Source: Ligustrum vulgare (taxonomy: Eukaryota; Streptophyta; Magnoliopsida; Lamiales; Oleaceae). From it: 64,000 nucleotides of DNA. A model generated the notes under the pieces. That model had not been told where the DNA came from. It ran no database searches and worked only from the letters and a program-made list of their open reading frames with translations. Location of the stretch: positions 20,087,446 through 20,151,445 of the forward strand of contig OY743172.1 in assembly GCA_963555705.1 (NCBI GenBank). Reading direction: 5' to 3'. This document shows, piece by piece, positions 1 through 64,000 of this stretch; position 1 is the first letter of the stretch, and every line of letters begins with the position of its first letter. The position numbers and the translations under genes are program-made.

Positions 1-2940
1 GGTAATGATCAACCGTGTGGCGTGGTCGGAAAAGGTGATGTACAGATCAAGATCAATAGATCTGTGTGGAAGCTGAAGGACGTGAGACATATTCCAGAAT
101 TGAGGAAGAACTTGATCTCCGTCAAGCAATTGTCGGGAGAAGGACATGTCACCACCTTCTCTGGTGATAACTGGAAGATCACCAAGGGCGCCATGATTAT
201 CGCTCGAGGCAAGGATACTGGCACCCTCTACACAACGATGGATGCTTGTGTGACAATTGCAGTTGCTGAAAGCAAGGAGGGCCCAAACTTGTGGCACCAG
301 AGACTTGGGCATATGAGTCAGAAGGGACTCAAGTATATGCATGCAAAGGGGAAACTACCAGAGCTTCAGTCTACTGATATAGACTTATGCGAGAGTTGCA
401 TCTTTGGGAAGCAAACCAGGGTGAGTTTCAACACTAGTGGTAGAACTCGGAAGCGAGAGAAGCTTGAGTTAGTCCACACAGACGTTTGGGGACCAACCGC
501 AGTTTCATCTATTGGCGGAAAGTCATACTTTGTGACTTTCATTGATGACCACTCGAGAAAAGTGTAGGTTTATTTCTTGAGACACAAGTCCGAAGTATTC
601 GATGTGTTCAAGAAATGGAAAGCCATGGTGGAAAATGAAACAGGATTGCGAGTAAAGAAGCTGAGGTCCGACAACGGAGGAGAATATACGGATATGGCGT
701 TCAAGAAGTTCTGTTACCAGAATGGCATCAAAATGGAGAGGACGTTGCCAGGGACTCCACAGCAAAATGGAGTTGCAGAACGTATGAACCGGACATTAAC
801 GGAGAGAGCCAGAAGCATGAGGTTACATGCAGGCTTGCCCAAACAGTTTTGGGCAGAAGCAGTCAACACAGCGGTGTACCTGATCAATCGAGGACCCTCG
901 GTACCGTTGGAGTACAGGATACCGGAGGAAGTATGGAGCGGAAAAGAAATAAAACTTTCCCACATGAAAGTTTTTGGATGTGTCGCATATGCACATATTA
1001 GTGATCAGGCAAGGGGCAAGCTAGACTCCAAATCACTAAAGTGCACATTCATTGGATATGGCGGAGATGAGTTCGGCTACCGCTTATGGGATGACCAGAA
1101 TAGAAAGGTCATCAGAAGCAGGGATGTCATATTCAACGAGAAGGTTATGTACAAGGACAGAAATGCAGTGCAGTCCGATGACACAGTACATGATGGTCCA
1201 ACATATGTTGAGTTGGATGATGCTCCAGAAAGTAGTACGTCGCAGCAGACAGAGGAGGATCTGCAGTTACAGGAGCCTGTTCTAGAGACTGATGCATCAC
1301 AGTCTCCAGTCCCTGTTCTTAGAAGGTCAACCAGACCTCATGTTCCAAATAGAAAGTACATGAGCTGCATGTTACTTACTGATGCAGGTGAACCTGAATG
1401 CTATCATGAGGCATGTCAGGTCGGTGATTCTGGAAAGTGGGAGCTTGCGATGAAAGACGAGATAAAGTCTCTCATCTCTAACCAGACGTGGGAACTAGCT
1501 GAGTTACCTACAGGAAAGAGAGCTCTACACAATAAGTGGGTGTACAGAATCAAGGAGGAACATGATGGATCAAAGAGATACAAGGCGAGGTTGGTGGTCA
1601 AAGGTTTCCAGCAGAAAGAAGGAATTGACTACACGGAAATATTTTCGCCAGTTGTGAAGCTGACAACAATCAGATCAGTCTTGAGTATTGTTGCAGCAGA
1701 GGGTTTGCACTTGGAGCAGTTAGATGTAAAAACTGCTTTCCTCCATGGTGACCTTGAGGAGGAAATATATATGCAGCAGCCAGAAGGCTTCTCAGTCAAA
1801 GGAAAGGAGAAGCTCGTTTGCAAATTGAAGAAGAGCCTGTATGGCTTAAAGCAAGCCCCGAGACAGTGGTACAAGAAGTTCGACGGATTTATGCAGAAAA
1901 ATGGCTACTTCAAATGTAATGCTGACCATTGTTGCTACTTCAGGAGATTCGAGTCCAGTTATATAATTTTGCTACTTTATGTCGATGATATGTTAGTAGC
2001 AGGCTCAGATATGGACGAAATCAAGAAGTTAAAGATGCAGCTGTCAGCAGAATTCGAAATGAAGGACTTGGGTGCAGCGAAGCAGATTCTCGGAATGAGG
2101 ATTTTCAGAGATAAGCAGAAGGGTATCTTGCAGTTATCTCAGGCCAAGTACATTAGTCAAGTCCTGCAGAGATTTAACATGTGCAGTGCGAAGGCTGTCA
2201 GCACGCCACTAGCTAATCACTTCCGTCTATCTAGTGATCAGAGTCCTAAGACAGAGGACGAGATAAACTTCATGGCTAAAATACCATATGCCTCAGCCAT
2301 TGGAAGTTTGATGTATGTCATGGTTTGTACCAGACCAGATATTGCTCATGCAGTGGGAGTTGTGAGCAGGTTTATGGCAAATCCAGGAAAGCAGCATTGG
2401 GAAGCAGTAAAGTGGATATTAAGATATCTACGGGGAACTACTGATAGATGCTTATGCTTTGGACGAGGCGAGGTGACTCTACAAGGCTTTGTAGATGCAG
2501 ATTTTGCTGGCGAAGTAGATCGCAGGAGAAGTACTACTGGTTATGTTTTCACAGTAGGTACTACTGCAGTTAGCTGGATTTCGCAGATACAGAAGATTGT
2601 TGCTCTATCCACTACAGAAGCAGAGTACGTGGCAGTAACCGAGGCTAGCAAAGAAATGATCTGGTTACAGAGTTTGTTGGCAGAATTGGGATTCAGTCAG
2701 GAGAAGAATGTTTTGCACAGTGATAGTCAGAGTGCGATACATCTGGCAAAGAATTCAGCATTTCATTCTAGAACCAAGCACATTGGACTCCGTTATCACT
2801 TCATCAGGTCTCTTCTAGAGGATGAAGTATTAACACTAGAGAAGATCCAGGGTAGCAAGAACCCAGCCGACATGATGACCAAGACAGTAACAAAGGAAAA
2901 ATTGGAGCTGTGCTCAGCTTCAATTGGTCTTCTGAAGTGA
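1..2940 (+). pseudogene. Ty1/copia pol polyprotein (Tork/Tnt1-like), 3' part, one in-frame stop
   Basis: Retrotransposon polyprotein that would supply integrase, reverse transcriptase and RNase H. The frame is open from base 1, so the 5' part (gag, protease, 5' LTR) lies outside the window. In order: GAG-pre-integrase with an HHCC finger (LWHQRLGH then CESCIFGK, about 290-415); integrase core with catalytic D in HTDVWGP, D in FIDDHS and E in QQNGVAERMNRT; reverse transcriptase (KARLVVKGF, LDVKTAFLHG, YVDD near 1980); RNase H (VDADFAGEVDRRRSTTGY, STTEAEYVA) to the stop at 2938-2940. The only lesion visible is TAG at 565-567, between FIDDHSRKV and VYFL; copia families normally have Trp here, so a single TGG-to-TAG change is the simplest explanation. 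The frame is otherwise uninterrupted, which indicates a young copy. Assignment to copia is certain; the Tork/Tnt1 lineage is inferred from motif style. Confidence 0.93.
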
Positions 2941-3020
2941 AGACAAAGGAAATGACTCACACCATATTTCACAAGGAGTTGCAAGAAGGAGATATCTCAG
3001 GGGAAGCCACATTTGTCCCC

Positions 3021-3031
3021 AAGTGGGAGAT
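3021..3031 (+). other. Polypurine tract of the copia element
   Basis: AAGTGGGAGAT lies directly before the 3' LTR start. This is the usual priming site for plus-strand DNA synthesis in copia elements and fixes the LTR boundary. Confidence 0.8.
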
Positions 3032-3552
3032 TGTTGAAAAATGGAGCTAAATGTGGAAAATAAAGCCAACTTTGTTGAAATTGGCAAGCCACCATTAATA
3101 GTCCATGTTCACACCTATTTGGTAAGACACCATTAGCCTACAATCCTCATATGTTCACACCTATTTTATTCCTTCCATTGTTGATTCTTTGTCCAAACTT
3201 TCCCTATAAATAGAGGGCAAAACCTCAATGAAAAATACACCACCACAACAAAGAGTGATCTTGTGTAGAGAGCAACACAAGAGAGGCATTTCACAAAATA
3301 GGAAGAAAAGTGAGTTGGAGAGAATAGCCTTTGCATAGGCAGATAAAAATACAGTGTTGTATTTTGTACTCCTCATTTTCGAGTTAGTGAAATATATTGG
3401 TGTGGGTCCGTGGACGTAGGCAAATTGCTGAACCACGTAAATCTTTGTGTTTCGTATTTGCATTTTATTTTTGCGTATTTATATTTTCTCAGTCCAATTT
3501 ATTTGTGTCACATCGATCCTGGGCGGGATTAGTTGCGTCCTAATTCCCAACA
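3032..3552 (+). mobile_element. 3' LTR of the copia element
   Basis: A 521-bp LTR opening with TGTTG after the polypurine tract and closing with CAACA, giving the expected short terminal inverted repeat. A TATA-type box (TATAAATAG, 3205-3213) marks the U3/R region. The downstream flank starts AAAGT, a candidate TSD, but the 5' end is outside the window and it cannot be checked. Confidence 0.88.
3205..3213 (+). promoter_or_regulatory. TATA box of the copia LTR
   Basis: TATAAATAG in the LTR about 170 bp from its start; the likely core promoter of the element. In a 3' LTR it could drive transcription into downstream DNA. Confidence 0.55.
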
Positions 3553-5543
3553 AAAGTATGGTTGTCAAACAAGGGCTAAATCTTTAACACATTCCATCAA
3601 AACAACTTGAAAATTTCTCAGTTCTTTTGAATCCTTCTGTGCATATCGACTGTTCTTAAAGTCAATATATATCTCATTCTTTTATTTGACTTTATCTACT
3701 TGTGGTCCGGTCTTGTGCATAGGTTCATGATTATAATTCGATATGATCGCCTTTGGATCATTGTCTCCCATCGAATGTAGATTGCCGCCACAAGAAAATT
3801 TTGAGAACCTATATCTAACATTTGTTGGCTCAATGCCATGATGAATAGGTTTATACAAATTTGCTTGAGACAACAATTTCTAAGTGATGGAGTGTGACCG
3901 GCGAAAAGGAACATATGGTTCCCAACCATCAGAAAGGCACCCTGGTTCTGTGTCCAGTTTTGTAATGTTTACTGCTAGACAATAACTTCTGCTATGATGC
4001 CTTTATAGCTCCATCCTTTATGTGAAGGAGCCTACAATAATTTCCTTTGATGCACCATCCTTTGGCATGAATTACACTTGTTTTGCTTAATTATGTTCTC
4101 TGCAGCATATTACTCAACACCATTACACTTCACTAGCATCAACCAATGATGGTCCAGCTTTGACTACTCCAACAGAAGCTTTATTGTTACAAAGCATTCA
4201 TTCCCTGACCGTCACACACGAACCTTTTTTTCATCAGACTTCCAGGGTTTCTTTTTCCTGCTAGAGCCTCATGGTTATTTCATGCTCCAATTGGTTTTCT
4301 GTTACCTAATAATCCTCAAACCAGGCTTGACATTTCAATTAATTTTCTCTTGTTTGTTATTGTACTTTGTGCAACAAATGTGCAAGTTTGGCTTTGTACT
4401 TTGTGCAACAAATTTTCAATTTTTTCTTTACAAGTGCGGGATCATACAATGGCAGTATAACATGTTACCTCGACGCACGCGGTAAAAAGGGAACATACCG
4501 CGGCATCGGAAATTAAGGAGCATGGTCAAGTTATATGCCTTATTATGAGAGGAGACATTTCCAAAGAGAACTCTGACCTTGGCTGGTGTTGGACAGATGG
4601 CATTGTTCGTGGCTGTAACACTACATGTCCTAGAAGCTCTTGTCATCATGGTAGGAAAAAACTTCTTTGACATGGGGAAACATTCCGCATGTGTTGTGAT
4701 AGGAAGAGAAAATTTATGCTTCAATGAATCCATTAATGGATTGAAGGTCAGGGACTTGGGGTCAATACATATTTGCCATCACGAGGTTATGATTTAAGTG
4801 CAAAGCATGAAATCCATAACTAGAGAGCTCTAGGTAGAAGATGAGACTGGAGAGTTAGTGAGGAGAGTATTACTAGACTGTCCTAGATGTTCCCCTTGGA
4901 ATCTGGAGATGCTAGACTGTGGTGCGAATTTGTTACTCACAGCTGGGGATAAGGGACGGAGAGAATGTGGGGCACAGGTTTCTTAGACGTTGCGTGGAAT
5001 ATGGTTATGCTTCCCTCCTCGATTCCTATTTTTTCTTGTTTTATCTGGACTTCTTCAATAATCATACAAATTATTAAATGCACGAGTTCAATGAGAATGG
5101 ACGATAGTAATTTGTGTTTTTCTTCTGACAGAGAAATATGGTAATAAGCCTCACTTTTTGTGAATGAATATGGTGCACTGAAATTGCAAAGTCGCATTTT
5201 TATGAGAAATACAGCTGTTCTCCTACCAGACGTCTGGCAACATAAGATGCCAGACGCAGACACATGGGGTGGGACCCACTAACACATGGGCCCGCACTCT
5301 TGTGTCTGTGTCTGGCATTTTATTACATTTTTGTTATAAGAAATAGGATGAAGTTCATCAAATGTTGTACTGTATTTTCTTGCATTACACCAGTAAATCA
5401 GGCCTGTCTCGCTCTCAGTCTGCCTCCACCACCTCCTGTGCTGCCACTGTCGTTATTAAAACCATTCTGCCAATCAGAGTTCTTGAAAGAAACGGAAAGA
5501 AGTATAACAAATGTAGTCAGTGGAAAACTGGTTCACTTCTTCA
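3553..5543. other. Gene-poor stretch with uncertain coding remnants
   Basis: No gene recognised. Short open stretches exist, for example on the minus strand at 3682-3876 and after a CTGCAG acceptor-like site near 4105 on the plus strand, but none carries a family motif known to me. They may be exons of a decayed gene or of a DNA transposon. Confidence 0.4.
5226..5318. repeat. Palindrome plus 18-bp inverted repeat (hairpin)
   Basis: CCAGACGTCTGG (5226-5237) is a perfect 12-bp palindrome. Next to it ATGCCAGACGCAGACACA (5247-5264) is mirrored by TGTGTCTGTGTCTGGCAT (5301-5318), 17 of 18 positions matching, around a GC-rich loop. Probably the core of a small inverted-repeat element. Surroundings are AT-rich, so the GC content stands out. 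Confidence 0.65.
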
Positions 5544-5803
5544 AAGAAGACATCTAAAAGAGAGTTTCATTCTATTGCAGATTATGCTGCTCAGTCTGCT
5601 AGCTACTACAAATGGAGGTTTATCATCCACGCAAGGGTAATATAAGGAGATTAGAAAAAACAAGAGAGGAATAACCTTTCCTTTGTGAAATGGCACGTGA
5701 ATGGCGGCCTGAAGTAACACATGTTAATGAACAAGATCTTGTGAAAGATGGCAGCCGGCGTTGGGGCAATAGAAAGCCCAGTACTCCTCAACCTCCTGGC
5801 TAG
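5544..5803 (+). pseudogene. Possible exon remnant(s), coding-like but unrecognised
   Basis: From about 5544 to 5637 one frame reads through residues such as HSIADYAAQSASYYKWRF and is followed by GG|GTAATA, a possible splice donor. From ATG 5690 to TAG 5803 a second short frame gives 37 residues containing EWRPEVTHVNEQDLVKDG and ending in a proline-rich tail. Composition looks like a conserved plant C-terminus rather than random DNA, but I cannot name the family, and upstream exons are not evident. It could be a gene fragment or the end of a small unrecognised gene. Confidence 0.3.
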
Positions 5804-6666
5804 CAATGGATCAGAGCACTTTATGTTGCAGCCACTTACGCCAGGTATTTACACCATCTTTTAGGAAGATGCCTTTTATAACTGATGAAAAGCACGGTTC
5901 AATTTGAAGAACTTGTGACCTTTAAATTGTCAATTCTCATCGAACCAATTAGCATTTTACATTTTTCTTTGCAAACAGCTGCATTTCCTGCTCTCTGGAT
6001 TTGTTATGGCTTTCAATGTCCAAAAATAAGAGAATTTTCTAAGGTAAACTTTCTTTGTGATAAAGATGATCTTATACTTGCGCTTCCATTTGTGTAAACA
6101 CAATGCTATTGTGCTTTTTTAAATTAATTAATGCTATTTATCATGATAATTTCTACTCAGTTGACACATTCCTATTGAAAATTTATCATGAGAATCTCTA
6201 TTCAGTTGACACATTCCTATTGAAAATTGAGGAAGTGTTTTGTATATGTACATGTGCGCACATCTTCATTTTTCAATGAATATGTGCTAACTATAGTAGT
6301 GATACATCTTTATTAATTAATATCGGTATTTTTTTTTCTTAATTTTAAATTATAATTTATATTACCTTTTCATTTGCCCTCACAACTCAAAATCATGGCT
6401 TCGCCCATTTTGACTGGATTAACATTTCAAAAGCTCTCTTTTGTTTCTTTGTGCAACAAGTTTGCAGCAAATGTGCAAATTACGTTTATTTTTAGGTTGA
6501 AGCACATGATCGTATATGAAAAATAGATGGACACTGTTTCAAAGATTTATCAACCATTCGAAAATTTCTGAGACTATATCAATATATTAAAAGAACATTA
6601 CCACAGGATTTATCAACTTCATCAAATATCTCTCCTCACGGTCTCATTATTTACCAGACGTGACTT
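5804..6666. other. AT-rich intergenic sequence
   Basis: No gene seen. Contains one short tandem duplication, annotated separately. Confidence 0.5.
6137..6226. repeat. 45-bp direct tandem duplication
   Basis: Two adjacent copies of a 45-bp unit (TTTATCATGA... to ...CCTATTGAAAA) at 6137-6181 and 6182-6226 with only a few mismatches. Confidence 0.8.
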
Positions 6667-6674
6667 ATTGGTTC

Positions 6675-7313
6675 TAGAGATGACAATGGGTCGGATATGG
6701 GTCGGATTTGCCAAACTCATACCTTACTCACTAAATGTTTACAACCTCCATATCTTACCCATATATCCATTTAAGAATTGAGAGTCGGGTGCGGGTTGGA
6801 GGCGGATTTGCTTCTTTACTCATTTAAAATTCATTACTAATTATTTATTTATTTTATTATTATTTTTAGACTATAAATAAGTTATAGATGCTCCGGATTA
6901 ACTTGAATCAGTTAAATGTTGGGCTTCACTTGAATATGACATGAAAAAAGCTTGTTATATGTTGAAACTAAACAAGCAAATTTGAACAATTTTTTTTAGA
7001 CGTTAACAAAGTCAATAGTTTAAACATATTAAGGTTTAGACGTTAACAATGTTAATAGATATCTGGGTTCTATTTTTTTATTTTTTTTAAACAATCACTT
7101 TTGTTTTAAATTCTATAATTTTTTTAAAAAATTAATGTGTATGCGGGTCGGGTATGGGTATTGTAATAAAACTTACACTCGACCCATACACACATCGGGT
7201 TTTAAAGTTTACCTTCATACCCTATTCACGAACTCATTTAGTCGGGTAATTCTCGCCTATTTATGTCCGGTCTCCAACGAATATCGAATTCGTGTGTATT
7301 ATTGTCATCCCTA
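6675..7313. mobile_element. Non-autonomous hAT element, copy 1
   Basis: A 639-bp element bounded by TAGAGATGACAAT and ATTGTCATCCCTA (12 of 13 positions complementary). It is flanked by a perfect 8-bp TSD, ATTGGTTC, at 6667-6674 and 7314-7321. An 8-bp TSD and Ac-like ends are hallmarks of hAT elements. No transposase is encoded. Both ends carry GGGTCGG-type subterminal repeats. A second copy lies at 25146-25790. Confidence 0.88.
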
Positions 7314-7321
7314 ATTGGTTC

Positions 7322-9067
7322 CCAACTTTCAAAATATGTCCAATTTTACTCATTTTTGCTCAATTATTGTTTAATTTCATTATTTCTCTTCCAATAATGG
7401 ATTTTCTCGTAAAATAACATACACAAATTAAATCCTTGTTTGAGTTTTTTAAGAGTTATAGAATAAGGATTTTTTGGAGAATGTAATTAAAATGTAGGGA
7501 TAATTTTTGGGTTTATGTGTAAATTATTTTATTAATAAAATGTTTAGTTTAAAATGAGTTTGAGAAAACTTTAGCCCATGTATGGTAGATACTAAAATTA
7601 GATTTTTAGTAGATTTTGATAAAAGCGGATAGAATGTGTTGTTGAAAAGTTGTGGGACTAAGGAAATGTGTGATACGATTAATTGATGACTTTGACTTAA
7701 ATTTTAATCAAATTTTTTAGTGTTACAAAACAGGGGCTAAATAATGTGGCTCAAACAAGGACTAAGTATCTATTTCATAGTCATTGAAAAATCATGTTTT
7801 GAATGTTAGGATAAGTGTAATATCGGCTACTCCAAGTGGAGATATATCCCCACATTAAATGATGAAAAACAATAGAATCACAGTGGGTAATCATATTATC
7901 AGCACAAATTCTTGATACTATACCACATTATAAATACACCACAATTAAAACTTATTTTTTCATTAAAACACCACAAAAAATTTACAATTAAATCCTAACT
8001 AAAATAAAATAAAATAAATGACAGCATTTCCCTCATCTTTCCCAGCCATTCTTCTTCACCAATTTCCCCCACCCACTAGTTATATCAGTGAATAATAATA
8101 TCTTAAAAGTTAAAATACGTCAACATTTTGATTATCTTGAAGACCATTGTGATAATGAATATAACCATCCCTCAAGAGAGGTGGTTGTGAATGGTGAATA
8201 CACCACATCTCTCTAAAATGTTCTTTAAAATTGAGTTAGAAAATTGAGCCATTAAGAATCTGATTTATAAATTTTGTAAAACTGATCAAAATAAAATATA
8301 ATTCAATTTTACCGTCAAAATTTGTACCTTAATAAATTCATAGGTGATCAATAATGAAGAATTTAATATTCAGGTCAAATAATTTTTAGGACATTCTCCT
8401 TAGGTTCGTAAGGAAGTTATTTATAAATCAATTTATAAACAATATAATTTATCAAATTATTTTTTAATCATGTACATTTTTTAAATTATCTTTTAATTAC
8501 GTATTTTATCCCCACGTTTTTGAATTCATTGGAAATTGCATGTCAAATTCATCTAGAAGTTGACTTTACTAGGTCAAATTGTGTTAGTTCACTGACAGAC
8601 AACAAACAAATACAGCCTGTTCGCCCTGTACAAGGAATAGTTCGGTCATTTCATTTTTTAAATTTTTTGTTGAATATACAAAATAAAATATTTATAAATC
8701 ACGCGATGTAAGATAATTATTATCTATTTATAAGCCTATGTTTGCTAAAAGTCAAATTTTGATTTATAAACATGTTTATAAATCACATAATTTTTTAAAT
8801 TACTTTTCAATCACACATATTTTCTCTCTTCAATTTTCAAACATTACTTTTTACCTTAAAATCATAAATAAATCAATTTATAAACCAAACAGTATTATCA
8901 AACGGAAGCAATTATCAATTTATAAACAATACAATTTTACAAATCAATTTTAATCACATATTTTTTTACATTATTTTTTAACCATATATTTTACCTCAAA
9001 ACTAAAAGAAAACCATTTGTAAATCAACAAAAGTCAGCTGAACAGGATTTTAATTTGATTTATAGAA

Positions 9068-9072
<5 letters not shown>
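7322..9072. other. AT-rich intergenic sequence with degenerate miniature elements
   Basis: No gene seen. Around 8700-8960 there are repeated ATTTATAAA and AAACCAAACA motifs in inverted orientation. They resemble the small elements found in introns near 21850 and 39890 and near 63650-63790, suggesting decayed copies of one miniature family. Confidence 0.45.
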
Positions 9073-9117
<45 letters not shown>

Positions 9118-9144
9118 ATTGATTGATCGATCGATCGATCGATC
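9073..9144. repeat. Compound microsatellite (GA)21 (TTGA)n (TCGA)n
   Basis: An uninterrupted GA run (9073-9114) grades into TTGA and then TCGA repeats, the last self-complementary. Likely highly polymorphic. Confidence 0.95.
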
Positions 9145-9724
9145 CTGAGAGAATAATAGCAACTGAATTGTTTGCTTTGGTAACATTAGTTACCATTTTA
9201 TATACTGGCAAAATGGCTCACCGATTCGACCCGTTTGAGCTCGACTCGCGACTCAAGATTTTGAGTCAAAGCTCGAGTTGAGTTTTTTTTAGGGATGAAC
9301 TTTTGCTTAGGTCGGTTCGAGCAAAAAAAAGCCCGCATAAAAAGTTCGGGCCTTAAAATTAGACCACGAGCTCGACTCGACTCATTGTATATATACATTT
9401 TCAGTAACAATTTTTTGGATTTTTGTTATTAAAATAAAATTTTAAAGCTTGGGACTCAGCTCAAAAAAGCTCGAGTCGAACCTTATTTTTGGGGAAGAGA
9501 TTCATCTCAGCTCTGCTGCTGGAGCAAAAAAGCCCTTCTCCTAAAAGCTCGAGCCTCGAACTTTGGCTCGTAACTCATCTCGACTCGTTGACATCCTTAC
9601 ATACACATGGGCTAACTAGGTTAACAGATTTCTAAAAAATATAACAGCTAGATGGGCCTAACCGTGCAACAACTTTCTAACTAATATAACCATACATAAA
9701 AACTGAAATTACAAGAAGAAAAAA
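9145..9724. repeat. Degenerate dispersed repeat rich in GCTCGAGTCGA motifs
   Basis: No gene. Between about 9215 and 9600 the motif GAGCTCGACTCG and its complement recur many times, and the right side ends in ...CGACTCGTTGACATCCTTA, which looks like the end of a small DNA transposon. Clean ends and a TSD were not found. Confidence 0.4.
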
Positions 9725-9780
9725 AGGGATAATTGTGCAGGCTACTTTTTTTTAGATGGCAAAACTGATTTTTACTGCAC

Positions 9781-9814
<34 letters not shown>

Positions 9815-11012
9815 TGTTACTGAAAAATTGAAAAGTATCACAAGTACCATACTGTGATACTAACATATTTGAGAAGTATCATAAGTATCAGATTGCGATA
9901 CTTCACGTAATTACGAAGTATTTTTCAATTTTTATGATTTTATTATAAGTAATTTTCAAAATTTATAAAGTTTTAGTAAATTTCAATTTGATTGCTAAAA
10001 GTAGGATATTTATGTGGACAAAAAAAAAATATAAATTATACAAATTTGTTTATACGAAAATAGGCCCAAGGCCTAAATATGTCGTTGGGCCTATATCCAT
10101 TTTCCTTGCGTTTGCAAAAATACAAAACTTTTAGTATCATAATTGAAACTTACTTCATTCCAAATAATCACTGAAAAATGCTTCATTTTTTTTTTTTTGG
10201 AAATATACTGTTTTATCTAAGTTTCATATTATGATACTTTAAAAGAGTCTTATGATACTTTTAAAGTATCACAGCATGATACTTCAAATTTTTGGTATCA
10301 TAACCTGAAACTTTATCAAATATTTATGATACTTTGGGCGAAATTGTAGTATCACAACTTGAAACTTTACACTTTTTGTATGATACTTTGATTCAGACAT
10401 AAAATCAAATAATTTTTGTGCAATGTTGAGAATTTATAGTTCACAACCACCGACCACCACCACAGCCACCATGACTGCCACCGCCACCACCACGACAATC
10501 ATCTTCTCAACACCACCATCATCGTCGCATTCTCAACACCATCAACTCCACCTGAACAAGATCACCACTACCACAACCTACACTAAAAATCCACTGTCAA
10601 CCTCCACAACCAACAGTGAAGAAGAAGCGGGGAACAGTGAAGGTGGAGGTTGCAACGCCAACAGGAAGAAGATCATCGTTGGGAAGAAGACAGCGCCAGA
10701 GGGAAGAAGAAGACAGCGCCGAGGGAAGAAGACCAGTGCCAGCGGAAAGAAGAAGACAGCGCAGCCGAGGAAGAAGACCAGTGCTAGTAGGAAGAAGAAG
10801 AGCAACAACAGCGTAGGCGGGGGGAGACATTATGTAACTGGTTGTGCGGTGGTAGGTGATCAGAGAAGAAGATGAGCAACCGGTGGAGATAGCAACTACG
10901 ATAGTGCTGGTGGGCAACGAGGAAGAAGATGCAGTATATTTCCAAAAAAAAATCTTAAGAAAGTAATTTTGCATTTAGCCCTAAAAATGTAGTGTTTAGT
11001 GCAATTATCCCT
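9725..11012. mobile_element. Candidate Mutator-like non-autonomous element
   Basis: AGGGATAATTGTGCA at 9725 and its approximate complement TGCAATTATCCCT at 11000-11012 form imperfect terminal inverted repeats of a type seen in plant Mutator-like elements. Inside are a poly(A) run (9781-9808), about a dozen AAGTATCA or TGATACTT motifs (9826-10390) and a trinucleotide-rich block (10430-10880). The flanks are A-rich and no convincing 9-bp TSD was found, so the call is tentative. Confidence 0.35.
10423..10875 (+). other. Low-complexity open frame, probably not a gene
   Basis: The frame is open for 150 codons but consists of a Thr-rich run from CCA/ACC triplets followed by Lys/Arg-rich imperfect repeats from GAAGAAGA units (a short minisatellite at about 10670-10800). 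The opposite strand is open too, as expected of triplet repeats. No domain, no splice context. Confidence 0.5.
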
Positions 11013-11697
11013 AGAGAAAATTACATGGGACCCTATTTTTAAAGTTCACTATGTAAAATAAAGATTGTGAATTTTATATTTGTAAAAATCAGGTCTTAAT
11101 TACCCATTAATATTTATTAATAAATATTTTATATCCAAACCCCCACCCAAACCCTATTACCGTCAATCCCCAATTATTTTCCTCTATCTAAAATCTCTCT
11201 TCAACTTCATGCCCAAGCAATCTTCTCTCTCAGATCTGCATCTTCATCAATTTTTTGCACGCAATACTGACTGGATGCACATTTCCACAAACTTATACAG
11301 AAGATACGTTTATATCGTGTACGTGGGAGAATTGGTGGAGTGCCATCGACTCCGTGTCTGAGCAGCGGAGCGCGGCCACTGGAGATAGCGGAGTATTTAA
11401 TTGGCGAGTTTGTTTGGGGAGAAATTGTTCCCTCTAGGCTTAGATTACTGAAAGAAACTTTTCGAGCTCTCTCTCTCAATCTGCGATGGCCATCTCATAA
11501 CGTTTTCCAAGCTTGCAGCTCTTCAGTTAGTGATTTTTCAGTGTTGCTGGTAGTGCTATGGCGCTTTGCGATTGATATGATAGTGGACCTGACTCAGAGG
11601 TCTTCTTTTGGGTGGGTTGAATAGGAGTGGGGGTTGGGGATTGAGCATGTATTGATGTTGGTTGAGAGATTTTCTAGAGGCTGGAGATGGTATTTAT
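11013..11697. other. Intergenic sequence, no supported gene
   Basis: Overlapping short open frames occur on both strands between 11200 and 11625, after a pyrimidine-rich stretch that resembles a plant 5' leader. None matches a family I recognise. A short exon-like segment near 12981-13065 could belong with it, but the evidence is too thin to call a gene. Confidence 0.35.
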
Positions 11698-12175
11698 TAT
11701 GGGTGGACAAAAAGATCGGAATCGCTTAAATCGAACCGAAAAAATTGAAATATTTTGGTTCTTGAAAAAAAATTCAAAACCGAAATCGAAATCGATTTTT
11801 TTTTTTAAAAAAAAAACGTAATCGATCGGTTCTCAAAATCGAAATCGAAAACCAAAATCAAAACCGATAAAAACATGTTTTTTTAAAATTTTTCGTTGAA
11901 TTATACAGGAAAATATATTTATGCCCACACTTTAATGTGTAGACAGTGGTCAGTGAGTCAGAAAAGTATAAATTTACTCACAATCTATCCATATGATAAA
12001 TGTTGTCCGGATTGGTAAGGTATTGTAATTAGAAATTCATGACTCACAATCTTCTCCAAGTAGAATCACATTTTAATGTATAGACACTTAGGCAGTGTAC
12101 GAAATGTTGTCCGTTTGATACACTATTATTATGGAATTTAGTAATTTACTTTTAAGTCATTTCACACACTATTAT

Positions 12176-12235
<60 letters not shown>

Positions 12236-12645
12236 GTGTGAAATTTATTTTTACTGAGATTTCTTGTTTCCTCGACGTGATTTCCTTTTAAAATAAAAAT
12301 GATTTTAGAATAGGAAAAATGTTTTAACCATTAAGATTCTGAGATTCACATTCATCGTATATTTTACATGAATTTGAAGTTTAATTTTAATTGGAAGCTT
12401 TATTTGGTTGTATACTTGTATTTACCTTTAATTTTTGCAAAAAATTAGTTTTTTTTTTTTTTTTTTTAACATTTGCATCAAATTTAATTTTTTTAATTGG
12501 AACCGAATAAAAATCGAAAAATAATCGAAAATCGCACCGAAATCGAAATCGTTCGGTTCTTGTCTTTGAAGGAATCAAACCGAAAGTTTCGGTTTGATTT
12601 CGGTTCCTTTAATAATCAAACCGAACCGGTAAACGCCTAGCCCTA
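11698..12645. mobile_element. hAT-like non-autonomous element with an internal (ATT)n tract
   Basis: A 948-bp unit starting TATGGGTGGAC and ending GCCTAGCCCTA, flanked by GTATTTAT (11690-11697) and GTATTTAC (12646-12653), an 8-bp TSD with one mismatch. Both sides carry subterminal AACCGAAATCGAAATCG repeats in inverted orientation. No transposase. Confidence 0.65.
12179..12234. repeat. (ATT)n microsatellite
   Basis: About 18 uninterrupted ATT units inside the hAT-like element. Confidence 0.95.
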
Positions 12646-12653
12646 GTATTTAC

Positions 12654-13400
12654 TGAAGAGTGGCTCCAAATCTTGTGAAATTGTCCTAATTTTATAAGCA
12701 TTTGGATTTGGCTTTCCAATTGGCTTTAGACCTTTTTTTCTACTGCAAACCTTGATTACTTTATTGTATTGATATTTATCCTTTAATCATGTGTAGTCCT
12801 ATAGAGTTCAACATATGTCTGAATGTGATTATGCACCATCTGATTAGTTCTATATGTCCATCAGTTAAGGAAAATGGGATAATTTCATATGTATATTGTA
12901 GCTTAATGTTATCAAAGCTTTCTTTTTTGTTGGATCTGTAAGTAAATCTTATGTTGGCTAATTTTGTTTGCCAAATGAATAGGCCGCTCTTCCAGGATTA
13001 CTGTCCATGGAAGAATCAGACTCGCTGCTTGGGAAAAGTCTCAAAATTGCAATAGAAGTTTGAGATAAATATTGGGATGGGAAGAAAAGGAGTTCTTAAC
13101 TGTTAAGATTTGAGGTTCCATTGTCAAAAAAAAAAAAAAAAGATTTGATGATAATCCTTATATTTCATTTCAGTGAGAACTATGGACTGAACATAACTTT
13201 AGAGAAGTTGAAGGATTTTCATCAGTGTAGATTGTGACTAGTAAATAAATAATATGTGATTAATTATTGATGCATGTGACCAATTATTGAATGTAGTAGT
13301 TCTTAAAGAAGAAAGCAATTGTATCTTTAACAATCATAGCCATCGATGTCAACTTTGTCTTTCAAACAAATTTTCATCTGCATCCTTCTTTTTGAATAAA
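12654..13400. other. Intergenic sequence
   Basis: AT-rich, no supported gene; short poly(A) run at about 13125-13141. Confidence 0.45.
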
Positions 13401-15550
13401 CTTAGAAAGTGTTAACTTGGTTAGTGAACGTGATGATTCCGAAGTAGATAAAACTATTATTGGTCAGTGTGGTGGTGATTGTGAAGGTGGAGGTGGAGGT
13501 GGAGAAGATGGTGGTGATGCGGTTGTGGGGGAGAAGGTGGAGAAGATGGTGGTGGTGGTGGGCTACGGTGACAGGAATGTGGTAGTGGAGGAGAGTAATT
13601 AGTCTGGAAGATGTTGGGTGGGGGTAGGGGTCGGTGAGAGATGGGGGTGTGGTGGAGGGTAGGATTTGGTTGTCTTGAATAGTAGTTGTGACTTTGACCA
13701 ATTATTAGATCATTGTGACTAAAATGTCAACTAAATGTGATTTTGTATGACTTAAGAAAAGTACAAAATGTGAGCAATTATTAGGTAATCGAAACAAAAA
13801 ATATTGACAAATCGTGACCAAGAAAACGAGTAAATTGTGTGCAATAAATAAATATTATATGATCAACTATGGATGATTGTGACCCTTTAAATTAGAGATT
13901 GTGACCAAGCATACGTTTAGGATTGATTATAACACGTAATGATTAGTATTATTTGTATTTTCGCAGTAGTATTTGTGGTTAAAATTTGGAGAGATAAAGT
14001 TTGTATGGTTAAAAAGTAGTTTAGAATTCGTGTCAATTATAAACAAAGTTTACCGAACGCAGGCTAACTGTGACTTTGTATGACAATTGGACGAGGGCGT
14101 GATGTGACCTAAAGTTGTGTAAAATACGACTATGTGTGACTGAACTATGACTTTGCAAGTGGGGTGATGTGTGACCGAATTGTTACTCCGCGCTCCACAC
14201 CCCACCCTATCCCACCCCACAGCCTCCGGCGATTGTTGCGGTTGCAGTGGTTTGCTGTTTTGTTTGTGTGTGCATTTGAAGGCGGTGATGCTAATGCGGT
14301 GGAATGGGATCTGTGCTGCTCTTCAATTTTTTATTTTAGTTTTGGTTATCTGGTTGCTTTTTGTGGGGGTGGCAGAAGTGGTGTGGTAGTGATGGTTGTG
14401 GTGGTGATGCTCGTGTGCGGTGTGGTGGTTTCCGACTGTGGCAGAGAGGGCTTTTGGTGACGTGGAGGTGATGGTGGTCGTGGTGGTGGAGGTGATGGTG
14501 ATGGTGGTGGTGGTGGTTGGGGGTGGTTGCGCCAATGAGGTGGGTAGTGGTAGTCGATAGTGTCACCGATGGCACACGACTGTTATGGTAGCGGTGGTGG
14601 AAGGGATGGTTTACTTTGGGTGGAGACTTGGAGTCGAATTGGGGGAGAAGAAAAGTTTAGGTGGGGGTGGGTGTAGTGAGGGTGGGGTGAGGGTGGAGTG
14701 GGGTGGGGTGAATATATTGTGATTGATTATGCGTAATTGACTAATTGTGACCAATTATTAGGTAATTATAACCAAAATGTCAGGTAAGTGTGACTTTGTG
14801 TGACTTGCGGAATGTGACCAATTATTATTAGATAATTGTGACAAAAAATATTAACTAATCGTGAAAAAAAAGGAGTAAGTTGTGATCAATAAATAAATAA
14901 TATGTGACCAAGTATAAATGATTGTGACCAATTATATTAGAGGTTGTGACCATCTATAACTTTTTGTGACCATTGGACGAGTGACAAATAGTTGTGTCAA
15001 CTATGACTGTGTGACCGAACTATTACTACGTGTAACCGAACTGTGACTTTGAGTGAGCGAACTGTGACCTTGTGTGACCGAACTATGACTATATGTGACT
15101 TTATGTGATTGATCTTTGACTGGAATGTGACCCCATGTGACTAGACTATGATCTCATGTGACCTAACTGCGAATTTGTGTGAGCGAACTATGACCAACTG
15201 GAACTTTTGTGTGCCCAACTATGACCTTAACTGCTACTTTATGTGACCAAACTGTGACCATGTGTGACCAATTGTGACCAACCGTGACTTTGGAAGTGGG
15301 GTGGGGTTTTGTAACTTAATTTGTAATTGTGACTTTGTGTGACCAACTGTGACTTTGGAAGTGGGGTGGGGTCAATTTTGCTCTAAATTTTTAATTGTGA
15401 CCGAATTTTGATTGTGTGACCAATTGTGACTTTCCATGTGGGATGGAGTTATGTTGGGTGGCGTGAGATTGCGGTGAAGTTTGTGATTAAATTTGTAATT
15501 GTGACTTTGTGACCGAAACATGATTTGTGTGACCAATTGTGACTTTGCGG
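13401..15550. repeat. GTG-rich and TGTGACC degenerate minisatellite region
   Basis: Two successive copies of a composite arrangement. A GGTGGTGG-type block (about 13480-13680, again 14370-14720) is followed by a block of scattered TGTGACC repeats (13680-14180, again 14740-15550). The segments starting GTGACCAATTATTAG at about 13693 and 14749 align over some 200 bp, indicating duplication of a roughly 1.05-kb unit. Histidine-, threonine- or glycine-rich open frames on both strands are by-products of the repeats. Confidence 0.75.
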
Positions 15551-16616
15551 ATGATATCGGGTGGGGATGAGGCATGGTGGTGGGGTGGAAAACATCGTGA
15601 GAAAAAAACATCATTTTTGGATGGGGTCAGTTGGTTAGGTGGGTGGCGGGAAGGGGGCGAGGTGGGTGGGATGTGGAAAACTAGAAGAAAAAAATTATTT
15701 TTGGGTGGGGTGGGGTGGAAGAAAAAAATCATTTTTGGGTGGGGTCGATTTGTTGGGTGGGTGGCGGGGTAGGGGCAGGGTGTGAAAAATTAGAAAAAGA
15801 AAAATCATTGGGGTGGGTAGGGGTGGGTTTGGTGGGTGGGTGATGGGTGTAGGGTCGGGACGGGACGAGGTGTGGAAAAGTAGAAAAAAAATCATTTTTG
15901 GGTGGGGTGGGAAATTGTAGGGTTGGGGGGTGACGTGCGTAGGGTTGGGACGGGATATGGAAAAGTAGAAAAAAATCATTTTTGAGTGAGGTCAGTTGGT
16001 TGGGTGGGTGGCGGGGTAGGATCGGAAGCGAGGTGGATGGGAGTGTGGACAATTGAAGAAAATAATCATTTTTGGGGGTGCGTAGGAATGAAATGTGTGG
16101 AGTGGGAGCAAGGGATGGATCGGCTGGGGTGTTGAAAAGTAGAAGAAAAAATCATTTTTGAGTAGGGGTGGTGAGGTGGGTGGGTGGGGGTGGATAGGGT
16201 GGGGTGGGTGTGGGTTTGGGTGGAGAAGTAGAAGGAACAAAAATCATTTTTGGGGTGGGGTGGGGTAGGATGGGTGGGTGGGCGGGGCGAGGCGTGGCAA
16301 GGTGTTGTTAGGGTCTTTGGGTTGGGGTAAGATCAATTTGTCACTTTGCGGTGAGGTGGGATTGTGGTGAGGTGAGATGGGATGTGGAAGTGTAGAAAAA
16401 CATCGAGAACAAAAAAAAAATTATTTTTGGGGTAGGGTTGGCGGGGTAGGGGCCTGTGGTTGGGATGAGATCAATTTGTCACTTTACGATGAGGTGATGT
16501 AGGGTCGAGTGGGGTTGGGGTTGGGGTGGGGTGGGTTAGGAAAACATCGACAGGAAAAAATAAAAATTATTTTTGGTGTAGGGTAGGGTGGGTGGGGTGG
16601 GGGTGAGGGCGAGGGA
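15551..16616. repeat. G-rich minisatellite (GGGTGGGG plus AGAAAAAAATCATTTTTG)
   Basis: About ten degenerate units of roughly 80-120 bp. Each has a run of GGGTGGG-type motifs followed by TGGAAAAGTAGAAAAAAA and TCATTTTTGGG. The plus strand is strongly G-rich, with many runs of three or four G. The complementary strand shows proline- and histidine-rich open frames that are repeat artefacts. Confidence 0.85.
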
Positions 16617-16637
16617 AGTTGTGACGTCAAAATTTAA

Positions 16638-18472
16638 GCCTCTGTTCTCTTTGTTGTTTTGATGTCGTTTTCTGTTTTTATTTTCGAAAACGCTAAAAAC
16701 GCGTTCTCTTTACCATTTTCGAAAACGCATTTTGAAAAAAAAAAAAAAAAAAAAAATTGTACACAAAACGGAAAACGTCCGAAACATCGTTTTGGGCGTT
16801 TTGTGTGTATTTCGACAAAAAATGTCTAAAACGCGGAAAACGCGTTTTGGGATTTTTTTTTTATTTAAGAATTATCTTAATTTAGAACTAAGCTTAATAT
16901 AAAGTTTTTATTTTTTTATTATTTTTTTTAGAATTATCCTAGCTTGGAACTAAGCCTAAATAAAGATTTTTTTTTTTTTTTTTTTTGAGAATTATCCTAA
17001 CTTGGAACTTAGTTTAAATAAAGTTTTATTCAATTCAATATCAACATTACAAAAAAAAAATTAAATGAGAATTCTTGTTGTTATATTTCAAAAAATGTAA
17101 TGATAAATGGACTCTGATAGTTTTGAAAGAACTTGCATTTTCTGGATTTTAATAGAAGTAGAGTTTTCTCAAGTCCCGAACCTGACCAAGTTGTGTTAAT
17201 ATAGACTTTTAATGCTCACATTAGTGTGTTGCATGTAACCATATTTTTAGTGTATTGTGAAAGGAAATTTGAGTTGGAGTTAGTAGTATTCTGCAAGCAA
17301 ATTAATTAAAAATAGTTTAAATAGTGTTCTGCAAAATTTCAAACAGAACGTGTTTTCCAGCTTTTCATTTTCAAAAACAGTTTTCAGGAATGACAAACCA
17401 AACGCGTTTTCAGCAAATTTGAAAACAAAAATGAAAACACAAAACATTTTCGAAAATGAAAATACAAAATAAAATACAAACAGAACGCCAGTTTTTGATA
17501 TAGTATTATTTTAGTTTTAATATAATATATAATAGATAATTATGTTTATATTATATATAATAATATATTTATTTTTAATTATTAAACACCTGATTTTTGA
17601 AAAAAAATGTTAAGGTGGCGTTCTGTTTGTATTTTATTTTGTATTTTCATTTTCGAAAATGTTTTGTGTTTCCTGTTTTCATTTTTGTTTTTAAATTTGC
17701 TAAAAACGCGTTTGATTTGTCATTTCTGAAAACTGTTTTTGAAAATGAAAAGTTGGGAAATAAAAAATTTTCAGAATAATATTTAAACTATTTTTAATAA
17801 ATTTGCTTGCAGAGTATTACTTACTTAAAATTCAAATTTCTTTTCACAATACACTGAAAACATGGTTACATGTAACACACTAATGTGAGCATTAAGAGTC
17901 TATATTAACACAATTTGGTCAAGTTCGGGATTTGAGAAAGCTCTAGTTGTATTAAAATCCAGAAAATGCAAGTTCTTTCAAAACTATCAGAGTTCATTTA
18001 TCAGTACATTTTTTGAAATATAATAACAAGAATTCTCACTTATTATTATTATTATTTTTTTTGTAATGTTGATATTGAATTCAATAAAACTTTATTTAAG
18101 CTTAGTTATAAATTAGGATAATTCTCCAAAAAAATATAAAAAATTCTTTATTTATGCTTAGTTTCAAGATATGATAATTCTAAAAAAATAATAAAAAAAT
18201 AAAAACTTTATATTAAGCTTAGTTCAAAGTTAAGATAATTCTTAATAAAATAAAATAAAAATTCTCAAAATCCGTTTTAGCGTTTTGGACATTTTTTGTC
18301 GAAATACACACAAAACGCCCAAAACGAGGTTTTGGACGTTTTACGTTTTGTGTACAATTTTTTTTTTTTGTTTTCCAAAATGCGTTTTCGAAAATGGTAA
18401 AGAGAACGCGTTTTTAGCATTTTCGAAAATAAAAACAGAAAATAACCTCAAAAAAGCAAAGAGAACAGGGCC
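16638..18472. mobile_element. Large foldback element, PIF/Harbinger-like ends
   Basis: A 1,835-bp element folding on itself almost end to end. The left end GCCTCTGTTCTCTTTG mirrors CAAAGAGAACAGGGCC on the right; the arms continue through AAAACGCGTT-rich segments and meet near 17555 in an AT-rich centre. It is flanked by TAA on both sides (16635-16637 and 18473-18475), the TSD expected of Tourist/PIF-Harbinger elements. A nested inner inverted repeat with end-like GGCGTTCTGTTTG sequences (about 17340-17790) suggests an insertion or an earlier element inside. No transposase. Confidence 0.8.
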
Positions 18473-18559
18473 TAAGTTTGTTAGTTTCAGAAAATGAAAC
18501 TTAAAATGTTGTAGTTATGTACTTTTCCCTTTTCCTTAATAGTCTCCCTCAAGCTTAAT

Positions 18560-18976
18560 TGAGTTGATCCAATAAGCTTGTCTTTAAGTCTTTCAGATCT
18601 TGTAATAGGTAATAGTTTTATCAATAAATCTTTTAATCTTCGGTAGGACATATCGAACTTCCAACTCTTTTCCCATTACTTTATCTCTAACATAGTGAAT
18701 TGTGAATGTCAATTCTATGTGTTATGTTCTTTGATGAAATACTAGATTTGAAGCTAATTACCCTGTACTTAGATTATCACACCAAACAATAGGCACATGC
18801 TTCAAAACTAAACGCCGCTCGTGAAAATAAACTTTAGACCCCATAATGTCGGCGGTTACTTGTGTCATTGAACGATACTCTGACTTTGTACTTGATCTAG
18901 CTACCATCTTTTGTTTTCTGGAGCACCATTGTATTAGATTACCACCAAGAAATAGACGATTCGAGGCATTTCTCAT
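18560..18976 (-). pseudogene. Ty1/copia RNase H / pol C-terminus fragment
   Basis: On the minus strand, residues such as VARSSTKSEYRSM and VPIVWCDNLSTG match the copia RNase H region. They are followed, across stops, by VFHQRT, HIELTFTIHYVRDKV and LEVRYV, which correspond to the usual end of copia pol. Several in-frame stops, no reverse transcriptase and no LTR seen; an old fragment unrelated to the element at the window start. Confidence 0.82.
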
Positions 18977-18996
18977 TGATATTATAATATTTAGTT

Positions 18997-19080
18997 CAAA
19001 GAGTTAAATTCTTTTTTGTTAGATTAAGATATTTTGTTCACAGAGTTAAATTCTATTTTGTCAGATTAAGATATCATAAT
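18997..19080. repeat. 42-bp tandem duplication
   Basis: GAGTTAAATTCT...AGATTAAGATAT occurs twice with a period of 42 bp. Confidence 0.7.
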
Positions 19081-19365
19081 TTGAAAGAATGATATTTTTA
19101 ATTGTTTATGTTTTAGTAACACTATTATATATATAATTACAGTAATTATTCGTGCATCGAATGTGTGGTCCACTAATAATAATTTTTTAGAAGGAAAAAA
19201 TTATTTTTATAGATGAATTTACAAAAATGGACGTGACGATTTTGTGACCGTTGACTTTGAAAATAATGTGATGGATGAATAAACAGAATTCTATTCTAGT
19301 ACGTGTGTATCTGTCAATTTCATTTTTTTTTTAATTTATGTACACACCATCTCTCATTTTAAAAA

Positions 19366-20648
19366 GGGTAAACTGGATAAATGGTCCCCAATCTTCGTGT
19401 TTCTTGCGAAAATGGTCTCTACCATTAGATTTCGTTAGTTTTCCCCGTTAAAAACGTGTAAATAGCACAAATAATTCCTAACATTGGAGTTTATTACGAT
19501 AATAATCTCTAACATATTAAGGTCATATTTGACATATTTAGTTTGCAACCTTCAAAAGTTTGCGTACTTAGTCCCTAACATATTAAGTCCCTATACCTTT
19601 GACGTATTTAGTCCATAAAATATTAAGTCCCTATTTGAAACCAATTATTTCAAATAATGTGGTTTGTAATTGTAATTTTTTGAAGAATTTGTAATTAAAA
19701 TATAAAAAAAATTGAATTTATTTGTAAATTAATTAATTGATGGAATGTATGGTTGAAAACGAGTTTTAAAAAAATAAAGTTTATTCTAGATTTCTAAAGT
19801 GCACAGTAAAATATTTAACAAAAATTCACCGCATTAACAATTCAACCTATTGGTAAAAAATAAAAAAAAAATTCATGTAACATAAACAAATAAATACATT
19901 GGAATCATTTTAGAAATTGAATAACAAATATATTTTTATGTGTTCTATTTTCGATTTAAAAAAAAAAATCTTACTTTTTAACCAAAATTTTCCAAACTTA
20001 CTTTTTAAATCGATCGATTCTCAAAATCGAAAATCGAAATCGAAAGTAGAACTGATAAAAACATATTTTTTATTTAATTCCTAAAATGATATCCAATGTA
20101 TTTGTTTGTCTATGTGTCATAAATTTTTTTTTTTTTTTTTTTACCAATAAGTTGAAATGTTAATGCGGTAAATTTTTGTTAAATATTTTATAGTGCACTT
20201 TAGAAATCCAGAATACTTTATTTTTTTCAAAACCCATTTTTAACAACAAATTCTATAAATAAAATAATTTACAAATAAATTCAACTTTTTTGACCTTTAA
20301 ACCGCAAAAATCTTTAAAAAATTACAATTACATGCCACGTTATTTGAAATAATTGATCTCAAATAAGGATTTAATATGTTAGGGACTAAATACTCCAAAC
20401 GTTTGGAGGTTACAAACTAAAAATGTCAAACATGACATTTAATATGATAAGGACTATTATCTTAAGAAACTCAAAGGTTAGTGATCATTTGTACTATTTA
20501 AACATTTTTAACAATGAAAATTAATTGACTCTAATGATAGGAAACATTTTCAGAACATTCGGTAATTTTGAAAGTATAAATGTCAACATCTAAACGATTA
20601 GGGATCATATTAACAAAAAAATCAAAAGATTTGGGACGCTGTTTACCC
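19366..20648. mobile_element. Foldback Mutator-like element upstream of the RIN4-like gene
   Basis: A 1,283-bp element beginning GGGTAAAC and ending GTTTACCC, with arms of about 600 bp each that pair over almost their full length; the centre is near 20000. Paired landmarks include AGTCCCTAACATATTAA with TTAATATGTTAGGGACT and TTTCTAAAGTGCAC with GTGCACTTTAGAAA. A perfect 9-bp TSD, TTTTAAAAA, flanks it (19357-19365 and 20649-20657), the length typical of Mutator-like elements. No transposase. Confidence 0.88.
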
Positions 20649-20657
20649 TTTTAAAAA

Positions 20658-20663
20658 CACGTG
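20658..20663. promoter_or_regulatory. G-box (CACGTG) before the RIN4-like gene
   Basis: CACGTG sits immediately after the TSD of the foldback element, about 280 bp upstream of the start codon. G-boxes bind bZIP and bHLH factors in plants; function here is inferred from motif and position only. Confidence 0.4.
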
Positions 20664-20772
20664 ATATTTGAAGACTTGGTCCAGCCAAGGCTCGAGAGGA
20701 AGAGGAGTAATAGTCAACGAGAATTGGTCATTGATTTGCTTCTGTCCAACTCCTTCCTTTCCTTCTCATTTC

Positions 20773-20784
20773 TATATATAAATT
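20773..20784 (+). promoter_or_regulatory. Probable TATA box of the RIN4-like gene
   Basis: TATATATAAATT lies about 160 bp upstream of ATG 20941. It is followed by a pyrimidine-rich leader typical of plant 5' UTRs, so transcription probably starts near 20805. Confidence 0.6.
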
Positions 20785-20940
20785 ATATATATCCTTTTAT
20801 CTTCCATTTTATCCTGTCAAAGAGTCTCGTCTTCTCACTGGTTACATCTCAAATATTTCACTTTAAATTTTCTTGAAACTCTGAAGAATTCTTTTACTGT
20901 TAATTCTGGGTTTTTTCAATCTAAATTGTGCTGAAGATAA

Positions 20941-23397
20941 ATGGCTGTAAGTTTACTATCTTTTCCCCCCCCCTCAAATTGATACAAATGCCTGCTATTT
21001 GCTTTATGTTTTCTGCTTTAAGTTGTTATTTTCGAAAGTGACGTCGCAAAGCCTTATCCTAACCGTTTAAGCTTTTAAATAAGACCTCATTAGGCTAAAA
21101 TTTAGCTGCCCACCATTTATGAAAATTATGCAGGGAAATAATGCGTTTTTACGTGTGCTCGCTTTCCCCCGTTTTTTTTTTTGACGCTCTAATCTTTTAG
21201 AGAAAAAGATTGACAATGGTGGCTTCATCATTTTCTAGTTGTTTGGAAATAAATTGCTTGGTTTAATAATTCTTTAAATGGACAAAATTCTACTGCCCTG
21301 CAGGGGCTATATTTTACTATATGAACATCATGATTATAGGTAATATTTTGTCTATTTCTTTGGATGGTGGTGTTTTTAATCTTACATAAACGGCCTATCA
21401 AGTGCCGGTCAGACTCATTTTTCGTAATTTATAAACTAATTTATTTATGGTTTTAACTTAAAATGAGAAATTTATAAATCGTTTACTAATCCAAGGCTTT
21501 TAGGCACTTGACAATTTTGATAAATAGGTGACTGCGAAACTAGAGCCCAGATATTTTACCCGGCTTTGCTACTATGTTAACCATTTTATCAGAACCTTAA
21601 ATTGTTGGAGATAGATAATATGTATTCATAAATCTAGTCTTCAACATTTAAGGCTTCTGTGAATGTAGTACTCAAATGGGCTCAGGTTTGGGTGTGACCA
21701 GTCAACTGGTTTAAATTTTTGTTTTGTTTCTCGAAAATGGAACACGGTAGCCAACAAACTAGCTTCTTTTAGCTTCTAATTTCCTGGTTTTCTGAAAACT
21801 ATATGTTGTTTGGGCTCCTCCATTCATCGCTCCATCTGTTTGCATATTGTTTGATAACACTGTTTGGTTTATTTATAATTTTGAGGTAAAAAGTATTTCT
21901 TGAAAATTGGAGAGGGAAAATGTATGTGGTTAAAAAAGTAGTTTGAGAAATTGTATAGTTTATAAACTGATTTATAAATCAGTTTATTCTGATTACGTTT
22001 CTTTTGGCCTTGTATAAGGGAAATACTTGTATTTTCTGCTTGTTGCTTTTACGCGATATATGTGTAATATGAAAGGTTTCATCACTTCACAACCATGAAG
22101 CAAGCAAGTAGCAACTAATGCATCAAACAGGAAATAACATTTCTTGTTTTTTGTCGAAACAGCGTCCAACTGTTCCAAAATTTGGCAACTGGGAAAATGA
22201 AGAGAGCATTCCCTACACCGTCGTCTTCTCTAATGCAAGGAAAAATAGAGGTGGGAAGATGATAAATCCAAACGATCCACTAGAGAATCCCGATATGTTC
22301 CCCAACATGGCTCCTTCTCCGACTTCTCCAGCTCCTGCTCCATCGAAGCCCTTAAGAAGTAGACCAAATGAACCAATTGCAAGGGGAGCAGTTAGGCCAA
22401 CACCTGATCATAGAGTGAGCAGAGAAGATTTTGATATTAGACAGTCAAATAATTCTCCAGCTCGAAGTGAAAATATGGTTCAGAAATCTGCTAATGAATC
22501 ATCAACTCATAACAATTATGGTTATGGAGGCCGTGGAGGGAGGTCTAATGGACCAGCAAGGCAAAGTGCAGGGTCCGAGCACAGCATTGAACGGTCACCA
22601 CTTCATCCACATTACCAAGCCAAGGATTCAGGGAGAGGTAATAGGTCTCCTTCTTTGGAAGGAAAGAACTCGTCCGATAGTAGTCACGGAGCTCCTGGAA
22701 GATCTCGGCTAAGGCCAGTTACTAGGGGAGATGAAACTGTAAGTTCAATTCTTTTCTCCCTTTTTTATTATCTGATTTCATAGATCACAAGATTCAGCCA
22801 CTTTCTGGTCCCCAGTTTTTGATAAATTTTTGTAGTTTTTTGAAGAATTTGTGATTTAAAATTATTTGAAAAGTCAAATATTGTAGACTTGACTAGGAAT
22901 AGATGGTTGAGATTGAGTGTTTTAAAAACTTGGTTTTCAAAAACTGAGGCTCAAACAGGGTCTCAGTGAGCTAATAGTTTTTGTCTTTTTAACATAGCTG
23001 CCTCCTTCTGTAGTCGACAAATTCATAATTACAAATGCCTAATGGTCTCTTATTCTTGGAAATGTAGCCTGATAAAAGTGCCGCGGTTCCAAAATTCGGT
23101 ATATGGAACAATGATGATCCTCAATCTGCCGAAAATTTTACTCAACTTTTCGATGATGCTCGGAAGGGAAGGAACGTGGGGCCTGGAAATATCTCTGGCA
23201 CGCCGAAGCATACATCTTACAACACAACAATGCATCAGTACAATAAGAAACAGAAGGTTTGTAGATTACTTCCTATTTTGAAAGGTCCTTAGGCCTAAGT
23301 TCCTGCTTCTATATTTTAACTTCAATTCAATAAGAATTCAGCATTATCTTTTCTCTTTTCTTGTTTTCTGCAGAAAGGCTGCTTTCCTTGGTTCTAA
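20941..23397 (+). CDS. RIN4-like: RIN4-like (RPM1-interacting protein 4) immune regulator, 4 exons, 264 aa
   Basis: Membrane-associated negative regulator of plant immunity that is guarded by NLR receptors; family role is established, not tested here. Coding exons: 20941-20946 (ATGGCT only), 22163-22738, 23068-23256, 23374-23397, all with GT-AG introns in phase 0. The two-codon first exon joined to CGTCCAACT gives MARPTVPKFGNW, the classic RIN4 N-terminus. Two NOI domains are present: residues about 1-35 (VPKFGNW, YTVVF, NPNDPLENPDMF) and about 195-240 (VPKFGIW, FDDARKG, THxQY-like MHQYNKKQ). Both contain the VPxFGxW core that bacterial AvrRpt2 protease cuts in RIN4 proteins. The linker is Ser/Pro/Gly-rich and probably disordered. 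The end, KKGCFPWF, keeps the acylation-type C-FPW motif but only one Cys where many family members have two or three. Slightly longer than the 211-aa Arabidopsis RIN4. Confidence 0.93.
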
Positions 23398-24603
23398 CTT
23401 CAAAGTAGCTTTGGGGAGGCTCTCCTGGTTACAAAGGCAAAAAGCGAACAATAGTGAATTTTTTCTTTTTTGTTTCTTATTTTTCATGTGCTGTAGTTTA
23501 TATAGTTTCGCTGCTATGACTTTACCTTCTCTCAATATATATATATTTTTTTCAATGCTGTTTTCGCATTCAATATATTGTAAATTGCGAGTTATATTTT
23601 AAATTGTAATTGTCTAGGGGCCCTTCGTGATTAATTTTAGAGATTAATTTCTTATTGCAAATAATGAGATGTTGTTTTAGGGATTTGTTCAGTTCATAAA
23701 AAGTGATTACAGGTAAATTTGTATCATCTGAAAATATCAATAATTCTAAATAGACATTCAAATTGAACATTTTTATAGGACACTATGAGGCATCACAATT
23801 TTCTTGACGTATGAAAAGTGGTTAAAAGTAGTTTTGTGACCATTATCAACTGTAACACTTCACAATGTCTCATCAAACTTATAATTACGAGATAAATATT
23901 GAGAAGCATTAAAAGGATTGCTTCTCAGATTCAATTTTCATTTTTATTTTTATGCTTGTTCAAAATTTACCAAAAAAACAACAAAGTTTAGAAAGAGGTT
24001 CGAATATCAAGCGAGCAAGAAAACCTCTACCCAAACAAAAAGACTGCCTTTTAATCTCGAGCATGTTTAAAGGAACAAATTAAAACCAACGGTTGGTGTT
24101 CGACCTTTTTTTTTTTAAATCTGAAGTTTAATTTAAGTCATAATCAATAATTAATCTTAAACACATATTTTATGAAATTCACTAATTTTTTAACTACACA
24201 TTTTATTAACTTTTATCAAAAAATTTACTAAACATCTTATTTTAATTTCCATTGAGAGTAAACTTTCTTTCACTTTCACTCGAAATTAATAATAAGCCAA
24301 GCATTAGTGGTGGACGCAGACATCTTGCAGTAGTAGGGCCAGGGATGGAGCCACCACATGGCGAGTCGGATCGCTCGCCTATGCTGAATCCATCGGGAAA
24401 AAAATTAGTTAAATTTTTTGGCATTTTTTTGGTTACGACTTGAAAAATACAATTATTGAACCGATGTCCATCCGAACTGGACAAAATTTTTGGATGACCG
24501 GCCTGACTGAACAAAGTTTCTGGATCTGTCACTGAGTGGGGCACAAAGATGTATCTGAGTTTTTCACGACAAACTTTACAGGAGTTTGAGGGCAGCGCCC
24601 CAG
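23398..24603. other. Downstream intergenic sequence
   Basis: Probable 3' UTR of the RIN4-like gene at first, then AT-rich DNA without a supported gene. Near 24340 CCAGGGATGGAGCCACC and near 25115 GTGGGTCCGCCCATA may be ends of another decayed hAT-like element spanning the microsatellite; not proven. Confidence 0.4.
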
Positions 24604-24690
<87 letters not shown>

Positions 24691-24691
24691 T
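24604..24691. repeat. Palindromic (AAT)n(ATT)n microsatellite
   Basis: A run of AAT/ATA units (24604-24647) turns directly into ATT units (to about 24690). The whole tract is a near-perfect inverted repeat able to form a cruciform. Confidence 0.95.
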
Positions 24692-25145
24692 TTTTTACTA
24701 TTTTTTTTTAGGATGAGTCTTTGAAAAATGTAGATTTACATTTAAAATATCTGTCCATAATTGATACAAGCAATCAAATAAATAAATAATTATAAACAAA
24801 TATTCAACAATTACTAATCACCACATATTGCAAATTCAGCGCTTGAAATCATAAATTCACAAATTCAGCCTTCATATAATTTCGTAATTCGTAAATCATA
24901 AATCATCATTTAAAATTCACTCATTCAGCCTTCAATCTTCATTACTCATAAATTATCATTTAAAATTCACTAATTCATGAGATTGGCAACAAATCGAATA
25001 TGTCGAAGTGTCAAATGAAATAACCTTTTTCATTAATTCATGAAATGCTTTGTATTTATTAAAAAAAAAAATTTGGCCAAAAATTTACTGGGTCATGTGA
25101 CCTAGTAAGGACCCACTGTGGGTCCGCCCATACCAAGCATGCTGG

Positions 25146-25790
25146 TAGAGACGGCAATGAGTCGGGTTTGTCATACCCTACCTACTAAAGATTTACAACA
25201 TTCATATCATACCATATACCCATTTAAAAATGGCGGGTCGGGTGCGAGTCCGGTGCGGATCTGAGGCGGGTATACTTCTATACCCATTTGAAACCCATAA
25301 CTAATTATTTATTTTTTAGGGTTGTAAATATGTTATAGGTGCTCCGAATTAACTTGAAGTAATTAAATGTTGGGCTTCACTTGAATTTAACTTGAAAAAA
25401 GCTTGTTCTAGGTCGAAACTAACCAAGCAAATTTTAACAATTTTTGTAGATGTTAACAAAGTCAATAGTTTAAATATTTTAAAGTTTAGACATTAACAAT
25501 ATCAACAGATATTTGGGTTCTATTCTTTATTCTTTATTATTATTTTTATACAGTCACTTTTATTTTAAATTATATAATTTTTTAAGGAAATTAATGTGTA
25601 TGCGGGTCGGGTATGAGTATTGTAGTAAAACCCACACCCGACCCATACACATGTCGGGTTTTATAGTTTACCTCCACACCCTATCCACGAAATCATTTAG
25701 TCGAGTCATCCCCGTCCATTTATGTCGGGTCTTCAATGAGTATCGGGTCTCCAATGAGTATCGGATCCATGTGTATTACTCCCATCCCTA
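25146..25790. mobile_element. Non-autonomous hAT element, copy 2
   Basis: A 645-bp relative of the element at 6675-7313, similar along its length (for example GGGCTTCACTTGAAT, ATGCGGGTCGGGTATG). Ends are TAGAGACGGCAAT and ...CCCATCCCTA. The flanks CATGCTGG (25138-25145) and CATGCTAG (25791-25798) form an 8-bp TSD with one mismatch. A short internal duplication (CCAATGAGTATCGG, about 25735-25766) distinguishes this copy. Confidence 0.85.
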
Positions 25791-25798
25791 CATGCTAG

Positions 25799-26336
25799 TC
25801 AATATTTTAGAGGAAAATGCTCTTTTGTCTCCACCACATTACTTTCACATAACCAATGAGTTCCTATATGAAAAATCAATTTTTTACCATATTTAGATAA
25901 AATTTGATGAAACATGTAATTGTAAAATTTTGAATCCTATAAAAGCGTGTGTTTCAAATTAATTATTAATTTTGACTTGAATTTTAACCATTTTTTTAGT
26001 TGAAGTAAATAACTACCTTTTTTTATTCCAATAGAATTGTCTCGTAATGGACGAATAAATAATCCTCCCAACCTTATAAAGCCATTGTTAATTTGTTACA
26101 AGAATTCAAATTAATAGATTTGTCATATTCTTAGCATCAACTCTTATAATAACAATACAATTACTCAAATTTAAAATGAATCATATAACGTTATCTCTGC
26201 TCTTTCTATTATTTTTTCCAGAATAAATAAATAAAATTACAAAGTGAGGATAAAATTGATTGTGTATGCAATTTCACTTCTTGACTAGTACTAACATGAA
26301 CTTCATAATAAAGTGAAGAGAGAAAAGGCTTACTCA
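25799..26336. other. AT-rich intergenic sequence
   Basis: No gene or repeat structure recognised. Confidence 0.45.
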
Positions 26337-26641
26337 TGTGAACCCCCTTGATATATTGACCAAAAATTCTCACAAATATTGAAATTGATCCAAGAAAGTT
26401 AAAATTGATATGAAGACACATTAACCCAACTTTAAATCCTACCCAAAATTCATAGGTTAAAAAACCAAGCCTAATGAATAAAGATTAAACAAATTTCAAT
26501 GTGGTAGAAATCTACAACATCACAAGAATATAATTTACTCAAATGAAGTTGAATAACTTCCAAGAAATTACAAGAGAAAAGGGAAGATTTACCTTACCCA
26601 AGTGTTCTTGACACCAATCACATTCAATGTTCTAAGCTAGG

Positions 26642-27654
26642 TGATGTGATCCGGACTAGGCATCGAAGGGCGAAGTCGAGCCATCAACAATATGATAGTG
26701 ATCTACGTGCAAAACGGAGCAAGTTTCATGTTGGGGTCGAGCCGAGAAGAGGGACGGATCAAGCCGAGCCGAGAAAACGAAATTGTTTATGCAGAAAAGG
26801 CCTTACGGCCGTAAGGGAAATCATTCACGGCCGTAAATCATATAATCACGGCCGTAAAAGCTATTGTCACGGCCGTAATCAATTGTCGAAGAAAAATGAA
26901 GAAATTCTGCAGAACGACGCTTACGGCCGTAAGCTTGGAAGTTACGGCCGTAACATTCAAAAAAGGGAAACCTCACGGCCGTAAGAAATTCGTCACGGCC
27001 GTAACTAATAAATCAGATTTTTGATCAGAAAGGCCATTACGGCCGTAAAAGGATTGTCACGGCCGTAACTGGGTAGCGGCTAGATTTTTGCGAGATTTTA
27101 ATTATTTTATTCCTTTTTTAGTTTTTGGTTATTTTCCTAGTTTAGAATTTTAGTATAATTTGAATTCTATTTTGAGTAAATTAGATGCTAGGTTATTTTG
27201 CTTATTTATACGCTTTTCCATTCATTGTAAAAGACAGTTAAGATTGATTTTGAGATTAATATAGTTGAGAGAGTTTTCTCCATTTGAAAGGTTGAGGAGT
27301 CATTTTTGTGTTCTTCAAGAACAAATCCGACCTATCAAATATTGTGAAAATATTTGTGGCGTTGTACTTATCAAATATTCGCGAGAATATTTGTGGCGTG
27401 TCCGATTAGAATCTTATCAAGGAAATTGACAAGTCCTTGTGGTGTTTCGAAAACCTTGGATCTCGATTCCGCATCGTCAATTTCTTGCGTCGTGAATCTT
27501 GGGTCAAGGTCCTATCGTCAATCTTATTTTAATTTCCGTCTATTCATTCGTGTTCTTGTTATTTTTCGTGTCAGATCTGATTTAGATCTTTCATAGGGTT
27601 TTAAATATCGTTATTCCACGTGTTCGACGAGATTCCCCGACCGGGATCGCGTCA
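26642..27654 (+). mobile_element. Solo LTR of a gypsy family with ACGGCCGTAA arrays
   Basis: A 1,013-bp unit from TGATGTGATCC to ATCGCGTCA inserted in the LTR of the minus-strand gypsy element, with a perfect TSD CTAGG (26637-26641 and 27655-27659). It resembles the LTRs at 60402-61191 and 62779-63546 in order of landmarks: TGATGTG start, ACGGCCGTAA array, TATA, then TATCAAATATT and GTGGCGT(T) motifs. A TATA-like TTATTTATAC lies near 27202. The arginine/histidine-rich open frame at 26646-26984 merely translates the palindromes. Confidence 0.88.
26803..27070. repeat. Array of ten ACGGCCGTAA motifs
   Basis: ACGGCCGTAA occurs ten times in about 265 bp, often as the full 12-bp palindrome TTACGGCCGTAA, separated by unrelated spacers of about 10-50 bp. 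It lies in the U3 part of the LTR, upstream of the TATA-like box. Confidence 0.93.
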
Positions 27655-27987
27655 CTAGGGTTTTTGGATCAAGAGGAAATGTTTATATATTACAAAAATT
27701 GGGGTTAAATTAAAAATTGTAAAATTGCACAAAAATCCCTCGTTTTCAAGTTTAGCGTGTTTCGATCGACCGACATGGTCGACCGAAGTGACACTTTCGA
27801 CCGAACGAGGATCATCTGAACCCGACTGAGGCCACCCTTAAAAATGCTGCAGACTTTCGATCGACCAAGGCAACTTTCGGTCGACCGAAAGTGTCTAAGC
27901 TTCAAAAATTATGCAATTGACTTCGGTTTTACTCTCTTCGAAGTGGACTTGATTTTGGAGCTTGTAAATGAGTCACACCATCGACTC

Positions 27988-29055
27988 TTAGACCTTTCTG
28001 ACCTTAGACCTCGTCATGGGCCCCACCTGAACATGAATTGAGTGTTGACTTCTTTGATTCGCGGGTTGACTTCCTTGGTTCTCATCATCCCCTCTCTCTT
28101 GAAAATGATTCGTCCTCGAATCTTCACATGCATCAAAAGGGGATAAGTAAGAGACGTTAAAAGAAGCCGATACATTGTACTCACCAGAGAGGTCAAGTTT
28201 GTAGGCGTTGTCATTAATTTTCTCAAGGATTTGTAACGGGCCATCACCATGTGGTTGCAGCTTGGATTTTCGTTGCGTGGGGAACCGCTCTTTCCTCCAA
28301 TGCAACCATACCAAATCACCTGGTTTGAATGTCACCATTTTCTTGCCTCTATAAGCACTGGATGCGTATTTTTTATTCTTTTTTTCGATTTGAAGTTTGA
28401 CCTTCTCGTGGAGAAATTTAACCAACTCCACCTTTCTTTTCCCATCCAGACGACTTCTTTCATCAATTGACAAAAGAATCAAATCTAAAGGAGTTAATGG
28501 GTTAAAGCCATATACAATTTCAAAATGGAGAAAAAGAGGTAGTAGAATGAACACTTCGATTATAAGCAAATTCAACAAAAGGTAAACATGAATGACATCA
28601 TCAGTTTTATGGCAAGCGAAAAAATGTGCCATTTTACTAAACCTATCTACGACCACAAAGACGAAATCGCTCCCCTTCTTAGACCTAGGCAAACCTAAAA
28701 TAAAGTCCACAGAAATTTCAGTCTAAGGTTCACTAGGGACAGGTAGGAGCGTATATAGTCTGTGTGGGACCACCTTGGATTTGGCCTTCTTACAAGTTAC
28801 ACACCTAGAACAAATTCTCTCAACATCTCTTCGCATATTCAGCTAAAAGAAATGCTCTTGTAAAACTTCCAAAGTCCTCTTTACCCCAAAATGACCCATT
28901 AAACCTCCCCCATGAGCCTCCCTAACCAACAACTCTCTCATGGAGCAATTTGGGACACAAGTTTGTTCTCGCGAAATAAAAAACCATCATGCCGATGAAA
29001 TTTTTTCACAGGAGATTTTTTCACGAGACTCAAATACACTTGCAAAATCTACATC
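27988..29055 (-). pseudogene. Gypsy integrase, internally deleted
   Basis: Minus-strand reading gives the HHCC/H2C2 region and linker ([26 protein letters not shown]), then DFILGLPRSKKG with the first catalytic Asp and VVVDRFSKMAHF. Sequence then jumps from HVYLLLNLLI to VYGFNPLTPLDL, so the part that should hold the second Asp and the Glu of the D,D-35-E site is missing. The GPY/F-type C-terminal module (GPLQILEKINDNAYKLDL, FNVSYLSPFD) is present; no chromodomain is evident. The frame continues through the polypurine tract to a stop at 27988 inside the LTR. Further in-frame stops lie upstream of 28710. Cannot encode an active integrase. Confidence 0.88.
28088..28101 (-). other. Polypurine tract of the minus-strand gypsy element
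   Basis: On the minus strand CAAGAGAGAGGGGA directly precedes the LTR start TGATGAGAA. The open integrase frame runs through it into the LTR. Confidence 0.7.
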
Positions 29056-29060
29056 ATGTA

Positions 29061-31213
29061 TGTAGCGAACAAGGAATTTTCACGTATTAAATAATTATTT
29101 TAAATTATGAAAAACGTTCCGTTGCGATCTCACCCATTTGAATTTAAAGGTCTAGCCGAGTCGAGTATTTCGAGTCAAGATATAAAATCGAGTTCAATTC
29201 AATTTTAAATAAATTTCGAGTTTCTAAAATTATATTATTTTATTTATTTATTTTATTTTTTCAAAATTGTTTTAAATTTCAAATTGTATTAAGCTCATTT
29301 TATCAGATTCATTTTCCTACTCAGTTGAATTCACGTGTCTTATTTTCAAGTTATTCTTGTTCACCAAGATACAAATCCTAATATAATCTACTTCCACCAA
29401 CTTCCATAAACTATACAATCACCATCAAACAGCACCAAACCCATTCCTCATCAACCCCCTCCTACACGCACATACCACAGACTCAAACTCTGTTCCAGCA
29501 ACTCCATTCACGACAAATTTGAGACTCAGCAAGCTTCAATCCCATTCAACCATCAACCACACAGCATTTTTCAGCACTCCTGATATGAATTCTTCTTCTC
29601 CAACTTCCTCATTTTCTTCCATCAAACTGAACTCAGTAACCACCAAACCATTTCCACAACACCACACAACAACCACCCATTTCCAAACCACCACCATCAA
29701 CGGTCAGCCCAGCTCCAATCTCAACCAAATCAAAACCCAAAATCAAGAACTAAGTTAAACCAACACTTACCTTGGACATCCACCTCTGCACCGGAGATTT
29801 TGACCAAAAAATTTGCACTCCAAAATCTGAAATTAAGTCTCGATTTTACCCTCAAATCAACACCAAACTTTGCCCTTTTTCTACCATCTCTTCCTCCTTG
29901 TCACCGCCACACGACGGCGGTGATACCGCCAGTGGAATCATCGGCTGTTGGCGCCGGCAGTGCCCCCACCTGGCTCCTCCCTTCTTGCTCGCACCTCTCT
30001 TCTCTTCTCTGCCTCACAAAAATGAAGAGAGAGAAATAATTTGTTTCTTATATGTTGATTTTGAAAATTAACTTTTAGTCCCCCAAGTTTTAAAGTTATT
30101 TAATTCAGTCCTTTTGATTTTAAATCTAATCATTTCAGTCCCTTCAGTTTTTAAATAGTTTTAAACAGTCCCTTTATTTTAAAATCAATTATTTCAATCC
30201 CTACAGTTTCATGTCTGTTTTGAGCTTCACCCTAAATTTTGAAATTTTCATTTTAGTCCCCAAGTTTAAAAGTATTTATTTTAGTCCTTCAACATTCAAA
30301 ATCAGCAATTTCAGTCTCTAAATTTTAATTTATCATTTTTAGACTATAAATTTCAAAAGACTAATTTAACTTATTTTTCTATTTGGCTAGACGAGGCGTG
30401 CTGAGCTGCTCGATTTTGCACTCGTTAAGTTTAAGGTAGACTCGCCCATATTAACTAATTTAAATTATGATTGCATGTGAATATGTATTTTATGTGACTT
30501 ACATGCAATTTATTTCATGAAATGAGACGAGAATATATTTCTGATGAAATATTTATGTTGTTATGCTTGTCATAACTTATATGCTTTTATGCATGAGAAA
30601 GAAGAGAATATCTTGCAAGATAAATGATAATGTTATGCATAACTTATGTACCTTAAGTGCACGAGACGAGACTACCCACACCTGATGATTTTAAAGAGCC
30701 TATGATTTTTCAAAGAGAAGCCATGTGCTTTAATGCACGAGAAGAGACTACTCACACCCTATGATTTCTAAAGAGCCCGCGTTTATGTGTTCAATTATAA
30801 TGTAGATTAATTAATTGACGATGAGTATACTGAGTATTTTTATGAAATGCTCATTCCTATTTTAACAATATTTGTAGATTTCAGAAAGGGTGGCAAGTGA
30901 TGGACGATGGTGGCAATAGTCATTAAATAATCGAAAATCTTATTTTGATGATCCGTATTTCTAAACTTTGAATACTTTTAAGATTTTCAATTATTTGAGA
31001 AATTATGACATTATCAAATATTTTGTATTATTAATGGCTCGATTCATTATTTTGAATTGTTTCATAAATATTTTCAAATGTTATAGACCACTGGAATTTT
31101 ATTTAACGTTGCCAAAAATGAATTTCAGCTATTTCTTCCGCAAAAATATTATTTTAAAGGTTAGACCGGACGATGACATGATGAACCGGGTATTTAGAAC
31201 TCGGGCCGTTACA
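29061..31213 (+). mobile_element. Solo LTR related to the large LTRs at 44583 and 51409
   Basis: A 2,153-bp unit from TGTAGCGAACAAGG to GGGCCGTTACA with a perfect TSD ATGTA (29056-29060 and 31214-31218). It interrupts the gypsy pol between RNase H and integrase. The right part (ATTATTTGAGAAATTATGA, TTGCCAAAAATGAATTTCA, ATTTCTTCCGCAAAAATATT) is clearly homologous to the end of the 3.5-kb LTRs, so it is an older, diverged, shorter member of that family. Open frames inside it (for example at 29519 and 29772) are not supported as genes. Confidence 0.88.
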
Positions 31214-31218
31214 ATGTA

Positions 31219-32690
31219 CATACAATTCCTTAATACTTACAAAACCCAACAATTTGGCACCCAAGGTAGAGATAAGAGCATACCTTCTAGAGAGGGTGTT
31301 GGCTACCACGTTCTCCTTACCTTGTTTGTATTTGATGACCTAGGGGAAGGTTTCCACGTACTCCATCCACTTAGCGTTTCTTTTGCTTAATTTTCCTTAC
31401 CCCTTCAAGTGCTTCAACGACTCATGATCTGTGTGGATAACAAACTCTCTCGGCCACAGGTAATGACTCTATGTTTCCAAAGCTCTCACCAACGCGTAGA
31501 GCTCCTTGTAATAGGTTGGGTAATTTAAAGTGGCCCCATTGAGCTTCTCACTAAAATAGGCAATTGGTCTCTTCTCTTGCATCAACACCGCTACAATACC
31601 TATTCCTGAAGCATCACACTCAATCTCGAAAGTTTTGTCAAAGTTAGGTAATTCCAAAATAGGTACGGTGCATAATCTTTCTTTTATGACATTAAATGCA
31701 TTCTCCTGGCTACCCCCCATTTAAACCCAACATTCTTTTTAACAACTTCGGTAAGTGGCGAGGCTAAAGTACTAAAATCTTTAACAAAGCGTCGGTAAAA
31801 ACTAGCCAAGCCATGAAAGCTTCTTACCTCGGTGACACTCTTGGGAGTTGGCCATTCCCTAATGGCTCTTACCTTTTTTTCATCAACCTCAATTCCCTTG
31901 GTGCTAACAACAAATTCAAGAAAGATGACACTTTCCATGCAAAAAATGACACTTGTTGAAATTGGCATATAATTTTTCTTCTTTCAAAACCGACAGCACA
32001 CATCTCAAGTGTTTTACATGCTCTTTTTAAAATTCTTGTTATAGATTAAAATATCATCGAAATAGACAACAACAAATTTTCCAATGAATGCACGCAATAT
32101 ATGATTTATCAATCTCATTAAAGTGCTTGGTGCATTAGTGAGACCAAATGATATGACCAACAATTCATACAAATCATGTTTAGTTTTAAATGTGGTCTTC
32201 CATTCATCTCATTTCCTCATCCTAATTTGATAGTATCCACTTCTCAAATCAATTTTACTAAAGATGCAAGAGCCATGTAATTCATCTAATATGGGGATGG
32301 GATGACGATACTTTACCGTTATATTGTTGATGGCTCGACAATCAACGCACATCCTGTAGGTTCCATCCTTCTTGGGTACTAGGAGCACGAGCACGGCACA
32401 AGGACTCATGCTCTCTCGAACATATCCCTTGCTCACCAACTCCTCAATTTGTCTTTGGAGCTCCTTAGTTTCCTATGGGTTGCTTCGATAGGCTGGCCTA
32501 TTTGTGATGACTGCACCAGGAATGAGATCGATTTGATGCTCGATGCCTCTAGTGGGTGGAAGGCCACTAGGCATCTCCTCCGGGAAAACATTTTGAAATT
32601 CCTGCAATAAGGAAACAGCTAAATCGGGGAGCGAATTGTGAGACTCGTCAAGTGTAAGGAGAGACTCCTTGTACACTAACAACATTATTT
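31219..32690 (-). pseudogene. Gypsy reverse transcriptase and RNase H remnant
   Basis: Minus-strand pieces in order: RT N-terminus (FPEEMPSGLPP, 32685-32473), RT core ([33 protein letters not shown]), the YFDD active-site motif near 32055, thumb/connection ([15 protein letters not shown]) and RNase H ([27 protein letters not shown]). The remainder carries the connection to integrase (RRYALISTLGAKLLGF) up to the solo-LTR insertion. Broken by several stops and frameshifts, so not functional. Confidence 0.9.
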
Positions 32691-34650
32691 GTTGGTTTTT
32701 TTTAAAGCTTTTTCAATATCCCCCTTACTAGCATAGAAACTCACCCTTTTTTTTCTCCCTCTCTCCTCTTCATTTTTCTTGTCACTCTCCCCCTCACCTT
32801 TTTCTTCACCCTCTTTCCCTTCGTTTGGACTACTCAACTCTCATTTCTCTCTCTCCTCGACCTCCCTCTTGAGTTTCCTTTGATCTTTATAAACCTCCTT
32901 CGGACTCAATGATAATAAGACCACTTGCTTCACATCCACTTGGAAGCTATTCCTATTTTTTTGTCCATCATGAATCACTCTTCTATCATATTGTCACGAT
33001 CTTCCTAAAAGATTGTGAGTAGCTTGCATGGGTACGACATCACAAAGTACTTGGTCACTATAAGTGCCAATGTGGAAGGTAAGAAGGACTTGCTTAGTCA
33101 CCCTCACCTCTTCATTGTCGCTCAACCATTATAGCTCAACCATTGTAGCTTGTAGGGACTTGGGTGCTTCTTCTTTGGTAACTTCAACCTCTCCACCATG
33201 CTAGCACTAGCCACATTTGTGCAACTACCTCCATCAATAATGATACTACATGCTTTATCATTAATAAGGCACCGGGTGTGGAAAATATTTTCCCTTTACT
33301 TTTCTACCTCACCAATCTTGGATTGGACATTGAGATCCCTCATGATAACCAAGGCCTTAGGTGGGCTAACAATCCCTTCCACTTCCACTTCATCACTATC
33401 ATCCTCTTTTCTCACCAAATTCCGCCCTTCTTCATTCTCATCTTCGGAATACCACTCCCCATTCCGAATGACCATCACCTTATTATTTGGGCAATCACGA
33501 GAATAATGCCCCTCCCCCGATACTCGAAACATTCAACATCCCTACTTCTTGAGGTAGTTGAACTGACATTGGCCTTGTCTTTATGGACCACAATTTCCTT
33601 CCCTTTGGGCAGTTCAGTCTTCTCCATAGGAGGTGCCCTATCAATCTTCTTATTACCCCATCGGGATTTCCAAGTTGAGCTAGAGCCCCCGGTATACTTT
33701 TCTTGCCCTTTTTTCTTGAATTGAATTTTCTTTCTTAATTGATCCTCCACTTTGATAGCCAGGTGCACCAATTCCTCCATCTTCACATAATGGTGAATTC
33801 TACTACATTGCTATCTCTCTCTATTCAAGTCACTAATAAATTGAGCCATAGTGGCTCCCTATCATTTTTTATATTTGCCCTCATTAGGGCCTTCTCCAAC
33901 TCCTTATAATAAACATCAACACTCCGAGTCCCTTATTTAAGAGCTTGTAACCTTTGATATAACCCTCTATAATAATGGTTAGACACAAACCTCTTCTTCA
34001 CGAGGCTCTTCAACTCACCCTAAGTGTTTACACCCCCCCTCATAGTTCCTCCTCCTTGTCAGCAACAAATTATCCTACCAAGCTAGAGCATAGTCGGTAA
34101 ACTCTATCACCGCTAACTTGACATTCTTCTCCTCAGAGTACCTATGACATTCAAAAATTAACTCAATTTTCCTTTCCCACTCCAAATTTACATCAGGGTC
34201 ACTCTGCCTATGAAATGAAGGGATCTTCATCATGATACTACCAATATTTCCATCTACCCCGTCTCTATCTCTATGCTCCCTCGGATATCCCCGATCAAAT
34301 TCCCTATCATGGCGCCCTCCTCTATTCCTACCCATGTTCTAATTTTGATCACTTCCTCCTTCACTCTCCATCTCATCCACATCCTCATCTTTAACTCTTC
34401 TCTTATTTCCCCTTCTTTCAACATTACCCCTTGGAGGTGGATCCTCTCTCCTTGCCTCTAACCTATCCAATCTCCCTCCTATTGCCTCCATTTGTCTCAT
34501 CATTATAGCCGTTGCCTCTGCTTGCCTAGTCATGCCAACAAAAAAGGTTAGTAGTGTGTCCCGCATTTCTTGAGTTTGGGCATTAGAGTCTTGCCCACTT
34601 GAAGTGTGTGTATTAGCCATAAGGTGCAAGGGTGCAAGTGTCCTCACAAG
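32691..34650 (-). pseudogene. Gypsy gag and protease remnant
   Basis: Minus strand. Gag starts near 34618-34647 and reads through one in-frame TAG (34339-34341) into an RD-rich segment and KIPSFHRQSDPDVNLEWERK, a typical gypsy capsid sequence. The nucleocapsid knuckle near 33500-33530 is degraded: GHYSRDCPN remains but the first two Cys are not in the same frame. A retropepsin segment with IIDGGSCTNVAS lies near 33200-33270. Frameshifts separate the pieces. Confidence 0.85.
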
Positions 34651-35192
34651 ATATTTTTCTCTCGTGTTTCACTCCAGATAGGATTTTATCCTCAATTGAG
34701 CTCATTACTCTTGTCTTTTTCCACTCACAAGTTCCCTTATCAAGTTTTCCAAGGAAGGTAATCAACTAGATCGAGACAAATTACACAATAGTAAGTTGAA
34801 TTTCTTTGCTTGCTACTATACAAGAGATGCGAGAATTGGATTTATATGACAATGTCTTCAAGAGTTGGATCACAATAAAATTGGTAGTGGAACAAGTAGC
34901 CAACTAGGAATAGGTTTGGTACTTGCAAAGTAGAATTTAACATGAAGTTTTTCTTTGGGAAATTTTGTCAAACACCTTGAATGCACACATTGAATAACAT
35001 AGGAATTTGTTAAGTGTTTGTTTAAATGTACCCTAACTAATCAAATATGACAACAAACAATGACCCAATGTAGAGAGATCAACCAAAGCTCAAGACAACA
35101 ACCCCCCTTTTTTGATATGATGAAACAACAACAATAATAAGAATTTAAAGGATAGATATATCAATTTTAGAGTTAAGCTCTAATAACAATGA
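34651..35192 (-). mobile_element. Untranslated leader of the minus-strand gypsy element with degenerate PBS
   Basis: Between the 5' LTR and gag. On the minus strand TTGTTATTAGAGC (plus 35177-35189) is a degraded initiator-Met tRNA primer-binding site next to the LTR end. No open frame of note. Confidence 0.65.
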
Positions 35193-35957
35193 TGTGAACC
35201 CCCTTGGTATATTGACCAAAAATTTCCACAAATATTGGAATCGACCCAAGAAAGCTATAATTGATATGAAGACACCTTAACCAAAGTTTAAATCCTACCC
35301 AAAATTTATAGGTTAAAGAACCAAGCTCAATGGATAAAGATTAAACAAATTTCAAAGGTGGTGGAAATCAACAACAACACAAGAATATAATTTACTCAAA
35401 TGAAGTTAAATAATTTCCAAGAAATTACAAAAGAAAAGAGAAGATTTACCTTACCCAAGTGTTCTTGACACCAATCACATTCAATGTTCTAAGTTAGGAT
35501 TTTTGGATTAAGAGGAAATGTTTATATATTACAAAAATTGGGGTTAAATTAAAAATTGGAAAATTGCACAAAAACCCCATGTTTTCAAGTTCAACGTGTT
35601 TCAGTCTACCGACACGGTCGACCGAAACAGTTTTGATTGATCACACGATCGACAGAAGTGTCACTTTCGGTCGAACGAGGATCAGCCGAACTCGACTGAG
35701 GCCACTCTTATAAATCCTGGAGACTTTCGGTCGAATAAGGCAACTTTCGATAGACCGAAAGTTTCTGAACTTCAAAAATTATGCAATTGACTTCGATTTT
35801 GCTCTCTTCGAAGTGGACTTGATTTTGGAGCATGTAAATGAGTCCCACTATCGAATCTTGGACCTTTCTGACCTTGGACCTCGTCATGAGTCCCACCGAA
35901 ACATGAATTGAGCGTTGACTTCCTTGATTCGTGGATTGACTTCCTTAATTCTCATCA
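35193..35957 (-). mobile_element. 5' LTR of the minus-strand gypsy element
   Basis: A 765-bp LTR, plus-strand reading TGTGAACCCCC... to ...TTCTCATCA, matching the interrupted LTR at 26337-28087. The flanks of the whole element (TACTCA left, CCTAG right) give no TSD, so the outer ends may have been altered. Divergence between the two LTRs is visible by eye, so this is older than the element at 44583-54950. Confidence 0.85.
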
Positions 35958-37735
35958 CCTAGACTTATAGATATATATTTTGTTGAATCACAATTGCGCT
36001 TACATTAACAACTTTTGAGATGACGAGATTAGCCACTTATTTACGAGCACGAATATAGGAAATTCTAACCTACACAAACTTAGGACCTGTTTGCTACTGT
36101 AGTTTTATTTTATTATTTTTATTTTTTTTAAGAATAGATTTTGTGAATGGTGAAATTTTTGAAGAATGGATGTTTTAAAAGTATGAAAAAATTATGGGTG
36201 CATATACAAAATTCCTCAAGCTCTTCTTAATTTGACACTTATGTTTCCAATTTTTTATATAATTTTTTTTTTTATCATCGATCAATCATCTATATAAACT
36301 TTCACATCTTGTCTACATAGATGATTTTTTTGTCCAAAATATTTTTTGAGGGCGAAAAAGACTTGTTTATCTATCGTATTTTCAGACAATTGAAATAATA
36401 ACTATTACAAAATTAAGTTAAAAAGAAATATTTGCCCCTCTTTTCAATGCACATTATCAAGTATTTGGATAGAAATTATGATTAGAGATAAAATATGTTA
36501 ATTGATTGAACTTTGAGAATAATAATGCGTTGAAAATAAGTTGAGGCTATAAGCGAGAAAAGAGCAAATATTGAATACCTTTCTTTTAATTTAAACATGG
36601 TGTATAGATATAAAAAATTGCTGTCCAAATATAACTACTCATATTCAATTTCTGTCACGGTCATTATTTTTGTTAGTGTACCTGTGTACGTTTAGAATTT
36701 GTCTTAATTCACGTACTAAAGTGATCATTGTGCTAAAAAAACAAAGTGTTTGTTCTCATTAACTTCTAAGGAAGCAAGATTAGTCTTAGAGATTGTTTGG
36801 TCCCGTGTAAAATTTTCAAAATTTTGAAGAATTTTGGAGTTTTAGGAGAATGTGTGGTTGAAAAATTGTGAGTTCCATAAAAAAATATGGTTAAAAATGA
36901 ATGTTCTAAAAATTTGATTTGATTTTTTTTTTTAATCAACCATGCTCTTAAATTGAAATTCTCTCTCTTGATTCGATCATAAAAGACATGAGACACCCAA
37001 CTATTAAAAACATCTTATTCCCGTATTGAAGTTATTATTGTGCCTTAAAATTTATTAATATTAAGAACATATTTTTCTAAAGGAAATCTTGACTTGGTCA
37101 AGTAAGTTTTTGCCCGTTTGTGAATGTGATATACATATTCAACTTTGTTCTGCCCATCAATTGTTGTTTAAATAAAAAAATAATATTACCATCCCATCAT
37201 TAATTTGTTCCCACGTGACGACTCCCATGGAAGCCCATATCATTTATGAAGTTCTACTGAGTGACGAGATCATGCAGCAAATTTAATTCATAACTAGGAT
37301 TTTGTCTACTATTTAACAAATAATAAAATCTGAAAGTCTACGACAACATAATCTTGAAATTAATAACATAGGATTTGACAGATGGAGTAACGTGGAATTT
37401 AAGTTATTTTTTATTTTTAATGTGAATGATTGATCTGAAAATTTGTGTGTGAAATGTGAATCATAAATCCATGTTAGCCACGTTTTAAGCTCTCCTTATT
37501 AAAAAAATAGACAAGTTAATTAAGTAATTGTTAATCTATACATTACGTGCTACACACGTCATAGAAATGTATACTAGAACTAGGTATAAACAGCATCATA
37601 GACCGCTGAACAAATAGTACAGCTTGCTTTCATACATATATGAAAGACACGAATTTTAATTTATTTTTCATTAATAATTGACCTAATGCTTATTTATTTG
37701 TAAGAGGGTTAGCAAAATTTCTAAATATTTGCTGG

Positions 37736-37740
<5 letters not shown>
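35958..37740. other. AT-rich intergenic sequence upstream of MEB-like gene A
   Basis: No gene. A short GTGTGGTTGAAAAATTGTG-type repeat near 36850 recurs elsewhere (about 38580 and 42010) and probably marks old miniature elements. Confidence 0.45.

Positions 37741-37798
<58 letters not shown>
37741..37798. repeat. (TA)29 microsatellite in the promoter of MEB-like gene A
   Basis: Twenty-nine uninterrupted TA units end 78 bp before the start codon of MEB-like gene A. No other obvious TATA box lies between this tract and the ATG, so the tract may itself serve as the core promoter. Confidence 0.93.
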
Positions 37799-37800
<2 letters not shown>

Positions 37801-37875
37801 ACTACTTGGAGGCTAGGCATTGGCCATTCTCAGCTGAAGAGAAAACAAAAAGTTTTTCTTGGTGCTGAGGGTAAG

Positions 37876-40406
37876 ATGGAAGTAGTTCAGATGGACGAGG
37901 CACTTATCTTTACGGATCATGAAAGTAGTCATCAGACGAAGAGCGTCTACTTGGACGAGAATGCAGGTAACCAGCTACACCTTTTCAGTTTTTTGTTTTG
38001 CTTTACAGTTAGTAATATAATCTTACAAACATTCTAACCAGCTTTCTAGTTATAAGCTTTTAGAGACACTGATTAATATAGTGTTGACGAGGCAGCCGCA
38101 TTGCGCGCTATTGCAACACAGAGTAATATTGTCCCTTCCCAGGCATATTCGAACCCTTTGTCTCTTGGGATTTATAGGGGGTGCCACATACTTTGTTTTA
38201 TGAGGTACGACGATGCGGCTACCTCGTCAACATATATAGTACATATATAGTATTATAGAGCAAAACAAAAACCTTGTTTCAAATGTTCGAGATGCTTGTC
38301 GAAGAGAAATTTTGAATAAATAGATGTGTACCATCTCTAATGATCACTTAAGAATATTAGAGATAATGTAGTTAACACACACACACAATATATATATATC
38401 AAACACGTAGTGGAAGCTTTAGTTTATGTGAAAATGAAGTTCTAAAGAATGTGTAGTGTTGATAATGTGTGGTAATGTGATTTTTAGAATGTAGAATGTG
38501 ATAAATTGATTGAACGATAATGTGATAATGTTTGATAATGTGATTTTTAGAAGTTTTTGTGAATTTTTTTGTTTTTTGATGAATGTGTGGTTTAAAAATC
38601 TTAGAAAAGTAAAAAATTGTGGACTTGACTGAGAATTGATGGTTGAGATTAAGTTGAAAAGTTGAGATAAATTTTTTCGATACCAAACAAACTCTTAATA
38701 TAAAGAAAGTAACATAACAAATTTAAATAATTAAAGAATTAGAACGGTAGACTAAACTAACATGGCCTAATTACTATCTCAAAAATGGGATAGTACCATG
38801 CATTAATATGCGTATATAGTTTTCTACTTTTCTCCTTAATTTATATAGTTAATATTTATCGCTTGAGCCATTATTTCCGCAAGGAATTATATTATTCTAC
38901 CACCCAAAATTTGTCACACTAGGTGTCACACCTTCACATGGTTGTGTGTAGGATCGCCCTCATAATGAGCAATCCCACCTCCTATGTTAGGGAGGTGGCA
39001 CCCGGTGTGACACACTGTGTGGTAGGATAACATTACTCTTCCGCAAGAATCTATACGATGCTTGATTTAAAGGTTTATAAAATTGGACAATATTCTTCAT
39101 TGTGACTGAATTAGGAATGTGGAAATGTCGACACTGCATTTGGACCTACAAAATTAGAAATTCTTGGTTTGATCATTCTCATCAGAGATCTTTCAAATTT
39201 GGCATTAGAGGTTAGTACAAAACCAGAAATCTGAAAATAGATCAAGTTATAGGGCTAGTAATTATTTCATACTAATAAATATCGTATCTCTCATTACAGA
39301 ATAATTTTTTGATTGAGAATCATCATAAAAACCAAGCACATTTATTTTAACATATTTTTAATAGAGTAATTCTAGGGAGATATTTTTTATTGACATTTTT
39401 AAGTAACGTTGTGACATGTCACACAAACATGGGTGATGAGCGATGTCTCGTTTGCAGGTACTACAATTGAATTGTCTCTTTCGGATACAAATCTAGGCAT
39501 GGTGGATGTCGACAATATTCAAAAGATCCTAAATACTGTCATAAACAAGACACTTATTATGGATGGATCACCACAAAAGGAAGGAAATATGGGTTCAGAG
39601 GGTTCAAGCAAAGGACATGTAAATGTAAACATTGATTTAGTGGAAGAAAATGAGGAGGAAATCCTTGAGCTGGAATTCGAGAGGGCAGTTGGGAAAATGC
39701 ACACACACAATATATACTGTCCTAATTGCAGTTCTCAGGTTACCAGAGTTATTCTTCGTAGGAGAAAACCTCAAATTAAGAATACTGATGAAAAACCAAT
39801 GGATTTACTAGGATGTTTATCATGCTTCAGCATTTTCATTCCTTCAGGTACAAGATATTTCTCATTTCCATGCACTTGAAAACCGTTTGGTAACACTATT
39901 GGCTTTATAAACTGGTTTATTATGATTTTGAAGTAAAAAGTAGTACTGATTTAAAATTGAAGAGAGAAAATTTGTGTAATTAAAAAGTGATTTCAGAAAA
40001 TATCTGGTTTATAAACCATTTTTTAGTGTTTACCGAAGACATGCTTATATATTTGATTTTACTTGGGGTAAAATTTTGGAACTGTGTTTTGTTATTTGAG
40101 TAGGGAATAATCCTTTCCGATGTTTTGGAAGTAAAGAAGAACCTGAAAGCGCGCCACTCGCATCAGATGCTTCCACAAATGATAATAGTGAAACCATAGT
40201 GAAGAAAGGTACCTAAATTTACAGAATGTAGTGAAATCTTTGCCTCTGTTTGTTAAAATTTTGATATTTAAAAACATGTTTTTTTATGTTTTCTAGGTAA
40301 GATGTGTGGTTGTAAAGTGAAGAGAGAAAATATGTGCGTTAAAAGATGATTTGGGAAATTGTGATGTTTAAAAACTTTTTTTTTTAACTTTTGCCAAACA
40401 GAGGCT

Positions 40407-40438
<32 letters not shown>

Positions 40439-43400
40439 ATTCAAAATTAATAAATTGCAGTTTAGGACAAGGTGCGTCTGGATTTATAAGTATATAAGAT
40501 GCAAAACGCTTTTAAAATAGAGGTTTTGTTCCCTAACATATTGAGGAGTGAAATATATATTATATATTAACACTTCTAAGTTGATCGATCAGGGAGGTTT
40601 TTTGATCTGTTCTGGATTTTTGGGAAAAGAGGAGAAAGTGGAAATATGCAGGATTATCATCAGCAACTAAGAGGAGAAAACGAAAACCCCTCCTCTCAAC
40701 CAACAGGTTTTTACTTATTCTTAATTTACAGTCTCCCATAGTTAAATGTTAAAAGGATAAAACTCCATGTCGAATATAGTAGGGTGTTTTTGATTGCGAA
40801 GGTAGAAAATGAGTGTAAATAAAATATTTTTTAAAGAATTGATTTTGCTTGAAAATTTTTTTAGTGAAAAATCAATTGAAAGTATTTGATTGGTTTAATT
40901 TTCTAGGTGAAAAAAGTGGGGAATTTTTCAAGTTTCGTTGTTTGGTTGATATTATTTTTCATGAGAAATAAAGTAAATTTTTGTTATTTTAATCAATTTT
41001 TTTTTTTTTAACACATTTGTACTTGAAAATAATAATATTATTTTAAAAAAATAAATTAATTAACAACAACAAAACTGATCAAACGTGGTGCAAAACCATT
41101 TTCCATCTAACATGGAAAATATTTTATTACCAAAAGTTGAAGAAAACAATTTCCACCAAATTGAGGAAAAGAGGCGCGAGAATCATTAGCAAGGAAAATA
41201 TTTTGCTTGGAAAAACATGATAATCAAATAACCTAAACTTGAAAAGTGGAAAAAATTTTGATTTTCAAAAAAATTCATGCAATTAAACATAGCCTAATTA
41301 AATATTAACCCACTTAAAAGGACTTGGGATGAAAATCTTAATATGGTATTAAATTCTAACCAGTAATACGATCCCAATAAGACTCCAAAAAATCACCATT
41401 TGAATTTTAAGATTGGTTTGCTCAAACGAGTCATCATCTTGAAGGGACATGTTAAGAAATAAAATCTCACATCGAATAAAAATATAAACATTGACCAAGT
41501 TAAAAGGTCTTGGATCACTCTTCTTAAAAACGTTTATTTTTTAAAATAAACTCCAAATCTTGTTAAAGTGTGTGTGTGTGTGTATAAGAATCGATTTTTT
41601 CCAACCAGTAGTAGACAGGTCGGCGAAATAGCCCCTGTTTGTGGAGATTAAATCCATGTTTGGTTCAGCTCAAATCCATTTTGAACCAAACATTTTTATG
41701 AGATTTATCACTTTACACACTTTTCAATAATTTTTAAACTACACATTAAAAAATCTCTCCAATTCATCCTAGACCAAACATGCACCAATATCATATTTTA
41801 AGTAGATTTTGACAGAATTGATAAAATATATATGGTTAAAAAATTGTGTGTTATACGAAAAATGTGATTAAAATTAATTGTTAATTTAATTAGTATTAAA
41901 ATCCGGATTATAAAAGCTCAATAATTTTTTAGGCTCATCAATTTTCTACATGTCATAGATGTTCATGATATTTGGTTGTGAATTCTTATGTGTTTGGTCT
42001 CCTTTTTTAGAAAAAATTGTGGTTGTGAAAAATAGTTTTGGAAGAATGAGTGGATAAAAAATGTTTGAAAGATAAAAAATGATAGGCTTGATTAAAATAA
42101 ATGGTTGAATTTGGGTGTTGAATAAATTTTATTTTAAAAAAATGGGAAATAAACAAGGGCTAAATTAGAAGGTTGCTAAAAAATATTCCTATTCAATGTT
42201 TTTTTGCAGGAGAGGATGCTCACATTGAACAAGTGGAAGAAGACGATAAAGAAACACTAATTCGTTCAAGTGCTCGACCTCGTCCATCATATGGAACTCA
42301 ATCACCCGAAAATGATGAAAACAAGGGATCTGCAATTTATACGACCCGTGTGCCCAAGAAAATTGAAAATCAACCTCAAATTTCGCCACATGGTCCAGGA
42401 GGATCTAAATCAGATGGAGATCATCATATAGTTCATCTTGGAAAGGAACCAGGTAATCAGCAATCTAGAACAAACTCAAAGATCAAACTGGTTACCTGAA
42501 GAAATCCATCTCAGGAATAAGAGCGAGGCTATAAGAAATCCTTCTTCTTAATAAGAAAGTTGCTCAAAATATGTTAAAACACGAATTTTAATCTTAGTTA
42601 GAGTCAACCACATTAATACCAGATAGTGAAATAAAACGGGATCAAATATAGATTTTAAGCTAAGTCAAAAAAAAATTTTAACCACGTTCTCATAACTTTT
42701 ATCAAAATCTACAAAAAATCTGATTTTAATTTCCATATGAAAATTGTGAAGGTAATTACACTAGGAAATTAGTTTTCTTGATAATCATTCCATTTAATAG
42801 TCATCTATATGCACCACAGGAGCTGATCCTCAAACAGAAGTCCCTCCTCATGAAAGGCCTTCTCAGCCAGGATACTTTGAACATGGTTCAAAATCATTAG
42901 AAATTCTGAAGAGTATTGTTTATGGAGGTTTAGTGGAATCAATCACAAGCTTAAGTATAGTTTCATCTGCAGCTGCTTCTGAAACTGCCACAAGTAAGTC
43001 TTTCACTATAAATATCTACAACTGTAATCTGTAGAACAAGTAGTTATTAATAATCTTTCACTAAAAGTATAGATTTTATTTACACAACTACACTTGTTGC
43101 AGTGAACATTTTGGCTCTTGGATTGGCAAATGTGATAAGTGGAGTATTCATTATTGCTCATAATGTGAGTAATTATATTTTCTATGGCGATCATGTTAGT
43201 AAATTGATGGTATCTTTATTTTCTTAGGCTCCGTTTCGTCTAGGAATTTTTGTATAACTTTCCTCCAAAACTCATTTTCAACAACACATTTTCATGGTTC
43301 TCACTATTTTCACACTTTTGAAAACCTCACATTCTCCAAAAAAATGCAAATGTCCTCCAAGATCTCCTACACCAAATGGACTCTTAATCGTTGAACTTTC

Positions 43401-43884
43401 ACGAAATTTGCAGATGAGGGACATGAAGAATGAGTGTCCAGTACCGGAATCAAATGAACGAACAGATAGATACCAAGAACTGATTGGCAGGAGAGAGAAC
43501 TTCCTATTCCATTTCACTTTCGCAGTTCTATCATTCCTTCTATTTGGCCTTATCCCTCCAGCAGTTTATGGCTTGGCATTCGAGAAGACTGGCAACAAGG
43601 ATTACACGATTATAGCAGTTGCAGTAGCTTCTCTTATATGCATAATTCTTCTTTCAATTGGAAAGGCTTATTGTAAAGGGGAACACAGATTCATTTCATA
43701 CTTCAAAACAATTTCATACTATGTCAGCAATGCAGTTGTTGTTTCTGGTGTTGCCTATGCAATGGGAGATCTGATCAAGATACTAGTTGAGAAGCTCGGC
43801 TGGTTCGAGCTGAGTACGCCTACACCTACCACTTTGTTCAGTTCTGGGATAAATTCTGCCACTCCATTCTTGGCTTCTTCTTGA
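37876..43884 (+). CDS. Membrane protein of ER body-like (MEB1/MEB2 family), gene A, 8 exons, 549 aa
   Basis: Family members sit in the ER-body membrane and have a VIT1-like transporter domain; Arabidopsis MEB1/2 are reported to affect metal tolerance in yeast. Exons: 37876-37966, 39458-39847, 40104-40208, 40593-40706, 42210-42452, 42820-42993, 43103-43164, 43414-43884. The first six introns are phase 1 and the last is phase 0; all are GT-AG and the joined frame is open. Residues 1-110 are acidic (EEILELEFERAV). Residues 111-153 hold MHTHNIYCPNC (C118, C121) and CLSC (C150, C153), a possible zinc ribbon. Residues 161-330 are a variable, probably disordered linker. From about 335 the VIT-like part follows: SLEILKSIVYGGLVESITS, LGLANVISGVFIIAHN, then three hydrophobic segments (about 420-450, 460-485, 500-530). 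Introns hold several miniature elements. A broken paralog follows at 58967. Confidence 0.88.
38083..38231. mobile_element. 149-bp miniature inverted-repeat element in intron 1 of gene A
   Basis: Ends GTTGACGAGGCAGCCGCAT and ATGCGGCTACCTCGTCAAC are complementary with one mismatch. No clear TSD. The middle contains ATTCGAACCC, the complement of a tRNA B-box, hinting at a tRNA/SINE-derived core. Confidence 0.7.
38892..39030. mobile_element. 139-bp miniature inverted-repeat element in intron 1 of gene A
   Basis: TTATTCTACCAC at the left and GTGGTAGGATAA at the right (11 of 12 complementary), with further complementary GTGTCACACC and GGTGTGACAC inside. No clear TSD. Confidence 0.65.
39885..40045. 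mobile_element. Miniature element in intron 2 of gene A
   Basis: A segment with CGTTTGGTAACACTA and TAGTGTTTACCGAAGA at the ends and paired TTTATAAACTGG / TATAAACCA inside. Similar sequences occur in intron 1 of the RIN4-like gene (about 21850-21985) and near 63650-63790. Boundaries are approximate. Confidence 0.5.
40242..40405. mobile_element. 164-bp miniature element in intron 3 of gene A
   Basis: Perfect 11-bp terminal inverted repeats GCCTCTGTTTG and CAAACAGAGGC. It shares the interior motif GAAGAGAGAAAAT with the neighbouring element. It abuts an (ATT)n tract (40406-40436). Confidence 0.75.
40406..40436. repeat. (ATT)n microsatellite in intron 3 of gene A
   Basis: About ten ATT units directly after the miniature element. 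Confidence 0.9.
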
Positions 43885-44167
43885 TGTCACGACTCACGAG
43901 AGTCGAGTTAGACTAAGAACTTGATGCTGTTTTAGTTTGTTGATGTGTGTTTAGGATCATTATAATATATTTTGTTGTTTATCCGAATTTCCCTTTCTTG
44001 TAGTTAACTCGATTTTTTTATTACGTATGTATGAACATTGTAATATGAATTATTTCGGCTGTATGACTAAATTTAAATTGTTTTTCCTGCATGTTAAATG
44101 TTTTCCAAGGTTCTATATAGTGGCATCATTGTTTTTGAATATGTGAAGGACATCATCCATGTCAGAT
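43885..44167. other. 3' flank of MEB-like gene A
   Basis: Likely 3' UTR and terminator region; AT-rich, no further gene. Confidence 0.5.
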
Positions 44168-44182
44168 CCTTTATTGATTGTT

Positions 44183-44400
44183 GGAAAAAGGTGTAGTCCA
44201 CACCTTGACGGTCCCAATCGATCATGTCCTGAGCCATTGATTGAGGAGGTTAATCACAGATTATGCCTCCCAGAGTTAGGGTAGAGGACTTGATGGTAAG
44301 CCCAAAGTTTGGGTAACTCCCGCTGACGATAAGACACAAATCCAATATTTCAGAATTCGAACCCTACACACCGCTGCGCTAAGCCTTACCAGCTCTCCCC
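44183..44400 (-). mobile_element. tRNA-derived SINE with 13-15 bp TSD
   Basis: On the minus strand the element opens GGGGAGAGCTGGTAAGGCTT, has an A-box-like stretch (CTTAGCGCAGCGG) and a B-box (GGGTTCGAATTC), and ends near ACACCTTTTTCCAACA. It is flanked by CCTTTATTGATTGTT at 44168-44182 and 44399-44413. The last two bases of the right copy may belong to the SINE, leaving at least 13 bp of perfect TSD. Length about 216 bp, normal for plant SINEs. Confidence 0.85.
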
Positions 44401-44582
44401 TTTATTGATTGTTTGTTGGGATAATTCTAGTTGTATAAAATGGGAATGACAAAATGGTTCTCTGTTGGATTTTTGATTCAAAATAATTTATGGACCAAAT
44501 TTATTACTTTTGGAGTAATTGAAGTTGGTCAATTAGGGCACTTGTTGGGAAGTCAAAAACGTAGACAGAGGCTGGGACTTTG

Positions 44583-47500
44583 TATAGCGACCCAGAATTT
44601 TTACTCAATTTTATAATTATTTTAATATTTAGAAAATTGTATCGCTACTATTTCACCTATTATTTTGAAGTTAACGCCGCGACGGATTCGTCTAGCCAAG
44701 TCAAGAAATATCGAATTTGTTCGATTTTAAATTAAAATCCGAATTTCTAAAAAAATATGTTATTTAATTATTTATTCAAAGTATTATTTTCAAAATCATT
44801 TTGAATTCCAAATTTATTAAAATATCTCAATGATCCTTATCAAATTATTTCAAGTCCAAATACGTAATTCAAATTTATCTCAATAATTATTTATTTTAAT
44901 TTGATTATATTTAATTAAACCAAATTTTCTCCACATGTTTTCATATCTTTACACCATTTTCTTTATTCCTCTTTCCATCTCATTATACAACACATCTCCT
45001 TTTTCTTTTCACAAAATCTAATCATTTTATTCTAAAACCTTACAGCTAATCTAATTCCTACCCAACCTAAAACTCCACCACGATTTCATCATACAACCAC
45101 ACCTCCATTCAACTCACATGGCACAACCTATATTCCCTTTCCATTATTTTTATTTGATGATTCCCCATGTCTCCTCTTTAATCATTTTAATTTCTTTCTC
45201 TTTTCCTTTAAAAACACCAACATTCATCACCCGTATCCATCATATTCTCCATCAAATCAACCATCAAAACATAATGATGATATTCTATTTCACACCAAAT
45301 TCTCCACTAACCAAAACACAATTTCATTTCCACCTATCTTAATTCCATCACACTAACACAAATCTGTATAAAACCATAAGTACAGATCAAACCACCTTCA
45401 TCCCCATGAATCATCACGTCTACCATCAATGCCTGCACCCAACTCCATCATCTTCAATAACCACAGCCATTCCAACCACCAGCCTGCTTTGTCATTTTCA
45501 ATTTCCAACTCCATCTTCAACCAACACTACCTCTGCCTCAACTCCATAACCGGCAGCCACAAATCAATCACCCAACCAACCGGCTACATCATGATCATCA
45601 CCAGTCCACTGCCCCAAAATCACTATCACACAACTCAGAGAAATCAATTCACAGCTCAATTCATAAAGCCATGGTTCCGCAGCCACTGCCACAAATAAAC
45701 CACCATCTCCAAATCCAAACCGTCACACCATCACTGTTCCATCGCCAATCATCATCATCAATTCTGTTTCCATCTCCAGTCACCAATTCAACCACTGCAG
45801 TCACTCGAAAACCACCACCGGAAATCACAACCACCGCCTGAACCTCCATCGACGCCACTGCCCAACTTCAATAGCAAATCAGAACAACTCCTATAACAAC
45901 CCAAAACCTGCAGCAAAACCACCTAAACCGCCGTTCACTACCTCAATCACCAATTGCTGCCAAAAGCCAAGTCCTTGAATCCAACCACCAGCAATCATAG
46001 ATAAAACCCAAAATCAACTAAACCAAAGACTTACCTCGACGCCGACTTCCAGTGACCGGATTTGTCACCGGAAATCGCAATCAAGATCAGAGCTTGAGCC
46101 TTGGATTCACCTCGAATCAACACCAAAACCAAAGAAATAGAATACCCAAATACTTACCTCAACCTTAAGCCCTTCGCTGCCAGATTTAATACCGGAGATT
46201 AATCGCGATTCAAGCCTAGTTTAGCCTCGGTTTTTATCCCCATCTCACACCAAACTCTTTCAAAACCGGAACCCCTTCTTTGCCGCACCTTACGCCGGTG
46301 TCTCGCCGACGTTTCTTCAGTAGAACCACTGCCCAGTTCGTCGGCCGGTTGAGAGAAACGGGTAGAGAGAGAGAGAGAGTATGGAAGTGAGAGAGAGAGT
46401 ATAACGAGAGAATGGTTAGAGAGAGAGAGAAAGATCTGATATATTTAACTTTCCAGAATTTGCAAATCAGTCCCTGACATTTTAATTTGTTTCCATTCAG
46501 TCCTTTTAGTTTTAAAATCATCAATTTCAGCCCTTAAGTTTTAAATGATTTTAATCAGCCCTTTCATTTTAAAATTCTGATCAATTCAGTCCCTGCTGAT
46601 TTACTTTATTTGATTTTAAGCTCAAGTTTCAAAAGTATTCATTTTAATCCCTTAACTTTCAAAAGTATTCATTTTAATCCCTCAACTTTCAAAAGTATTC
46701 ATTTTAGTCCATCAACTTTCAAAACATCAATTTTAGTCCTCAAAATTATAATTTATCATTTTGAACTATATATTCGATATACTAAAGTGACTTATTGGCT
46801 AAGACGAAGCGTACGGAGAATTTAAAGAAATTGAAGTCATTCCCGCTCAACTTTGCACTCGTCGGATTTGAGGTAGACTCGCACTTATTAATTGATTTAA
46901 ATTATGATTTCATATGAATGTCATGTGACTTGTGAAAGTCAATTTTCAAGAAAATTAAGTATGTTTTATGAAAGGTAAATATACCTTATGTTTTTATGAA
47001 AAGTAAGTATACCCTATGTTTTTACGATAATGTTTTATATGTTTTGGATCATTGCTATGCACATAAGAATTCTTACCACCTAAGTTCGGTAGAATTCTTG
47101 TGTCTCCATAAGTTTATGAGGATTTACCACCTAAGTTCGGTAAAATTCCTGTCTTTCCATATGTTTATGAGGATTTACCACCTAAGTTCGGTAAAATTCC
47201 TGTCGCGTATGTTTATGAGGATTTCGATCCTATCTTATGTTATGATGGAAATGATCCCTATGAATTTCATGAATTATGTTTTGGTATACTTACTGTTATT
47301 ATGATTTTACTACATAAGAATTCTTGCCACCTAAGTTCGGTAAAATTCTTATGTTTATGAGGATTTCGATATTTTCCTATGTTATGATGAAAACTTACTG
47401 TTATTATGATTTTACTGCATAAGAATTCTTGCCACCTAAGTTCGGTAAAGTTCTTGTGTCTATTTATGTTTATGAGGATTTCAATCCTATCTTATGTTAT

Positions 47501-48124
47501 GCTTTCAAAAGAAATTATGCTTGGCATAATTAAAATGTTTTTATAAGTATATGGTTTTCAAAGAGCTGTTTTCAAAGAGCCTATGATTTGCAAAATATGT
47601 CCCGTGCTGTAATGCACAATATGAGTTTTATCAAGAGCAGTTTTATAAAGAAGCTCTATCAATGCCCGTTTTATAAAGAGCCGGGATTTATGTGTTTAAT
47701 CATCTTATAAATTAAATTAATTTGCGATGAGTCTACTGAGTATTTCCCCCATGAAATACTCACCCTACTTTTTAACAGTTTTGCAGATTTCGGAGACGGT
47801 GGCGAGCGATGAATGATGGTGGCAATAATCGTTGAACGGTTGAAAGTTTGACGTTAATGATTTCCGTATTTTCCAAATAATCGCATAATTTAGAGAAGTT
47901 CATTTATTTGAGAAATTATGATATTGGCAATTTCTTTACAATATTAATGGTTCGATTTACTATTTCAAATGGTTTCATAAATGTTTTCAATTTTAGCGGC
48001 CATTACAGTTTATTTAATGTTGCCAAAAATGAATTTCAATTATTTCTTCCGCAAAAATATTATTCGAAAAATTTAGACAGAAAATGACGTAGTGAATCGG
48101 ATATACGGAACTCGGGGCGCTACA
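44583..48124 (+). repeat. Left (5') LTR, 3,542 bp
   Basis: Offset of 6,826 bp from the right LTR throughout with no indel found. Internal features: three tandem 30-bp units AAAGTATTCATTTTA near 46635-46725, a GAGA tract near 46365, and five copies of CCACCTAAGTTCGGTA at 47076-47450. Short open frames inside are identical in both LTRs and have no recognisable product. Confidence 0.95.
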
Positions 48125-48127
48125 AGT

Positions 48128-48139
48128 TGGTATCAGAGC
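48128..48139 (+). other. Primer-binding site, initiator Met tRNA
   Basis: TGGTATCAGAGC, an exact match to the usual complement of plant initiator tRNA-Met 3' end, three bases after the left LTR. Confidence 0.93.
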
Positions 48140-49320
48140 TAGTCTGCGTTTCTGTAGACTGGAAAAATTTTCAAAAAGAATTTTCAAGAAATATTTTCCA
48201 TTATAAAATATTATTGATGAAGATTGCCACTGCCATCATTTCGCTCCACCAACTCCGAGGTAAAGAAGTTTATAATGTTTAAAGTTATTTCAGTATTTCG
48301 AATACTCATTTTATTGATTTATGAGAAAGAATGAAGAGTATTTCGGATACTTATGATTTATGAGAAATAAGAATGTATTTCTTCAAAAATAATGATGTTG
48401 TTATGCTTTGTCATAACTTATATGCTTTAATGTATGATTATGAGAAATTTTTTAAGAAAGAAAACGAGTGTTGAGCATAATGGGAACAATATGATTTTAT
48501 TGAAAATTAAGTAATGGATATTATGTTGAGTAAATGAATTATGCCTCTATGTTGAAGAGAAATTTATTATGAAGTTTGGCTTTGTGAATAAATTTTGGGA
48601 ATATGATTTATGGCATATATTTATAAGTATGAGTAACTTTTGAGCCAATTAAGGTATGGAAGGAAGTGATATTGTGATATTGAAAAATATGATTTGAAAT
48701 TGTTATGTTGAGGAATTATGAATTGAATTATGAGATATTTTGATGATATTGAAGTATTGGAATCATTTTCAATATTTTTAGATCGTTGTGATCAAATGTG
48801 GAGTTATTTATTATTGTGAGTTATGAAGTATGCTTATGGTTTGGAATAAGTCCAAATTACAAGGGAGACTCTGTCCAGAATTTTATCATTTGGAATTAAG
48901 AGCATAATATGATAAGCATCTACTAAAGGAATTAAGTTTAGACATGCAAGTTCATTTACATCACAAACGAGATTTAGTAGAAGATAACAGAGATTTTATT
49001 ATTTTCTCATAAGGAGAACACACAAGAGTCACACTGGAAAGGAAATACATGAAACACACAAAAGCAAACGAGAGAAGCATGGGATAATCCTCAAAATGAG
49101 AGATGTGTTTCCGGAGTAGCCGTATCCTACCACCTCTGATCTTTTGAGGAAATAAAGAAACCTTCAAAGAGGTGTGTTTCGAGAGTAAGAATACTCCGTA
49201 ATCTACCACCTGAAATCTTTGAAGTACACACAAGATTTAAACATTAAGGAAATCCTAGTAAATGGAGGGGTGTCTCGAGAGTGAGAATACTCCGTACTCT
49301 ACCCCCACCTATTCTAAGAT
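48140..49320. other. Element leader and 3' region of the antisense LOG-like gene
   Basis: 48140-48990 is AT-rich leader of the retrotransposon with no gag-like frame. On the minus strand, 48995-49320 reads as the 3' UTR of the LOG-like gene, with AATAAA at 48995-49000 and three related hairpin-forming repeats annotated separately. Confidence 0.6.
49104..49316 (-). repeat. Three diverged hairpin repeats in the 3' UTR of the LOG-like gene
   Basis: Units at about 49104-49150, 49169-49218 and 49264-49314 share, in plus-strand reading, GAGRTGTGTTTC, then GAGAGTAAGAATACTCCGTA, then CTACCACCT. GAGT pairs with ACTC across a short loop and GAGGTG with CACCTC at the base, so each could form a stem-loop in the antisense transcript. 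Conservation of paired ends among the three copies suggests a structural role. Confidence 0.6.
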
Positions 49321-49974
49321 TCACAGAGTTAAATTTACATTAACCGGACTCCATTTTCGCTTGATTCCCCTTCCTTGCGACCAATCTATCTTAACTCCTG
49401 CTGGATCTTGTATTGAGATATATGACTGCAGCTTATCCAGTAGTTCATCAATAGTAGGAGCAGAAATAAGAAGCCTTCTGGAAAATGGAGAGATGAATCC
49501 CTGTTCCACAGCATAATCAAGAAAGGTTAACAAACCATCAAAGAAATTGTTAACATTCAGAAGCCCAATAGGCTTAGTATGGAGATCTAGTTGAGCCCAC
49601 GAGGTAATGTTAAAAATTTCTTCTATGGTACCAAAACCTCCGGGCAGGGCTATAAAGGCATCAGAACCATATAGCATACAAGTTATGCGTTCATGGATGG
49701 ATAAGGTTTGAACTTCATGCCCTCGTGTTTTGCCTGCAACATCTACCAAAGGGACAGGTATAACACCGATTACTTTTGATTTCTCTGCAAGAGCAGATTG
49801 GGAAACACAACCCATTAGACCACTGCTACCACCCCCATATACAAGAGTGATACCTTTTTCCCCCAGTTTCTTTCCAAGATCTACGGCCGCTTCTAGATAA
49901 CCGAAGCCTTTCCCCACTTTTGATCCACAAAATACACAAATAGTTTTGATCTGTCGAAGTTTTGGTGCTTCCAT
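49321..49974 (-). CDS. LOG-like: LOG-like cytokinin riboside 5'-monophosphate phosphoribohydrolase, intronless, 217 aa
   Basis: LOG enzymes release active cytokinin free bases from nucleoside 5'-monophosphates in one step, in the cytosol. The full-length 217-aa frame has the Rossmann nucleotide-binding start (ICVFCGSKVGKGFGY, about 12-26), GGGSSGLMG (48-55), GVIPVPLV (70-77) and the signature PGGFGTIEE (111-119), plus WAQLDLHTKPIGLLN (126-140). Where plant LOGs usually show an R-K pair before SDAFIALPGG, this has HERITCM, keeping R but not K, so activity is uncertain. Length is normal (about 210-220 aa), but host LOG genes have several introns and this has none, as expected of a retro-captured copy. 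Its own TATA-like box lies 75-85 bp upstream and an AATAAA 320 bp downstream. It is antisense to the retrotransposon and downstream of the Cys-cluster gene. Confidence 0.9.
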   Translation of the reverse strand: MEAPKLRQIKTICVFCGSKVGKGFGYLEAAVDLGKKLGEKGITLVYGGGSSGLMGCVSQSALAEKSKVIGVIPVPLVDVAGKTRGHEVQTLSIHERITCMLYGSDAFIALPGGFGTIEEIFNITSWAQLDLHTKPIGLLNVNNFFDGLLTFLDYAVEQGFISPFSRRLLISAPTIDELLDKLQSYISIQDPAGVKIDWSQGRGIKRKWSPVNVNLTL

Positions 49975-50273
49975 CTTTGATAGTAAAGAAGGGAAAACTT
50001 ACGAAGAAGATGTGATTTTGGGATGCCTGAACTATGAAATATGTTTGGCTATTTAAAGCCGGAAAAATTTACTGTTTTTGATTGATTCTGAAAAAGTAAA
50101 GATTTACTTTTGACAAAATAAGCCCACTTTTGAATATTTTTATCGTATCGAGGCTGTCACCTTTCGGCGATTAAATGTTTTATTTCCAGCTTTATCAAAC
50201 CTCGAGAAAGGAAAATATATTTTATTTCCAAAACGCGTGAAAGAAAGCAGCAAAATATTTTAAAAGATTTACC
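49975..50273 (-). other. Intergenic spacer between the two antisense cargo genes
   Basis: Contains, in minus-strand order, AATAAA signals for the upstream gene (50221-50226 and 50179-50184), then the TATA-like box and leader of the LOG-like gene. The compact layout points to two separate transcription units. Confidence 0.55.
50049..50058 (-). promoter_or_regulatory. TATA-like box of the LOG-like gene
   Basis: CTTTAAATAG on the minus strand, 75 bp upstream of the LOG start codon; nearly the same motif precedes the companion gene. Confidence 0.55.
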
Positions 50274-50825
50274 TTATATCATTGCTGAACTGCCAGAAGC
50301 CTCATTTTGTAAAACAGACTGGCAAACAGGACCTTTCGATATTATATTTTGGAGACTATAACGATTTTTGTCCTCGTTAAACTGAGCGTATAAGGAGAGA
50401 AGTTCACGTTGTACATAACCACTTGGGTGCGTCTCAAGAGTCAGTCGAATATCATCCAAAGACTCCTTACTCAGTCCACCCTTTATGAATTCGATTTTAT
50501 CATCCCGATTAGTAGAAGAATATCCTACTGATTTGCAACGAGTATTACAGTTCCAACGAGCACATTTGTAGCAACCACCCAGTCTTTTTGCTCTTCGTTT
50601 CTTTGCAAACGTGCTTTTGCCTAAACCAGGCATGTGTTTAGGAAATGTTGATGGTAATTCACCAGATAGTCGAACCTTTGCTTCTATCAACCAGCGAACA
50701 TCTTCTGGAACACCATGAGCCATCAGCAACCTCAATCTTTCGAGCCTTATTTTATAGATCTTTCTCAGATCATTCATAGGAAGACTGGAATAATACTTGC
50801 GAATGTTAGAAAGAATGATATCCAT
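50274..50825 (-). CDS. Basic Cys-cluster protein, possible nucleic-acid-binding protein, 183 aa
   Basis: Function unknown. The first ATG of the open frame is at 50825; it has a strong context (ACAATGG). The protein has an alpha-helical, charged N-terminus (KIYKIRLERLRLLMAHG), a basic run KKRRAKR at about 75-81 and then a Cys cluster C85-x2-C88-x4-C93-x3-C97 (CYKCARWNCNTRC), suited to zinc and RNA or DNA binding. The C-terminal half has no recognised motif. The basic-run-plus-Cys-cluster layout recalls the small cysteine-rich nucleic-acid-binding proteins of some plant RNA viruses (for example carlaviruses); this is a resemblance of layout, not a demonstrated homology. Intronless, antisense to the element, with TATA-like CTTTTAAATAG at 50858-50868 and AATAAA just downstream. 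Confidence 0.65.
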   Translation of the reverse strand: MDIILSNIRKYYSSLPMNDLRKIYKIRLERLRLLMAHGVPEDVRWLIEAKVRLSGELPSTFPKHMPGLGKSTFAKKRRAKRLGGCYKCARWNCNTRCKSVGYSSTNRDDKIEFIKGGLSKESLDDIRLTLETHPSGYVQRELLSLYAQFNEDKNRYSLQNIISKGPVCQSVLQNEASGSSAMI

Positions 50826-50857
50826 TGTTTGATGATTCAACCTCTTCTCAGCATGAA

Positions 50858-50868
50858 CTATTTAAAAG
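50858..50868 (-). promoter_or_regulatory. TATA-like box of the Cys-cluster gene
   Basis: CTTTTAAATAG on the minus strand, about 33 bp upstream of ATG 50825. A very short upstream frame (ATGCTGAGAAGAGGTTGA) lies between them and could repress translation if included in the leader. Confidence 0.5.
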
Positions 50869-51408
50869 CGCAAATGATCTGAGTGAATCCGCGTGATGTT
50901 GTGACCAGCAAGAAAGCGCAGGTTTATTTTTATGAAAAGAGGAGACAAGAAGTAATGCGCTGTTAAATTTTATCAATAAAGGAGATTTGATTGGAGATTT
51001 GGAATATTTTCTTGGATTATGGGTACTGATATTTTGTTTTAATAATGATAATCTTGGTATAGTGTGATGATACGTGGAAAGTAAAATGAGTACCGTATTG
51101 AATCAGAATTCATACGTATATACAAGTGAAAGAAATACTTTGCAGGAAATGTGGTGACATTTAAGTATAGAATCTTAGTTGGGAGATATTTGTTTACTGA
51201 ATTTTGGGTTACAAATATTGGAAAGATAAGTTGATGATATTATGTTGATATGTTTGGGTATATTACGTAGAGAAAATATTCAGGTAATTCTTTGATTATT
51301 TTGAGAATATTCGATGATTAGAAGAAGAGATTTTGATTAAGTATTCAGAAATTATAAGATCAAGTAAGTTTAATTTCGAGGACGAAATTATTTTTAAGGA
51401 GGTAAGAT
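50869..51408 (+). other. 3' interior of the retrotransposon with polypurine tract
   Basis: AT-rich, no gag-pol. Ends with TCGAGGACGAAATTATTTTT and AAGGAGGTAAGAT (about 51396-51408), the polypurine tract next to the right LTR; this end matches the usual tail of chromovirus elements. Confidence 0.75.
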
Positions 51409-54400
51409 TATAGCGACCCAGAATTTTTACTCAATTTTATAATTATTTTAATATTTAGAAAATTGTATCGCTACTATTTCACCTATTATTTTGAAGTTAA
51501 CGCCGCGACGGATTCGTCTAGCCAAGTCAAGAAATATCGAATTTGTTCGATTTTAAATTAAAATCCGAATTTCTAAAAAAATATGTTATTTAATTATTTA
51601 TTCAAAGTATTATTTTCAAAATCATTTTGAATTCCAAATTTATTAAAATATCCCAATGATCCTTATCAAATTATTTCAAGTCCAAATACGTAATTCAAAT
51701 TTATCTCAATAATTATTTATTTTAATTTGATTATATTTAATTAAACCAAATTTTCTCCACATGTTTTCATATCTTTACACCATTTTCTTTATTCCTCTTT
51801 CCATCTCATTATACAACACATCTCCTTTTTCTTTTCACAAAATCTAATCATTTTATTCTAAAACCTTACACCTAATCTAATTCCTACCCAACCTAAAACT
51901 CCACCACGATTTCATCATACAACCACACCTCCATTCAACTCACATGGCACAACCTATATTCCCTTTCCATTATTTTTATTTGATGATTCCCCATGTCTCC
52001 TCTTTAATCATTTTAATTTCTTTCTCTTTTCCTTTAAAAACACCAACATTCATCACCCGTATCCATCATATTCTCCATCAAATCAACCATCAAAACATAA
52101 TGATGATATTCTATTTCACACCAAATTCTCCACTAACCAAAACACAATTTCATTTCCACCTATCTTAATTCCATCACACTAACACAAATCTGTATAAAAC
52201 CATAAGTACAGATCAAACCACCTTCATCCCCATGAATCATCACGTCTACCATCAATGCCTGCACCCAACTCCATCATCTTCAATAACCACAGCCATTCCA
52301 ACCACCAGCCTGCTTTGTCATTTTCAATTTCCAACTCCATCTTCAACCAACACTACCTCTGCCTCAACTCCATAACCGGCAGCCACAAATCAATCACCCA
52401 ACCAACCGGCTACATCATGATCATCACCAGTCCACTGCCCCAAAATCACTATCACACAACTCAGAGAAATCAATTCACAGCTCAATTCATAAAGCCATGG
52501 TTCCGCAGCCACTGCCACAAATAAACCACCATCTCCAAATCCAAACCGTCACACCATCACTGTTCCATCGCCAATCATCATCATCAATTCTGTTTCCATC
52601 TCCAGTCACCAATTCAACCACTGCAGTCACTCGAAAACCACCACCGGAAATCACAACCACCGCCTGAACCTCCATCGACGCCACTGCCCAACTTCAATAG
52701 CAAATCAGAACAACTCCTATAACAACCCAAAACCTGCAGCAAAACCACCTAAACCGCCGTTCACTACCTCAATCACCAATTGCTGCCAAAAGCCAAGTCC
52801 TTGAATCCAACCACCAGCAATCATAGATAAAAACCAAAATCAACTAAACCAAAGACTTACCTCGACGCCGACTGCCAGTGACCGGATTTGTCACCGGAAA
52901 TCGCAATCAAGATCAGAGCTTGAGCCTTGGATTCACCTCGAATCAACACCAAAACCAAAGAAATAGAATACCCAAATACTTACCTCAACCTTAAGCCCTT
53001 CGCTGCCAGATTTAATACCGGAGATTAATCGCGATTCAAGCCTAGTTTAGCCTCGGTTTTTATCCCCATCTCACACCAAACTCTTTCAAAACCGGAACCC
53101 CTTCTTTGCCGCACCTTACGCCGGTGTCTCGCCGACGTTTCTTCAGTAGAACCACTGCCCAGTTCGTCGGCCGGTTGAGAGAAACGGGTAGAGAGAGAGA
53201 GAGAGTATGGAAGTGAGAGAGAGAGTATAACGAGAGAATGGTTAGAGAGAGAGAGAAAGATCTGATATATTTAACTTTCCAGAATTTGCAAATCAGTCCC
53301 TGACATTTTAATTTGTTTCCATTCAGTCCTTTTAGTTTTAAAATCATCAATTTCAGCCCTTAAGTTTTAAATGATTTTAATCAGCCCTTTCATTTTAAAA
53401 TTCTGATCAATTCAGTCCCTGCTGATTTACTTTATTTGATTTTAAGCTCAAGTTTCAAAAGTATTCATTTTAATCCCTTAACTTTCAAAAGTATTCATTT
53501 TAATCCCTCAACTTTCAAAAGTATTCATTTTAGTCCATCAACTTTCAAAACATCAATTTTAGTCCTCAAAATTATAATTTATCATTTTGAACTATATATT
53601 CGATATACTAAAGTGACTTATTGGCTAAGACGAAGCGTACGGAGAATTTAAAGAAATTGAAGTCATTCCCGCTCAACTTTGCACTCGTCGGATTTGAGGT
53701 AGACTCGCACTTATTAATTGATTTAAATTATGATTTCATATGAATGTCATGTGACTTGTGAAAGTCAATTTTCAAGAAAATTAAGTATGTTTTATGAAAG
53801 GTAAATATACCTTATGTTTTTATGAAAAGTAAGTATACCCTATGTTTTTACGATAATGTTTTATATGTTTTGGATCATTGCTATGCACATAAGAATTCTT
53901 ACCACCTAAGTTCGGTAGAATTCTTGTGTCTCCATAAGTTTATGAGGATTTACCACCTAAGTTCGGTAAAATTCCTGTCTTTCCATATGTTTATGAGGAT
54001 TTACCACCTAAGTTCGGTAAAATTCCTGTCGCGTATGTTTATGAGGATTTCGATCCTATCTTATGTTATGATGGAAATGATCCCTATGAATTTCATGAAT
54101 TATGTTTTGGTATACTTACTGTTATTATGATTTTACTACATAAGAATTCTTGCCACCTAAGTTCGGTAAAATTCTTATGTTTATGAGGATTTCGATATTT
54201 TCCTATGTTATGATGAAAACTTACTGTTATTATGATTTTACTGCATAAGAATTCTTGCCACCTAAGTTCGGTAAAGTTCTTGTGTCTATTTATGTTTATG
54301 AGGATTTCAATCCTATCTTATGTTATGCTTTCAAAAGAAATTATGCTTGGCATAATTAAAATGTTTTTATAAGTATATGGTTTTCAAAGAGCTGTTTTCA

Positions 54401-54950
54401 AAGAGCCTATGATTTGCAAAATATGTCCCGTGCTGTAATGCACAATATGAGTTTTATCAAGAGCAGTTTTATAAAGAAGCTCTATCAATGCCCGTTTTAT
54501 AAAGAGCCGGGATTTATGTGTTTAATCATCTTATAAATTAAATTAATTTGCGATGAGTCTACTGAGTATTTCCCCCATGAAATACTCACCCTACTTTTTA
54601 ACAGTTTTGCAGATTTCGGAGACGGTGGCGAGCGATGAATGATGGTGGCAATAATCGTTGAACGGTTGAAAGTTTGACGTTAATGATTTCCGTATTTTCC
54701 AAATAATCGCATAATTTAGAGAAGTTCATTTATTTGAGAAATTATGATATTGGCAATTTCTTTACAATATTAATGGTTCGATTTACTATTTCAAATGGTT
54801 TCATAAATGTTTTCAATTTTAGCGGCCATTACAGTTTATTTAATGTTGCCAAAAATGAATTTCAATTATTTCTTCCGCAAAAATATTATTCGAAAAATTT
54901 AGACAGAAAATGACGTAGTGAATCGGGTATACGGAACTCGGGGCGCTACA
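51409..54950 (+). repeat. Right (3') LTR, 3,542 bp
   Basis: Same length as the left LTR. Differences noticed by eye: TATCTCAAT/TATCCCAAT, TTACAGC/TTACACC, AAAACCCAA/AAAAACCAA, GACTTCC/GACTGCC and CGGATAT/CGGGTAT. Ends at CGCTACA, then TSD CTTTG. Confidence 0.95.
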
Positions 54951-54955
54951 CTTTG

Positions 54956-57521
54956 AAGTTGGGACTTTCTGGCCATTTTTCTCGCGCGCGCACACACATA
55001 CACAATGATATATGGAGTAAAAATGTGCCTTTTATCTAGTTTTATTTTGGGGAAGAAAGTATTGATTATTAAATGGGTTATTCTTTTTCAATGTTGGGAT
55101 TCTCTAAGTATTATCTTAGAATGATTTATGTGCTATTTATTCCTCATTATTATTTTTATTATTATTTAGTATTTCAGTATTCTATTGCTTGTGGATTGAC
55201 ATGTTTGTGTAGTCCAATTTCCCAACAACACTACTCATATGGAGAGGTGTTCACAAATATTTTATTGTAAGAAGGGCTCCCATGTGAGGGGTTTGTAAAC
55301 CATTTTGTATATATAGTATACTCCTTGTTTGTTGGCTTTTTAGTCGTTTTGAGATAAAAAAAATTGTGTGAAATGAATGAATGCGGCACGTTGGTGATTC
55401 AACAGTAAGGAAAACGGAGGAACATATGAAATGAGAGAATTTTAACTAGTGATTGTTCTCTATTTAAAATATAATAACTAGTCTCCACTATTGAGCCAAG
55501 TAATTGAGTTTCTTAACTTAATTTTCTCCCTTACACAAATATTTTCGAGTAGTAACGTGTTCTGTATACATATGTAACAGACTTATACAAAAATATTATT
55601 TAATGTGTATATAAAGGAAATATTATGGGTAGAACTGAACCCGAATCGGAATCGAAGGTTTGAATTTGAGTTTGAGTTTGGTTCCAATAATTATAAGGAC
55701 CCGAATAATTTCAATTTTGAAATACACGAAATATAATGGGTGATTCCAGGTATTGAAATTAAATACCCGAACATACCCACCCGATGTCCGAACCTACAAA
55801 GAAACATATACTAGAATCTACTAGAACACTTTCAAGTGTTTGATTATATCGAAGTTGATATTGTTTATAAATGTGACAATATTTTATTATTCCTTTTTTT
55901 CAAAAAAAGTTTAAAAATGATAGGCATTTATCTTTGACTATTCAAATTGTTGACTTCTAAAAAGGTCGTGTAATGAAATTTTGTGATCATTTGTATAAAA
56001 ATATTATATATAAGCATAAAGTTGCCAAACATACGCTAGGTAAATTGGAGTACCTACGAGAAGATAATGACCTGTAAAAGAATATAGAAAGTGCTCGTCA
56101 AGTGTGAACAATTTTACCAATACGAACACAAAAGTTGAAATATACGAATCTCTAACATAATAAGTCAGGATTTTACAGGTATAACAATCTAAATATTGTT
56201 TGTTAAATGACAATAATTGACCTTTATTAATCATTTAACACTAGGTGTCCCACACTAATTGTATCATGACAATTTAATAAACAATCTTAGTTAAATAATA
56301 AATTTTGCACGTTTCAATCACTCCGGAATTAAGAGTACAGATGAAATAAAATAATCATTAACTAGCATTTGCTCCCGTGCATCTATGTAAATAATTACTT
56401 ATTAAATATGAAAATTTTAAAATGGAAAAATGTGGCAATAGAAAATGGTAATAATTGCGCAAAAAAGACGGCAATCATTTATAGTTGTCATTACATTAAT
56501 CAAAATTTTGAAAGACTTCTTTACATACTACTTTTGTAAAAGAATTTTATACCAAGGATATTGAGCATTGAAGCATGCTAAGAAGTGGAAGAAAAGAAAG
56601 AAAAACACGTAAGAAGAAAAAAATAAATTTACATTTGAAAGAGTTTTTTAATAGATAAATATATGTTAAGCAAAACGATGATTCTTTGTTAGACTAAAAA
56701 TTATTAGACATTATGCTTTGTTATCACTATGAAGTGCTACCTTCATTTAAACGGTACATCACATGAACATTATTTCTTATTTGTTTACATCTTTTTGTTG
56801 ATGAAGATCATTAGTGTGGTATCAAACAATCAAAGAAGAAGTGAGGATTGGACTATATATGTTCAAAATTACAAATTCAACTGCTTTCTCCAAGATCTGG
56901 AGACTAATATTAGTATAAAAAACTGTTTTTTTGATTGTATGAACCACTCTTTAGTGTAACTGTATTGAAGCTGCAGAAAATAATTCTTTTAAGGTATAAA
57001 TTAATTTGTTGCTATTATAGAAGAAAAGTTCAATTTCAAGATATATAAATGGTATGAGTGTATTCAACATAGAACAATAAAAAAAAAATAAAAAATGTCC
57101 CAATACAAAGAACATTGAGGATACAAATAGGCATTTGCAGGTACACACGCTCTAAGGTAGTTTTTCGAAAAAGAAAAAAAAAACCATAATTATGTTATAT
57201 ATATATATATATATATATTTTAATACTGTTTTATTATTTGGTAAAGCAATACACATTTGTAATTATGTTATACATGCTTTTTAATACTGTTTTATTTTAC
57301 TAATAAATTCTCTAATAATTATGTTATCCTCAATACTGATTAATTACTATAGCTTTTGTAAAACAATATACGTTTATGTTATTTCAATATTATTTTATTA
57401 TTAGCATAGCGCGTAATTAATTAAAACAATATATACACATATTTAGCTATATTCTTTTTTAATTACATAATTAAATTACGTTCTTTTAAATACAAGCAGC
57501 CATCAATGTCACACTCTACAA
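54956..57521. other. AT-rich intergenic sequence
   Basis: No gene seen. Holds a degenerate ACCCGAAT-rich repeat (about 55630-55800, probably an old hAT-like element) and a (TA)n run at about 57198-57220. Confidence 0.45.
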
Positions 57522-57525
57522 GATC

Positions 57526-57658
57526 AAGGGTCAAAATAAATATGTTTTCGAACCTTCTCTTTAAAATTCAAAGTGGATGTTCCTGTGCGAATCTCAACAA
57601 TCACTTGTTCTGATTCCACATACTGGTCGTTTTGAACTAAAAGAATTCTTTTGGATGG
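57526..57658 (-). pseudogene. rpoC2: Plastid rpoC2 fragment (nuclear insertion of plastid DNA)
   Basis: Minus-strand reading gives [17 protein letters not shown] and then [13 protein letters not shown], a conserved part of the plastid RNA polymerase beta'' subunit, about 40 residues before a stop. It is only a fragment in nuclear transposon-rich DNA and directly abuts a plastid tRNA-Thr fragment, so it is non-functional plastid DNA moved to the nucleus. Confidence 0.85.
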
Positions 57659-57661
57659 AAT

Positions 57662-57725
57662 ATTCAGAGGTTAGAGCAACGCATTTGTAATGCGATGGTC
57701 ATCGGTTCGATTCCGATAGCCGACT
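57662..57725 (+). pseudogene. trnT-UGU: Truncated plastid-type tRNA-Thr(UGU)
   Basis: From CAGAGGTTAGAGC through the anticodon arm GCATTTGTAATGC (anticodon TGT) and T arm GGTTCGATTCC to GATAGCCGAC it matches plastid trnT-UGU. The 5' acceptor strand and part of the D stem are replaced by the rpoC2-side junction, so no acceptor stem can form. Confidence 0.88.
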
Positions 57726-57770
57726 TTTCCTTCATTTTTTATTCTATTTTTAATAATTGATAATGTCCCT

Positions 57771-57890
57771 TTGCTCTGTCCAAGTGGGGGACATCCCTTA
57801 CCAAGCTTATGGTCTTGGGTTCGAATCTCTTGGGGAGGTTTGGGTAGGGCTTGATATATATATATTGTTGTAATGTGTCAATAAAAGAAA
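57771..57890 (+). mobile_element. Possible SINE remnant
   Basis: TCTTGGGTTCGAATCTCTTGG contains a tRNA B-box-like GGTTCGAATC, preceded by TCCAAGTGGGGGA (A-box-like) and followed by a T/A-rich tail. No TSD found. Confidence 0.35.
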
Positions 57891-57987
57891 TGTCACACAC
57901 TCTACTATAGTTAATTGGACAGTGAAAATAGGAAAATTGAAATTAAAAATGTGAAATTTCTAAAATTTCAGTCCGACTAGAAGGGAG

Positions 57988-58573
57988 AACTACAAGAAAA
58001 ACAGCCTACGGCAATGCTCAAAATATGTTGCAAAAGATCTTGTAGCGTTCGTATGCATGTTGTAAAATTCAGTATTGTCGTAGAGGGAAATAATACGACA
58101 GTGTTCACTGCATGTTTCAAAAGATGAATTGCGCGTTGCGGTAGACTTTTGACAACATTCATGCGCGTTGCGATTGATACTTTTGACAACGTTCAATGCG
58201 TGTTATGGTAGACATTTGACAACGTTTTTTACGCATTGTAATTGATACTTTTAGCAACGTTCTTTGCGTGTTGCGGTTGATACTTTTGGCAACACTCATT
58301 GTGAGTTGCGGTTGATCTTTTATCCTTTTATTTTATTTTCATTTTTTTTTGCGTGTTACTGTTGATACTTTTAGCAACACTCATTACGCAATGAATGTTG
58401 CGAAATGCTAATATTAGCAACATCACTTGCTGAATGTTGCTAAATGTCAAAATAAATGGACCGATGGTAACATGCGACCATTGACTGTTGCGGTAGACCG
58501 TTTATAGCAACATTCAATTAACGAATGTTGTCATTTGCATGTTGTAAAAGACCTTTTTTTTTTCCTTGTAGTA
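57988..58573. mobile_element. Non-autonomous CACTA (En/Spm) element
   Basis: A 586-bp element with ends AACTACAAGAAAAAC and TTTTCCTTGTAGTA, close to the canonical CACTACAAGAAAA ends, and a perfect 3-bp TSD GAG (57985-57987 and 58574-58576). Many subterminal repeats of the type GCGTTGCGGTTGATACTTTT with GACAACGTTC, as expected for transposase-binding sites. No transposase. Confidence 0.85.
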
Positions 58574-58576
58574 GAG

Positions 58577-58966
58577 ATTATTCTTGCCCCCTTTTAACCT
58601 ACACATCGACCTTACCGAAGAGGTCAATCAACGTATTGACTGTGCTTAGTGACAATAATTAAACTTCACAACTTAACAAACTTTCTTGAAAATATCAAGC
58701 ATCAAAATTGAAGTGATATTAAATAAATATAAATAAATAAATAAATGTACCATGGACACTAATAGTTTAAATTTTAAATGAGATTATTCAAGTATTGGTT
58801 CACTCATTCAATAATTCTTTGATATTTTACTACTTAACTATACAACTGAGGATACACATTTGAAGCACATCTAGTTTCATAAATTTTAATACATAATTTC
58901 TAAAATAATTTAGGAGTGATGGCATTGAATGATGACTGTTCTATAACTCCAACGTCTAGTTTTCAG
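58577..58966. other. Upstream flank of MEB-like pseudogene B
   Basis: No match to exon 1 of gene A was found here, so the first exon appears to be missing. Confidence 0.45.
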
Positions 58967-59766
58967 GTACTACAACTGATCAATGGTCTCTTCCAGACTA
59001 AAATATCAAACTGAAGAACGTGAACATAAAAAGCTTCTAAACTCTATCAATATCATCAGCGATCAAGATCATGAGGCGAAACGATAAATCAATATCTCAT
59101 GTGGAGAGTTCAAGAAATGGAGGAACTGAGCACATAAAGATTGATATAGAAGAAAAAAGTGATGAGGAAATCATAGAGCTAGAATTCGAGAGAGCAGTAG
59201 CGAAAATGCATACACACAGCATATACTGTCCTAATTACAGTTCTCAGATTTCCAAATCTTTCTTCGCAGGAAAAAAACCCAAAAATAAAATTCCCTCTTC
59301 ACCAGGAGAGACTAAACCTGGTGATGAAGATAAACCAGTGGGTATTAGGATGTTTATCATGTTTTAGCCTTTTCATTCCTTCTGGTACATATAAAATCTA
59401 TTTCCTTGCACTATATACGTGTTAAGCAATGAAAAGTTAAGAAAAATATTTTGTCATTCGAGCAGGAAATTACCTTAATCCTTTCACATTTTTTGGAACT
59501 TGAAAAGAACTTGAAGGCACACAAGTACATGCACCAGGTTTATGCTCTCTTATTTATTTATTTATTTTGGTCATTTTTCTTTGTCATCCATGGTGACTTC
59601 TTTTATTAAATCGTGATACGCATTTGTAAAAATATACTGCAGGAGCTCATATTGATCAAGTACATGTTCCTTCAGAGTCGGGAGATTCAGTACATGGTTC
59701 CAAATCATTGGAAATTCTAAAGAGTATTGTTTATCAAGGTTTAATGGAGTCAATCACCAACTTAGG

Positions 59767-60708
59767 TATAATGTCTTCTGCAGCTGCTTCTGATGCTAAC
59801 ACAAGTAAGTCTTAAACTATGTACTAAAGAAGAAAAATAACTAGAATCTTGTTTGAAATGCTCGGTCATATCTAGTACTGTGTACCAAACATGTACTCTG
59901 GTTGTAGGGAACATTGTAGCTCTCGGATTGTGATGAGATTCGAAGCGCGGAAGAAACGCCGAAAAGTTCCGAACTCAGGTTGTGGTTAGACAGATGAATC
60001 ATGACCCGATATTCACGACACGATGGCTCGACGATGCGGAATAAAGAACCACGACTTTCGAAACGCCACAAGGATTTGCCCAATCTCCTTGATAAGTCTC
60101 TGGTTTTGAACGCCACAAATATTCTAGCAAATATTTGACAAGTTCGATATTTGAACACCACAAGAAATATTCTTGATAAGTTCGAAAAACATAGGAATCC
60201 ACCTATAACTTTTATTGAATCCTCAATAAAAACTGTTTATAATGTCTTCTGCAGCTGCTTATGATGCTACCACAAGTAAGTCTTAAACTATGTACTAAAG
60301 AAGAAAAACAACTAGAATCTTGTTTGAAATGCTCGGTCATATCTAGTACTGTGTACCAAACATGTACTCTTGTTGTAGGGAACATTGTAGCTCTCGGATT
60401 GTGATGAGATTCGAAGCAAGGAAGAAACGCTGGAAAGTTCCGAACTCAGGTTGTGGTTGGACAAATGAATCATGACCCGATATTCACGACGCGATGGCTC
60501 GACGATGCGGAATAAAGAACCACGACTTTCGAAACGCCACAAGGATTTGCCCAATCTCCTTGATAAGTCTCTGGTTTTGAACGCCACAAATATTCTAGCA
60601 AATATTTGATAAGTTCGATATTTGAACACCACAAGAAATATTCTTGATAAGTTCGAAAAACATAGGAATCCACCTATAACTTTTATTGAATCCTCAATAA
60701 AAACTGTT
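59767..60708. repeat. 471-bp tandem duplication spanning the gene B / LTR junction
   Basis: Units 59767-60237 and 60238-60708 are nearly identical. Each contains the end of exon 6, intron 6, the first 23 bp of exon 7 and about 300 bp of LTR end. Because the host-LTR junction is inside the unit, the duplication happened after the retrotransposon inserted. Confidence 0.92.
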
Positions 60709-61191
60709 TATATCAAAATCAAATCTCAAGTCTGAATTACAATGAATGGAAAGGAATATAAATAAGTAAAATAACCTAGCCGCTAATTGAGTCAAAATAG
60801 AATTCTAATTAGACTAAAATTCTAAAATAGGCAAACACATAATTAAAAACGGAAAAATAATCAAAATCCCCGAAAATCCAGAAAATTAGATTTATGGCCG
60901 TGATGAACTCATTTACGGCCGTAAATGACTTTCTGTTTAAGACTTACGGCCATGACCATATTCTTTACGGTCGTAATGAAGGCTCTGCTCAAATTTGCGA
61001 TAACTATGTTACGATCGTAATTCCAAATGTTAAGTTCGTAAAAGGCCTGCTGCTTAATTTTCTGGTTCTTTTCGACACGGTTTGATCTTCAAAGCTCGTC
61101 AAACCTGTTGAATTCTTATTTTGGCTTGAATATTTAAATTTTCCCGTCAAGCCTGCTATGACTCCGATTGTCGAGGGTCCGGAACACATCA

Positions 61192-61206
61192 TACCCTCCT
61201 TCTTTA
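61192..61206 (-). other. Polypurine tract of the exon-7 retrotransposon
   Basis: TAAAGAAGGAGGGTA on the minus strand directly before the LTR start TGATGTG. Confidence 0.75.
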
Positions 61207-61396
61207 GGATAATTCGTCCCGAATAATAGCTTTGTTCCTGTTGTTTCACTTCACCTCCTGGATCAAACGAAAAATTTCTCCTGTCATTGCACATGATCAA
61301 CCAAAAATATTCTGCAACGAGGGTCACGTGAATGACTTGAAGTTGAAACACTTTTGGACATTAGTGGTGTTGTACAAATTTCCACGTACCATTAAC

Positions 61397-62296
61397 CTAC
61401 AAGAAAGAATTAAATAGAACGGGGAGGGACATGTTAGTTTCATGAAGTACAAGGTATGGATCATTGTATTCATGATAAACCACCATCTCCAATTCTTCTT
61501 TAAGAACCACAAGGCTCTTCTCTTCGCCTCTTTCCTCCTTTGCAATTTCTTGTTCAATTTTTTTATCTTCAAACTCAACCACATCTCCCATCTCCACATT
61601 TTTATCACCACACTCGTGCACTACCTCATTACTACTCAAATGTGGATCTCCCAATTTAACGCTCAAATCTTGAGCTTCCACCTCAACTCCTAATTCATTC
61701 CTCTCATCATCAACAATTTCATTCTTAATCACTTCCTCACTACCCAACTCCACATTTTCCTCATCAAATTTTGGAGTTTGATTATCCGTTTTTAATTTAA
61801 ACCCCCCCTCCTTCTTTTCAATGTCCTTACCCCCACGATGTCTCCTATTACACCATCTTTCACTCTCCTTCCTTACCATTTGTGAATCTTCTAGGGCATC
61901 CTCTAATGTCAACCCATGTAGTGCGCATGTTTTCCCTTTCTTAAGAAATTTGTATATGTGCATACTCTTATCATAAACAGTCTCCCTCCTATGTCTCTAA
62001 GGTTTTCCCAATAAAATATGATAAGATTTCAATGGCACCACATCACACCATACATCCTCACTATACCTTCCCTGAGTAATAGGCATTAGAACTTGTTTAG
62101 TTACTTTGAAATTCCCAAACTCCCTCATCCACGTCATCCTATAAGGTTTATAGTATGATTCTAGGGGCAATCCTAATTTTTCAAAAATGGTGCAACTAAC
62201 GAAATTAGTAAAGCACTTTCCATCAATCGCCAAACTGCACCCCTTATGATCCACATAACATCTAGTTTGGAATAAAGAGCCCGGATCACAATTCAT
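61397..62296 (-). pseudogene. Gypsy retropepsin-containing frame of the exon-7 element
   Basis: Minus strand, one frame of about 300 codons with a single in-frame TAG near 61997. The first part is a gypsy aspartic protease: LFQTRCYVDHKGCSLAIDG with active-site IDG, then VTKQVLMPI and CDVVPLKSYHILLGKP. After the stop the frame continues with HIYKFLKKGKTCALHGLT, typical of the region after the protease, then a long acidic linker and a stop. RT, RNase H and integrase are absent, so the element depends on a relative. Confidence 0.8.
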
Positions 62297-62764
62297 TCCT
62301 TATGTGACGTTAAAAAAAATTCAAGAATTAAGAGGATTTAGACATCAAATAGCAAGAACGACTTTTATTGACTTGAAAGGAAATGAATATCAAGAATTTT
62401 AAAGAAACTCAAGAAAGTGGTTCTTGAATTTGGAATAACTCTTTTTTTTTTCTTTGAATAATGAATTTTCGGAATTAAATAAAAAAATAAAAAATAATTT
62501 TTTTTTTAATAAATCCGAAAATTCGACACGAACGCAACAAAACAAACTGAACAGGATTTGGATAAGAATCGAATAAAACAAACACTTTTGAATTTTTGTT
62601 GAATTTTTATATGGATCAAAAACTGAAAAGTTTTACTGACACGAAGAACAATAAAACTCAAAAAATTGAAAACAAAACACTCAACAAGATATGGTTGATT
62701 TTTATGGGACTCGATGATAAACATAAAAATCAAACTGGATAGAAAAACCTGAATTCAGAGTCCA

Positions 62765-62776
62765 GCTCTGATACTA
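62765..62776 (-). other. Primer-binding site of the exon-7 retrotransposon
   Basis: TAGTATCAGAGC on the minus strand, one mismatch from the initiator tRNA-Met site, two bases inside the 5' LTR end. Confidence 0.85.
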
Positions 62777-62778
62777 GA

Positions 62779-63546
62779 TGATGAGATTCGAAGCGCGGAA
62801 GAAACGTCGGAAAGTTCCGAACTCAGGTTGTGGTTGGACGGATGAATCATGACCCGATATTCACGACGCGATGGCTCAACGATGCAGAATAAAGAACCAC
62901 GACTTTCGAAACGCCACAAAGATTTGCCCAATCTCCTTGATAAGTCTCTGGTTTTGAACGCCACAAATATTCTAGTAAATATTTGATAAGTTCGATAATT
63001 GAACACCACAAGAAATATTCTTGATAAGTTCGAAAAATATAGGAATCCACCTATAACTTTTATTGAGTTTTCAATAAAAACTGTTTATATCAAAATCAAA
63101 TCTCAAGTCTGAATTACAATGAATGAAAATGAATATAAATAAGTAAAATAACCTAGCCGCTAATTGACTCAAAATAGAATTCTAATTAGACTAAAATTCT
63201 AAAATAGACAAACAAATAATTAAAAACGGAAAAATAATCAAAATCCCCGAAAATCCAGAAAATTAGATTTACGGCCGTGATGAACTCATTTACGGCCGTA
63301 AATGACTTTCTGTTTAAGACTTACGGTCGTAATGAAGGCTCTGCTCAAATTTGCGATAACTGTGTTACGGCCGTAATTCCAAATGTTACGGCCGTAAAAG
63401 GCCCGCTGCTTAATTTTCTGGTTCTTTTCGACACGGTTTGATCTTCAAAGCTCGTCGAACCTGTTGAATTCTTGTTTTGGCTTGAATATTTAAATTTTTC
63501 CGTCAAGCCTGCTATGACTCCGATTGTCGAGGGTCCAAAACACATC
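62779..63546 (-). repeat. 5' LTR of the exon-7 element, with ACGGCCGTAA motifs
   Basis: Shares the LTR family of 60402-61191 and is more distantly related to the solo LTR at 26642-27654. Five palindromic sites of the TTACGGCCGTAA type lie at about 63270-63400, three intact and two with one change. In the 3' LTR copy more of them are mutated. Confidence 0.88.
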
Positions 63547-64000
63547 GCAAATGCAATAGGTGGGGTATTCGTTATTGGTCATAAAGTGTGTAATTTTCCA
63601 CTCCCAACTTCGTATATATTATTTTCACTCTCTGCATGATGTTATTTGCTGTGTTCTTTAACCCGATCATTACAATTTATAAACAGTATAATATCCCAAA
63701 CCATTTTCTTAACACACACATTTTTTGAAATCACTTTTTAACCACATATTTTACTTTTAAAACATAAAAATCGAACAAAAGTATCAATTTGTCATATTCT
63801 TACTTCTTGCTAGTTCGGTTTCTTGACACCCAAAAATTTTCGTGACATTTGCAGCTAAGGGACATGAAGAACGATTGTCGCTTAGAGGGTTTTAATCAAG
63901 AAACTAATAGATATCGAAAACTAATTGGTCGAAGAGAGAACTTCTTACTCCATTTCAGTTTCGCCATACTATCGTTCCTTGTGTTCGGCCTAATCCCTCA

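What the first reader, a model, noticed from the sequence alone, without database searches (positions are those of the whole stretch)
44583..54950. Very young LTR retrotransposon whose entire coding content is two antisense cargo genes
Seen: LTR-PBS-PPT-LTR with perfect TSD CTTTG, no gag-pol, and two intact intronless minus-strand frames, one a LOG-type cytokinin-activating enzyme and one a basic Cys-cluster protein. Each has a TTTAAATAG box and AATAAA. Antisense extra frames in gypsy elements are known, but a pair combining hormone activation with a putative nucleic-acid-binding protein is one I do not recognise. Inference: the element may spread a small hormone-modifying module, or be the relic of a two-gene unit (viral or host) captured by a chromovirus.
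Basis: partly seen in the sequence, partly recalled or inferred. Interest (0 to 1): 0.92.

Follow-up and report, generated by a model that had tools for sequence, protein, structure and literature searches.

The report
Jumping gene carrying virus-like gene pair
A very abundant plant jumping gene that lacks its own copying machinery instead carries two conserved genes, one resembling a plant-virus protein and one derived from a hormone-activating enzyme, and evolution is keeping both working.

Summary
The window holds a 10,368-bp LTR element: 3,542-bp LTRs (5 mismatches), CTTTG duplication, no gag-pol, two minus-strand genes. It is not a relic. The host genome has 1,982 exact LTR-PBS junctions, and 8 of 10 copies fetched by that junction keep both genes open. 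Both genes are under purifying selection among copies: pN/pS 0.03-0.05 for the LOG-like gene, 0.10-0.20 for the other.

The "basic Cys protein" matches the flexivirus nucleic-acid-binding families PF05515 and PF01623 above their cut-offs and has 379 relatives. Four are fused to LOG-like sequence; one lies in sense behind a gypsy integrase.

Sampled LOG-like relatives form their own clade. Most keep the catalytic Arg/Glu, have changed two substrate-pocket residues, and end in a basic plus LxLxL tail resembling an EAR repression motif; the window's own tail is only a relaxed form.

Best reading: an old accessory module, probably countering silencing, carried by a non-autonomous element. LOG-like and antisense ORFs in gypsy elements are known; I found neither the virus-like partner nor the tail described. 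No gag-pol partner was found; that search was incomplete.

The parts
44578..44582 (.). target-site duplication CTTTG, left
44583..48124 (+). 5' LTR, 3542 bp (TATAGCG...CGCTACA)
48127..48139 (+). primer-binding site TTGGTATCAGAGC (complement of initiator-Met tRNA 3' end; recalled). LTR-PBS 25-mer present 1,982 times in the genome
48995..49000 (-). AATAAA downstream of the LOG-like gene, kept in 19 of 19 aligned copies
49321..49974 (-). LOG-like gene, 217 aa: PF03641 3.7e-33; catalytic R96 and E119 kept; Lys100->I97, Glu125->N122; tail IKRKWSPVNVNLTL
50049..50057 (-). TTTAAATAG box upstream of LOG-like gene, kept in 19 of 19
50179..50226 (-). two AATAAA signals downstream of the NABP-like gene, kept in 19 of 19
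50274..50825 (-). NABP-like gene, 183 aa from ATG: PF05515 4.2e-07, PF01623 4.8e-06; KKRRAKR basic stretch plus C-x2-C-x4-C-x3-C
50858..50866 (-). TTTAAATAG box upstream of NABP-like gene, kept in 18 of 19
51396..51407 (+). polypurine tract AAGGAGGTAAGA; bases from 51372 read NFEDEIIFKEVRL*, like a chromovirus pol C-terminus (recalled, not tested)
51409..54950 (+). 3' LTR, 99.86% identical to the 5' LTR
54951..54955 (.). target-site duplication CTTTG, right

Best explanation
SHOWN: a recently active, high-copy LTR retrotransposon family without gag-pol carries an antisense two-gene module. Relatives of both genes occur in several plant genera and are sometimes linked: (1) a homologue of the cysteine-rich nucleic-acid-binding proteins (NABP/CRP) of flexiviruses and (2) a LOG-derived protein with an intact catalytic dyad, an altered substrate pocket, and in most relatives a basic plus LxLxL tail. 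Both are under purifying selection among copies. INFERRED: each gene is transcribed from its own TATA-type promoter against the element's sense strand. The NABP-like protein binds nucleic acid and blunts RNA silencing or acts as a transcription factor, as published for viral CRPs. The LOG-like protein goes to the nucleus through its basic tail and engages the TOPLESS-type corepressor machinery through the EAR-like end, with or without nucleotide hydrolysis. Together they keep the element expressed long enough to be copied. Gag and Pol come in trans from another element, not identified here.
For: Copy number: 1,982 exact 25-base LTR-PBS junctions, 0 in the reversed control. NABP-like: 150 of 150 scored places full length without stops (the best-scoring 150 of 8,786 first-look candidates). 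Copies fetched by LTR-PBS junction (L039-L048): 8 of 10 keep both frames open. Youth: of 20 copies picked from the 150, 17 have an aligned LTR pair of at least 1.7 kb at 99.1-100%; L017 shows only 272 bp, L023 and L026 none. Selection: pooled uncorrected pN/pS LOG 0.054 (22 sequences), NABP 0.100 (23); in the junction-picked set plus the window LOG 0.033 (9), NABP 0.201 (7). Third codon positions carry 28 (LOG) and 21 (NABP) times the second-position diversity; non-coding interior diversity 0.020-0.084 against 0.011 in both genes. Viral kinship: PF05515 and PF01623 above their cut-offs; 27 and 26 of the 30 members of A1, window included, match at E <= 0.001. Foldseek ranks 1-3 among viral proteins are nucleic-acid-binding/silencing-suppressor proteins of Fig latent virus 1, Sweet potato chlorotic fleck virus and Chrysanthemum virus B, not significant (E 0.38-2.0). 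Viral CRPs are reported as RNA-silencing suppressors, one also as a transcription factor (PMC12172455, passages). Linkage: four Orobanche gene models fuse NABP then LOG in the window's order; three long contig lengths are shared by NABP and LOG hits (4511, 8723, 21981555). In L049 the NABP-like ORF follows a gypsy integrase ORF in sense. LOG clade: 27 sampled retro-type rows together at 99/96, apart from plant and bacterial LOGs. Of the 120 best LOG homologues, 107 lack the Lys100 equivalent; of those 99 keep the catalytic Arg, 105 the catalytic Glu, and 98 carry H, Q or N at Glu125. LxLxL in the last nine residues: 87 of 120, against 1.3 expected from shuffled tails; absent in the three host LOGs of the list.
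Against: No function was measured. The NABP model has low confidence (mean pLDDT 67) and its viral fold matches are not significant. The window's own tail, and that of 24 of 24 intact fetched copies, reads VNVNLTL, not a strict LxLxL. 33 of 120 LOG homologues lack LxLxL at the end, some of them truncated models. Selection on trans-acting proteins in a non-autonomous element needs cis-preference or master copies, neither shown. NABP pN/pS in the first set is biased because those copies were picked by protein score; pairwise values are not independent; singleton changes are less depleted of nonsynonymous ones (LOG 12 syn/12 non, NABP 5/7; one LOG copy has an internal stop). No gag-pol partner was found, and the search was incomplete. 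L049, the one sense-oriented example, is filed under a bacterial MAG; I take it to be plant DNA, and its NABP falls just below the PF01623 cut-off (20.4 against 20.9).
Confidence: 0.5

Rival explanations
1. Hormone module: the LOG-like protein is an active cytokinin-nucleotide phosphoribohydrolase that raises active cytokinin locally, favouring dividing cells and thereby germline transmission; the NABP-like protein is a transcription factor promoting proliferation, as reported for one carlavirus CRP.
For: Catalytic Arg and Glu and PGGxGTxxE kept; LOG pN/pS 0.03-0.05; Chrysanthemum virus B CRP reported to induce hyperplasia as a transcription factor (PMC12172455 passage).
Against: Lys100, listed in the CgLOG adenine and prenyl sites (alanine changes of the listed residues, taken together, almost abolished activity; PMC4979012 passages), is I/M/L in 104 of the 107 rows that lack it, and Glu125 of the prenyl site is H/Q/N in 98 of 107. 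Three fused Orobanche models also lose the catalytic Arg (SVHDN). The C-terminal tail is unexplained by this model.
Confidence: 0.18
2. Recent virus-plus-host capture specific to this lineage: a chromovirus-like element captured a two-gene viral unit or two cDNAs, now amplified passively.
For: Both genes are single open frames, virus-type Pfam hits, antisense orientation.
Against: 379 NABP relatives, named ones in Orobanche, Populus, Acer and Xanthoceras, and one LOG-like clade argue for an old shared unit; low pN/pS. Direction of transfer between virus and plant element is not settled.
Confidence: 0.15
3. No function: open frames only look conserved because copies are young, gene-converted in tandem arrays, or were picked by protein score.
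For: LTR pairs 99-100% in 17 of 20; 60 of 150 listed places lie in 23 tandem arrays; first copy set chosen by NABP score.
Against: Same signal in copies chosen by LTR-PBS junction; third-position diversity 21-28 times second-position, with non-coding interior about 2-8 times more diverse than the genes; conservation between plant genera.
Confidence: 0.07
4. The antisense transcripts themselves matter: dsRNA with the sense genomic RNA tunes silencing, and coding is secondary.
For: Antisense promoters and this idea are described for plant elements (PMC7264820, section 8).
Against: Selection acts on amino acids, and synonymous sites vary more freely.
Confidence: 0.05

Closest known systems
LOG/YgdH ORFs in plant gypsy elements (Steinbauerova et al. 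2011, not held, abstract recalled: two Athila-like elements resembling LOGL4; Alvarado-Marchena et al. 2022, PMC9289625, passages and section 12 read: YgdH in Citrus consensuses, and in Populus without their filter)
   Same: LOG-fold extra ORF in plant LTR retrotransposons
   Different: There found in consensuses built around an RT domain; no viral NABP-like partner, altered pocket or EAR-like tail mentioned in what I read. Here the element has no gag-pol.
Antisense accessory ORFs between pol and 3' LTR: Retand TRP28, Grande gene23, RIRE2 (PMC7264820: first part and sections 7-8; PMC11963269: abstract and passages)
   Same: Antisense conserved ORFs, own promoter reported in Grande, DNA-binding suggested, viral origin speculated for Retand
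   Different: Different protein families (TRP28, SMC-like). PMC7264820 notes no similarity of such ORFs to viruses, whereas this ORF matches viral families above cut-off
Flexivirus cysteine-rich NABP/CRP (PF05515, PF01623)
   Same: Basic stretch plus Cys cluster; profile match over 105 residues
   Different: Chromosomal, in a retroelement; not in a viral genome
Plant LONELY GUY enzymes (AtLOG3, PDB 2a33)
   Same: Fold family, PGGxGTxxE, catalytic Arg/Glu; 48% identity over 197 aligned columns
   Different: Lys100 and Glu125 equivalents changed; extra basic/EAR-like tail; single open frame; multicopy
AlkB ORF in Phalaenopsis Tat/Ogre-related gypsy elements (PMC9289625, passages)
   Same: RNA-acting accessory domain also known from flexiviruses, fixed in a gypsy lineage
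   Different: Unrelated enzyme, in elements that carry gag-pol

Membership tests
LTR retrotransposon | LTR pair, target-site duplication, PBS, PPT | tested here: met
   (PBS and PPT identified by eye)
LTR retrotransposon | own gag-pol (autonomous) | tested here: not met
   no such ORF in the interior. Of the 10 junction-picked copies (3.5 kb each after the PBS), 8 have the gene pair, L044 neither gene and no long pol ORF, L048 an inserted stretch with a pol-like ORF (by eye)
Chromovirus (Tekay/Del-like) | RT/integrase phylogeny, chromodomain | not testable with these tools
   no pol in the element; iMet PBS and NFEDE...-type 3' end are recalled resemblances only
Flexivirus NABP/CRP family | Pfam PF05515 and PF01623 above gathering score | tested here: met
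   30.6 vs 23 bits and 26.9 vs 20.9 bits; 27 and 26 of 30 members of A1 at E <= 0.001
Flexivirus NABP/CRP family | basic stretch and Cys cluster | tested here: met
   present in the window protein; C-x2-C-x4-C-x3-C in 107 and a basic stretch in 101 of the 120 listed relatives
Flexivirus NABP/CRP family | shared fold | tested here: inconclusive
   low-confidence model; top three viral matches are CRP-type proteins but E 0.38-2.0
Flexivirus NABP/CRP family | silencing suppression / nucleic-acid binding | not testable with these tools
   needs bench assay
LOG cytokinin-activating enzyme | PF03641, PGGxGTxxE, catalytic Arg99/Glu122 | tested here: met
LOG cytokinin-activating enzyme | adenine/prenyl site Lys100, Glu125 | tested here: not met
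   I97 and N122 here; changed in most relatives
LOG cytokinin-activating enzyme | phosphoribohydrolase activity | not testable with these tools
   needs enzyme assay
EAR-motif repressor | LxLxL | tested here: inconclusive
   strict in 87 of 120 LOG homologues; window copy reads VNLTL, so strictly not met here
EAR-motif repressor | binding to TPL/TPR | not testable with these tools
   needs binding assay

The most novel reading that the evidence does not exclude
Plant LTR retrotransposons have long carried a two-protein counter-silencing kit: an RNA-virus-type silencing suppressor plus a LOG enzyme turned into a nuclear TOPLESS-recruiting protein. In this plant the kit has split from gag-pol, so the element behaves like one segment of a bipartite retrotransposon: one partner supplies the copying machinery, the other the protection.
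Probability: 0.3. Interest if true: 0.92.

Novelty: new variant of a known kind. Interest (0 to 1): 0.78.

Why it matters
The origin of antisense accessory ORFs in plant LTR retrotransposons is called unknown in the review I read in part (PMC7264820), and a later study suggests an unknown virus (PMC11963269, passages). Here one such ORF matches a known RNA-virus protein family whose members are reported silencing suppressors, in a family that is young and selected. That makes the question directly testable. The second protein looks like a hormone enzyme remade into something else, which warns against annotating many such copies as cytokinin-activating LOG genes; several bear that name. It also raises how selection can keep trans-acting genes in an element that cannot copy itself.

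Tried and rejected
Rejected: single-copy relic or assembly chimera. Rejected: LOG gene as simple recent host capture (separate clade).

Tried without result: IMG/VR scans with the single protein and with alignment A1 (no relatives). PHROGs gave nothing for the NABP-like protein and a DprA-like family for the LOG-like one. The first NABP model was too poor (pLDDT 58). Search for a gag-pol partner sharing the LTR: pattern CTACAAGTTGGTATCAGAGCNNGGTT gave 2 places, both the same LTR facing an inverted LTR end soon after the PBS, not a partner. Of the 10 junction-picked copies, 8 have both genes, L044 lacks both, L048 is interrupted. Further partner and host-LOG searches did not complete (LOG protein; integrase: 110, 133; second pattern: 131, 137), so absence of a partner is not shown. 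Tandem spacing was read from the 150 listed places only. Not in print: paper searches listed no paper that, by title and start of abstract (and by what I opened), joins plant retrotransposons with the viral NABP families or with a LOG-EAR protein. Searches listed only part of their hits (20 of 35, 12 of 38). The library is open-access only, and Steinbauerova 2011 is not held. Search 53 served the LOG active site, 73 the viral CRPs. One protein search was left unused.
Full report
WHAT IS THERE. The element spans 44583-54950. Its LTRs are 3,542 bp with 5 mismatches, flanked by CTTTG, with TTGGTATCAGAGC two bases after the 5' LTR and a purine tract before the 3' LTR. The interior is 3,284 bp. Its only ORFs of at least 150 aa are on the minus strand: 49321-49974 (217 aa) and 50274-50825 (183 aa from ATG). 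Each has TTTAAATAG upstream, kept in 19 and 18 of 19 aligned copies; two boxes stand against 0.07 expected from base shuffles. Each has AATAAA downstream, kept in 19 of 19, but that signal is common here (eight on that strand of the interior). The PBS type and a 3' end reading NFEDEIIFKEVRL* resemble chromoviruses from memory; no pol was available to test this.

IT IS A LARGE, YOUNG FAMILY. The window lies in a 1.385-Gb genome. The 25-base LTR-PBS junction occurs 1,982 times exactly, and 0 times in the reversed control. A search with the NABP-like protein listed 150 scored places of 8,786 first-look candidates; all 150 were full length without stops at 97-99% identity, but these are the best-scoring ones. 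To lessen that bias I fetched ten junctions from the start of the contig-1 list (3.5 kb each), skipping one beside an already listed NABP place. Eight of ten keep both frames open, one (L044) lacks both genes, and one (L048) is interrupted by a stretch with a pol-like ORF, recognised by eye. Of 20 copies that I picked from the 150, mostly outside arrays, 17 show an aligned LTR pair of at least 1.7 kb at 99.1-100% identity; L017 shows only 272 bp, L023 and L026 none. In the two fetched sets together, the NABP frame is intact in 28 of 30 and the LOG frame, by a strict pattern, in 24 of 30. Sixty of the 150 places lie in 23 same-strand arrays with 6.4-8.0-kb spacing, as expected for LTR-interior-LTR-interior tandems.

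BOTH GENES ARE UNDER SELECTION. Pooled uncorrected pairwise pN/pS is 0.054 for LOG (22 sequences with the window, one with an internal stop) and 0.100 for NABP (23) in the first set, and 0.033 (9) and 0.201 (7) in the junction-picked set plus the window. Diversity by codon position is 0.0048/0.0010/0.0277 for LOG and 0.0074/0.0011/0.0236 for NABP; both genes average 0.011, while interior non-coding stretches range from 0.020 to 0.084. Against this: pairs are not independent, the first set is biased for NABP, and singleton changes are less depleted of nonsynonymous ones (syn/non LOG 12/12, NABP 5/7). That fits selection between rounds of amplification with relaxed decay after insertion (inference).

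THE 'BASIC CYS PROTEIN' IS A FLEXIVIRUS-TYPE NABP. It scores 30.6 bits against PF05515 (cut-off 23) over 105 residues and 26.9 against PF01623 (cut-off 20.9). Of the 30 members of A1, 27 and 26 match these families at E <= 0.001. It has 379 relatives (90% clusters) at E <= 0.001; named ones among the 120 listed include Orobanche, Populus, Acer and Xanthoceras. The Cys pattern C-x2-C-x4-C-x3-C is in 107 of the 120 listed, the basic stretch in 101. The best structural model is weak (pLDDT 67). Its best three matches among viral proteins are nucleic-acid-binding or silencing-suppressor proteins of Fig latent virus 1, Sweet potato chlorotic fleck virus and Chrysanthemum virus B, none significant. 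Viral CRPs are described as silencing suppressors and, for one, a transcription factor (PMC12172455, passages). No viral NABP sequence was compared directly.

THE LOG-LIKE PROTEIN HAS CHANGED. Its best PDB match is AtLOG3 (3.1e-57), 48% identical over 197 aligned columns. In a tree of 36 rows, 27 retro-type rows including the window group at 99/96, three Xanthoceras rows join them at 97/95, and five plant LOGs plus one bacterial LOG lie outside (bootstrap not fully settled). Mapping to C. glutamicum LOG (PMC4979012, passages): of the 120 best homologues, 107 lack the Lys100 equivalent (10 others keep it, 9 of them named Xanthoceras; 3 are host LOGs). Among the 107, catalytic Arg is kept in 99 and catalytic Glu in 105, and Glu125 is H, Q or N in 98. 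I defined the 107 by the missing Lys, so that count is by construction. The tail is the other novelty: 87 of 120 have LxLxL in the last nine residues (1.3 expected from shuffled tails), 86 of them with two adjacent basic residues in the last 25; the three host LOGs do not. The EAR/TOPLESS reading of LxLxL is recalled knowledge. The window copy reads VNVNLTL, identical in 24 of 24 intact fetched copies, a relaxed form only.

THE TWO GENES TRAVEL TOGETHER. Four Orobanche gene models fuse NABP then LOG on one strand, the window's order. Long contig lengths 4511, 8723 and 21981555 recur in both homologue lists (the short coincidences 873-1018 may be chance). A 3,330-bp contig filed under a Candidatus Nomurabacteria MAG (I infer plant DNA) carries an integrase ORF (PF00665, PF17921) followed 192 bases later by an NABP-like ORF in the same sense (PF05515 34.1 bits, above cut-off; PF01623 20.4, just below). 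No LOG match was seen in the remaining kilobase. From memory its pol looks Athila-like. So the virus-like gene also rides in a pol-bearing context in sense.

MECHANISM. I judge an accessory module that protects the element from silencing most likely (0.5), with the LOG-like protein acting in the nucleus. Steps shown: copies, youth, selection, families, residue changes, tail. Steps inferred: transcription, localisation, corepressor contact, silencing suppression, gag-pol in trans. The hormone-module rival stays open because the catalytic pair is kept.

NOVELTY. Extra LOG/YgdH ORFs in gypsy elements are known (PMC9289625 section 12; Steinbauerova 2011 recalled, not held), and so are antisense ORFs (PMC7264820, first part and sections 7-8; PMC11963269, abstract and passages). 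The first calls their origin unknown; the second suggests an unknown virus. Paper searches listed no report of the viral NABP families in LTR retrotransposons or of a LOG-EAR protein, judged by titles and abstract starts, two lists being partial. A cucumber flexivirus insertion described in PMC3136472 is replicase-derived (passages). Hence: new variant of a known kind.

LIMITS. The genome search machine was mostly unreachable. No gag-pol partner, host LOG gene set or transcript was examined.

Noticed in passing
genome places, e.g. C9:10258289-10285519, C23:10311292-10338642, C22:1306427-1326792: Tandem arrays of the element, 2-5 copies at 6.4-8.0 kb spacing; 60 of 150 listed places in 23 arrays.
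   Followed up: partly
L050, L051: The same LTR plus PBS followed within tens of bases by an inverted copy of the LTR end: palindromic rearrangement or self-insertion.
   Followed up: partly
L049:194-2347: Contig in a Candidatus Nomurabacteria genome record that encodes a gypsy integrase and a plant-type NABP; probably misbinned plant DNA.
   Followed up: partly
P0021, P0022, P0025, P0028: Orobanche gene models fusing NABP and LOG; in the three that hold the region the LOG part reads SVHDN, i.e. the catalytic Arg is lost.
   Followed up: partly
P0182, P0198, P0199 (and P0122): Xanthoceras LOG-like rows, next to the retro clade in the tree, keep the HERK-type Lys and end KKRRLA or KKRKLA without LxLxL: a possible intermediate; P0122 is a double LOG model.
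   Followed up: partly
L044 (C1:9555500-9559000): Copy with the same ends but a different, shorter middle and neither gene.
   Followed up: no
window 51125-51324: Interior stretch before the PPT is hypervariable among copies (0.12-0.17 pairwise), far above the rest of the interior.
   Followed up: no
window LTRs, about LTR bases 320-1780: This part of the LTR has no blastn alignment over 150 bp in the 20 copies, while the genes are 98-99.6% alike: rapid LTR turnover or mixing of LTR types.
   Followed up: no
window 22-2940: Copia-type integrase-RT ORFs (recognised by eye) near the window's left end.
   Followed up: no
window 59767-60712: Tandem duplication of a 471-bp unit, 97% matches.
   Followed up: no
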